NCBI GenBank assembly: GCA_902790525.1 | Contig: CADASI010000008.1 | Span: forward strand, 1-41,274 | Reading direction: 5' to 3' | From: an uncultured Eubacteriales bacterium | GTDB taxonomy: Bacteria > Bacillota > Clostridia > Christensenellales > Aristaeellaceae | Length of the DNA: 41,274 nt | Shown here: positions 1 through 41,274 of the stretch, piece after piece | How positions within the stretch are numbered: position 1 is the stretch's first letter | Layout of the letters: every line of letters starts with the position of its first letter | Translations under genes and position numbers: made by a program | Notes under the pieces: model-generated | Told to the model about the DNA's origin: nothing | The model's input: only the letters and a program-made list of their open reading frames with translations | Databases searched by the model: none

Positions 1-50
1 GGGCCCTGGCGCTTCCCCCGCCTCCATGCCTTACCCCTACCTACCACTGA

Positions 51-99
51 CTTACCGATGTCCTGACACAAAACACTTACCGATGTGCTGACACAACAA
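51..99. repeat. Two direct repeats at 25-bp pitch, possible IS/transposon end
   Basis: Two near-identical copies of a ~20-bp word begin at 51 and 76 (CTTACCGATGT then C or G, then CTGACACA). On the minus strand each reads TGTCAGNACATCGGTAAG. Tandem 20-25 bp sites beginning TGTCA are the usual form of transposase-binding ends in IS21-like and Mu/Tn7-like elements, so this may be the end of an element lying mostly left of the window. No transposase gene is visible here, so the assignment is inference. Confidence 0.35.
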
Positions 100-105
100 G
101 CCCCT

Positions 106-126
106 ACTCCCTACTGCCTACTCCCT
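106..126 (-). repeat. Heptamer array (3 units AGGGAGT/AGGCAGT)
   Basis: Three perfectly phased 7-bp units read on the minus strand as AGGGAGT, AGGCAGT, AGGGAGT. The array lies just upstream of the ribosome site of the first gene. The same units recur at 14297-14324. It belongs to the NNRGART heptamer family described in the findings. Confidence 0.8.
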
Positions 127-152
127 AAACCCAAGGAGCGTGAGCGTCCATA

Positions 153-1415
153 ATGGACAGTAACGGTACACTGATACTCTACCTCATCATTCTGGTCCTG
201 TTTTCGGCCTTTTTCTCGGCCTCCGAGACGGCCTACACCAGTTTAAACCGCGTGCGCGTGAAGGGCCTGGCCAACGCGGGCAACCGCCGCGCGGCGAAGG
301 TGCTTTCACTGGCGGAAAAATACGACAAGCTGCTCTCGGGCATACTGGTGGGCAACAACATCGTCAACATACTCTCCGCCTCGCTGGCCACGGTGCTGTT
401 TGTGAACCTGGTCGGGCCGCGGGGCGTGTCGCTGTCCACGGCGGTGATGACCGTGGTGGTGCTGATGTTCGGCGAGATCGCGCCCAAGAGCATCGCCAAG
501 GAGCACCCGGAGGAGATCGCCTTCGCGTTCTACCCGTTGCTCAGCCTGATCATACGCCTCCTGACCCCCATCATCCACCTGTGCACGCTGTGGCAAAAGC
601 TGATCTACCACATCTTCAAGCCCTCCGACGACCGCGGCATCACCGAGGAGGACCTCATCACCATCGTGGAGGAGGCCGAAAACGACGGCGAGATCGACGC
701 CCACGAGAGCGAGCTGATCCGCTCCGCCATAGAGTTCAACGACATGACCGTGGGCGACATACTCACCCCCCGCGTGGACATGACCGCGGTGTCCATCGAC
801 GACGACATGGACGCCATCGCCCGCGCCTTCGGGGAGAGCGGCTACTCCCGCCTGCCCGTGTACCAGGACAGCGTGGACGACATCATCGGCATACTGCACG
901 AGAAGGACTTCTACACCCGCAAGGAGGGCGCGTCCATACGCGACCTCATGACGCCCCCGCTGTGCGTGGTGCCCACCACGCAGCTGGCGGTGCTGTTGAA
1001 GCTGTTACAGAAGACCAAGAACCACATGGCCGTGGTGATGGATGAGTACGGCGGCGTGCTGGGCATCGCCACCATGGAGGACGTGCTGGAGGAGCTGGTG
1101 GGCGAGATCTGGGACGAGCATGACGAGGTGGTGCAGGACATCGAGGAGCTGTCCGACGGCAGCCTGCGGGTGTCCGGCGGGGCCAGTCTGGACGACCTCC
1201 GGGAAAAGATCGACATCCCCGGCGACTACGAATCCGTGACCGTCAACGGCTGGGTGCTGGAGGTGCTGGGGCGCTTCCCGCAGCCCGGCGACGGCTTCGA
1301 CTTCGGCGACAGCCGCGTCACCGTGGAGAAGGCGGCCCGCCGCCGGGTGGAGCAGATACACATCGAACCCAAACCGACCGAGCAGGTGACTGACGATGAA
1401 CGAGCAGATCATTGA
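153..1415 (+). CDS. CNNM/CorC family hemolysin-like membrane transporter
   Basis: A 420-residue membrane protein of the CNNM (DUF21) plus CBS pair plus CorC_HlyC architecture, a family linked to Mg2+/Co2+ efflux or homeostasis. Residues 8-145 hold the DUF21 membrane domain with the polar FFSASETAYTSLNRVR stretch and several hydrophobic helices. Residues ~200-320 are the CBS pair (MTVGDILTPRVDM opens the first CBS). The end (~340-405) is the CorC/HlyC C-terminal domain. The ATG at 153 follows AAGGAG at about 135. Its last 20 bases overlap the start of the RNase R gene, so the two are translationally coupled. The actual substrate cannot be read from sequence; the older name hemolysin is only historical. 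Confidence 0.9.
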   Translation: MDSNGTLILYLIILVLFSAFFSASETAYTSLNRVRVKGLANAGNRRAAKVLSLAEKYDKLLSGILVGNNIVNILSASLATVLFVNLVGPRGVSLSTAVMTVVVLMFGEIAPKSIAKEHPEEIAFAFYPLLSLIIRLLTPIIHLCTLWQKLIYHIFKPSDDRGITEEDLITIVEEAENDGEIDAHESELIRSAIEFNDMTVGDILTPRVDMTAVSIDDDMDAIARAFGESGYSRLPVYQDSVDDIIGILHEKDFYTRKEGASIRDLMTPPLCVVPTTQLAVLLKLLQKTKNHMAVVMDEYGGVLGIATMEDVLEELVGEIWDEHDEVVQDIEELSDGSLRVSGGASLDDLREKIDIPGDYESVTVNGWVLEVLGRFPQPGDGFDFGDSRVTVEKAARRRVEQIHIEPKPTEQVTDDERADH

Positions 1416-3486
1416 TCTATTGACGGAATCCGGCGCGCCGGTGTGCATCAAGGAGATCGCCGCGCGCCTCAGGTGCCCGATGCAGGCCGTGAAGGAGGCC
1501 CTCGAATCCCTGATTTCCGAGGGCGAGGTCGTCGTGACCAAAAAGGGGCGCTACATGACCCCGGAGGCCGCGGGGCTCATCAGGGCATCAATCAGCTTCC
1601 AGCGCAACGGCACGCCTCTGGCGCACCCGTTAAACGGCGACCCCGCCCTGCCGATGAACGCCGTCGGCCACGAGCGCTGCATGCCGGAGGACGTGGTGCT
1701 GATCCACCCCGAGGGCGCGCGCTGCACGCTGCACAGCATCGTTAAGCGCGGCAGGACGGGCTTTTCGGCCTACGTGCGCGTCGAGCAGCGCGCCCGCAGG
1801 GGCGAGGGCCGGGGTGACGCCCGCAAGACCGCCACCGCCGTGCCCTGCGACACGCGCATCCCCTACGACGTCGTGCTGACCGGGGATCTCTCCTTCGTCA
1901 AAAACGACGAGATCGTGCAGCTGAAGATCGAAAAGTACCCCGAATTCAACCGCCCTATCTACGCCAGCGTGGAGCGCGTGCTGGGCAACGCCTCCAGCAT
2001 GCGCGCGCTGATGAAGGCGGTGGCCGAGGACCACGGCTTCGCCACGGAGCCGAACCCCGAGGTGGCGCGGGAGTCCCGGGACATGCCCTCCGCGGTGTCT
2101 GAGGCAGACCTCGCGGGCCGGGAGGACCTTCGGGACCTGTTGACCTTCACCATCGACGGCGCGACGGCCAAGGACTTCGACGACGCCGTGTCCATCGAGG
2201 CCACGCAAAAGGGCTGGCGGCTGGGCGTGCACATCGCGGACGTGTCCCACTACGTGCGCCCGCGCACCGCCATCGACGAGGACGCGCTCATGCGCGGCAC
2301 GTCGCTGTACCTGCCGGGACTGACGGTGCCCATGCTGCCGGAGTGTCTGTCCAACGACCTGTGCTCGCTGATGCCGGACGTGGACCGGCTGGCCATGAGC
2401 CTGTTCATGGACATCGAAAACGGCGCGATAAAGGACCACCGGCTGGTTGAGTCGGTGATCCACTCCCACGCCCGGCTGACCTACCAGGCCGTGAACCGCC
2501 TGTGGGACGGGGGCGAGACGGACATCGCCGAGGACGTCCGCAGGGCTTTGAACGACATGCTCGCGCTCTCCCGCGAGCTGCGCGCCCGGCGGCAGGCCCG
2601 CGGGGCCGTCGACTTTGAGATGGACGAGCCGGAGTTCGTGCTGGACGAAAGGGGCGAGCCCGCCGACATACTCTGCGAACCCCGGGGCGAGGCGGAGAAG
2701 ATGATCGAGGACTTCATGCTGGCCGCCAACGAGACCGTGGCCGCGCTGGCCCGGAGCACCGAGCTGCCCTTCATCTACCGCATTCACGAGGACCCGGATC
2801 CGGACCGCCTGCGGGCGCTGGAGGCGTTTCTCTCCGGCGTCGGCCTGCACGTCCACATCGGCATGAATCCCCATCCGGGCAGGCTCCAGGCCGTACTGGA
2901 GGACGCGAAGGACCATCCCGCCCGGGACGTCATACGCCACTATCTGCTGAGGGCGCTGAAGCGCGCGCAGTACTCCGAAAAGCCGCTGGGCCACTACGCG
3001 CTGGCCATGTCGGACTACTGCCACTTCACCTCCCCCATCCGCCGCTATCCCGACCTGACCGTGCACCGCATGCTCAAGCTGCTCATCCGCGGCGACATGG
3101 ACCGCGCCGGCCGCATGGCCGGGCGCATGCCGGAGCTGGCCGCGCAGTGCTCCCGGCGGGAGTACGCCGCCACGCTGTCCGAGCGGCAGGGCGACGACAT
3201 CATGATGGCCGCCTACATGTCCCACCAGATCGGCCGCAAGTTCGACGGCGTGATCTCCGGCGTCACCGCCTGGGGGCTGTACGTCACGCTGCCCAACCGT
3301 GTGGAAGGCCTGGTGCACATCTCGGAGCTGGACGATTACTACGTCTACGACGAGGCCCGCAAGCGCATCGTGGGCGAGGCCACCGGTACCGTGTTCAAGC
3401 TGGGCGACCGCGTGCGGGTGCGCATGCAGAGCGCCGTGATCCCCGCCGGGGAGATCAACTTCGAACTGCTGCCACCCAGGGCATAG
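1396..3486 (+). CDS. rnr: Ribonuclease R (RNB/S1 3'-5' exoribonuclease)
   Basis: A 696-residue RNase R. It begins with a winged-helix segment (residues ~12-55, KEIAARLRCPMQAVKEALES), followed by cold-shock-like OB domains, then the RNB catalytic domain with DGATAKDFDDAVSIE (~250-265), which carries the metal-binding aspartates. The end is an S1 domain (FDGVISGVTAWGLYVTLPN, ~617-690). It lacks the long lysine-rich tail of the enterobacterial enzyme. RNase R degrades structured RNA 3' to 5' in RNA and ribosome quality control. The usual neighbours smpB and ssrA are absent; instead the gene overlaps the upstream CorC gene by 20 bp, and its AGGTGA ribosome site lies inside that gene. Confidence 0.95.
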   Translation: MNEQIIDLLTESGAPVCIKEIAARLRCPMQAVKEALESLISEGEVVVTKKGRYMTPEAAGLIRASISFQRNGTPLAHPLNGDPALPMNAVGHERCMPEDVVLIHPEGARCTLHSIVKRGRTGFSAYVRVEQRARRGEGRGDARKTATAVPCDTRIPYDVVLTGDLSFVKNDEIVQLKIEKYPEFNRPIYASVERVLGNASSMRALMKAVAEDHGFATEPNPEVARESRDMPSAVSEADLAGREDLRDLLTFTIDGATAKDFDDAVSIEATQKGWRLGVHIADVSHYVRPRTAIDEDALMRGTSLYLPGLTVPMLPECLSNDLCSLMPDVDRLAMSLFMDIENGAIKDHRLVESVIHSHARLTYQAVNRLWDGGETDIAEDVRRALNDMLALSRELRARRQARGAVDFEMDEPEFVLDERGEPADILCEPRGEAEKMIEDFMLAANETVAALARSTELPFIYRIHEDPDPDRLRALEAFLSGVGLHVHIGMNPHPGRLQAVLEDAKDHPARDVIRHYLLRALKRAQYSEKPLGHYALAMSDYCHFTSPIRRYPDLTVHRMLKLLIRGDMDRAGRMAGRMPELAAQCSRREYAATLSERQGDDIMMAAYMSHQIGRKFDGVISGVTAWGLYVTLPNRVEGLVHISELDDYYVYDEARKRIVGEATGTVFKLGDRVRVRMQSAVIPAGEINFELLPPRA

Positions 3487-3507
3487 AATATAGGGCTGTT
3501 TGGAACA

Positions 3508-3548
3508 GGAAATTAGGAATTAAGAATGAGGAATGAGGAATCAGGAAT
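3508..3548 (+). repeat. Heptamer array (TAGGAAT/GAGGAAT/CAGGAAT)
   Basis: From 3514 to 3548 five exact 7-bp units follow one another: TAGGAAT, TAAGAAT, GAGGAAT, GAGGAAT, CAGGAAT, with a degenerate unit before them. The array starts about 20 bp after the RNase R stop codon. Two inverted units of the same kind (AATTCCT type) occur at about 3767-3781, where the stop codon of the M18 peptidase lies. Confidence 0.85.
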
Positions 3549-3570
3549 TATATGATGCCGGCAGGCATGC

Positions 3571-3647
3571 GTAGGGGCGCCGATGCGGCGCCCGCCCAAT
3601 GCGAATCCACGATTCCGTTCGGGCGGGCGGCGCATCACCGCCCCTAC
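3571..3647. repeat. GTAGGGGCG palindrome, copy 1
   Basis: Imperfect inverted repeat of two ~27-bp arms (3571-3597 and 3621-3647) that open GTAGGGGCG and close CGCCCCTAC, with a 23-bp loop. About five positions differ between the arms. The left arm is shared almost base for base with the copy at 24487. It has no coding capacity and looks like a MITE- or REP-like extragenic element. The remainder of this gap (3648-3766) shows no gene that I recognise. Confidence 0.8.
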
Positions 3648-3771
3648 ATGCTCGATTGCTGCTAACTGAATTCCTAGAGTGTGTTTCTAAATGCCGGGAG
3701 ATGCAGTTTCGAGCGGATTTGGCTGCATTTCAAGGCGATTTTCCGCAGGCTTAGTGGGGCTAAGTCATCTC

Positions 3772-5064
3772 CTAATTCCTCATTCGTATCAAGCCGTCTC
3801 TCTCAATCACGATTTCCGTCTCATGAAACGCCCGTATCGCCCGCACCATATATTCGACATCCCGCGCCCCGGCGCATTCGTTGGCGGAGTGCATCGCCAG
3901 CTGCGCGAGGCCGATGTCCACGGCGCTCATGGAGGCGTGGGTATTGGCGATGTTGCCCAGCGTGGAGCCGCCGGGGATGTCCGAGCGGTTGGCGAAGCGC
4001 TGCACGGGCACCCCCGCCGATGCGCACACGCCCTCGAAGATCGCCTGGGACACGCCGTCGCTGGTGTACTTCTGGCTGGCGTTGAACTTCACCACCACGC
4101 CGCCGTTCATGGTCACGCGGTTGTCGGCATCGTACTTCTCCGGGTGGTTCGGGTGCACCGCGTGGGCGTTGTCGGCGGAGAGCATCATGCTCCGGGCCAG
4201 CATGGCCTCGAGGCTCAGCCCGCCGCTTGAGGCCGCCACGCGCCCCAGCACCTCCCGCAGGAAGCTGGAGTCCGCGCCCTGGCGGGTGCCGCTGCCCACC
4301 TCCTCGTTGTCAAAGACGCACAGCACGTCCACATGGCGGGAAGGCGCGGCCTCCGCAAGCGCCCGCGCGGAGGCGAAGGCGCACTCCAGGTCGTCCAGCC
4401 GCGGCGCGGCGATGTATTCCCCGCTCGCGCCCCACAGCCGGGGTTCATCCCGGTTGACCAGGTAGAGGTCCGCCCCGGCGATCTGCGCCTTATTCACGCC
4501 CAGCGCCGCCGCGATCAGCGCCGTAAGGTCCGATCCCGCCGCGCCGTACACCGGCAGCATGTCCACCTGCGGGTTCAGCTTCACGCCGTCGTTGACCTCG
4601 CGGTTGAAGTGTATGGGCATATTGGGGATGAGGGCCAGGTCGCGGTCCAGATTGACCAGGCGCGACTCAAACCCCGCGCCGGTGTTCACGATCGCCCGCC
4701 CCGCCACGGACAGCGGACGGTCGAACCAGCTCGACATGATCATGCCGCCGTACTTCTCCACGTTCAGCGTGGCGTAGCCGTTGGCCTCCCGCGCGGCGGC
4801 GGGCTTGAGCTTGAAGCAGGGCGAATCCGAGTGGCTGGCCACGATCTGAAAGTGGTCCGCCGCCCCCTCCGGCAGCCGAAACGCGATGATCGACGACTGA
4901 TTGCGCGTCACATAGTACCCGCGCCCCGCCTCGAGCGCCCAGTCCTCGCACTCGTTGAGCGCCCGAAACCCGTGCGCCGAGAGCATCTCCGCGATATTCC
5001 CCACCGCGTGAAACGCCGTGGGCGAACGGCCGATAAAGGTCAATAGTTCCTCAATATAATCCAT
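3772..5064 (-). CDS. apeB: M18 family aminopeptidase
   Basis: A 430-residue cytosolic metallo-aminopeptidase of family M18 (aspartyl aminopeptidase-like). Metal-site motifs are visible: ASHSDSPCFKLKP near residue 80, LDDLECAFA near 225, DNEEVGSGTRQGADS near 255, and NGGVVVKFNASQKYTSD plus GGSTLGNIA toward the end. The start at 5064 is chosen because GGAGGTAAAAATGG gives an ideal ribosome site; an in-frame ATG 18 codons upstream lies inside the heptamer array and lacks one. The stop codon lies in two degenerate heptamer units. Transcription probably starts from a promoter at 5222-5250, giving a ~150-nt leader that holds inverted heptamer arrays. The general symbol apeB is used by family similarity. 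Confidence 0.92.
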   Translation of the reverse strand: MDYIEELLTFIGRSPTAFHAVGNIAEMLSAHGFRALNECEDWALEAGRGYYVTRNQSSIIAFRLPEGAADHFQIVASHSDSPCFKLKPAAAREANGYATLNVEKYGGMIMSSWFDRPLSVAGRAIVNTGAGFESRLVNLDRDLALIPNMPIHFNREVNDGVKLNPQVDMLPVYGAAGSDLTALIAAALGVNKAQIAGADLYLVNRDEPRLWGASGEYIAAPRLDDLECAFASARALAEAAPSRHVDVLCVFDNEEVGSGTRQGADSSFLREVLGRVAASSGGLSLEAMLARSMMLSADNAHAVHPNHPEKYDADNRVTMNGGVVVKFNASQKYTSDGVSQAIFEGVCASAGVPVQRFANRSDIPGGSTLGNIANTHASMSAVDIGLAQLAMHSANECAGARDVEYMVRAIRAFHETEIVIERDGLIRMRN

Positions 5065-5080
5065 TTTTACCTCCGTTAAT

Positions 5081-5199
5081 TGAGAATGGAGAATTGAGAA
5101 TTGAGAATGGCGGTGCAAATCCCTTCGGGATTTGTTTTAATATTAAAGAAATCCGCAGGATTTCCACCAGATTTCTCAATTCTCAATTTTCAATTCTCA
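5081..5199. repeat. Inverted pair of TGAGAAT heptamer arrays
   Basis: Four units on the plus strand (5081-5108: TGAGAAT, GGAGAAT, TGAGAAT, TGAGAAT) face four units on the minus strand (5172-5199). The 63-bp centre holds two small hairpins (AAATCCC/GGGATTT and GAAATCC/GGATTTC). The whole structure falls in the predicted leader of the M18 peptidase mRNA, where it could fold into a ~28-bp imperfect stem. Confidence 0.85.
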
Positions 5200-5221
5200 A
5201 TTTCATCATCCTTCCCCCTTC

Positions 5222-5250
5222 ATTATAATCATACACCGCCCTGTTGACAA
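5222..5250 (-). promoter_or_regulatory. SigA promoter for the M18 aminopeptidase
   Basis: On the minus strand TTGTCA (5250-5245), a 17-bp spacer, then TATAAT (5227-5222). The -35 box overlaps that of the divergent promoter at 5244-5273. Confidence 0.7.
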
Positions 5251-5273
5251 GCACATCCCATATTGGTTATAAT
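5244..5273 (+). promoter_or_regulatory. SigA promoter for the DUF4432 gene
   Basis: TTGACA (5244-5249), an 18-bp spacer, then TATAAT (5268-5273), about 40 bp before the start codon at 5319. Its -35 hexamer shares five bases with the divergent minus-strand -35. Confidence 0.8.
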
Positions 5274-5318
5274 ACAAATTGTTAAGAAATGGGTTATTCC
5301 CGATACGGAGGTAGGCAT

Positions 5319-6371
5319 ATGAAACGATCTGAGCTGTTTGAATTGCGCAAGAAGTGCGGCGACCCGTCGGCGCTGTGCGGCATCAGGGACTACGTGTTCA
5401 ACGACGGCCCGGCCCGCGGGGTGCGGGCGTTCGATGTGAAGAACGGCCGCGGCCTCGAGCTGACCGTGCTGGCGGACCGCGGGCTGGACATCCCCTACCT
5501 GAGCTACAAGGGCGTGAACATCGGCCTTCTGAACAAGGTCGGCATACGGTCGCCCCATCTTTATCAGGAGGACGGCGCTTCCGGGTTCCTGAAGCAGTTC
5601 TACGCCGGCATGATGACCACCTGCGGCCTGACCTATGCCGGGGCCGCGGGCGTGGACGGCGGCAAGGCGCTGGGCCTGCACGGCCCCTACGACAACATCC
5701 CCGCCGCCAAGGTCACCGCCTGGCAGGACCACGAGGGCGACGACATCGTGCTGCGGCTGGCGGGCGAGGTGCGCGAGGCGGAGGTGTTCGGCCCCAACAT
5801 GGTGCTGACCCGCCTGATGACCGTGGACACCGAGCGCGACGCCGTGCACGTGCATGACGTGGTGGAAAACCAGGGCTTCGACACCCAGCCGCTGATGATG
5901 ATCTACCACATCAACTTCGGCTATCCCATGCTGGACGACGGCGCGAGGGCGTACTTCTCCACGTCGCAGGTCGCGCCGCGCACCGACTTCGCCAAAGAGG
6001 GCATGCACAACTACGACGTGATGGAGGCTCCCGGCGTGGGCCGCGACGAGCAGTGCTACTACCACACCGGCCACGGCGAGGGCGAGGCCTTCGCCATGCT
6101 GCACAACGAAAAGCTGGGCCTCGCCGCCATGGTGCGCTACGACAAGGCCGTGTTCCCGATGCTGTGCGAGTGGAAGTGCATGCGCGCCGGGGAGTACGCG
6201 CTGGGGCTGGAGCCCACCACCAGCGGCGTGGTGAACCGCTCGGAGGCCCGGGAGAACGGCATGCTCACATCCCTCGAGCCCGGCGAGAAGCGCGAATTCA
6301 ACGTGACCATCGAGCTGTCCGACGATCCCGCGCGCATCGACGCCTTTAAGGCCCGCGCCCACAGGCGGTGA
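5319..6371 (+). CDS. DUF4432 / aldose-1-epimerase-like protein
   Basis: A 350-residue protein of the DUF4432 family, whose fold is that of galactose mutarotase-like enzymes. Family-like stretches include GRGLELTVLADRGLDIPYLSYKG (given here only by its key residues RGLD and YKG, ~40-65), LHGPYDNIPA (~130), and the conserved IYHINFGYPML (~202) with a histidine and an asparagine that fit a sugar-binding site. The start at 5319 has GGAGG seven bases upstream; the open frame begins 30 bp earlier but without a ribosome site. It is followed after 4 bp by the DUF3783 gene, so the two form one operon. Substrate unknown; a role in carbohydrate handling is inferred from the fold. Confidence 0.82.
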   Translation: MKRSELFELRKKCGDPSALCGIRDYVFNDGPARGVRAFDVKNGRGLELTVLADRGLDIPYLSYKGVNIGLLNKVGIRSPHLYQEDGASGFLKQFYAGMMTTCGLTYAGAAGVDGGKALGLHGPYDNIPAAKVTAWQDHEGDDIVLRLAGEVREAEVFGPNMVLTRLMTVDTERDAVHVHDVVENQGFDTQPLMMIYHINFGYPMLDDGARAYFSTSQVAPRTDFAKEGMHNYDVMEAPGVGRDEQCYYHTGHGEGEAFAMLHNEKLGLAAMVRYDKAVFPMLCEWKCMRAGEYALGLEPTTSGVVNRSEARENGMLTSLEPGEKREFNVTIELSDDPARIDAFKARAHRR

Positions 6372-6375
6372 TGAT

Positions 6376-6747
6376 ATGATCCCCGCGACGGTACTGACCT
6401 TCAACCTGCCCGACGATGTCCACGCCCGCATCGAAAGCCTCGCCGCGACCCTCGACATCCGGGTCGTGGCGGTGGCCCCGGAGCGCTTCGCGCTGCCCCT
6501 GGGGGCGCTGCTGGGCATTCCGACGGGGCCCGCGGGCGTCCCGAAGGAAGCGAGCGGTTTCTCCGACCCGATGCTTTTGATGTGCAATCTGGACGAGGCG
6601 CAGTTCAACCGCTTTTTGCAGATGCTGCGCGGCCCCGGCCTGCCCCGCATCCCCCTCAAGGCCGTGCTGACGCCGCATAACGTCAGCTGGAATGCGGTGC
6701 AGCTGCATGATGAGCTTGCAAGGGAGCATGCGGCGATGGGAAGATAA
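6376..6747 (+). CDS. DUF3783 domain protein
   Basis: A 123-residue soluble protein resembling DUF3783, a small family of unknown function common in Clostridia. The C-terminal half carries the recognisable segment (MLLMCNLDEAQFNRFLQML, then PLKAVLTPHNVSWN). No catalytic motif, signal peptide or membrane segment is seen. It starts 4 bp after the DUF4432 stop codon with AGGCGGTGAT as a ribosome site, and a strong terminator follows it, so it closes a two-gene operon. Confidence 0.75.
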   Translation: MIPATVLTFNLPDDVHARIESLAATLDIRVVAVAPERFALPLGALLGIPTGPAGVPKEASGFSDPMLLMCNLDEAQFNRFLQMLRGPGLPRIPLKAVLTPHNVSWNAVQLHDELAREHAAMGR

Positions 6748-6756
6748 AACAGACAA

Positions 6757-6794
6757 TAAACGACGCGCGACCTTTGATCGCGCGTCGTTTTTTC
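6757..6794 (+). terminator. Rho-independent terminator
   Basis: An 11-bp GC-rich stem (ACGACGCGCGA / TCGCGCGTCGT) with a 7-base loop followed by T6. It ends the DUF4432-DUF3783 operon and lies between two convergent genes, so it may also serve the minus-strand gene ending at 6803. Confidence 0.9.
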
Positions 6795-6802
6795 GTGTTC
6801 GC

Positions 6803-9800
6803 TTACAGTCCCGCCAGCCTGCGTACCCTGTATCCGCTCTTCTTATAACCGGAGACGGTCTTGATGTCGCAGTGCACGGTGTTGGTGCCCTTCTCGGAGC
6901 CGCCGTTTTCGATCATCATGAAGCTGGTCTTTTCGGCGTTGGTGTAGTACAGGAACATGACCACGTGGGCGTTGCTCTTGCACACCAGGTCGCCGGGCAG
7001 CATCGCGCTGAAATCGTTGACGGTGGTGTAGGCGCTGTTCTTGAAGATGTCCTCGGTGCGGTCCGCGGAGTGGCTGCTGTTGGTGCCCCAGATGGACACG
7101 TTGACCAGCCCGGAGCAGTCGTTGCCCACGTACTTGCCGTTTAAGTACTTGTTCTTGTTGAGCATGTAGTAGCCCTGGCCGGAGTCGGTGTAGCGCTCCT
7201 CGGCGACGGCCAGCGCCGCGTTGTAGCGCCGGTTCGCGCCGGAGCCGGAGATGTACGGCATGCCGTAGTACACCACGTTCGGCTTGAAGTCCTTCGCGCC
7301 GTTTTCGGAGTTGGCGGCCTTCCAGTACTTCTGCAGGCTGGGGGTCATCCAGGTGAAGGCGTAGTTGGCGAATATGTTCTCGACGATCTCCTTGCGCCGC
7401 GCCGCGCTCTCGGCGGTCAGCGTGCCGGCGCTCTTGAGCCGGTTGATCTCGCTGAACGTCGAGGTCTTGATGGCGTTGATGATCGCCAGGTTGCCCGCGA
7501 TGCCCTCCAGCGCCGTGGTGCGGGCCGGGATGGTCATGCTGAGATCCCCGTTCTGCTTGCCGGGGTCGGGCGAGGTGGCCTTCTTCACCGTCAGCTTGAG
7601 GGTGGTCTTCTTCTTGTTGTGCGTGGTGACGGTGATCTTGGTCGTGCCCTCCTTGAGCGGCGTCACGGTGCCGTCCGCGGCCACCGTCGCCACGCTCTTC
7701 CTGCTGGACTTGAACGTGAAGCTGGTCTGGCTGCCCGCGGGGATCCGGGGCTCGATCTTGAAGACCTGGCCCACCTCGACGGTCATGCCCTTCTGGTCCA
7801 GCCACACCCTCGAGGGCGGGCCCCACACGGTGAACACCGTCTCGGCGACCAGCCCGGGCACATAGGTCCTCGCCCGCAGCACGGTCTGGCCTATGGACAG
7901 GCCGGTGATCACGCCGTCGGCGGACACCTTCGCGATCTTGGGATTTTCGACCTCATAGGTGATGTTGGACCACGCGCCGGCGTTGAACTGCATCTGGAGC
8001 TGCAGCTTCTGCTTCTTTCCGACGCCGGTCTGGGCGGGATCGAACGCCACCGTGGTGGGGGCGGCGTGGACCGTCACCGGGCAGGTGGTCTCCTTGCCGT
8101 TAAAGCTGACGAGCTTCACCGTGCCCGTGCCGGGCGCGATGCCCGTGATCTGGCCGGTGGCCTGGTTGACCGAGAACACCGACGGCGCGTCGCCGGTAAA
8201 CAGCACGCTGCCCGCGCTCCCGGCGGAGGTCTTGACTTTCAGCGTGTAGGTCTCGCCCACGCCCAGGTTCAGGGGGTTCGGCGAGGCGGAGATCCAGCGC
8301 GGCGCGCGCCGCACCACGACCTTCACCCGCATGCTGCCGCCGGCGGTCCGCACGGTCACTTTGGCGGAGCCGGTCTTTAAGCCGTAGATGACCCCGCCGC
8401 CCTCGGACCTGACCACCTTGCGGTTGCGCGAGGTGCAGCCGGTCACAGGGTCGGCGTCGCCCGCGGCGGTCTGGAGGCGCACACGGTCGCCCTTGCCGAT
8501 GCGCACGACCTTGCCCGGCGCGGCGGTGACCACCGGCGTCGGCACGGCGTACACGGTGATCTTCACCTTGGCGCGCTTTCCGTTATACGTGCGGGCGGTG
8601 ATCTTCGCCTTGCCGACGCCCTGGGCGGTGGCCACGCCCGTCTCGGCGTTGACCGCGACCACGGCGGGATTGCTGCTGGACCAGGTGACGGCGCTGGCGC
8701 TGCCCGCGGGCAGCGTGTAGCTGAGCTGCACGGATTCCCCCGCGCCCATGTAGCGCCTCTTGGGCTTCACCGTCACCTTGCTGGGGGCCTTTTTGACCGT
8801 CACGGCGCACTGCAGCGTCTTGCCGTCGGGGAACGTGGCGGTGATCTGCGCGCTGCCCCTGGCGACGCCCCTGACCTGGCCGTCGGCGGTCACCGTGACC
8901 TTCTTGGCGTCGGCGCTGGAGTAGCTCACGTTGCCCTTGTATTCCTTCGCGCCGCCTTCCCAGATCAGCCTGGGCAGCCGCCGCGTCTCACGCAGGCCGA
9001 TCGACAGCGCCCCGGCCTCGAAGGCCACGTCCGGCGGGACCTCGATCACGGTGACGTCGCAGGCGGCCTGCGCACCGTTTCCGTCCTTGGCGACGATGCG
9101 CGCGCTGCCCACGCCCACCGCGGTGACGACGCCCTGGGCATCCACCGTGGCCGCGGCCGCGTTCTCGCTCGTCCAGGTGACGGTTCCCGTGCCGCCGCTC
9201 GCCTTGAGGGTCACGGTGCCCTGCATGGGGATCGTGACCGACGTCTGGTCCAGCGTCAGCGCGGACGCGGGCTCCATCATCGAATTGGACTGATCCTCCG
9301 CGGCCACCGCCGTCTGCGCGTCGCCGTCGGCCTCCGCGTGGACGTCGGCCTTGCTCTCGGTTTCTTTCTTTTCTTCGGTGTCTTCCTTTTCTTCGGTATC
9401 TTCTTTGCCCTCGGCGTCTTCCTTTTCTTCCTTTTCTTCCTTGCCGTCGGCGTCTTCCTTGCCGTCGGCCTTTTCTTCGGCTTCTTCGTCGCTCTTCTCT
9501 TCGCTGTTTTCCTCTGTTTTATCTTCCGTGTTTTCGTCGGTCTTTTCTATGGTTTCCCCGTCGGTCTTGTCGTCGGCGTCCTGCGTGGGATCGGCGTCGG
9601 CGTCCTGCGCGGAATCTGCGTCGGCACCCTGCGCGGGGTCGGCATCGGAATCCTGCATGGGATCGGCGTCGGCGTCCTGCGCGGGATCGGCGTCGGCATC
9701 CTGCGTCGGATCGGCGTCGGCGTCCTGCGCGGGATCGGCGTCGGCATCCTGCGTGGGATCAGCGTCGGCATCTTGTACGGGATCGGCGTCGGAATCCTGC

Positions 9801-10276
9801 GTGGGATGAGCGTCGGAATCCTGCGTGGGATCGGCGTCGGCGTCCTCTGCCAGATCATCGTCGTCGTCCACGACTATTATATTGTCGTCAGACGCCGGGA
9901 CGGGCGCTTCGGAATATTCCACGGTGAGGCCGTCCGCGTCATCCGACACATCCACCGGCGCGGCATCGACGGTCGCGCCGCCCTCAGTCATATCTGCGTT
10001 GTCCGCGCCGGTCGCGTCCCCGGCGCAACAAGCCGCATCGTCGTTGAGGTCCGAGAGCTCCAGCCCGTCGACCTCCGCGGGAACGTCCGCGTCCACCGGC
10101 TCGGCCAGTTCACCCAGGTCGGCCAGCTCCGCCGAGACCTCGTCCCCGCCCAGCTCCATCACCTCGGCGTCGACGCACTCCGCCTGCACGACGTCGGTTT
10201 CCGCCAGTGCCCCCGCCGGAAGCGCCGTCACCAGCAGGCACAGCGCCATCCACAGTGCCAGGAAATTCTTCTTCAT
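6803..10276 (-). CDS. Secreted Ig-like (Big_2) protein with C-terminal NlpC/P60 domain
   Basis: A 1157-residue exported protein. Residues 1-26 are a signal peptide (MKKNFLALWMALCLLVTALP, cut after ALA). Residues 27 to ~330 are extremely acidic, with eleven tandem 8-residue DADPxQDA units (DNA about 9574-9846) and then K/E/D-rich sequence. Seven Big_2-like Ig repeats of ~80 residues follow (DNA about 9275-7575; signatures such as VTWSSSNPAVVAV and GKAKITARTYNGK). The C-terminus holds an NlpC/P60-type peptidase, with NDCSGLV supplying the catalytic Cys and NAHVVMFL the His, so it probably cleaves peptidoglycan peptides. The start at 10276 is chosen because the signal peptide begins there. No sortase motif or anchor is seen. 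The acidic region after the signal resembles that of the M23 peptidase at 20544. Confidence 0.88.
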   Translation of the reverse strand: MKKNFLALWMALCLLVTALPAGALAETDVVQAECVDAEVMELGGDEVSAELADLGELAEPVDADVPAEVDGLELSDLNDDAACCAGDATGADNADMTEGGATVDAAPVDVSDDADGLTVEYSEAPVPASDDNIIVVDDDDDLAEDADADPTQDSDAHPTQDSDADPVQDADADPTQDADADPAQDADADPTQDADADPAQDADADPMQDSDADPAQGADADSAQDADADPTQDADDKTDGETIEKTDENTEDKTEENSEEKSDEEAEEKADGKEDADGKEEKEEKEDAEGKEDTEEKEDTEEKKETESKADVHAEADGDAQTAVAAEDQSNSMMEPASALTLDQTSVTIPMQGTVTLKASGGTGTVTWTSENAAAATVDAQGVVTAVGVGSARIVAKDGNGAQAACDVTVIEVPPDVAFEAGALSIGLRETRRLPRLIWEGGAKEYKGNVSYSSADAKKVTVTADGQVRGVARGSAQITATFPDGKTLQCAVTVKKAPSKVTVKPKRRYMGAGESVQLSYTLPAGSASAVTWSSSNPAVVAVNAETGVATAQGVGKAKITARTYNGKRAKVKITVYAVPTPVVTAAPGKVVRIGKGDRVRLQTAAGDADPVTGCTSRNRKVVRSEGGGVIYGLKTGSAKVTVRTAGGSMRVKVVVRRAPRWISASPNPLNLGVGETYTLKVKTSAGSAGSVLFTGDAPSVFSVNQATGQITGIAPGTGTVKLVSFNGKETTCPVTVHAAPTTVAFDPAQTGVGKKQKLQLQMQFNAGAWSNITYEVENPKIAKVSADGVITGLSIGQTVLRARTYVPGLVAETVFTVWGPPSRVWLDQKGMTVEVGQVFKIEPRIPAGSQTSFTFKSSRKSVATVAADGTVTPLKEGTTKITVTTHNKKKTTLKLTVKKATSPDPGKQNGDLSMTIPARTTALEGIAGNLAIINAIKTSTFSEINRLKSAGTLTAESAARRKEIVENIFANYAFTWMTPSLQKYWKAANSENGAKDFKPNVVYYGMPYISGSGANRRYNAALAVAEERYTDSGQGYYMLNKNKYLNGKYVGNDCSGLVNVSIWGTNSSHSADRTEDIFKNSAYTTVNDFSAMLPGDLVCKSNAHVVMFLYYTNAEKTSFMMIENGGSEKGTNTVHCDIKTVSGYKKSGYRVRRLAGL
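9574..9846 (-). repeat. 24-bp coding tandem repeat (DADPxQDA)
   Basis: Eleven in-frame 24-bp units encode the 8-residue acidic motif DADPTQDA and variants (P followed by T, A, M or V). Units vary mostly at third codon positions. This is an expandable low-complexity linker inside the secreted Big_2/NlpC protein, not a CRISPR array. Confidence 0.9.
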
Positions 10277-10307
10277 CCGCTTATACCCCTTTATGGTTAT
10301 TACACTG

Positions 10308-10336
10308 ATGTTACCATTTTTTACCTCCAATGTCAA
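10308..10336 (-). promoter_or_regulatory. SigA promoter for the Big_2/NlpC gene
   Basis: On the minus strand TTGACA (10336-10331), 17 bp, TAACAT (10313-10308), about 35 bp before the start codon at 10276. Confidence 0.7.
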
Positions 10337-10483
10337 TATTTGACACAGTTTCGCCCGTAAAATATAAAATAAGTTGTAATACATAGCTTGTGAACCCGGG
10401 ATAGACCCTTTGCGGGGCGTGCTTTATCTCACTAAATTTTGTCATTTGCGCCGGATGGTCTTTATTTTCGCGCGACAATGTGC

Positions 10484-10489
10484 TATAAT
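10484..10489 (+). promoter_or_regulatory. -10 box for mscL
   Basis: A perfect TATAAT about 50 bp before the mscL start codon; the -35 at 10461 (TTTATT, 17-bp spacer) is weak. Confidence 0.5.
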
Positions 10490-10537
10490 GATACGCGAAT
10501 TGGTACTTATTCCACAGATACGAAAGGATGGTTTTTC

Positions 10538-10951
10538 ATGGGAAACATGCTCAAGGAATTTAAAGAGTTTGCGATGAAGGGCAATGTCGTCGACATGGCC
10601 GTCGGCGTGGTCATCGGCGGCGCGTTCGGCAACATCGTCACCAGCATCGTGAACGACCTGTTCACGCCCCTGATCGCCTGCGTATTCGGAGACGTGGACT
10701 TCACCCACATCGCCGTTCACCTCAAGGGCAGCGGCGAGAACGCCATCACCCTCAACATCGGCAACTTCCTGCAGGTCGTGTTCAACTTCATCATCGTGGC
10801 CATCTGCCTGTTCAGCGTCGTGAAGGCGATGAACAAGCTCAAGAAGCCCGCGCCGGTGGAGGAGAAGCCCGCGCCCAGGCTGTGCCCGTACTGCAAGAGC
10901 GAGATCGCGGACGACGCCACCCGCTGCCCGCACTGCACCTCTCAGCTCTGA
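10538..10951 (+). CDS. mscL: Large-conductance mechanosensitive channel MscL with zinc-ribbon tail
   Basis: A 137-residue MscL, the pentameric inner-membrane channel that opens at high membrane tension to release solutes on osmotic downshock. The N-terminal amphipathic segment (MLKEFKEFAMKGNVVDMAVG) and first membrane helix with its glycine-rich pore lining (VVIGGAFGNIVTSIV) are typical, and a second helix sits near residues 72-92. The cytoplasmic tail ends in two CxxC knuckles (CPYCKSEIADDATRCPHC), a zinc-ribbon not found in the E. coli protein but seen in some Firmicute homologues. The start at 10538 follows AAAGGATGG; the open frame extends further upstream without a ribosome site. Confidence 0.95.
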   Translation: MGNMLKEFKEFAMKGNVVDMAVGVVIGGAFGNIVTSIVNDLFTPLIACVFGDVDFTHIAVHLKGSGENAITLNIGNFLQVVFNFIIVAICLFSVVKAMNKLKKPAPVEEKPAPRLCPYCKSEIADDATRCPHCTSQL

Positions 10952-10973
10952 TCAAACCCCGAGGGCCCGCACG

Positions 10974-11007
10974 CGCTGCCGGAGACATTTCAATGCCTCC
11001 GGCAGCG
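10974..11007 (+). terminator. Hairpin between mscL and the histidine kinase gene
   Basis: A perfect 11-bp stem (CGCTGCCGGAG / CTCCGGCAGCG) with a 12-base loop but no T tract. It may partly attenuate read-through from mscL into the kinase gene 14 bp further on, or protect the upstream mRNA end. Confidence 0.45.
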
Positions 11008-11020
11008 GTATTATGAGGAC

Positions 11021-11881
11021 ATGAACACATCAAAGCGCAAGACGCTGAACATCCAGAAGGCCGCCCGGTTCGCCGTGGTCATCAACGTGCTCCAGGTGGT
11101 CACCATGCTGGCCGCCGTGGCGGTGGTGCTCTTCTCCGATCGGCGCGACAACCAGCTCGTGGAGCTCTCCATACTGGCGGCGGGGCTGTTGATCGTGGGC
11201 TGGGGCGCGGCGCTGGACATCCGCGAGGCCATCAACGCCTCTCGCGCGGCGGAGCAGGCTGCCATGCTGGAGGACGCCTACCGCCAGCTCGAGGCGCTGA
11301 ACGCCACGCTGCGCAAGCAGCGGCACGATTTCCGAAACCACCTCCAGGTGGTGTTTTCGCTGATGGAGATGCGCGAGTACGACGACGCGGCCCAGTACAT
11401 CGAAAGCGTCTACCGTGACATCCAGAAGACCGGCAGCAGCCTACGCACCGCGATCCCCGCCGTGAACGCGCTGATCGCCGCCAAGCGCGCCGACTGCGAG
11501 GCCCGCGGCATCCAGCTGAATCTGGACATACGCGCCGCCTGGCAGGACATGCCCGTCCCCGGATGGGAGCTTTGCCGCGCGCTGGGCAACCTGATCGACA
11601 ACGCCGTGGACGCGCTGACCGAGGGTGCAATCCCGGAGCCCGCCGTGGACGTCGCCATCGCCGAGACCCCGGAGGCGTATACGTTTGAGATCGCCAACAA
11701 CGGCCCGCCCATTCCCCCGGAGAACCTCGAGGCCATCTTCCGCGAGGGCTTCACCACCAAGAGCGACGGCCACGGCTCCGGGCTGGGCATCGTCCGGGAG
11801 ATCCTGGAGGCCTACGGCGGAGCGATCGCGGTGCGCTCCGACGAGAAGCGGACGGCGTTTTCCGGCACGGTTCCGAGATAG
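11021..11881 (+). CDS. SpoOB-type sensor histidine kinase (orphan)
   Basis: A 286-residue membrane histidine kinase. Two membrane helices (residues ~12-40 and ~48-66) are joined by a very short outside loop, so it has no extracellular sensor domain. A coiled segment leads into the SpoOB-type phosphoacceptor (LRKQRHDFRNHLQVVFSLME, His near 107), and a GHKL ATPase domain follows with N box NLIDNAVDAL and G box GSGLGIVREI. The ATPase makes phospho-His for an unknown response regulator; none is encoded nearby, so it is an orphan in this window. It may be cotranscribed with mscL through a hairpin. A GAGG motif precedes the ATG. Confidence 0.85.
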   Translation: MNTSKRKTLNIQKAARFAVVINVLQVVTMLAAVAVVLFSDRRDNQLVELSILAAGLLIVGWGAALDIREAINASRAAEQAAMLEDAYRQLEALNATLRKQRHDFRNHLQVVFSLMEMREYDDAAQYIESVYRDIQKTGSSLRTAIPAVNALIAAKRADCEARGIQLNLDIRAAWQDMPVPGWELCRALGNLIDNAVDALTEGAIPEPAVDVAIAETPEAYTFEIANNGPPIPPENLEAIFREGFTTKSDGHGSGLGIVREILEAYGGAIAVRSDEKRTAFSGTVPR

Positions 11882-11886
11882 CGGCA

Positions 11887-11926
11887 TGAAGGGCCCCCGC
11901 CCATCGGCGGGAGCCCTTCATTTAAT
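11887..11926. terminator. Terminator hairpin between convergent genes
   Basis: A strong GC-rich stem (TGAAGGGC...GCCCTTCA with an inner CCCGCC/GGCGGG) between the histidine kinase and the CbiC-like gene. The T tract is weak (ATTTAAT), so it is probably a shared transcript-end hairpin. Confidence 0.7.
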
Positions 11927-12537
11927 CATTGGTTCATTTCCCTTGCGACTTCCCGGAGGATCGCGTTGAGCAGCGTCACAGTGACGGGTATGCCGCCCTT
12001 CTTGCCGCGCACCACGATGCTGGACAGGTCGGAGTCCATCAGCCGCTCCTTGAGCTGTATCACGCTGGCAAAGCCCGTGGGGGCCGCCAGCACGCACACA
12101 TCGCTCATCGGCTCGCGCTGCCTGCGCTGGATCATGCGGTTGATCGCCGCGGGCGCGCTGCCCACCACCATCAGCTTCATGCCGGGGATCGAGAGGCCGT
12201 AATCCACGGCCACCTCCGCCCGCGTGATGTGCTTTTGCTCCGCCAGCGACACCACCTGCGGGTCGTCGATGAAGCACACGACCTTCGCCAGGCTGTTGCC
12301 GAAAAGGCTCATGTCGATGTCGTTGGCCACCAGCGTGGTGTCCGCGATGATGGACCCGCCCATCTCCATCAGCCGCTTGATGTGCGTTAAAGCGGTGGGT
12401 CCGAAATATATGCTTTGCGCCAGTGCCGGGTCCCTGGACTCCTCCGCGATTTCCCGGAGGATGTTTGCCGTTCCCGGGTTGACATAGGGTACGCCCATGC
12501 GGTGCCTGCCGTTATCTCCCGCATCTTTTCTGTACAA
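11926..12537 (-). CDS. CbiC/CobH (precorrin-8X methylmutase)-like protein lacking the catalytic His motif
   Basis: A 203-residue protein whose C-terminal two thirds match precorrin-8X methylmutase: ADTTLV near residue 60, FIDDPQVV then HITRAEVAVD, the glycine-rich PTGFASVIQLKE and the final GKKGGIPVTVTLLNAILRE. In true CbiC/CobH an HTT/HTS segment provides the histidine that moves the methyl group; the corresponding place here reads EIAEESRDPALAQ and has none, and the protein is shorter at the N-terminus. No other cobalamin gene is present. The start is a TTG with GGAGGG seven bases upstream; the next in-frame ATG is 13 codons in and poorly placed. Enzymatic function is therefore doubtful. 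Confidence 0.72.
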   Translation of the reverse strand: MYRKDAGDNGRHRMGVPYVNPGTANILREIAEESRDPALAQSIYFGPTALTHIKRLMEMGGSIIADTTLVANDIDMSLFGNSLAKVVCFIDDPQVVSLAEQKHITRAEVAVDYGLSIPGMKLMVVGSAPAAINRMIQRRQREPMSDVCVLAAPTGFASVIQLKERLMDSDLSSIVVRGKKGGIPVTVTLLNAILREVAREMNQ

Positions 12538-12652
12538 TTTTCACCCTCCGTTTCGACAAGCTGATTTTAAAAATGTCGGGAGCGTCTCCATAGTCAGTCA
12601 TGTGTAACGATGATTCATAAGTATATTTTATTTTGGAAGCACACAACAACTA

Positions 12653-12678
12653 TTGTCGATAAACTCTGTCTACAATAT
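12653..12678. promoter_or_regulatory. Palindromic operator candidate at the CbiC-like promoter
   Basis: TATTGTCGA (12653-12661) faces TCTACAATA (12670-12678) with one mismatch and an 8-bp centre. It overlaps the -10 box (12674-12679) and the expected start point of the promoter at 12674-12702, so a dimeric repressor could act here. The regulator is unknown. Confidence 0.45.
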
Positions 12679-12702
12679 ACGCCTTTATTATTATTCCGTC
12701 AA
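12674..12702 (-). promoter_or_regulatory. SigA promoter for the CbiC-like gene
   Basis: Minus strand TTGACG (12702-12697), 17 bp, TATATT (12679-12674). It leaves a ~130-nt leader before the TTG start. The gap 12538-12750 is AT-rich and shows no other gene. Confidence 0.65.
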
Positions 12703-12749
12703 GAAGTTAGATAAAGATATTACGTTAACAATTAATGTTAATATACATA

Positions 12750-12792
12750 AAGGCCGCAGGTTCGCCCTCTCGGGGAAACCTGCGGCCTTTGA
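12750..12792. terminator. Terminator hairpin downstream of yebC
   Basis: A 14-bp stem (AAAGGCCGCAGGTT / AACCTGCGGCCTTT) just after the yebC stop codon on the minus strand, followed by TTATGTATATT rather than a clean T run. Confidence 0.75.
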
Positions 12793-12804
12793 TCATTCGG
12801 AGGA

Positions 12805-13554
12805 TCAGTCCTCTTCCTCCTCCTCGGGCAGCTCGGCGTCGTGGTACACGTTTTCGGTGTCGTCGTACTCCTCCAGCCAGTCCAGCAGCTTGGTGACCTT
12901 CTGCACAGACTCCTCGTCCGGCAGCGCCGTGGTGGTGGTGGGGATCATGGCGCGCTCGGCGGACAGGAACGTGCAGCCGGCGTTTTCCAGATTGTCGCGC
13001 ACCTCGGAGAAGTCGTTGGGGTCGGTGTAGATCACCGCGGAATCCTCGTTGTACTCCACGTCGTCCGCGCCGGCGTCCAAGGCCAGCATGGTGAGCTCGT
13101 CCTCGTCCATGCCCTTGGAGTTGTCGATCACGATGACGCCCTTGCGCTCGAACTTCCAGGATACGCACCCGGAAGCGCCCAAGGAGCCGCCGCACTTGTC
13201 GAATATGTGGCGCACCTCGCTGGCGGTGCGGTTTAAGTTGTCGGTGACGATCTCCACGATCACGGCCACGCCGCAGGGCGCGTAGCCCTCGTAGGTGACC
13301 TCCTTGTAGTTGGCGGACTCGCCCTCGCCCGCGGCCTTCTTGATGGAGCGCTGGATGTTGTCGTTGGGCATGTTCGCCGCCTTCGCCTTGGCGATGACGT
13401 CCTTGAGCTTGCTGTTCAGCGCGGGGTCGGCACTGCCGCCGGTCTTCACGGCGATGACAATTTCACGGCCAATCTTGGTGAAAATCTTGCCCTTTGCGGC
13501 ATCCGTCTTGGCCTTCTTATTCTTGATGGTCGACCATTTGTTATGTCCCGACAT
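12805..13554 (-). CDS. yebC: YebC/PmpR family regulatory protein
   Basis: A 249-residue YebC/PmpR (TACO1-like) protein. The N-terminus MSGHNKWSTIKNKKAKTDA is diagnostic, followed by NMPNDNIQRSIKKAAG near residue 60 and the acidic C-terminus. The family has been described as transcriptional regulators and more recently as factors that relieve ribosome stalling on difficult sequences. The start at 13554 follows GGGAGGG; the open frame has an extra seven codons upstream. It is transcribed divergently from recX; RecX and YebC lie next to DNA-repair genes in many bacteria. Confidence 0.95.
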   Translation of the reverse strand: MSGHNKWSTIKNKKAKTDAAKGKIFTKIGREIVIAVKTGGSADPALNSKLKDVIAKAKAANMPNDNIQRSIKKAAGEGESANYKEVTYEGYAPCGVAVIVEIVTDNLNRTASEVRHIFDKCGGSLGASGCVSWKFERKGVIVIDNSKGMDEDELTMLALDAGADDVEYNEDSAVIYTDPNDFSEVRDNLENAGCTFLSAERAMIPTTTTALPDEESVQKVTKLLDWLEEYDDTENVYHDAELPEEEEED

Positions 13555-13585
13555 GGACAATCCCTCCCAGTACACTAATGGATAT

Positions 13586-13615
13586 ATGATAACACAAACA
13601 GACTGGAATCGTCAA
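13586..13615 (-). promoter_or_regulatory. SigA promoter for yebC
   Basis: Minus strand TTGACG (13615-13610), 18 bp, TATCAT (13591-13586). The recX -10 box (TATAAT, 13627-13632, weak -35 TGGAAT at 13604) faces the other way, so the two promoters interlock. Confidence 0.6.
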
Positions 13616-13672
13616 GAAAAACAGCGTATAATTAATACCAGCATAAAGATATTTTATCGGGAGGCGGCGCGC

Positions 13673-14284
13673 ATGGCGGTCATTACGGGAATCGAGGTCA
13701 TCCGGGGGCGGGTGGTCGTGCAGGCCGACGGCGCGACGATCGCCCGGCTGCCGAAGGCGCACTATGAAAAATGCCCCCTGCATGAGGGGGACGAGATCGA
13801 CCCGGAGCGCTGGCTCGAAAGTGTCGCCGAGGTGCAGCGCGCCGATGCCTACGAGGCCGCGCTGACCCAGCTCGACTACTGCGCCCGCACCGAAAAGCAG
13901 CTCACCGACGCCCTCCGGCGCAAGGGCTACGTGAACCCGGTCGTCGATGCGACGGTAGAGCGGCTTCGCGCCGCCGGGCTCATCGACGACGCCCGCTACG
14001 CCCGGCGCATGGCCGAGACGCAGGCTGCGAAGCCCGTCGGAATCTACAGCTTCAAGCGCCGGCTGATGGCCCGAGGCATCTCCGTAGACGACGCCGAGGA
14101 CGCCCTTGCCCGCTTCGACGACGAACAGCAGCGCGACGCCTGCCGCGCCGCCGCCCAAAGCCTTTGGCGCAAATATGCCGCCCTCCCCCCGCGCGAGGCC
14201 CGCGCGAAGCTGTCCCAGGCGCTTGCGCGGCGGGGGTTCGGGTGGGATGTGATCGAGTCGGCGGTGGACGAGCTCACGGAATAA
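13673..14284 (+). CDS. recX: RecX regulatory protein
   Basis: A 203-residue RecX, which binds RecA filaments and limits RecA activity. Helical repeats typical of RecX are visible: ALTQLDYCARTEKQLTDALR, GLIDDARYARRMAET and GISVDDAEDALARF. The open frame extends over 360 bp upstream, but the ATG at 13673 has the only good ribosome site (GGGAGGC) and matches the family's start. recA is not in the window. The end of the convergent HD-domain gene lies 31 bp downstream, within a heptamer array. Confidence 0.88.
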   Translation: MAVITGIEVIRGRVVVQADGATIARLPKAHYEKCPLHEGDEIDPERWLESVAEVQRADAYEAALTQLDYCARTEKQLTDALRRKGYVNPVVDATVERLRAAGLIDDARYARRMAETQAAKPVGIYSFKRRLMARGISVDDAEDALARFDDEQQRDACRAAAQSLWRKYAALPPREARAKLSQALARRGFGWDVIESAVDELTE

Positions 14285-14296
14285 TGCGTAACCCCT

Positions 14297-14324
14297 ACTC
14301 CCTACTCCCTACTGCCTACTCCCT
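14297..14324 (-). repeat. Heptamer array (4 units AGGGAGT/AGGCAGT)
   Basis: Four exact 7-bp units on the minus strand: AGGGAGT, AGGCAGT, AGGGAGT, AGGGAGT. The TAG stop codon of the HD-domain gene (14318-14316) lies inside the array, so part of the C-terminus of that protein is encoded by the repeat. Confidence 0.85.
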
Positions 14325-14882
14325 GTTCTCCGCGATTTTCTCCTCCGTGTCCCGCCGGATGGCGGCGCGGAGTTCCTTTAAATAATCGGAAAACGCCACG
14401 CGGTCGTAGGCATAGGTGCGGTTCAGTTTGTACTCGTGGGGCTCCCAGGTGGCGATGTCGGACTCGTTGTGCTGTATCACAGCCTCCAGGCTGTCCATGG
14501 CCTTGTAGATCCTCGCCTCAAGCGTCTCCCGCGCGGCCATCTCGTCGTACATCTCACGCATGTCGGTGGCGAAGGGCTCCGGCAGGCTCGCCACCCAGCG
14601 GTAGAGCAGTTCCTCCTCCTTCGCCTCGTCCCCCTCGGTCTTTAAAAAGGTGGGGATGTCGCCGGTGAAGCACTCCCCCAGGTCGTGGATCAGACACATC
14701 CTGATGACTCGGTTCATGTCGGCTTCCGGGAACTCGTCGGACACCAGGTAGGCCATCAGCGTCATGCGCCAGCTGTGCTCCGCCACGCTCTCCCGGCGTC
14801 CGCCGGAGGTGTAGCAGTGCCGCATGGTGTCCTTGAGGCGCTCGGCGACGTGCAATGCGTTCAGCAGTTCATCGGGCTTCAT
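14316..14882 (-). CDS. HD-domain phosphohydrolase, YfbR/HDDC2-like 5'-deoxynucleotidase
   Basis: A 188-residue HD-domain protein. Metal ligands are in place: His in RESVAEHSWRM (~33), the HD pair in CLIHDLGECF (~70) and the distal Asp in AMDSLEAVIQ (~128). This pattern matches the YfbR/HDDC2 type that dephosphorylates deoxynucleoside 5'-monophosphates. It starts 3 bp after the thyX stop codon in the same operon, so a role in deoxynucleotide balance with thymidylate synthesis is likely. Its stop codon is inside a heptamer array. Substrate is inferred from family and context. Confidence 0.82.
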   Translation of the reverse strand: MKPDELLNALHVAERLKDTMRHCYTSGGRRESVAEHSWRMTLMAYLVSDEFPEADMNRVIRMCLIHDLGECFTGDIPTFLKTEGDEAKEEELLYRWVASLPEPFATDMREMYDEMAARETLEARIYKAMDSLEAVIQHNESDIATWEPHEYKLNRTYAYDRVAFSDYLKELRAAIRRDTEEKIAENRE

Positions 14883-14885
14883 GGC

Positions 14886-16220
14886 TCATTCCTCCCATAT
14901 GGATTTGTACGGCTTTCCACAGCTCATGCGCCCCTCGGGGCACCTGCCGTAGACGCAGCTCGGCCCGATGCCGCCGTATATCTCCGGGCAGGATTCCCGG
15001 AGCGCGTCGAGCATCCGCCACGCCACGCCGCGGATCTCCCACTGGGCCCGGCGGCAGGTGCGCAGCTTCATGAAGTGCACGATCTCCCGGGCGTTCATGG
15101 TGAGCATCAGGTCGATCTCGTGGCCGCTCAGGGCGAAGTACGACAGCGCCTCCATCGAAAATCCCAGCGCCACCGCCTCCCTTGCGGCGCGGCTCTGGTC
15201 CTCAAAGGCGCGGCGGTACACCGCCTCCGCCTCCGGGACGGCCTTCACCGTCTCCGGCAGCACGTAGTCCCCGTCCGCCAGGCCCCTGACCACCGGCGGC
15301 ACCAGCAGCGAGATCATCCTGTGCCGGGTGAAGTGGGTCACGCAGGCCAGCGACACGCGCCGGATGCGGAAGGTGTAGCTGAGCGCCTCCAGCTCCCTCG
15401 GGCGCGCGTCGGTCAGCATGGCCCGCAGGTTTTCGCGCCTGACGTCCGGGAAGGTCTTCGGCGCGAAGCGCCCGGTGAACTCCAGCGCCAGGCCCAGCAG
15501 GTCCTCGGCGTCCCGGGGCGCGTCGATCAACTCGGCGTCGCCCTCCCGGGCCGCGCCCGCGTCGAGGCCCGTCGGCATCGGCACGGGCTCATACGCGGGA
15601 TACCGGGCGGCCTCGGCGTCGATCACGCCGGGGTACATGGCGTCGAACTGCGCCTTCAGCTGACGCCCCAGCGCCGCCACCTCGACAAAGTCCTTCCCCC
15701 GCCCGTACAGCATGGCGCAGATCAGCGATATCAGCTCCCGGGCGTTGACGGTCATGAAGAAGTTGCTCCTCAGGCAGTACGGCAGCACGAAACGCGCGTC
15801 CTCCTTGGGCACGCGCAGCTCCAGAAGCCGCCGGTAGTCCTCAAACCGGGCGGCCATGGTCGCGTCGTACAGCGCAAGCTGTCCGTCGGTCAGCCCCTCG
15901 GGGCGCACCCAGCCCGCCGCGCCGAAGTCCACGTACCGCCGGGACTTCACCGTGAACGACGCCAGGCGGCACTCGATCACGAACTGCTCCACCAGCACGG
16001 ACACGTCGTTGAACGCGATGTTCACGGTCTGGTGCTCGATCACGGACTTGTGCCCGCTGGAGAGCACCTTGTTCATCAGGTTCAGGTCCTTTGCGTCCCC
16101 CAGGCTGCGGGCGTAAATCTCCATGGCCGTGCCTTGCTGGGTGGAGATGCGCGCGGAGCCCGCCGCGGTCCGCAGGGCCTCCGGGTTCTTGTTGATGATG
16201 ATCGCCTTTGACTGTTTCAT
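14886..16220 (-). CDS. thyX: Two-domain FAD-dependent thymidylate synthase (ThyX)
   Basis: A 444-residue protein, twice the usual ThyX length (~220), made of two ThyX-like domains. ThyX methylates dUMP with methylenetetrahydrofolate and reduced FAD. The family signature RHRxxSxNExSxRY is split: the first domain keeps its second half (ECRLASFTVKSRRY, ~83-96) and the second domain keeps its first half (RHRMISLLVPPVVR, ~305). The first domain also shows SGHKSVIEH. The start at 16220 follows AAAGGAG, and the HD nucleotidase follows in the same operon. Two-domain ThyX-annotated proteins occur in other Clostridia; whether both halves form one active site is not known to me. Confidence 0.85.
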   Translation of the reverse strand: MKQSKAIIINKNPEALRTAAGSARISTQQGTAMEIYARSLGDAKDLNLMNKVLSSGHKSVIEHQTVNIAFNDVSVLVEQFVIECRLASFTVKSRRYVDFGAAGWVRPEGLTDGQLALYDATMAARFEDYRRLLELRVPKEDARFVLPYCLRSNFFMTVNARELISLICAMLYGRGKDFVEVAALGRQLKAQFDAMYPGVIDAEAARYPAYEPVPMPTGLDAGAAREGDAELIDAPRDAEDLLGLALEFTGRFAPKTFPDVRRENLRAMLTDARPRELEALSYTFRIRRVSLACVTHFTRHRMISLLVPPVVRGLADGDYVLPETVKAVPEAEAVYRRAFEDQSRAAREAVALGFSMEALSYFALSGHEIDLMLTMNAREIVHFMKLRTCRRAQWEIRGVAWRMLDALRESCPEIYGGIGPSCVYGRCPEGRMSCGKPYKSIWEE

Positions 16221-16262
16221 ATGCGCTCCTTTGCGGGCCCCTGTATCGCGCCCTTTGCCGAT

Positions 16263-16291
16263 ATTCTACCATAAAACCCATGGCGTCACAA
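16263..16291 (-). promoter_or_regulatory. SigA promoter for thyX
   Basis: Minus strand TTGTGA (16291-16286), 17 bp, TAGAAT (16268-16263), 43 bp before the start codon. Confidence 0.6.
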
Positions 16292-16370
16292 GTTATTTGC
16301 TCAAAAAGAAGGTTTGATTGCTCAATTTGTGTCAAAAGTATGTCATTTTGTAATTTAATTGTGCTAAGAA

Positions 16371-16399
16371 TTGAAATATTTGAAATATTATGATAATAT
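16371..16399 (+). promoter_or_regulatory. SigA promoter for the Big_2/lysozyme gene
   Basis: TTGAAA (16371-16376), 17 bp, TAATAT (16394-16399) in an AT-rich stretch, leaving an ~80-nt leader before the ATG at 16487. Confidence 0.6.
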
Positions 16400-16486
16400 A
16401 GATGTGTGTAAGCATGTTTTGTCACGGAAGTGCCCCGTTTTTTGCGGCGGGCGCTCCGGGAGCCACAGAAAAGGGTGATTTTGGCG

Positions 16487-19336
16487 ATGAAAAAGAGTTG
16501 GATGAAGCGCGCGTTGTCGCTGACGGCGGCCATTGCGCTGGCGCTCGCCGCGGCGGGCGCGGCGGAGATGTCGGTCGAGGTCGACCCCATTGATGATGTG
16601 ATCGTCGCGGACGCGGTGGATGCCCTCGTCGAATCCGGCGAGATGGACCTTGGCGACGCGCTCGATTACGACGATTCCGGGCTCGAAACGGCGGACGCCG
16701 AACCGGTCCCCGACGCCGACCCGACCTCCGTCATCGACCCGACGACCGACGGCGACGCAATGACCGACGTCGATACGGAGGACGTTTCCGCGAAGGAACC
16801 GGCGACCGACGACATCCCGGCCATCGTCGACAGGTCTGTGGACGATGTCGCGCCGCAGGACGCTGTGCCCGCGGCGGACGCACCCGACGCCGACACCGCC
16901 GACGCGCCCGGGGATCAGGCCGGGACGGAACCTCCCGCGGTCGACGGGGACGGCGAAACCCCAGCGCCTACGGAGGATAATGCGCCCGTGCCGGGTTCGA
17001 CGGCGGGCGATGTCGACGTGCCCGCGGCGACGGAAGATCAGTCCGACGCGCCCGCCTCCGAAGTATATGAAGATCAACCGGGAGCGCCCGCGGCGGCGGA
17101 GGGTTCGGAAGCCGATCCCGCCGAGAAGGGCTCACAGGACGATCCCGCCGCCAAGACGGAGGATGGCTCGAAAGCTGATCCCACTGCCAAGGCGGAGGAT
17201 GGCTCGGAAGCTGATCCCACCGCCAAGGCCGAGGATGGCTCGGAAGACGATCCCACCGCCAAGGCCGAGGAGGGTCAGGAAGACGATCCTACCGCCAAGG
17301 CCGAGGAGGGTTCGGAGGACGATCCCGCCGCGAAAACGGAGGAAAATCAGGAGGCCGAAGCCACCGCCAAGGTGGAGGAGGCCCCGCAGAGCGCCGCCGC
17401 GCAGCAACCCGCCGTCGCCCTCGAGGCCGTCGCCACGGTCGAGACCAGCGCCAAGGCCGAGGCCGGCACCGCGGAACAGGCGGCGGAGGCGGCGCCGTCC
17501 GCGCTGACCTTCGGCGCGCAGAAGCTCTACATGGGCAAGGGCGAGCGCCGGGCGTTTACGGTGCTGTCCGCCGACACGGGCGCGCCGGTGGAGGTCACCC
17601 TGACCAGCAGCAAGCCCGCCGTGGTGAAGGCGGAGGGCGCGGGCGTGCTGTACGCCCGCAAAAAGGGAAAGGCGAAGATCACCGCCACCGCCGCAAACGG
17701 CGTGAAGGTCACCTGCACGGTGAAGGTGGTGAAGGCCCCCTCCAAGCTCCGCCTGACCCCGAAAAAGATGATCATCGGCCTGAACGAGACTCGCGCGCTC
17801 AAGGCGAAGCTGTCCAAGGGCTCCGCCTCGGCCATCACCTGGACCAGCAGCAACCCCGCCGTGATCACGGTGGACGCCGCCGGCAACGTGCACAGCGTCG
17901 GCGCCGGCACGGCCCGGATCACCGCCCAGACCTACAACCGCAAGAAGGCGAGCTGCAAGGTCACGGTGCTGGGCGGCCATACGCCCACGACCCTCAGCTT
18001 CCCCGCCGCCACGATTTACATGGGCATCAAGGAAAAGCGGCAGCTCCAGCCGGTGCTGGGCGCGGGCGAGGCAGCGCTGTTTACATTCAAAACCAGCAAG
18101 AAGGGCGTGGTCGCCGTCAACCGCAACGGCGTGATGACGGCGAAGAAGAAGGGCACCGCGAAGATCACCGTCAAGACCCACAACGGCCTCAAGTTCCGGC
18201 TGACCGTGAAGGTCGTCAAGGCCCCCAGCAAGGTGACGCTCTCCAAGAGCAAGCTGTCGCTGGAGGTGGGCCAGGGCGGGACGCTCACGGCGTCGCTGCC
18301 CGCGAATGCCGCCTCGGCCATCGCCTGGACCACTAGCAACGCCAACGTGGCCACGGTGGATGCCGCCGGCAACGTATCCGCGCTGAACCCGGGCAAGGCG
18401 ACCATCACCGCCAAGACCTTCAACGGCAAGAAGGTCTCCTGCACGGTGACCGTCACGAACCCGCCCACCTCCGACGAGATGGCGAAGCGCACCCCGCCCG
18501 CGCTGTCCGCCGCACAGATGGCCGCCAACATACGCGCCGCCACGTCGCTGGGCTCGAAGCGCAACGCGCTGGGCAACATCGCGGAGCTGTTGATGAACAA
18601 CGGGTTCGAGTGCTCCTTCGCCGCGGGCATCTGCGCAAACGTCTACTCCGAGGGCAGCTACGGCTTCTTCGAGAGCAGCAAGTACGTTCAGAACTACTAC
18701 AAGCGGCCCAAGTACTTCTGCTACCTCGACGGCGGCAATTACTACAAGGACGCAAACGGCAACTATAAAAAGGACGCGAACGGCAACTACGTGCCGACCG
18801 CCGTCTACATGACGCAGGCGGAGAAGGATGTCTACGCCGGGCCGGGCGAGGCGCGCCTGCGCTACGGTGCGGAGAAATACTACTGGAACAACTGGTCCGG
18901 CAAATACATCTGGAATGTCAACCTGAACGAGCTGGAGCAGTTCATGAACGATCTGGACAAGGGCGGCTGGGTCGGCAAGTTCGGCCTGGGCTGCACCCAG
19001 TGGACCGGCAGGCGCACGCTGCGGTTGTTGACCTTCTACCGCAAGTATGCCGGCCAGGGCAACCCCACCATCACCAAGGAACAGGTGATCGCCGCCGAGC
19101 ACGACATGATACTCTACGACATCAAGGGCACCGACAGCAAGAAGGGCGACTACTGGCACGTCTACACCGGCTGGCGGAGCGCGAACGAAAACGGGCTCTA
19201 CTGCCCGGAGGCCGCCAACAGCGCCGGCTCCTGGGTCTGCCTCAAGTACGAGATTCCCGCCAACAAGGAGGAGAGCGCCGTCAAGCGCGGCAAGAAGGCC
19301 GCCGAGATCTACAATATCATGGTCGGGGCATCATAA
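16487..19336 (+). CDS. Secreted Ig-like (Big_2) protein with phage-tail-lysozyme-like domain
   Basis: A 949-residue exported protein. A signal peptide (MKKSWMKRALSLTAAIALAL, residues 1-27) is followed by a ~310-residue acidic region that includes a 12-residue repeat around AEDGSEADPTAK (DNA ~17130-17370). Four Big_2-like Ig repeats follow (DNA ~17503-18465; ITWTSSNPAVITVD is typical). The C-terminus (~690-949) resembles the phage tail lysozyme domain: AAGICANVYSEGSYGFF with a candidate catalytic Glu, then GLGCTQWTGRRTLRLL. It would cut glycan strands of peptidoglycan. The start at 16487 opens the signal peptide with an AAGGGTGAT ribosome site. It is a sister in design to the NlpC/P60 protein at 6803-10276. 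Confidence 0.85.
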   Translation: MKKSWMKRALSLTAAIALALAAAGAAEMSVEVDPIDDVIVADAVDALVESGEMDLGDALDYDDSGLETADAEPVPDADPTSVIDPTTDGDAMTDVDTEDVSAKEPATDDIPAIVDRSVDDVAPQDAVPAADAPDADTADAPGDQAGTEPPAVDGDGETPAPTEDNAPVPGSTAGDVDVPAATEDQSDAPASEVYEDQPGAPAAAEGSEADPAEKGSQDDPAAKTEDGSKADPTAKAEDGSEADPTAKAEDGSEDDPTAKAEEGQEDDPTAKAEEGSEDDPAAKTEENQEAEATAKVEEAPQSAAAQQPAVALEAVATVETSAKAEAGTAEQAAEAAPSALTFGAQKLYMGKGERRAFTVLSADTGAPVEVTLTSSKPAVVKAEGAGVLYARKKGKAKITATAANGVKVTCTVKVVKAPSKLRLTPKKMIIGLNETRALKAKLSKGSASAITWTSSNPAVITVDAAGNVHSVGAGTARITAQTYNRKKASCKVTVLGGHTPTTLSFPAATIYMGIKEKRQLQPVLGAGEAALFTFKTSKKGVVAVNRNGVMTAKKKGTAKITVKTHNGLKFRLTVKVVKAPSKVTLSKSKLSLEVGQGGTLTASLPANAASAIAWTTSNANVATVDAAGNVSALNPGKATITAKTFNGKKVSCTVTVTNPPTSDEMAKRTPPALSAAQMAANIRAATSLGSKRNALGNIAELLMNNGFECSFAAGICANVYSEGSYGFFESSKYVQNYYKRPKYFCYLDGGNYYKDANGNYKKDANGNYVPTAVYMTQAEKDVYAGPGEARLRYGAEKYYWNNWSGKYIWNVNLNELEQFMNDLDKGGWVGKFGLGCTQWTGRRTLRLLTFYRKYAGQGNPTITKEQVIAAEHDMILYDIKGTDSKKGDYWHVYTGWRSANENGLYCPEAANSAGSWVCLKYEIPANKEESAVKRGKKAAEIYNIMVGAS
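17130..17370 (+). repeat. 36-bp coding tandem repeat (AEDGSEADPTAK)
   Basis: About seven in-frame 36-bp units encode a 12-residue acidic/lysine motif (K/A-E-D/E-G-S-E-A/D-D-P-T/A-A-K) in the linker of the secreted Big_2/lysozyme protein. It is the functional counterpart of the DADPxQDA repeat but a different sequence. Confidence 0.85.
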
Positions 19337-19337
19337 C

Positions 19338-19386
19338 AAAAAAGCACCGTGGGGACGCGCGATTTTGCGTCCCCACGGTGCTTTTT
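19338..19386. terminator. Bidirectional rho-independent terminator
   Basis: A long stem (AAAAAAGCACCGTGGGGACGC and its complement) with A and T runs at both ends, between two convergent genes. It can end both transcripts. Confidence 0.92.
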
Positions 19387-19395
19387 GCATCTATA

Positions 19396-19470
19396 ATGAT
19401 TAGCGAACCGGCGAGCAGAGCGAGCGGTTGCGCGGGTCGGGGACATCCAACGGATGGCCCCGACAATCAT
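19396..19470. repeat. 75-bp dispersed repeat, copy 1
   Basis: Bounded by ATGATT and its complement AATCAT. The right half is a hairpin GTCGGGG-A-CATCC-AAC-GGATG-G-CCCCGAC; the left half has a second, less regular stem (GCGAACCG / CGGTTGCGC). It matches 37222-37296 in 73 of 75 bases. It lies between the stop codon of the PLP-enzyme gene (whose first base it overlaps) and the terminator. Confidence 0.92.
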
Positions 19471-20528
19471 TATGTAACCTCCCCCAGTATCTCCGGCTCG
19501 GCGAACAGCGCCGTCGCGCCGCCGGTGTGCCAGAACAGTACGTTCTCCCCGGGGCGGATATCGCCGCCCTCGATGTCGGCGAGCAGCCCGGCCAGCGCCT
19601 TGCCCGTGTACACGGGATCGACGAACAGCCCCTCCGTCCGCGCCAGCAGGCGTATGGCCGCGCTGCCCGCGGCGCTGGGCCGTTCATACCCCGGCTGCCA
19701 CTGATCGAGCCTCAGCTGCATGGCCGCCTTGTCCGGCGCGGCGTCGCCGCCGATCAGCGAGAGCGTGGCGCGGGTCAATCCGTATACCTTGTCGAGGTAG
19801 GCCGCCGCGTCCTTCGGGCTTGCGGCGACGGAGATAATCCGCGCGTCGTCCATGCCCAGCATGGCCCGCCCCGCGTGCAGCCCGGCCATGGTGCCGCCGG
19901 TGCCCGTGGAATGGTAGATGCGCGCAAAGCGCAGGCCCATGGCGTCCGACTGCGCCCGGAGCTCCGCCATCGCGGCGGCGAAGCCCACCGACCCCAGCGC
20001 GCTCGCGCCGCCCATGGGGATGTCCGCGCACTTCGATCCCGCGGCGTTCAGCTCCGCCGCGCGGGCCGCGCCCATCTCAAAGGAGCGCGCCTCGGCGTCC
20101 GCCTCGGTCTCGCCCGGCTCGATGGGCACGATGTGTATCTCCGCCCCCAGCACGCGGTCCAGCAGCAGGTTGGCGCGCACATCCTCCGGCCTGGGCGGCA
20201 CCACCGCGGTCAGGTACAGTATCGGCTGTATGCCCAGCCTGCGGCAGGCCCAGGCGGTCTCCATGGCGTGGTTGGACTGCGTCGCGCCGTAGGTGATTGC
20301 GTGCGTCGCGCCGTCGCGCACGGCCTGCCCCAGCAGGTATTCCAGCTTGCGCACCTTGTTCCCCCCGAACAGGTTGACGCCGGAGCAGTCGTCCCGCTTG
20401 ATGTAGAGCGATGCGCCCAGTGCGTCGGACAGCCTGTCAAGCCGCATGATCGGCGTAGGGAAAAAACCCAGCGCCGCCCGGGGCAGCCTGTCCAGCAGGG
20501 CGCGGGCTTCCTGTAGCGTCAGTGCCAT
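19470..20528 (-). CDS. D-cysteine desulfhydrase / ACC deaminase family PLP enzyme
   Basis: A 352-residue fold-type II pyridoxal-phosphate enzyme of the D-cysteine desulfhydrase/1-aminocyclopropane-1-carboxylate deaminase family. The PLP lysine is in FGGNKVRKLEYLL (~54), ATQSNHAMETA (~82) is the substrate-side segment, and STGTGGTMAGL (~195) is the phosphate-binding loop. It probably eliminates H2S or ammonia from D-cysteine or a related amino acid; the exact substrate cannot be told from sequence. It begins 15 bp after the M23 peptidase gene and is likely cotranscribed with it. Its mRNA tail is the 75-bp repeat followed by a terminator. Confidence 0.85.
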   Translation of the reverse strand: MALTLQEARALLDRLPRAALGFFPTPIMRLDRLSDALGASLYIKRDDCSGVNLFGGNKVRKLEYLLGQAVRDGATHAITYGATQSNHAMETAWACRRLGIQPILYLTAVVPPRPEDVRANLLLDRVLGAEIHIVPIEPGETEADAEARSFEMGAARAAELNAAGSKCADIPMGGASALGSVGFAAAMAELRAQSDAMGLRFARIYHSTGTGGTMAGLHAGRAMLGMDDARIISVAASPKDAAAYLDKVYGLTRATLSLIGGDAAPDKAAMQLRLDQWQPGYERPSAAGSAAIRLLARTEGLFVDPVYTGKALAGLLADIEGGDIRPGENVLFWHTGGATALFAEPEILGEVT

Positions 20529-20543
20529 ATTACCGTCCCCTCG

Positions 20544-21458
20544 TCATTCATCCTCGTAGATGTCCGCTTCCCAGTCGCCGTCCCATTCGATCTCCTCGGA
20601 CTCCATCAGCGCCGGATCGGTGACGAAGGTCTGGTATTCGGCAGAGCACAGCTCCCACGTCTCAGGCCAGTGCAGCTTCACCTTGCGCTGCTGCGGGAAG
20701 GAATAGCCGACGATCTTGCGGTTGTGGGTCTGGGTGTGATAGGCGGCGTCGTCGCTGCCCGCCCCGTCGGGGGACCAGGCGATCTCAAAGTGGAAGTGCA
20801 CCGGGTAGTCGCCCCCGGAGTTGCCCACGTAGCCGATGGGGTCCCCGGTCAGCACGGGCACCTCCCGGCAGCCGTCGAATATCGCCCCGGCGAAGCGGGA
20901 CAGGTGCTGGCACTTGGTGTAGAAGCCGTTGCCGTGGTCGATCACCACATAGAGCCCGTTGCCCCGCTGCACGCCCGCGTAGGCGATGCCGGGCGCGCAC
21001 GCCACCACGGGCTGGCTGGCGGTCACGTGCGACACGTCGATGCCGTGGTGCAGCCAGGAGGGCCACTCCCCGCCCTGCCCGCGGTGGATGCGCGCGGCGT
21101 CGCGCCAGCCCACGCGGGAGCTGATGTGCTTAAGCGGCTGGGTGCCCGGCAGCGGCCACAGCAGCGTGCCGGGATAGACCCGGTCGCTGACATTTACCGC
21201 ATCCTTGAGGTCGTAGACGCTCGGGCAGTCCAGATAGAAGGACGCATCCGAGTCGGTCGCGGGGGCTTCCGTCGCGACAGAGGCCTGCTGCGGCGGCTGG
21301 GGCGCGGGCGCGTCCTCGCCGAACTCAATCTCGGCCTCCCCCACCTCGGCGTCCACAGCGCCGGATTGCACGACCTCCGCGCCGTCGTCGAGCCCTTCTC
21401 CCAGTGCGCCCGTCGCCAGAAGGCACAGCGCCATGAGCAGGGCCAGCCAGATCTTCAT
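20544..21458 (-). CDS. Secreted M23 family metallopeptidase
   Basis: A 304-residue exported LytM-type peptidase. The signal peptide is MKIWLALLMALCLLATGALG (~1-20). An acidic, proline-rich region follows (~21-75), similar in wording to the start of the NlpC/P60 protein (both carry MALCLL, then VVQ, then VDAEV). Zinc ligands of family M23 appear as HHGIDVSH (HxxxD) and HFHFEIAW (HxH). It would cleave peptide cross-bridges in peptidoglycan. The start at 21458 has GGAGG eight bases upstream. Its own promoter overlaps the radA stop codon. Confidence 0.9.
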   Translation of the reverse strand: MKIWLALLMALCLLATGALGEGLDDGAEVVQSGAVDAEVGEAEIEFGEDAPAPQPPQQASVATEAPATDSDASFYLDCPSVYDLKDAVNVSDRVYPGTLLWPLPGTQPLKHISSRVGWRDAARIHRGQGGEWPSWLHHGIDVSHVTASQPVVACAPGIAYAGVQRGNGLYVVIDHGNGFYTKCQHLSRFAGAIFDGCREVPVLTGDPIGYVGNSGGDYPVHFHFEIAWSPDGAGSDDAAYHTQTHNRKIVGYSFPQQRKVKLHWPETWELCSAEYQTFVTDPALMESEEIEWDGDWEADIYEDE

Positions 21459-21490
21459 CGCATATCCTCCAAATCCGTTGTGTATTTTTC

Positions 21491-21520
21491 ATTATATCAA
21501 TTCCGGCCGCGCACTGTCAA
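21491..21520 (-). promoter_or_regulatory. SigA promoter for the M23 gene
   Basis: Minus strand TTGACA (21520-21515), 18 bp, TATAAT (21496-21491). The -35 overlaps the radA stop codon (21519-21517). Confidence 0.75.
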
Positions 21521-22917
21521 TATTCGGGACGGGATTTGTCCAGAAGTCCCAGCGCCGAAAGCGCCTGCCACACCGTCTCCACGCCGACGACGCGCATGCC
21601 CTCGGGCGCGCGCAGGCCCTTCAGGTTGTACTTCGGCACGATCAGGTTGTTGAAGCCCAGCCGCGCGCACTCCGACACGCGCCGGTCCGCCTGGGCGACG
21701 GCCCGCACCTCCCCGGCGAGGCCCACCTCTCCCATCACGGCCCAGTCGCCGCCGATGGCGCGGTTTTTCTGGGACGACGCCACCGCCGCGCACAGCGCCA
21801 GGTCGGCGGCGGGCTCGGTCAGCGACATGCCCCCGGCGATGTTGATGTACACGTCCTGGTCGTAGAGCCTCAGCCCCACCCGCTTTTCAAGCACCGCCAG
21901 CAGCAGCGCCAGCCGGCCCTGGTCGACGCCGCTGGCCATGCGCCGGGGATTGCCGAACACCGTGGTGGCCACCAGCGCCTGCACGTCCGTCAGCAGCGGG
22001 CGGGAGCCCTCCATGGCGCACATCACCACCGCGCCGCTGGCGTCGTGGGCCCGCTCGGACAGCAGCGCCTCGCTGGCGTTTTCCACCTCCAGCATGCCCC
22101 GCTCGCTCATCTCGAACATGCCCAGCTCGTTGACGGAGCCGAAGCGGTTCTTCACGGCCCGCAAGAGCCGGTATTGGTGCTGGCGGTCGCCCTCGAAGTA
22201 CAGCACGGCGTCCACCATGTGCTCCAGTATGCGCGGCCCGGCGATGGCCCCCTCCTTGGTCACGTGCCCCACCAGGAACACGCCGCACCCGCTGAGCTTC
22301 GCCAGCCGCATGAGCTGCGCGGCGCACTCCCGCACCTGGGACACGCTGCCCGGGGCGCTGGCCATGTCCGGGCGGTACATGGTCTGTATGGAGTCCACCA
22401 CCATCACCGACGGGGAGAGCTGCTGCATGCGCTTCTCCACGGTGTTCATGTCGTTTTCGGAGAGCACGTAGAAGCCGGAATCCGCCGCCCCCAGCCGCCG
22501 CGCGCGCATCTTGACCTGCCGGGAGGATTCCTCGCCGGACACGTACAGCACGCAGGCGCCGTCCCGGGCCATGTTGGCGCACAGCTGGGTCAGCAGGGTC
22601 GACTTGCCGATGCCGGGGTCGCCGCCCACCAGCACCAGCGAGCCGTCCACCACGCCGCCGCCCAGCACCCGGTCCAGCTCCCCGATGCCGCTGCTTCGTC
22701 GCTCCATGGCCTCGTCTGGGATGGCGTCCACCCGCAGGGCCTCCGCGTCCGCGCCCGGGGCGCGCTTGAGCTTCTTCTCGTCGCTCTTCAGAAAGGCCGG
22801 GGCGGCCTCCTGCTCCAAAAGGGTGTTCCAGCTGCCGCACTCCGGGCACTTGCCCAGCCAGCGCGGGGTCTCATAGCCGCACTCCGAGCACACATAGATC
22901 GTCTTTGCCTTTGCCAA
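21517..22917 (-). CDS. radA: DNA repair protein RadA
   Basis: A 466-residue RadA (Sms), a hexameric RecA-like ATPase that helps branch migration and homologous recombination. A four-Cys zinc finger (C10, C13, C24, C27) opens the protein. Walker A is GGDPGIGKST (~92-101). The RadA-specific KNRFG motif (AVKNRFGSVNE, ~255) and the Lon-protease-like C-terminal domain complete it. The start is a TTG at 22917 with GGAGG ten bases upstream; the nearby ATG is out of frame. It has a promoter that shares its -35 box with the divergent gene at 23040. Confidence 0.96.
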   Translation of the reverse strand: MAKAKTIYVCSECGYETPRWLGKCPECGSWNTLLEQEAAPAFLKSDEKKLKRAPGADAEALRVDAIPDEAMERRSSGIGELDRVLGGGVVDGSLVLVGGDPGIGKSTLLTQLCANMARDGACVLYVSGEESSRQVKMRARRLGAADSGFYVLSENDMNTVEKRMQQLSPSVMVVDSIQTMYRPDMASAPGSVSQVRECAAQLMRLAKLSGCGVFLVGHVTKEGAIAGPRILEHMVDAVLYFEGDRQHQYRLLRAVKNRFGSVNELGMFEMSERGMLEVENASEALLSERAHDASGAVVMCAMEGSRPLLTDVQALVATTVFGNPRRMASGVDQGRLALLLAVLEKRVGLRLYDQDVYINIAGGMSLTEPAADLALCAAVASSQKNRAIGGDWAVMGEVGLAGEVRAVAQADRRVSECARLGFNNLIVPKYNLKGLRAPEGMRVVGVETVWQALSALGLLDKSRPEY

Positions 22918-22952
22918 TGTTCATCCGCCTCCGTGGAACATGCGTTATATTT

Positions 22953-22981
22953 ATTATAACATATTTTGTCACGGCTTGCCA
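22953..22981 (-). promoter_or_regulatory. SigA promoter for radA
   Basis: Minus strand TGGCAA (22981-22976), 17 bp, TATAAT (22958-22953). The same six bases serve as the -35 of the opposite promoter. Confidence 0.6.
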
Positions 22982-23004
22982 GATCGAAAAAAACAAACTA
23001 TAAT
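22976..23004 (+). promoter_or_regulatory. SigA promoter for the metallophosphoesterase-like gene
   Basis: TTGCCA (22976-22981), 17 bp, TATAAT (22999-23004), 36 bp before the start codon at 23040. Confidence 0.7.
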
Positions 23005-23039
23005 AAAATAGATGAGTTGTGTGATGCGAGGGTTATAAC

Positions 23040-24404
23040 ATGCCTGATACCGATAAGAAAAAGCGCCGCAAGGTCAACGTGCCCCGGCCGGACGCCGACG
23101 CCGAGGCCGCGCGGGACGAGTCCAGCCTCTACGGCGACGAGGGCGACATCCCGCTAAGGCGCAAAAAGGCCAAGCCGAAGAAGGGCGACGCCGGGGCAAA
23201 GAAGGCCGACCGGGCGAAGGCCCCGAAGTCCAAGGCCCGCGCCAAAAAGGCCGTCCGGCGGCGCAAGGGCTACCGCTCCCTGTTCGAGCTGATGAGCGCC
23301 ACCGGCAGCGACAGCCTGTTCAAGCCCATCCGGCTGTTCGGCCGGGAGATCCGCTTCTGGCCGCTGTTCCTGGCGGGCATCATCGCGCTTTTGGCCGTGG
23401 GCGTGATGCTCAACAACAGCAACCTGACCGTGGTCGAGAACACGGTGACCATCGTCGGCCTTCCCGAGGCGCTGGAGGGCTGCCGGGTCGTGGTGATGTC
23501 CGACATGAACGGCCGGCGCTTCGGCGACGCGCAGAGCCTGCTTCTGCGCACCGTCAACGCCTTGAACTACGACTACATCTTCTGCCTGGGCGACATGGTG
23601 GGCCGGGGCGGCGACCCGCAGCCCTTCTATGAGTTCCTGGAGGGTCTGAAGCGGCCCGAGCGGGTGTACTTCATCTGCGGCGACAGCGACCCCGGCCCCT
23701 ACGTGGAGACCCCCCGGCAGATCACGGGCACGCTCTCCCAGATCGTGCTGGAGGACTGGATCCTCGGGGCGATCGAGCGCGGGGCGAACTACGTGGACGC
23801 GCCCGTCCGGCTGCCCGTCAAGGACGCCAACCTGTGGGTCTCCCCGGTGACGATGCTGAACCTCGAGACCGTCTCCACCGTGGAATACTGGAAGGCTCAG
23901 ACCGAGCAGGAGGAGGACGGCGTGATCTCCGGCGTCTCGGCGGACTACAACACGCTGCCGATGACCGACTACCGTTACCAGCTGATGCAGAAGCTCTACG
24001 ACGCCGAGATCAACATGGCCACCACCGATCTGCACATCGCGCTCTCCCACGAGCCCCCGGCGGAGGACTTCATCTACACCTCGGAGTCCCACAAGGTGGA
24101 CGACCGCTACCTGCTGCCGCCGGAGCTCATACTGGCGGGGCACTACTGCAACGGCGTGTGGCGGCTGCCCTTCCTGGGCGCGCTCTACGTGCCGGACAAG
24201 ACCCTGCCCCGCGGCGGCTGGTTCCCGGCGCAGTCCGCCATCTGCGGACTCTCCGGCGTGGACGAGACCCAGGTGTACATCACCGGCGGCATGTCCAATA
24301 ACGGCGCCGTGCCGCTGATGCCCTTCCGCCTGTTCAACAGTCCCCAGATTTCCGTGCTCACCCTGACCTCCACGCTGCCGGAGAATATGCTGGAGGCAGG
24401 ATGA
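23040..24404 (+). CDS. Membrane-anchored, degenerate metallophosphoesterase-like protein
   Basis: A 454-residue protein. Residues 1-80 are a very basic, lysine-rich cytoplasmic tail; one membrane helix follows (WPLFLAGIIALLAVGVML, ~103-120). The remainder resembles a calcineurin-like phosphoesterase (YkuE/YaeI type): VVVMSDMNG, FCLGDMVG, FICGDSDPG, ALSHEPP, LAGHYCNGVW. Several metal ligands differ from the family rule: DxH reads DMN, GNHD reads GDSD, and GHxH reads GHYC. Catalysis is thus doubtful, and it may be a binding or structural relative. A GAGGG ribosome site precedes the ATG. The domain would lie outside the membrane if the basic tail stays in the cytoplasm. Confidence 0.65.
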   Translation: MPDTDKKKRRKVNVPRPDADAEAARDESSLYGDEGDIPLRRKKAKPKKGDAGAKKADRAKAPKSKARAKKAVRRRKGYRSLFELMSATGSDSLFKPIRLFGREIRFWPLFLAGIIALLAVGVMLNNSNLTVVENTVTIVGLPEALEGCRVVVMSDMNGRRFGDAQSLLLRTVNALNYDYIFCLGDMVGRGGDPQPFYEFLEGLKRPERVYFICGDSDPGPYVETPRQITGTLSQIVLEDWILGAIERGANYVDAPVRLPVKDANLWVSPVTMLNLETVSTVEYWKAQTEQEEDGVISGVSADYNTLPMTDYRYQLMQKLYDAEINMATTDLHIALSHEPPAEDFIYTSESHKVDDRYLLPPELILAGHYCNGVWRLPFLGALYVPDKTLPRGGWFPAQSAICGLSGVDETQVYITGGMSNNGAVPLMPFRLFNSPQISVLTLTSTLPENMLEAG

Positions 24405-24411
24405 TATGAAT

Positions 24412-24440
24412 TGAGAATTGAATAATTGAGAATTGAGAAT
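24412..24440 (+). repeat. Heptamer array (TGAGAAT)
   Basis: Three exact TGAGAAT units (24412-24418, 24427-24433, 24434-24440) with one imperfect 8-bp unit between. The array begins 7 bp after the stop codon of the upstream gene and precedes a GTAGGGGCG palindrome by ~45 bp. Confidence 0.8.
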
Positions 24441-24486
24441 TGATGTTGAGACTGTCGCACAGCGCTGACAGATTCTTGGAACATGC

Positions 24487-24563
24487 GTAGGGGCGCCGAT
24501 GCGGCGCCCGCGGGGTACGAAACGCAATGTACTTCACGACGGGCGACGCATCGCCGCCCCTAC
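24487..24563. repeat. GTAGGGGCG palindrome, copy 2
   Basis: Arms 24487-24510 and 24541-24563 open GTAGGGGCG and close CGCCCCTAC. The left arm is nearly identical to that of copy 1 at 3571, including the flanking CATGC. It lies just upstream of the promoter region of the spore germination operon. I see no gene in 24441-24591. Confidence 0.8.
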
Positions 24564-24591
24564 ATCGTTTTGGCTCCGTCTCCCTTCTTTG

Positions 24592-24621
24592 TCATAATCC
24601 GTCTTCCATCTGGACATAATG
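24592..24621 (+). promoter_or_regulatory. SigG-like promoter for the gerA operon
   Basis: TCATA (24592-24596), 18 bp, CATAATG (24615-24621), one mismatch in each box from the forespore SigG consensus (GNATR / CATNMTA). It lies 32 bp before the TTG start. No SigA promoter is visible here, which fits a germinant receptor made in the forespore. Confidence 0.45.
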
Positions 24622-24652
24622 ATACTCATCAAACGCAAGGGAGGCGGCGTCA

Positions 24653-26149
24653 TTGAATCGTGCGCAAGTCGAAACGGCGCAGGGCGTGCTGTCGGGCGAT
24701 CTTAACGAAAACATCGCGTATTTCAGGAACCTCCTGCATGCGGACGTCAATTCGGACGCCCACTTTCGCCCGTTCATGGCGGGCGGGACGCGCTTATGCG
24801 TCATCTACATTGAGGGGATGGCCTCAGACCAGAAGATCAGCGACTTCATACTGCGCGCCTGCGCGGAGGACGTGCCCGCCGGGGCCGGGCGCCTCACGCC
24901 GGAGGCACTGATGGAGCGGGTCGTGGAGATCGCCCAGTGCGACGCCGAGGACCGGGTCAGGCAGATACTCGACGCCGTGGTCACCGGCATGACGGCGGTG
25001 CTGGTGGAGGGCGCGGATTCGGCGCTGGTACTGGAGACCCGCGGCTATCCCGCCCGGTCGGTGGACCGCACCACCAACGAATCGGTGGTGCTGGGGGCGC
25101 AGGAGGGCTTCGTGGAGAGCCTGCGCACCAACATGACGCTCCTGAGGCGCTACCTGCCCTCGCCGCACCTGGTCACCGAGGCCATGACCGTGGGCACGGC
25201 GGTGCCCTGCAAGCTGTCGCTGGTGTACCTTTCCGGGGTGGCGGACCCGGAGCTCATCAACCGGTTAAGGGCCCGCATCAAGCGCGTGGACGTCCCCACG
25301 GTGATGGGCGCGGGCGCGCTGGGGCAGCTGATCGAGGACAGGCCCTCGGCGCTGCTGCCGCAGATATTGCAGACCGAGCGCCCCGACCGCGTGGCCGCCT
25401 GCCTCGCGGACGGTCAGGTGGCGCTGCTGGTGGACAACTCCCCCTGCGCGCTCATCATGCCGGTGAGCCTTTTTCACCTGCTGCACGCCCCGGACGACGC
25501 CTTCGCCCGCTGGCAGTACGGCAGCTTCCTCCGCCTCATCCGGGTGGCGGGCATGCTTTTGTCGGTGTTTCTGCCGGGGCTGTACATCGCCATGACCGAC
25601 TACCACATGCACCTCATCCCCATGAACCTGCTGGTGTCGATCTCCGAGGCGCGGGTGAACGTGCCCTTCCCGATACTGGTGGAGATACTGATCATGGAGT
25701 TCGCCTTCTACCTGATCAACGAGGCCGGCACCCGCATGCCGCGGCAGATCGGCGGCGCGCTGGGCATCGTGGGGGCGCTGATACTGGGCCAGGCGGCGGT
25801 GGCGGCGTCCATCATCAGCCCCATACTCATCATCATCGTGGCCCTCACGGGGCTTGGCAGCTACGCCACGCCGGACTACAGCTTCAGCATCGCGCTGGTC
25901 ATCTACCGGCTGTTCGTGATACTGGCCGGGGCGCTGCTGGGACTGTACGGCATCTGCATCGCGGGCTTCTGCATCGCCGTGTCGGTGTGCAGCATGCGCT
26001 CGCTGGGGACGCCGTACACCACGCCCGTCGCGCCGCCCCGGCCCCACAACCCGGACCTTCTGTTGAGGCTGCCCACCCGCATGCAGCGGCGGACCATGCC
26101 CTACGCCAAACATCCGAGCTGGATCGAGGAGGTCGACCATGAGGCTTGA
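24653..26149 (+). CDS. gerA: GerA family spore germination protein, A subunit
   Basis: A 498-residue GerA/GerBA/GerKA family subunit. The N-terminal soluble half (~1-270) carries family words such as FRNLLHADVNSD and YLSGVADPELINRLRARI. The C-terminal half has several membrane helices (TDYHMHLIPMNLLVSI then VNVPFPILVEILIMEFAFYL). With the B and C subunits it forms the germinant receptor in the spore inner membrane. The start is TTG at 24653, with GGGAGG nine bases upstream. The 3' end overlaps gerB by 11 bp. Confidence 0.95.
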   Translation: MNRAQVETAQGVLSGDLNENIAYFRNLLHADVNSDAHFRPFMAGGTRLCVIYIEGMASDQKISDFILRACAEDVPAGAGRLTPEALMERVVEIAQCDAEDRVRQILDAVVTGMTAVLVEGADSALVLETRGYPARSVDRTTNESVVLGAQEGFVESLRTNMTLLRRYLPSPHLVTEAMTVGTAVPCKLSLVYLSGVADPELINRLRARIKRVDVPTVMGAGALGQLIEDRPSALLPQILQTERPDRVAACLADGQVALLVDNSPCALIMPVSLFHLLHAPDDAFARWQYGSFLRLIRVAGMLLSVFLPGLYIAMTDYHMHLIPMNLLVSISEARVNVPFPILVEILIMEFAFYLINEAGTRMPRQIGGALGIVGALILGQAAVAASIISPILIIIVALTGLGSYATPDYSFSIALVIYRLFVILAGALLGLYGICIAGFCIAVSVCSMRSLGTPYTTPVAPPRPHNPDLLLRLPTRMQRRTMPYAKHPSWIEEVDHEA

Positions 26150-27146
26150 GATGTCCGAAAGCGCCGCCTCCGCCAGCCTGGTCGCGGCGCTGACCTCCCG
26201 GCTGTTCTATGGATTGACGCTGGACGTCCCGGACGCCGCCAACGCCGGGTGGCTGGCCGCGCTTGCGGGACTTTTGCTGTCCCTCCCGGCGGTGTGGCTG
26301 ATCTGCCGCCTCAGACCCGCGGCGCGGCGGGCGCTGGCCCTGCCGCTGCTCATGGGTCTGGCGCTGGACGCCGCCCGCGCCGTGGAGTGCGCCGCCTACT
26401 CGGAGAGCTGCCTGGCCTTCAACCACATCGCCCCCGCCCTCCTGACGCTGCCCCTGCTGGCCGCCATACTGCGCTGCGCATGGCTGGGCGGCGACGCGCT
26501 GGGCGGCGCGGCGCGCATCTGGATCAGGCTGTTCGCGGTATTGATATTAATCGTCATACTCTACCAGCTCCCCTACTACAACGCCGGCTGGCTCCGGCCC
26601 TGGCTGGGCGCGGGCGCGGGCGGCGTGCTCCGCGCGGGCGTGCGCGCGGCGGGCTGGAACGCGCTGCTGGCCGGAAGTGCCGCGGGTATCTGCAAGGCGG
26701 AGATCGGCTTCAAGCGCCTGCTCAGGTGCCTGCTCATATCGACTGCGGTGGCGGCGGCGCTGGTGGCGCTTAGGCAGATGATGGCCCCGGCGTTCACGGC
26801 GGAGCCCGTCACGCGCTTCACGCGCATCGACACGCTGCTGACCAACGGCCGCGCGCCGCTGTACCTGCAACTGCCGATGATCGTCGCCTGGTTCGGCGGC
26901 ATGCTGCACCTGATGTGCTTCGAGAGCGTGGCCGCCTGCGCACTGCTTGGCAGGCTGCTGCCGAAGCTGAAGGCCGGCGCGTGCATGGCCATCGGTCTCA
27001 GCGCGGTGTTCGCGCTGGCGCTGTTGCGCGCGCCCCGGGCCGCGGCGGTCGAGCGCCTCGCGCCGTACCTGTACCACGCGCTGTTCGCCGCGGCGGTGAT
27101 GCTCTGGTGTGTGAAGGGAGGCGAGGCAGGATGCGCCGCGTCCTGA
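26139..27146 (+). CDS. gerB: GerB family spore germination protein, B subunit (permease-like)
   Basis: A 335-residue polytopic membrane protein in the position and with the features of GerAB/GerKB (APC-superfamily transporter-like), which binds the germinant. About ten hydrophobic helices are seen, and segments such as LRPWLGAGAGGVLRAG fit family members. It is slightly short of the usual ~360 residues, and its sequence is diverged, so the assignment depends largely on the gerA-gerB-gerC order. GAGGAGG precedes the ATG. Overlaps gerA by 11 bp and gerC by 16 bp. Confidence 0.82.
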   Translation: MRLEMSESAASASLVAALTSRLFYGLTLDVPDAANAGWLAALAGLLLSLPAVWLICRLRPAARRALALPLLMGLALDAARAVECAAYSESCLAFNHIAPALLTLPLLAAILRCAWLGGDALGGAARIWIRLFAVLILIVILYQLPYYNAGWLRPWLGAGAGGVLRAGVRAAGWNALLAGSAAGICKAEIGFKRLLRCLLISTAVAAALVALRQMMAPAFTAEPVTRFTRIDTLLTNGRAPLYLQLPMIVAWFGGMLHLMCFESVAACALLGRLLPKLKAGACMAIGLSAVFALALLRAPRAAAVERLAPYLYHALFAAAVMLWCVKGGEAGCAAS

Positions 27147-28249
27147 TCCTGCTGATACTTTTGATCCTCCCCCTGCTGACCGGCTGCGCGGTCACCGGCG
27201 AGGTGGAGAACCAGGCCTACGCGCTGGTGATGGGCGTCGATCAGGCCCCCGCCGGGGGCATCGCGCTGACCATCCGCATCCCCCGCATCGGCCACCGCGA
27301 TTCCGGCGGCGAGGGGGCCGTGGGCAAGGGCGAGCCCTACCTGGTGCTCACCGCCTCGGGCGACGACTACCCCCAGGCCATGGAGCACCTGCAGTGGGCC
27401 GCGGCGCGGGAATTGAACCTGAGCCACCTGAACCTGCTGATCGTGTCCCGCGACCTCGCCGCCGACCCGGCCTTCCCGGCGCTCATACGGGAGATCGCCA
27501 CCACCCGGCACCTGTACGCCACGGCGGGCTTCGTGGTGTGCGAGGGGCGCTCGGGCGACTTCATCGAGGGCCAGGAGACGCTGCTGGGCAGCCACCTGTC
27601 CAGCGACATCAGCGCCATGTTCCGCCACTACGCCGCCCACGGCTTCATACCGAGCGCCACCTTCGCCGACCTGTACTACGCCACGCAGTCCTGCTACTCC
27701 GACCCCACCGGGCTGTGGGGCTTCCCGGACTCCGGGGAGCAGGCGGCGGCCGCCGTCATAGAGACCGACGAGTCCGCTCTCAACGCCCAGACCAGGACCG
27801 CCTCCTCCCGGCAGTACCTCGGCACAGCGCTGTTTCGCGACGGCGTGTGCGTGGGGCGGCTGGACGGCGCGGAGACGCTGTGCCTCAACCTGCTGACACG
27901 GCGGGTGGAGGCGTTCGGCTTCGAGGCCGACGGCAGGGCGTGGGCGCTGTCCTCCGCGCTGCCGCCGCGGGTGCGGGCGCGGCGGGACGGGGCGCGGATG
28001 CGCATCGACGTCGCCGTGTCCCTCATAAGTGAGGACCCCGGGGACCCGTCGGGCGCGGAGGCCGCCCTCGCGCGGGCGCTGTTACAGGTCGTCGACCGCT
28101 GCAAGGCGCTCCGGGTGGAGCCCTTCGGCTTCGCCGCGAAGGCCGCCGCGCGCTTCGCCACGCTGAACGAATGGCGCGATTACGACTGGCGCAGCCGCTT
28201 CCCCGAGGCCGACGTCCGCGTGACGGTGCGCATCGCCACGCCGGAGTGA
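27131..28249 (+). CDS. gerC: Ger(x)C family spore germination lipoprotein, C subunit
   Basis: A 372-residue lipoprotein. The signal peptide MRRVLILLILLILPLLTGC ends in a lipobox with Cys19. Family features include the start of the mature domain (ENQAYALVMGVDQA, ~27), a central DSGGE to AAARELNLSHLNLLIVS stretch and the C-terminal domain. The start at 27131 was chosen for its signal peptide; the open frame continues upstream in the gerB region without a start signal. It completes a tightly overlapping gerA-gerB-gerC operon. Confidence 0.92.
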   Translation: MRRVLILLILLILPLLTGCAVTGEVENQAYALVMGVDQAPAGGIALTIRIPRIGHRDSGGEGAVGKGEPYLVLTASGDDYPQAMEHLQWAAARELNLSHLNLLIVSRDLAADPAFPALIREIATTRHLYATAGFVVCEGRSGDFIEGQETLLGSHLSSDISAMFRHYAAHGFIPSATFADLYYATQSCYSDPTGLWGFPDSGEQAAAAVIETDESALNAQTRTASSRQYLGTALFRDGVCVGRLDGAETLCLNLLTRRVEAFGFEADGRAWALSSALPPRVRARRDGARMRIDVAVSLISEDPGDPSGAEAALARALLQVVDRCKALRVEPFGFAAKAAARFATLNEWRDYDWRSRFPEADVRVTVRIATPE

Positions 28250-28282
28250 GCTGTCTATTATTAAAAAAAGGTGAAAAACCGC

Positions 28283-28312
28283 TTGAAAACCTGCCCTGAT
28301 CTGTGCTATTAT
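28283..28312 (+). promoter_or_regulatory. SigA promoter for the GGDEF-EAL gene
   Basis: TTGAAA (28283-28288), 18 bp, TATTAT (28307-28312), ~50 bp before the start at 28361. Confidence 0.6.
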
Positions 28313-28360
28313 ATTTCATGGAAAAAACTGTCCACGTCATCGGACAATTTGGAGGTTCCC

Positions 28361-31243
28361 ATGATTACGGACTGGCTGGATTTCATTACGGGCCGCGGCG
28401 GCGATCTGACCCTGTCGGACTACCTGCGCCAATCGCCTTTTGACGAGCTGGTTGAGCTGGATTTGCTCAACAACCGGCACCACAACATCTATCACGTCGA
28501 GGGCAAGCTGTTCGTGCCCATCATGGAGGGCGCCTACGACGCGCTGTACCGCTTCCTGCCAGAGCACATGGTCCACCCCGAGGACCGGGAGACGGCCATG
28601 GCCTTCATGGACCCGGACGACATGTTCAAGCGTCTGCAGAGCGCCCCGCTGCCGGGCGTGCTGGAGAGCGAATTCCGTCTGAAGGCGCTGGACGGCGGCT
28701 GGCTGTGGACCCGGCTGATCCTGTTGTCCGGCGCGCAGAACGGCGTCAGCGAGGGCATTGTGCAGCTCTATGTGTACGACATACAGCTCGTCAAGGACCG
28801 GGAGCATGGCGCGAGCGCCGCGCAGCGCCTCCCCCACGCCGTCCGGCTGGACGAGCTGACCGGCCTGCCGCTGGACCGGGACTTCTTCCCCATGGCCCGG
28901 CGCAGGATGGCGGAGATCGAGGGCGCGTGGTGCGTCATCGCCGTGGACATCGAGCACTTCAAGCTGTTCACCGACTGGCACGGCAAGGAAGCCGGGGACA
29001 TGCTGCTGATGGAGCTTGGAAAGATGCTCAAGCGCATGGAGTACAGCTGCGACGCGCTGGCGGGCTACCACGGGCTGGACGACTTCTGGCTGATGATGCC
29101 CTACGACACGGACCGCATCAACCGCCTCTACGAGCAGATGCGCGCGCTGATCGTGTCCCGGAGCAACACCGTGGGCTTCCTGCCGATCTTCGGCGTGTGC
29201 ATGATCACCGACCGAAATGAGGAGATCACGGACATCTGCAACCACGCCGCCATGACCGCCGAGCAGGTCAAGGGCGATCTGCACAACCGCGTGCGGCTTT
29301 ATGACGCCACCGCCTACAGCAAGACCGTGGAGGAATACCGCATGCTGTCGGAGTTCCAGCGCGGCCTGGAAAACCACGAGGTGTTCTTCTGCCTCCAGCC
29401 CCAGTGCCGGGTGTCCAACGGCGCGGTGGTGGGCGCGGAGTCCCTGGCGCGCTGGCGCAGGGCCGACGGACGCATGGTGCCCCCGGGGCTGTTCGTGCCG
29501 GTGCTTGAAAAGTACGGCATGGTGACCAACCTGGACCAGTTCATATGGGACGAGGTCTGCAAGTGGCTCAAGCGCTGGACCGACGCCGGGCACAAGGCGG
29601 TGCCCATCTCCGTCAACATCTCCCAGATCGACATACTGACCATCGACGTGCCGAACCACTTCTCCGGCCTGCTCAAAAAGTACGGCCTGCCCGCCAACCT
29701 GCTCAAGGTGGAGATCACCGAATCCGCCTACGCCAACGACGCCGCCGCCATGCGCGAGACCGTGCACCGGCTCCGGGAGATGGGCTTTTTGGTGCTGATG
29801 GACGACTTCGGCAGCGGATACTCGTCGCTGAACATGCTGAGGAGTCTCAACGTGGACGTCATCAAGCTGGACGCCCAGTTTTTGCGCATACAGGACCAGG
29901 AGGAGCGCAAGGGCATCAGCATACTGGAATCCATCATCAGCATGGCCAAGACCATGAAGCTGCCCATCATCGTCGAGGGCGTTGAGACGCAGGAGCAGAT
30001 CACCTTCCTGTCCGACCTGGGCTGCCGCTACATGCAGGGGTATTACTTCCACCGCCCCATGCCGGTCAGCGAGTTCGAGGACATGATCCGGGACGAGAAC
30101 AACATCGACCTGAGCGGCTTTGAGTTCAAAGCCGTCGAGCCGATCCATCCCCGGGAATTTTTGAACGAAAACCTGTTCTCCGACGCCATGCTCAACAACA
30201 TACTGGGCCCCGTGGCCTTCTACCGCGAGAAGGACGGCCACGTGGACGTGGAGCGCTACAACCAGCAGTATTACATCATGGCGGGGCTGCCCCTGCACAT
30301 CTTAAACGAGCGCGTCAGGGACATTGAGCAGTACTTCTACGGGGAGGACGCGCCGCTGTTCCTCGAAATGCTGGAAAAGGCCGCCCTGGATCACCTGAAC
30401 GGCGCCAAGGGCATCGTGCGCGTCTACCGGCCCAACCACACCCTGCGCTGGATCTACCAGCAGATCTACTTCCTCTCGGAGGACGAACAGGGCCGGCACT
30501 TCTACAGCGCCTGCGAGGACGTCACGGAGCTCCAGTTCATCAACACCGAGATCCCTGGCGGCTACTTCCGCTGCTCGATCGACGGCGATCAGGAGTTCCA
30601 GTACATCAGCCGGAACTTTTTGGAGCTGGTGGGCTACACCGAGCAGGAGATCCGGGAGGAATTTGACAACTGCCTCGCCCACATGCTCTACCCGGACGAC
30701 CTGGCGCTTCTTAAAAAGCGCGTGCTGGAGGTCAACTCCGGCCGGTTCGCGGCCTCGGAGCCCTACCGCATCAGGCACAAGACCCGGGGCTACATCTACG
30801 CCGTCATGCAGACCATCAACATGGACCTCTCCGGCGAGGTGTGCCTGATGAGCGTGGCCACCGACGTCACCGACATGATGACCCTCCGAAACGAGATGCG
30901 CCTGCTCTCGCGCTTTTTGAGCGACAGCATCATATTCCTACAGATGCTGCCCACGTCCTGGAAGCACTACGTGGTCGTCAACGGCATGGAGGCCCAGCTC
31001 GGTCTGGACGTGCAGGGGCTGGAGCAGGCCCTCGACAGCGGCGCCTTCTACAACTGGATCGACGAGGAGTCCCGCGAGATCTTCCACGCCATGACCATGG
31101 AGCACCTTCGGGCCGGCACGCCCTTCGGCTTCGACTGCACCATCAACGTCCCCGACGGCAGGGTCGTGCGGCTGCACATGAAGATGGACCATGTGGACGA
31201 CCCCAGCTCAAAGGTGCAGTACATCTGCATGTTGAGGGCCATC
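28361..31243 (+). CDS. GGDEF-EAL-PAS protein (cyclic-di-GMP phosphodiesterase candidate)
   Basis: A ~960-residue cytosolic signalling protein; the stop codon ends at 31246. N-terminal ~1-140 looks PAS-like. A GGDEF domain (~165-300) has a degenerate active site, YHGLDDF in place of GGDEF, so it should not make c-di-GMP. The EAL domain (~332-575) looks intact: ESLARW, SVNISQ, VEITES, DDFGSGYSS, KLDAQF, IVEGVET. Three PAS-like domains follow (~605-720, 725-850, 860-960; GYTEQEI, YPDDL), an unusual order, since PAS domains more often precede EAL. The start at 28361 has GGAGG six bases upstream. It would hydrolyse c-di-GMP, perhaps with the GGDEF and PAS domains as sensors. Confidence 0.88.
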
Positions 31244-31253
31244 TGAGCGCATG

Positions 31254-31291
31254 ACAAAACCCCCGCAGAGGCGCCTCTGCGGGGGTTTTGT
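31254..31291. terminator. Rho-independent terminator
   Basis: Stem CAAAACCCCCGCAGAGGCG with its complement, with A and T runs on both sides, between the GGDEF-EAL gene and the convergent SSB-like gene; likely bidirectional. Confidence 0.92.
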
Positions 31292-31300
31292 TTGTGTCAA

Positions 31301-31993
31301 TCAGTTCAGCACCCTGTCGCGGTACGCTCCGCGCGCGTAGCTCTCCTGCAAGGCGCTCTCCGGGCGCGGGGCGGTCACGGGCTCGTCGCCCGCGGCCTCG
31401 AGGGTGAAGGAGGACACCTCGTAGGCGCAGCGCACCATGTACTCCCCGTTTTCAAGCTGCTTTTGATACTCCCTGGACTGTAGCCGCCCCGTGAGGCGCA
31501 CCCGCTCCCCCACGTCGAACCGGGCGGCGTACTGGGCGTTGCGCCCCCAGGCGATGCAGGGGATGTAGTCGCTCTTGCCGAAGGCCCGGTTGACGGCCAG
31601 CATCATGTCGCAGATCTCCCGCCCGAAGGGCGTGGAGCGGTACACCGGCGGCTTGCACAGCGCGCCCGTCAGCGTCACCCGGTTGAGCGTGTCGCTGTCC
31701 CGGGTCTCGGCGATGCCCTGCGCGAACAGCGTCACCATCAGCCGCCCCGCGCCGTCGATCACCTTGTTGTAGGAGCGCACCTGGCCGTTGACCAGCAGAA
31801 GCTGCTCCCGATCCTCCGGCAAGAGCCCCATCAGCTTGCCGGGGATCGTGATCGGCAGCCGGTCGATCGTGCCCGAGAGCCGCTTCACCGCCAGCGTGCC
31901 CGTGTAAAACGGCTCGTTCATCACCTCGTGGCTCAGCTCCAGCGGGCCCTCCAGACGGCCCGCCGCCATAATTCTGTTGTTCGGATTTTCCAT
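31301..31993 (-). CDS. SSB-like protein with two OB-fold modules (SOS-controlled)
   Basis: A 230-residue protein with two OB-like modules. The second (~95-200) is a clear SSB-type fold: NRVTLTGALCKPPVYRSTPF, DYIPCIAWGRNAQYAARF, GERVRLTGRLQSREYQ. The first (~7-90) is a diverged counterpart. It probably binds single-stranded DNA during repair. It lacks the acidic DDDIPF-type SSB tail. The start at 31993 has GGAGGGG six bases upstream; the open frame has 22 extra codons upstream. Its promoter at 32161-32189 is covered by a perfect LexA box and a second imperfect box, so it should be induced by DNA damage. The main replicative ssb is presumably elsewhere. Confidence 0.82.
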   Translation of the reverse strand: MENPNNRIMAAGRLEGPLELSHEVMNEPFYTGTLAVKRLSGTIDRLPITIPGKLMGLLPEDREQLLLVNGQVRSYNKVIDGAGRLMVTLFAQGIAETRDSDTLNRVTLTGALCKPPVYRSTPFGREICDMMLAVNRAFGKSDYIPCIAWGRNAQYAARFDVGERVRLTGRLQSREYQKQLENGEYMVRCAYEVSSFTLEAAGDEPVTAPRPESALQESYARGAYRDRVLN

Positions 31994-32139
31994 CGTATCC
32001 CCTCCGGTCGTGATAGTGTGCATACCTTCCGTTGACGGAGGGCTCGTCCCTTCCGTCACCCCTTATATATGCCCTTTGCCGCCGCGTTATGCCATTTAAC
32101 GGCCAAAGCGCGCAAATCCCGGGCCCGCACGAACATTAA

Positions 32140-32151
32140 GAACATATGTTC
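32140..32151. promoter_or_regulatory. LexA (SOS) box
   Basis: A perfect palindrome GAACATATGTTC with flanks matching the Firmicute SOS-box consensus CGAACNNNNGTTCG. It lies just downstream of the -10 box of the SSB-like gene promoter, where LexA binding would block transcription start. Confidence 0.8.
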
Positions 32152-32160
32152 GATATGTGT

Positions 32161-32189
32161 ATTATAGCACATACGTTCGGGTTTTGCAA
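32161..32189 (-). promoter_or_regulatory. SigA promoter of the SSB-like gene with second LexA half-site
   Basis: Minus strand TTGCAA (32189-32184), 17 bp, TATAAT (32166-32161). The spacer holds CGAACGTATGTGC (32179-32167), one base off a full LexA box. Start point ~32154, giving a ~160-nt leader. Confidence 0.75.
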
Positions 32190-32273
32190 TCGAACAGCGC
32201 GTTATAAATAATTGGAACTCTCCGCCCCATGCCGACGTCTAACAGATTAACATCATTCGAGGAGGACGATCCC

Positions 32274-35200
32274 GTGAAGAAGATATGCGCGATACTGATC
32301 CTCGCCCTGCTGGCGGTGCTGGCGGGCTGCGCGCTGGCCGAGACCCGGACGGTCGCCCGCAGCGGCGCGCTGGCGGCCTATCTGGACGGCGAGGGCAAGC
32401 TGTACATGTCCGGCAACGCCCAGCCCGTCAACCGGCAGCGCGCCGACGCGCTGGTGTCCGTCGATCCGTACCGGGTGCTGTTCCTGTCCACGCAGTCGGA
32501 CGGCACGCGGGACCTTTACATGATCGACCTGGGCGCCCTGCGCGAGCGCCTGGTGGCGAAGCGCGTCCACGACGCCTGCATGGCGGACGAGGACACGCTC
32601 TACTACGTCTCAGGCGCAAACCGCGCGAAGCTGATGCGCGTGAACATGAAGACGCTGACGGAGGCGCTGGCCTGCACGGCGGCGGAGCCCATCGACCGGC
32701 TGTACAACTCCGCCGAGGGCCTGGTGTACGCGCTGGTGGACGGCGCGGGCACCATGATCTACAACCGCCTGACGGGCAGCTTCGACAGCTACCTGGGCGC
32801 GCTGCCCCAAAGCGGCCTGCGCACGGACAGCTTCGAGCTCTCCCTGAGCGACGGCAATCTGTACCTGCGCGACCTGGCCAGCCTGGTGTCCGAGCACATC
32901 GACTCCGGCGTGCAGGCCTACGCGGTGATGAAGGGTAAGGTCTACTACCTGTGTGGCAGCGGCGTGACGCGGCTCAAGTGCTACGACCCCGCGCAGATGA
33001 CCTGGCAGGTGGTGCTGGCCCTGGACTCCGCCATGGAGCGCCAGCTGACCGCCTCCGAAAAGCAGCTGTTCCTGCTGGACTACCGCGGGCAGGTCTACAC
33101 CGTGGACCCTGAAAACGGGGCGTTGAAGAATTACGTCAAGATCCCGGACGCCTCGACCTTCGACCTGCCCAAGGGCTATACCGTGTCCGATCTGAGGATC
33201 GAGGCCATGCACGGCCAGCTGAACGTCTACGCCGCGCTGGAGGAGGCCTCCGCCCAGCCCAGCTTCAGCTTCATCGAGTTCACCTCCACCTCCGATTCCG
33301 ACCTGCCCAACCTCCGCCTCGTCGGGCGCTACGCCGTAAAGGGCGAGGCGACCGGCTGGGCGCAGATCGAGCCCGCCGAACAGTACAGCCCGCTGTCCCG
33401 GGGCAGCCGGGGCAATGCGGTGCGGGCCATACAGAAGCCCCTCAGGAAGCTGGGGTATTACAACTACTACATAGACGGCATATTCGGCCCGCGCACCGAG
33501 TACGCGATCCGACTTTTGCAATCCGACCTGGGCCGTCCCGTGACCGGCGTTGCCGACGCCGAGCTGCAGCGGCTGATCCTGGAGGGCAAGCTGCCCGGCT
33601 ATGACAAATACATGGCCCTCACCCGGGGCAACCGCGGCCTGCGGGTGCAGATCATGCAGGAGAAGCTGCGGGACCTGGGCTACCTGGGCGACGCCGCCGA
33701 CGGCATATTCGGCGCGAACACCCAGCGGGCGGTGCAGCTCTTCCAGGCAGAGAACGGGCTGGACATTTCCGACGGCGCGACCCGCGAGACGCTGAAGCGG
33801 CTGTACTCCGGCAGCGCAAAGCGCTGCGCCAGCTTCATCGACCTGTACCCCGGCTACACCGGCTGCCGCGTGCGGGAGCTGAACGACCGGCTGCAGGCGC
33901 TGTACTATCTTGAATACAATCCCGGCGGCAGCTACACCTTTGAGACCGCCGAGGCTGTGCGCGCCTTCCAGCGCAGCGCGGGGCTGTCGATCAACGGCAA
34001 CGCCACCTCGGGCGTGCTGCGCAGGCTGTTTGGTCACTACGCCCCCGAGTGCCCGGGCTACATCACCCTGCGGCGCGGCGACGAAAATGGCCGCGTGGAC
34101 GCCCTGCAGCTCAGGCTCAAGAAGCTCAACTACTACTCCGGCCCGATCGACGGCTACTACGGCAAGTCCACCGAGAAGGCCGTGAAGCTGTTCCAGAAGA
34201 AGCTGGGGCTGAACGTCAGCGGCACGGCCAATGTGCGCACCCAGGCGCTGCTGTTCAGCAAGGACGCCCCCGAATACGTGAAGCCCACCGTGATCGGCAA
34301 GCCGGTGATCACCGTGGAGCGCTTCGACAACATACAGAACGGCGTCTACTGCATCAACGAAAACAGCGCCCCGGGCGGCAACGCGGTGTTCGGCTGGTAC
34401 GTCGAGGGCGAGGTCAAGCGCTTTGACGTGAAGGTGAGCGACGCCGACGGCAGGGTCGTGGTGAACGAAAAGACGCTGCTGTCCCGCATCACCGTGCCGC
34501 TGTACACGCTGGAGAAGAACCGGCTGTACGCGCTGACCGTCACCGCCTACCCCGAGGACGGCAACAGGAAGCACATCACCACCGAGAGCGTCAGGTTCAT
34601 ACACTGCGAAAACCGCCCGCCCGAGGTACCGCCGATGGGCGTCGTGGGCGACCCGCAGTTGTTCGTCAAGACCGTGCTGCGCACCCAGGGCGGCGTGCAG
34701 TACGTGCAGCCCGGCGAGGCGGCCTTCCACTGGCACGCCGACGGCGAGCTGGACCGCTACTGCGTGGAGATCTTCTCAAGCGACGGCGAGATGCTCAAGA
34801 CCCTGGAGACCAAGGGGGAGCAGCTCAGCCTGTCCACCTCGAGCCTGAGCGTGGGCAAGGTGTACACGCTGTACGTCTACGCTATCCCCGCCCGCGGGAC
34901 CATCGAGAACGCCCGCACCGCCGCGCAGCGATTCGCGCTGGAGGACCTCTCGATCCCCACCCCCACCCCGGAGCCTGAGGAGCCCGACATCACGCCGGAG
35001 CCCGTGGTGACCGTGGCGCCCACGACCGATCCCCCCGCGGATGATAACCCGCCCGCGGCGGACGGCATGGTGCCCGTGCCCGGGGAGGAGATTCCCGAGC
35101 CCGTGCCGGAGGAGATTCCCGAGCCCGCGCCCGAGGAGGTCGGCGAACCCGTTCCCGACGAGGTCAGCGAACCCGCCCCCGAAGAGGTCGGCGAGCCTGT

Positions 35201-36875
35201 GCCCGAGGAGGTCGGCGAGCCCGCCCCCGAGGAGGTCGGCGAGCCTGCGCCCGAGGAGATTCCCGAGCCCGCGCCGCTGGAAGCGCCCGGGGATGTCGGG
35301 GAGGGCGCGCCCGAGGCCGTCACCCCGCCGGTGCTGTCCTTCGATACCACCGTCGAGCAGCAGGGCGACATTACCTACGTGGCGGACGACGTGCTGGTGA
35401 TGCACTGGGCGTCCGAGGGCGACGTCAGCGCCTACTACGCCGAGGTCGTCAACAGGGATGGCGAGGTGCTGGCCGCCGCGACCACCGAGGACACCTCCAT
35501 CGCCGTGCGCCAGGGCAACCTGATGGAGGGCGAGGTCTACACGCTCAACGTCACCGCCCTGCCGGCGGACGACAGCGCCAGCCAGACCGCCTCCGCGCAG
35601 TTCGCGCTGTATCAGGCGCCCAGCGTCGAAGCGCCCGTCGTCGAGGAGCCGCCCGTCGATGCGCCCGTCGTCGAGGAACCCGTCGTCGAGGAACCCGTCG
35701 TCGAGGAACCCGTCGTCGAGGAACCCGTCATCGAGGAACCTGTAATCGAGGAACCCGTGATCGAGGAACCTGTGATCGAGGAACCTGTGATCGAGGAACC
35801 TGTCGTCGAGGAGCCGGTGATCGAGGAACCTGTGATCGAGGAACCTGTGATCGAGGAACCTGTGATCGAGGAACCCGTGATCGAGGAACCCGTGATCGAG
35901 GAACCCGTCGTCGAGGAGCCGGTGATTGAGGAACCTGTAATCGAGGAACCCGTCGTCGAGGAGCCGGTGATCGAGGAACCTGTGATCGAGGAGCCCGTGA
36001 TCGAGGAGCCGCCCGTCGAGGAACCGCCCGCGGAGGGCACCGGCGAGACCGCCGTGGCGATGGACCCCGAGACCACCGCGCAGGTCCAGACCGTGCTGGT
36101 GAGCTGGGGCTGGCTGGCGGCGGAGGGCTTCGCGCCCGGCGTGGCCGACGAGCCCACCCTGCTGGCGATCAACGCCTTCGAGGCCTGGTACAACGCCAAC
36201 ATCGGCGGGACGCTGGCCTCCGCGGAGGGCCTGGTGGACGTCAACACGCTGGCGCTTATACTGAATCAGGAGGGCGTCGCCTACCCCAAGGCGATCCACG
36301 GAGGATATGTATCTATGATGAATCTGCGCAAAAGGCTCCAGGATTACGTGCCGTTCGACGCCCAGGAGGCGGCGGACCGTCGGATGATGCTCACCGCCAT
36401 CGATGCGCTTAAAAACCCGCTGTACCGGGAGAACGTGTTCGCCCACTTCACCGCCTCGGCCTGGATCGTCAATCCCGCGCGCACGAAGGCGCTGATGGCC
36501 TGGCACAACATCTACAAAACCTGGGCCTGGACCGGCGGCCACGCCGACGGCGAGGCGGACCTGCTGGCGGTGGCGCTCCGGGAGGCGCGGGAGGAGACGG
36601 GCGTGCGCGACATCCGGCTCGTCAAACCGGAGATCTACTCGCTGGAGGTCGTGCCCGTCAACGCCCACGTGAAGCGGGGCAGCTTCGTCTCCGCCCACCT
36701 GCACATGAACGTCACCTACCTGCTGGAGGCCGACGACGCCCAGCCCCTGCACGTCAAGCCCGACGAAAACAGCGCCGTGGGCTGGCTGAGCCTCGATGAG
36801 GCGGCGGACAACCGGGACGAGCCGCACATGGCGGTGATTTACAACAAGCTAAATGCAAAATTGAACGGGCGATGA
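32274..36875 (+). CDS. Giant peptidoglycan-binding lipoprotein fused in frame to a NUDIX hydrolase
   Basis: A 1533-residue open frame. The signal peptide VKKICAILILALLAVLAGC ends in a lipobox. Residues ~25-370 look like a beta-propeller (repeated YYVSG/YLCGSG strands). Four PG_binding_1 repeats start near 373, 449, 523 and 599 (DGIFGPRTEYAI, DGIFGANTQRAV). Two Fn3/Ig-like modules (~673-893), an EPxPEE linker, a third module (~1020-1113), 23 PV(I/V)EE repeats (~1131-1245) and a last peptidoglycan-binding-like module (~1262-1340) follow. Then, with no stop codon, comes a cytosolic NUDIX enzyme (~1348-1533). The start is a GTG with GGAGG eight bases upstream; an upstream in-frame ATG at 32229 lacks one. 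Either a real fusion, a lost stop codon, or two proteins made separately. Confidence 0.8.
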   Translation: MKKICAILILALLAVLAGCALAETRTVARSGALAAYLDGEGKLYMSGNAQPVNRQRADALVSVDPYRVLFLSTQSDGTRDLYMIDLGALRERLVAKRVHDACMADEDTLYYVSGANRAKLMRVNMKTLTEALACTAAEPIDRLYNSAEGLVYALVDGAGTMIYNRLTGSFDSYLGALPQSGLRTDSFELSLSDGNLYLRDLASLVSEHIDSGVQAYAVMKGKVYYLCGSGVTRLKCYDPAQMTWQVVLALDSAMERQLTASEKQLFLLDYRGQVYTVDPENGALKNYVKIPDASTFDLPKGYTVSDLRIEAMHGQLNVYAALEEASAQPSFSFIEFTSTSDSDLPNLRLVGRYAVKGEATGWAQIEPAEQYSPLSRGSRGNAVRAIQKPLRKLGYYNYYIDGIFGPRTEYAIRLLQSDLGRPVTGVADAELQRLILEGKLPGYDKYMALTRGNRGLRVQIMQEKLRDLGYLGDAADGIFGANTQRAVQLFQAENGLDISDGATRETLKRLYSGSAKRCASFIDLYPGYTGCRVRELNDRLQALYYLEYNPGGSYTFETAEAVRAFQRSAGLSINGNATSGVLRRLFGHYAPECPGYITLRRGDENGRVDALQLRLKKLNYYSGPIDGYYGKSTEKAVKLFQKKLGLNVSGTANVRTQALLFSKDAPEYVKPTVIGKPVITVERFDNIQNGVYCINENSAPGGNAVFGWYVEGEVKRFDVKVSDADGRVVVNEKTLLSRITVPLYTLEKNRLYALTVTAYPEDGNRKHITTESVRFIHCENRPPEVPPMGVVGDPQLFVKTVLRTQGGVQYVQPGEAAFHWHADGELDRYCVEIFSSDGEMLKTLETKGEQLSLSTSSLSVGKVYTLYVYAIPARGTIENARTAAQRFALEDLSIPTPTPEPEEPDITPEPVVTVAPTTDPPADDNPPAADGMVPVPGEEIPEPVPEEIPEPAPEEVGEPVPDEVSEPAPEEVGEPVPEEVGEPAPEEVGEPAPEEIPEPAPLEAPGDVGEGAPEAVTPPVLSFDTTVEQQGDITYVADDVLVMHWASEGDVSAYYAEVVNRDGEVLAAATTEDTSIAVRQGNLMEGEVYTLNVTALPADDSASQTASAQFALYQAPSVEAPVVEEPPVDAPVVEEPVVEEPVVEEPVVEEPVIEEPVIEEPVIEEPVIEEPVIEEPVVEEPVIEEPVIEEPVIEEPVIEEPVIEEPVIEEPVVEEPVIEEPVIEEPVVEEPVIEEPVIEEPVIEEPPVEEPPAEGTGETAVAMDPETTAQVQTVLVSWGWLAAEGFAPGVADEPTLLAINAFEAWYNANIGGTLASAEGLVDVNTLALILNQEGVAYPKAIHGGYVSMMNLRKRLQDYVPFDAQEAADRRMMLTAIDALKNPLYRENVFAHFTASAWIVNPARTKALMAWHNIYKTWAWTGGHADGEADLLAVALREAREETGVRDIRLVKPEIYSLEVVPVNAHVKRGSFVSAHLHMNVTYLLEADDAQPLHVKPDENSAVGWLSLDEAADNRDEPHMAVIYNKLNAKLNGR
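35664..36008 (+). repeat. 15-bp coding tandem repeat (PVIEE x 23)
   Basis: Twenty-three in-frame 15-bp units (type CCTGTGATCGAGGAA) encode PVIEE or PVVEE in the wall lipoprotein. Units differ mainly by synonymous bases and I/V exchange, which suggests repeat-number variation by slippage or recombination. A stiff, charged spacer is likely. Confidence 0.93.
36315..36875 (+). CDS. NUDIX hydrolase (internal start within the lipoprotein frame)
   Basis: Residues that would form a 186-residue NUDIX protein: ENVFAHFTASAWIVNPARTK, then WTGGHADGEADLLAVALREAREETGV in which the NUDIX box (REAREETGV with upstream E) is recognisable. Standalone relatives of this kind in Clostridia have about this length and start. 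GGAGG (36300-36304) lies ten bases before ATG 36315, so the gene can be translated by itself even though the upstream lipoprotein frame continues into it without a stop. It would hydrolyse a nucleoside diphosphate derivative in the cytosol. The last two codons and the stop lie in a perfect palindrome (36867-36930). Confidence 0.75.
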   Translation: MMNLRKRLQDYVPFDAQEAADRRMMLTAIDALKNPLYRENVFAHFTASAWIVNPARTKALMAWHNIYKTWAWTGGHADGEADLLAVALREAREETGVRDIRLVKPEIYSLEVVPVNAHVKRGSFVSAHLHMNVTYLLEADDAQPLHVKPDENSAVGWLSLDEAADNRDEPHMAVIYNKLNAKLNGR

Positions 36876-36930
36876 GGGCATCGCCCCTACACCGGCGCGC
36901 GCATCCGTAGGGGCGATGCCCTCATCGCCC
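36867..36930. repeat. GTAGGGGCG palindrome, copy 3 (perfect)
   Basis: A perfect 24-bp inverted repeat (36867-36890 and 36907-36930) with a 16-bp loop; outer and inner ends read GGGCGATG...GGGGCG and CGCCCCTAC. It overlaps the stop codon of the NUDIX frame, so Gly-Arg-stop is encoded by the element. It shares the GTAGGGGCG/CGCCCCTAC ends with copies at 3571 and 24487 and could act as a 3' end hairpin. Confidence 0.88.
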
Positions 36931-36943
36931 ACGTATCTGTGGT

Positions 36944-37176
36944 AAAAAAACGGCCGGCGCGCCTGACCTGGTCTTTGACCCCACACCCGCCTGCTGGCTG
37001 GTTCGCTCCTAAGGACTTCGCCTCCCCACTACTACAGCTCTCAGTGTTTTGACTCACACTGGCAGGACTTACCTCTAAGCCGCACCATGCTCACCGGAAT
37101 TTTCCCGGCTTACGTGGATCGTTTCGCCTGCGACTGGCATCGACTTTCAACCACAGACGCGCGACGCGCGCCGACC
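36944..37176 (-). ncRNA. Structured ~230-nt RNA with own promoter and terminator
   Basis: Expected to start at 37176 and end in the T7 run at 36950-36944. Its first ten bases (GGUCGGCGCG) pair with CGCGCCGGCC just before the T run, closing the whole RNA. Inner stems seen: GUGG/CCAC, UAAGCC/GGCUUA around the hairpin CCGG-GAAAAUU-CCGG, CAGUGU/ACACUG, and GGUC-AAA-GACC. No convincing open frame lies inside. It is not tmRNA, RNase P RNA or SRP RNA by their conserved cores. The size and setting are those of a known large clostridial RNA class such as the raiA motif, which I would test first, but I cannot confirm a match. Confidence 0.72.
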
Positions 37177-37182
37177 AATTCC

Positions 37183-37211
37183 ATTATAAAAAAAGCCCCC
37201 GACATCGTCAA
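37183..37211 (-). promoter_or_regulatory. SigA promoter of the structured RNA, nested in the metA terminator
   Basis: Minus strand TTGACG (37211-37206), exactly 17 bp, TATAAT (37188-37183), seven bases before the first base of the RNA. The -35 box forms part of the 5' arm of the metA terminator hairpin and the T run lies directly before the -10 box. Confidence 0.85.
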
Positions 37212-37217
37212 GGGCTT
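37189..37217 (-). terminator. Terminator downstream of metA
   Basis: Minus strand stem AGCCCTTGAC / GTCGGGGGCT (10 bp with two G-U pairs, 3-base loop) followed by T7. It ends the metA transcript after the 75-bp repeat. Confidence 0.85.
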
Positions 37218-37221
37218 TTTT

Positions 37222-37296
37222 ATGATTAGCGAACCGGCGAGCAAAGCGAGCGGTTGCGCGGGTCGGGGACATCCAACGGATGACCCCGACAATCAT
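37222..37296. repeat. 75-bp dispersed repeat, copy 2
   Basis: Differs from copy 1 (19396-19470) at two of 75 positions, both G to A. It is again bounded by ATGATT/AATCAT, overlaps the stop codon of the minus-strand gene (metA, TGA at 37295-37293), and is followed on that strand by a terminator. Same orientation relative to the gene as copy 1. Confidence 0.92.
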
Positions 37297-38210
37297 TTGA
37301 TGTCCTTCAGATCATACGGCGTGTTCTGGTAGACGAAGTAGTTCAGCCAGTTGGAGTAGAGCAGGTTCGCGTGGCTGCGCCAGGTGACCCGCGGCGGCCG
37401 GGTGTCGTCGTCGTCGGGATAGTAGTTCTTCGGCACCTCGATGGGCAGGCCCAGGTTTTTGTCCCGTAGATACTCCTTCTCCAGCGTGTCGGCGTCATAC
37501 TCGGAGTGGCCGAATATGAACACCTGCCTGCCGCCGAAGGTCTGCACGGCGTACACCCCGGCCTCCTCCGAGGACGCCAGGATCTTGAGCTCCGGCACGG
37601 CCTCGATGTCCGCACGGTCCACGGTGGTGTGGCGGGAGTGCGGGGCCATGAACACGTCGTCAAAGCCCCGGAACAGTATCGACTGCCGGCGCTCCACGCG
37701 GTGCTCGAACACGCCGAACAGCTTGTGGTCGAGCTGCCGCTTGGGGATGCCGTAGTGGTAGTAGAGCCCCGCCTGCGCGCCCCAGCAGATGTGGAAGGTG
37801 GAGTGCACGTGGGTCTTGGACCACTCCATGATGCCGCACAGCTCGTCCCAGTAGTCCACCTGCTCAAAGGGCAGGTGCTCCACCGGCGCGCCGGTGATCA
37901 CCATGCCGTCGTAGCGGTTGTCGCGCACCTGATCAAAGGTCTTGTAGAAGGCCAGCATGTGGTCCTGGGACACGTTCTTCGCCTCGTGGCTCTTGACCTG
38001 CAAAAGCTCCAGCTCCACCTGCAGGGGTGTGTTGCCCAGCACCCGGGCGAGCTGCGTCTCCGTCACGACCTTGGTGGGCATCAGGTTTAAAACCAGTATG
38101 CGCAGCGGGCGGATGTCCTGGCTGATGGCCCGGAACTCCGTCATGACGAATATGTTCTCGTTTTCCAGCGTCTCCCGCGCCGGGAGCGCGTTTGGAATCT
38201 TGATCGGCAT
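37293..38210 (-). CDS. metAA: Homoserine O-acetyltransferase, MetA type
   Basis: A 305-residue MetA-family acyltransferase of methionine synthesis that activates homoserine. Catalytic residues fall at the standard numbers: Cys142 in FHICWGAQ, His235 and Glu237 in FGHSEYD. Residue 111 is Glu ([15 protein letters not shown]), the residue that in Bacillus homologues selects acetyl-CoA, whereas E. coli has Gly for succinyl-CoA; acetyl transfer is therefore predicted. The gene stands alone, with no other methionine genes in the window. The stop codon is inside the 75-bp repeat, and the terminator behind it contains the promoter of the structured RNA. Confidence 0.93.
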
Positions 38211-38314
38211 GCGCTTCTCTCCCTGATCGGTGTTAACTTCTATTCTACCTCACGAAGGTTAAGAAAAGGTGTTATCACATATATTTTGTGATTATGTTGG
38301 GTTATAAACTGCGC

Positions 38315-39646
38315 CTATACCAGCTTCGCGCACGCCCGGGCTAGCGCGTCCAGCGTGCCGCAGGGCACCATGCTGCAATGGGGCCTGAGCCGCGCGACGC
38401 CCTTGAGGTATTGCCACTTGGCCTCGGGGATGGGGTTCATCCACACCACGCTGCCGGCCTGCCGAGACGCCTTGACGAGCGCGGCCTCGGCGCGGTTCAA
38501 ATCCACCGTCTTGGCGTCGGACAGCACGATCAGCACCGCGCCGGGGCCGAGCACCGGCGGGTTTGCCGCCAGCACCGCCTCCAGCGCGCGCCCGATGTTG
38601 GTGCCCCTGCCCCACACGCCGGAGGTGCGCACGTAGCCCGCGAACAGGCTCATGTCCTGCAGCGCGAAGGGGTTCACCCGCTGCACCTGCTCGGAGAACA
38701 GGAAGATTTCGGAGTGGTCGGACACCTCCGACAGCGACTTGATGAAGCGTATGGCGAACTCCGAAAACTGCATCATCGAGGCGGACACGTCGCACAGCAT
38801 CACCACGCGCTTGCGGCGGCTGTGGCGCTTTTTGTAACGCAGGTTGCACAGCGCCCCGCCGGTGGACAGCCCCGCCCGGATGGTTCGCCTGAAGTCCAGC
38901 GCCGCGGACCGGCCCGCGGCCCTGCGACGGGCCACGATATCGCCGTTGATGCGGCGGGTCACCTGGTCGATGAGCTGGTACGCCCGGGGGATCTCGCTGT
39001 CCTTGAAGTTGGAGATGTCCCGGAACATCATGTCGGCGTCGCTGTCCTGCTGCATCGCGCCCTCGGCGGCGTCCTCCAGCACCATCTGCTGCTCCAGCAG
39101 GCTCTTCATGAACACCGAGCGTATGAAGCCCTCGTACAGCTTCGGCGCGTGCTCCATCTTTTCGGAGAATCTGTCCGCGATGTCCCGCAGGCGGTCGCGC
39201 TCGGACTGGGGCATCCGCGCGTAGACGTCCTTCAAGTCGTCCCGGAACTGAATGGGCTTTCCGTCGACGGTCAGCGTCTCCTCCAGCTCCCGGCGGCGTT
39301 GTTCCATCTCCCGCCACGCCTCGGCCATGGCCTGCCGGTTCTTCTCAAACTCCTCCGCCGACACGAAGTACAGCGCAAACAGCTTATCGAAGGTCTCCTG
39401 CTCCCTGCGGGTACCCGCCAGTATGGCGCGCATCGCCGCGCGCACGGCGTCCCTGTCCTCGAAGCCCACCAGCGAAAGCGCACGCAGCATGTCCTCCGTC
39501 TCCCGCATGCCGATGGTCATGCCCTGGGCCCGGAGGTCGTTGACGAACCGCACCATGCGGTCGAAAAGCGCGTCCTGCGGAGGTTCGCAGGCGCAATGGG
39601 CACAGTCGCCGCAATGCTCACAGGATCGCCCGGATAAACTCGTCAT
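38315..39646 (-). CDS. vWA-domain (CoxE-like) protein with Cys-rich N-terminus
   Basis: A 443-residue protein. The N-terminus has a cluster of five cysteines within 12 residues (C9, C12, C15, C18, C20: CEHCGDCAHCAC), unusual for this family and possibly metal-binding. The middle is helical. The C-terminal vWA domain has the MIDAS motif DVSASM (~277). It overlaps the upstream MoxR gene by 29 bp, and MoxR ATPases usually act with a vWA partner as chaperones or in maturing metalloproteins. GGAGATC precedes the ATG. The client protein is unknown; the nearby ferredoxin may only be a neighbour. Confidence 0.85.
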   Translation of the reverse strand: MTSLSGRSCEHCGDCAHCACEPPQDALFDRMVRFVNDLRAQGMTIGMRETEDMLRALSLVGFEDRDAVRAAMRAILAGTRREQETFDKLFALYFVSAEEFEKNRQAMAEAWREMEQRRRELEETLTVDGKPIQFRDDLKDVYARMPQSERDRLRDIADRFSEKMEHAPKLYEGFIRSVFMKSLLEQQMVLEDAAEGAMQQDSDADMMFRDISNFKDSEIPRAYQLIDQVTRRINGDIVARRRAAGRSAALDFRRTIRAGLSTGGALCNLRYKKRHSRRKRVVMLCDVSASMMQFSEFAIRFIKSLSEVSDHSEIFLFSEQVQRVNPFALQDMSLFAGYVRTSGVWGRGTNIGRALEAVLAANPPVLGPGAVLIVLSDAKTVDLNRAEAALVKASRQAGSVVWMNPIPEAKWQYLKGVARLRPHCSMVPCGTLDALARACAKLV

Positions 39647-40478
39647 CGGCCATGATCTCCCGGATGTCGTCGTTGTTTTTCAGCGCAAAGCCGAGGGTCT
39701 GCGGCAGGTTTTCATCGTCCAGCTCGTCCGCGCCCAGCGCCTGCAGGGCCATGGCCCAATCCAGCGCCTCCGCCACGGAGGGCTTCTTGGTCACCGCCTC
39801 CGACTGGCGAAGGTACGCCACCGCCCGGGCCACCTGGGACGCCAGCGCCTCTGAAAGCCCCGGGCGCTTCGCCCGCAGGATCTTGATCTCCCGCTCGACG
39901 TCCGGGTACTCCAGGTACAGGTACGCACACCGGCGGCGCAGCGCCTCGGACAGCGGGCGGGTGTGGTTGCTGGTCAGCACGATGAAGGGCACGCTGCGCG
40001 CGACCACGGTGCCGTACTCGGGGATGGTGACCTGCATCTCGCTCAAAAGCTCCAGCAGGAAGGCCTCGAACTCGGCGTCCGCCTTGTCGATCTCGTCGAT
40101 CAAAAGCACCACCGGCTCCTCCGAGCGTATGGACTTCAAAAGCGGACGCTCCAGCAGGAAGGCCTCGCCGAACAGGTCCTCCACCCGCTGGCCGCCGCCG
40201 CGGTTCATCTGTATGGACAGAAGCTGCTTTTGATAGTTCCACTCGTAAAGCGCCTTGGACTCGTCCAGCCCCTCGTAACATTGAAGCCTGATCAGCGGAC
40301 GCTCGAAGGCCCGGGCCGCTGCCTTGGCCACCTCCGTCTTGCCCACGCCCGCCGCGCCCTCGATCAGCAGCGGCCGGTTCAGCTGCATGGCGATGTACAA
40401 CGTGGCCGCCAGCGCGTCGTCCGCGATGTAGTTTTCCCCGTTCAGTTTTGCCTTGAGTGCGTTCAGCGCATCCCGCAA
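39618..40478 (-). CDS. MoxR family AAA+ ATPase
   Basis: A 286-residue MoxR ATPase. Walker A is EGAAGVGKTE (~40-49), Walker B is VVLLIDEIDKAD (~122), sensor 1 is VLTSNHTRPLS (~170), and the arginine finger region is RRRCAYLYL. It forms hexamers that work with the vWA protein encoded next. The start is TTG at 40478, with AGGGAAG about nine bases upstream. It overlaps the vWA gene by 29 bp, so the two are coupled. Confidence 0.92.
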   Translation of the reverse strand: MRDALNALKAKLNGENYIADDALAATLYIAMQLNRPLLIEGAAGVGKTEVAKAAARAFERPLIRLQCYEGLDESKALYEWNYQKQLLSIQMNRGGGQRVEDLFGEAFLLERPLLKSIRSEEPVVLLIDEIDKADAEFEAFLLELLSEMQVTIPEYGTVVARSVPFIVLTSNHTRPLSEALRRRCAYLYLEYPDVEREIKILRAKRPGLSEALASQVARAVAYLRQSEAVTKKPSVAEALDWAMALQALGADELDDENLPQTLGFALKNNDDIREIMADDEFIRAIL

Positions 40479-40496
40479 GGGATCACTTCCCTTCGT

Positions 40497-40545
40497 TCAG
40501 AGTTCAGAGTGCAGAGTACAGAGTGCAGAGTGCAGAGTGCAGAGT
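40497..40545 (+). repeat. Heptamer array (7 units, mainly GCAGAGT)
   Basis: Seven uninterrupted 7-bp units: TCAGAGT, TCAGAGT, GCAGAGT, ACAGAGT, GCAGAGT, GCAGAGT, GCAGAGT. It lies 19 bp from the moxR start codon, between moxR and the ferredoxin gene, and would be in the moxR leader if that gene is transcribed from the ferredoxin promoter. Confidence 0.93.
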
Positions 40546-40556
40546 GCAGATATGTT

Positions 40557-40590
40557 TCCAGCCCGCGCGAAAACGGCGCGGGCTGGAAGG
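40557..40590. terminator. Hairpin downstream of the ferredoxin gene
   Basis: An 11-bp stem (CCAGCCCGCGC / GCGCGGGCTGG) with a short loop, without a T run. It is probably a 3' end hairpin or attenuator between the ferredoxin and moxR genes. Confidence 0.5.
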
Positions 40591-40605
40591 GGCCGGGAGC
40601 ATCCG

Positions 40606-40986
40606 TTACTTTTCGATGATCTCGAGCAGCTCCATCGGGCAGGCCTTGGCGCAGATGCCGCAGGCGATGCACTTGGTGGCGGTGTCGCCCAGGGTCATGA
40701 CCTGCATCGGGCAGGCCTTCACGCACTCGCCGCAGGCGGTGCACAGCTTTTTGTTGATCATATAGACGCCGGTCTTGGGATTCTGGCTGATGGCGTTGTT
40801 GGGACAGGTGCGGGCGCACTTGCCGCACTGTATGCAGGTCTTGACCTTCACGTCGCCCTTGTTGTCCACGATCCGGATGCAGCTTTTATCCGGATCGAAC
40901 ACCTTGTAAAACGCCTCGGAGCACGCGCGCACGCAGCTCAGGCACGCCATGCACTCGATACCCTTTTTGACCGCCAGTTTCTTCAT
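40606..40986 (-). CDS. Polyferredoxin-like 4Fe-4S protein with four cluster motifs
   Basis: A 126-residue iron-sulfur protein with four Cys motifs: CMACLSCVRAC, CIQCGKCARTC, CTACGECVKAC and CIACGICAKAC, each fit to bind a [4Fe-4S] cluster with partners. This is the HycB/HybA-like electron-carrier arrangement. The electron partner is not in the window. The start at 40986 has GGAGG nine bases upstream. Confidence 0.88.
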   Translation of the reverse strand: MKKLAVKKGIECMACLSCVRACSEAFYKVFDPDKSCIRIVDNKGDVKVKTCIQCGKCARTCPNNAISQNPKTGVYMINKKLCTACGECVKACPMQVMTLGDTATKCIACGICAKACPMELLEIIEK

Positions 40987-41020
40987 GAAGGATTACCTCC
41001 CAAATTATTGTAGTGTCACC

Positions 41021-41049
41021 ATTATACAGGAGCAGGGGCATATTTGTAA
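41021..41049 (-). promoter_or_regulatory. SigA promoter for the ferredoxin gene
   Basis: Minus strand TTACAA (41049-41044), 17 bp, TATAAT (41026-41021), 35 bp before the start codon. Confidence 0.7.
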
Positions 41050-41166
41050 ATCCTAACTTAATTTATAGATACCTAACCGTTACATGAAAGGGTTGCATTC
41101 ATCGGAATTTTACACGGATTTATTGATATATTGGGCTTCGGCTATGCCCCAGGGGGGGATATGACC

Positions 41167-41195
41167 TTGACTTTGTGACAGGCATTTGATAAAAT
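41167..41195 (+). promoter_or_regulatory. SigA promoter facing out of the window
   Basis: TTGACT (41167-41172), 17 bp, TAAAAT (41190-41195). The transcript would run off the right edge. I see no start codon with a ribosome site in the last 70 bases, so the product is unknown. The stretch 41050-41166 holds nothing I recognise. Confidence 0.6.
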
Positions 41196-41274
41196 AAATC
41201 TGACCGTGGATGGGTGTGTGCTGTCACGGTTTGCGCGCTGCTCAAGGGTTTATGGCTTCACCGTGTGTGGGGTT

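What the first reader, a model, noticed from the sequence alone, without database searches (positions are those of the whole stretch)
36944..37176. Structured, independently transcribed ~230-nt RNA
A SigA promoter with perfect spacing, a 10-bp stem joining the two ends, at least four internal hairpins and a T7 terminator define a complete RNA gene in a gap that would otherwise be called empty. It does not fit tmRNA, RNase P or SRP cores. It may belong to a known clostridial class (raiA motif is my first guess) or be new; either way a stable, highly structured RNA next to metA is noteworthy.
Basis: partly seen in the sequence, partly recalled or inferred. Interest (0 to 1): 0.75.

Follow-up and report, generated by a model that had tools for sequence, protein, structure and literature searches.

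The report
A raiA (ModT) non-coding RNA gene
The seemingly empty gap beside metA holds one copy of raiA/ModT, an already known and highly conserved bacterial non-coding RNA, in what appears to be an uncultured gut Clostridia species, with an unusual local arrangement of its start and stop signals.

Summary
Window 36954-37167, minus strand, is a full-length Rfam raiA RNA (RF03072; 193.8 bits, cut-off 101.3, E 7e-50), the only match in this genome. The promoter TTGACG / TATAAT is the same in 27 of 27 same-genus loci examined. In 66 aligned relatives the paired bases, pseudoknot pk-1 included, covary; 0 of 500 shuffles reach the observed values. So it is a new member of a known kind, also called ModT, a trans-acting RNA linked to growth transitions, sporulation and c-di-GMP in clostridia. 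The host has spo0A, spoIVA and 51 GGDEF matches, which fits that role but does not prove it.

Local features: the -35 box lies inside a hairpin that looks like the metA terminator (12 of 27 same-genus loci have a significant hairpin there, 2 of 51 others); closing helix P1 runs into a U-tract enriched across the genus, so P1 may double as terminator stem; P1 carries a 7-nt duplication. No transcript was measured. In passing, 24 of 51 loci outside the genus have a small zf_Tbcl zinc-protein gene just downstream.

The parts
36944..37176 (-). raiA / ModT RNA gene, predicted transcript from about 37176 to the U-tract (about 230 nt)
   Evidence: Rfam RF03072 at 36954-37167, full length; start is inferred as 6 nt after the -10 box, end from the T7; no transcript data
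37206..37211 (-). -35 box TTGACG
   Evidence: same hexamer in 27 of 27 same-genus loci
37183..37188 (-). -10 box TATAAT, spacer 17
   Evidence: TATAAT in 27 of 27, spacer 17 in 24 and 18 in 3
37189..37221 (.). hairpin AAAAAAGCCCTTGAC-GAT-GTCGGGGGCTTTTTT that contains the -35 box; probable metA terminator, able to act in both directions
   Evidence: arms 37189-37203 / 37207-37221; folds at -19.3 kcal/mol on the minus strand and -13.8 on the plus strand; better than 100 shuffles with the -35 held fixed
37166..37176 (-). P1, outer 5' arm
   Evidence: pairs with 36952-36962; helix P1 covaries at 12 of 13 pairs counted (inner register for this sequence)
36952..36962 (-). P1, outer 3' arm, followed after one base by the U-tract
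   Evidence: P1 duplex -29.8 kcal/mol against -10.0 for the best local fold of the last 32 nt
36944..36950 (-). U7 tract, longest run of the 27 same-genus loci
37156..37169 (-). 7-nt tandem duplication in the 5' arm of P1 (GCGCGTC twice on the minus strand)
   Evidence: family D6; 26 nt between -10 and motif here against 19-21 in the other same-genus loci
37126..37138 (-). P3 stem (GCC/GGC) with the 7-nt loop AGTCGCA at 37129-37135, first half of pseudoknot pk-1
   Evidence: helices 4 and 5; naming from passages of PMC11751092
37078..37084 (-). second half of pk-1 (TGCGGCT)
   Evidence: 7 pairs with the P3 loop, 97.8% of cells paired, 4 of 7 pairs with changes on both sides
37093..37109 (-). 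P5 hairpin
   Evidence: 6 of 6 pairs with changes on both sides
36990..37066 (-). P6-P7-P8 domain (P6 37062-37066 with 36990-36994, P7 37042-37061, P8 36997-37038)
   Evidence: helices 8-11
37293..38210 (-). metA, homoserine O-succinyltransferase, upstream on the same strand
   Evidence: PF04204, 472.2 bits
36867..36930 (.). inverted pair of a 24-nt genomic repeat just downstream of the RNA; possible second, distal terminator
   Evidence: arms 100% complementary; terminator-like site 36886-36867; 78 matches with up to 3 mismatches in the genome, control 0

Best explanation
This is the single-copy gene of the raiA (ModT) RNA of an uncultured Clostridia species. Shown: full-length family match, conserved promoter, covarying helices and pk-1, and a U-tract right after the closing helix. 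Inferred: RNA polymerase with the housekeeping sigma factor starts at about 37176; the RNA folds into the compact pseudoknotted raiA structure; transcription ends in the U7 when closing helix P1, 11 pairs and nearly all G-C, forms behind the polymerase, so that P1 serves as structural helix and as terminator stem; read-through may end at the inverted repeat 36867-36930 as a longer form, as ModT has a short and a long isoform. Inferred from studied clostridia: the released RNA acts in trans, is abundant in growing cells, and helps to set the transition to stationary phase and sporulation, in part through c-di-GMP; its molecular activity is unknown in any species.
For: Rfam match 193.8 bits, gathering 101.3. 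One copy in the genome; 41 of 60 relatives, own included, and 27 of 28 same-genus genomes, own included, have it. Same promoter hexamers in 27 of 27 same-genus loci. Covariation: 570 cells with changes on both sides against 155 in shuffles, 0 of 500. T count in the 10 nt after P1 4.56 on average in 27 same-genus loci against 2.48 (sd 0.29) in windows further downstream, 0 of 2000 draws as high; a T-run of 4 or more in 15 of 27. P1 duplex far stronger than the local fold, medians -29.8 and -9.1 kcal/mol. The downstream gene is convergent, so there is no gene for the RNA to lead into. Host genome: spo0A 283.5 bits over cut-off, spoIVA 690 bits, 51 GGDEF matches, one HPF/RaiA protein gene on another contig. 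Role and two isoforms: PMC11706538, abstract, passages and sections 7, 10 and 11 (part 1).
Against: No transcript, 5' end or 3' end was measured. P1 as terminator is not the only reading: the last 32 nt also fold locally (-10.0 kcal/mol here), the standard scan does not report the site, 12 of 27 same-genus loci have no T-run of 4, and a separate local terminator within 170 nt was found in 8 of 27, this one included. Those with T counts of 3 or less have a local terminator in 3 of 7 against 5 of 20 for the rest, which is no clear complementarity. Same-genus loci are related, so the shared U-tract is partly shared descent. Function is by homology only; Rfam itself labels the family cis-regulatory/riboswitch.
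Confidence: 0.88

Rival explanations
1. It is a raiA RNA, but termination does not use P1: the stop is a small local hairpin in the 3' arm (GGUC...GGCC) or the inverted repeat further downstream, and the U7 is a coincidence of composition.
For: Local fold of the last 32 nt -10.0 kcal/mol; terminator-like site at 36886-36867; 8 of 27 same-genus loci have a separate local terminator within 170 nt.
Against: T enrichment right after P1 across 27 loci, 0 of 2000 draws; the distal repeat is a mobile-type repeat with 78 matches, not a conserved part of the gene; local folds are weak (median -9.1) beside P1 (median -29.8).
Confidence: 0.4
2. It is a cis-acting leader or riboswitch that controls a downstream gene.
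For: Rfam type 'Cis-reg; riboswitch'; outside this genus 24 of 51 raiA loci lie 42-130 nt upstream of a zf_Tbcl gene on the same strand.
Against: Here the next gene downstream is on the opposite strand and a U7 follows the RNA. PMC11706538 (section 11 part 1) reports complementation in trans, and passages of PMC11477304 give distance and orientation arguments against a riboswitch.
Confidence: 0.03
3. It is a ribozyme or a processing RNA acting on other RNAs.
For: Compact fold with invariant single-stranded residues (invariant columns); raised as a speculation in PMC11706538 and in passages of PMC11751092.
Against: No activity reported in what I read; nothing here tests it.
Confidence: 0.1
4. 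The hairpin round the -35 box is not a terminator of metA but an operator or a chance inverted repeat.
For: Of the 12 same-genus loci with a significant hairpin, only 7 show a T-rich stretch after it (L001, L005, L009, L010, L024, L026, L027, read); 5 of the 10 loci with metA within 140 nt have the hairpin against 7 of the other 17, so it does not track metA.
Against: Here the hairpin folds at -19.3 kcal/mol in the metA direction and ends in T7; arms differ in sequence between species while pairing is kept.
Confidence: 0.25

Closest known systems
raiA motif RNA, Rfam RF03072; ModT of Clostridioides difficile
   Same: Full-length covariance-model match; sigma-A type promoter; P1, P3-P8 and pk-1; about 215-230 nt; possible short and long forms (PMC11706538)
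   Different: Upstream neighbour metA and a convergent downstream gene, not comFC and raiA (published 74% and 66%, quoted in PMC11706538); 7-nt duplication in P1; -35 box inside a hairpin of the upstream gene's 3' end
raiA RNA of Clostridium acetobutylicum (cryo-EM, PMC11751092, passages seen)
   Same: P1 closing helix, P3 loop pairing by 7 base pairs with the pk-loop (pk-1), larger P6-P8 domain
   Different: pk-2 and the non-canonical contacts were not tested here; stem sequences and loop lengths differ
Bidirectional intrinsic terminators between genes (general class, recalled)
   Same: A-tract, G-C stem, T-tract; foldable on both strands
   Different: Here the -35 box of the next gene lies in the stem and loop, and the T-tract abuts its -10 box

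Membership tests
raiA / ModT (RF03072) | Covariance-model score over the curated gathering score | tested here: met
   193.8 against 101.3 bits, model 1-209 of 209
raiA / ModT (RF03072) | Long-range closing helix P1 | tested here: met
   12 of 13 P1 pairs counted have changes on both sides (helix 1); this sequence needs a 7-nt bulge for the outer register
raiA / ModT (RF03072) | Pseudoknot pk-1, P3 loop with the pk-loop, 7 pairs | tested here: met
   97.8% of cells paired, 4 of 7 pairs with changes on both sides, 9 of 66 sequences unpaired at the A-U end pair
raiA / ModT (RF03072) | P6-P8 domain | tested here: met
   helices 8-11 at 97.7-100% of cells paired
raiA / ModT (RF03072) | Pseudoknot pk-2 and tertiary contacts | not tested
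   two-pair element, not counted
raiA / ModT (RF03072) | Own sigma-A type promoter | tested here: met
   by sequence only
raiA / ModT (RF03072) | Usual neighbours comFC upstream or raiA (HPF) downstream (common, not defining) | tested here: not met
   Upstream gene is metA; the single HPF match is on contig C56, not C8
raiA / ModT (RF03072) | Abundant, stable, trans-acting transcript | not testable with these tools
   no expression data
tmRNA, RNase P RNA, SRP RNA | Covariance-model match at gathering threshold | tested here: not met
   RF03072 is the only match in the window
Cis-acting riboswitch | Regulated gene downstream on the same strand | tested here: not met
   downstream ORF 32229-36875 is on the plus strand, convergent

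The most novel reading that the evidence does not exclude
In this genus the raiA RNA ends its own transcription by folding: the closing helix P1, which can form only when the 5' end is still free and the core has folded between, is the terminator stem, so release is coupled to correct folding. In front, its promoter is nested in the terminator hairpin of the upstream gene, so that one 40-bp segment ends one transcript and starts the next.
Probability: 0.35. Interest if true: 0.45.

Novelty: new member of a known kind. Interest (0 to 1): 0.27.

Why it matters
The identity settles an apparently empty gap as a gene of a conserved RNA whose molecular job is still unknown. The genus offers 27 natural variants with the same promoter, and a self-terminating P1 would give a simple handle on how the short and long ModT forms arise, which PMC11706538 leaves open. 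The recurring zf_Tbcl neighbour in other families is a testable lead to a protein partner or a co-transcribed gene.

Tried and rejected
Rejected: tmRNA, RNase P, SRP (no match); a cis-acting leader here (convergent downstream gene); protein-coding: the only ORF of 80 aa or more that overlaps most of the RNA is 37087-37332 on the plus strand, which covers only part of it and was not examined further. Rejected as support: fold energy alone (z -2.2). Tried without clear result: whether loci with a poor U-tract have a separate terminator instead (3 of 7 against 5 of 20); whether the hairpin round the -35 box goes with metA adjacency (5 of 10 against 7 of 17); whether zf_Tbcl genes occur mainly in genomes with raiA (30 of 44 with raiA, 112 of 201 without, my count from the listings: a loose association at best). 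Literature searches for a terminator that overlaps a promoter gave nothing directly on point (listings); they do not show that it is unpublished. Soares et al. 2024 (PNAS), the main genetic and synteny study, is not held, so whether it already reports P1 as terminator or zf_Tbcl as neighbour is unknown to me.

Rows dropped: 84 genomes had a raiA match together, own counted once. 83 loci were fetched; G060 was left out because its match lies at a contig edge. My motif finder failed on 5 (L054, L055, L058, L059, L142), so and later use 78 loci or their subsets: 27 same-genus (own included) and 51 others. The alignment uses 66 of the 78; 12 were left out for long inserts or short length (L029, L051, L143, L146, L148, L150, L156, L157, L158, L161, L162, L163). 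Searches used the tool's stricter filters, so absences there are not firm.

Full report
What it is. The gap between the convergent ORF 32229-36875 (plus strand) and metA (37293-38210, minus strand; PF04204) holds, on the minus strand at 36954-37167, a full-length match to Rfam RF03072, raiA RNA: 193.8 bits against a gathering score of 101.3, E 7.4e-50, the only Rfam match in the 41-kb window. It is the only match in the genome in which the window lies (3.75 Mb in 199 contigs, 94.66% complete).

The promoter is real and has 17-nt spacing. The closing stem is 36952-36962 with 37166-37176. The T7 is at 36944-36950. The fold is more stable than shuffles, but only by 2.2 standard deviations. The standard terminator scan misses the T7 site, since the stem closes a loop of some 200 nt.

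Host. The best metA relatives in named genomes are uncultured Clostridiales/Clostridia assemblies, the nearest at 97% identity being isolate RUG11088, others from sheep, goat and deer gut.

Conservation. 41 of 60 relatives, own included, carry the RNA, among them 27 of 28 same-genus genomes, own included; in an even draw from the class 44 of 245, own included, do. In 27 of 27 same-genus loci the promoter is TTGACG with TATAAT, spacing 17 in 24 and 18 in 3. On an alignment of 66 loci a structure of 55 pairs, written by me from the Rfam line and the published description of pk-1 (passages of PMC11751092), gives 96.6% of cells paired (shuffles 80.2), 36 pairs with changes on both sides (25.4), 570 such cells (155.4) and a covariation score of 0.472 (0.152); 0 of 500 shuffles reach any of them, and slid structures reach at most 42.6% paired. 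Pseudoknot pk-1 has 97.8% of cells paired and 4 of 7 pairs with changes on both sides. P3's three inner pairs and most of P4 hardly vary and so say little.

A 7-nt duplication. Here 26 nt separate the -10 box from the conserved motif; in the other same-genus loci it is 19-21. The extra bases are a tandem copy, 37156-37162 and 37163-37169. P1 can still form in its outer register with the copy bulged: duplex -29.8 kcal/mol, equal to the genus median. An assembly error cannot be excluded.

The front end. The sequence between metA and the -10 box is an inverted repeat, 37189-37203 with 37207-37221, that folds at -19.3 kcal/mol in the metA direction and -13.8 in the other and runs into T7 and the TATAAT. 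The -35 box is inside it: two U-G wobble pairs let one arm read TTGAC and still pair. With the -35 held fixed and flanks shuffled 100 times per locus, 12 of 27 same-genus loci have a hairpin at p <= 0.05, against 2 of 51 other loci, which is the chance rate. The 12 are not independent: L001, L005 and L027 share one sequence, and L011 and L014 are alike. Only 7 of the 12 show a T-rich stretch after the stem, and the hairpin does not go with metA adjacency (5 of 10 against 7 of 17). So 'the -35 box in the terminator of the upstream gene' is well supported here and in a few relatives, and only partly for the genus.

The back end. In 27 same-genus loci the 10 nt after P1 hold 4.56 T on average against 2.48 (sd 0.29) in windows 30-150 nt downstream, 0 of 2000 draws as high; the fourth base is T in 96%; 15 of 27 have a run of four or more, and the window has the longest, seven. 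P1 is much stronger than any local fold before the U-tract (medians -29.8 and -9.1 kcal/mol). A separate local terminator within 170 nt was found in 8 of 27, the window included. Outside the genus, 11 of 51 loci have five or more T within 40 nt of the motif's end. My reading is that P1 doubles as the terminator stem in much of this genus; the local-hairpin rival stays open.

Function. PMC11706538 (abstract, passages, sections 7, 10 and 11 part 1) reports for C. difficile ModT a SigA promoter, a short and a long isoform, high abundance, action in trans, and effects on growth transition, c-di-GMP and sporulation; an ortholog of Clostridium sp. CAG:138 restores function there. The host of the window has spo0A over cut-off, spoIVA, 51 GGDEF matches and one HPF/RaiA gene on another contig. 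This fits a like role and does not test it. The molecular activity of raiA RNA is not known in what I read.

Neighbours elsewhere. In 24 of 51 loci outside the genus a gene of 88-100 codons for a zf_Tbcl protein (PF13451) starts 42-130 nt after the RNA on the same strand. In the window's genus it is never in the fetched flanks, and the host's single copy is on contig C40. zf_Tbcl genes are common in the class with or without raiA (142 of 245 genomes), so this is a recurring neighbour, not a strict partner.

Verdict. An ordinary, well-supported new member of a known RNA family, with two local features of regulatory layout worth a bench test.

Noticed in passing
window 36867-36890 and 36907-36930: A 24-nt repeat, GTAGGGGCGATGCCCTCATCGCCC, stands here as an inverted pair; the genome holds 78 matches with up to 3 mismatches (control 0), many of them also as inverted pairs about 40 nt apart: a REP- or MITE-like element.
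   Followed up: partly
window 32229-36875: One open frame joins a peptidoglycan-binding/fibronectin-type protein with a long VEEPVIEEP repeat to a C-terminal NUDIX domain. In the near relative L060 these are two separate ORFs, 5409-6914 and 4624-5217: a recent fusion or an assembly slip.
   Followed up: partly
L012, L029, L038, L039, L041, L043, L045, L049, L051, L052, L057, L141, L143, L145-L151 in part, L153, L156-L158: A small zf_Tbcl (PF13451) double-zinc protein gene starts 42-130 nt downstream of the raiA RNA, same strand, in 24 of 51 loci outside the window's genus.
   Followed up: partly
L144 280-518: The raiA RNA of one same-genus genome (G020) carries a 23-nt tandem duplication of the P3 / pk-1 segment, giving two P3 hairpins.
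   Followed up: no
window 36936-36948: Just after the U7 the minus strand reads ACCACAGA, complementary to the conserved TCTGTGGT of P1's 5' side (I5); it could compete with P1 in a read-through transcript. Not seen in L005 or L027 by eye; the folded 310-nt form keeps P1, so probably chance.
   Followed up: partly
own genome: 51 GGDEF matches in one 3.7-Mb Clostridia genome, a large c-di-GMP repertoire.
   Followed up: no
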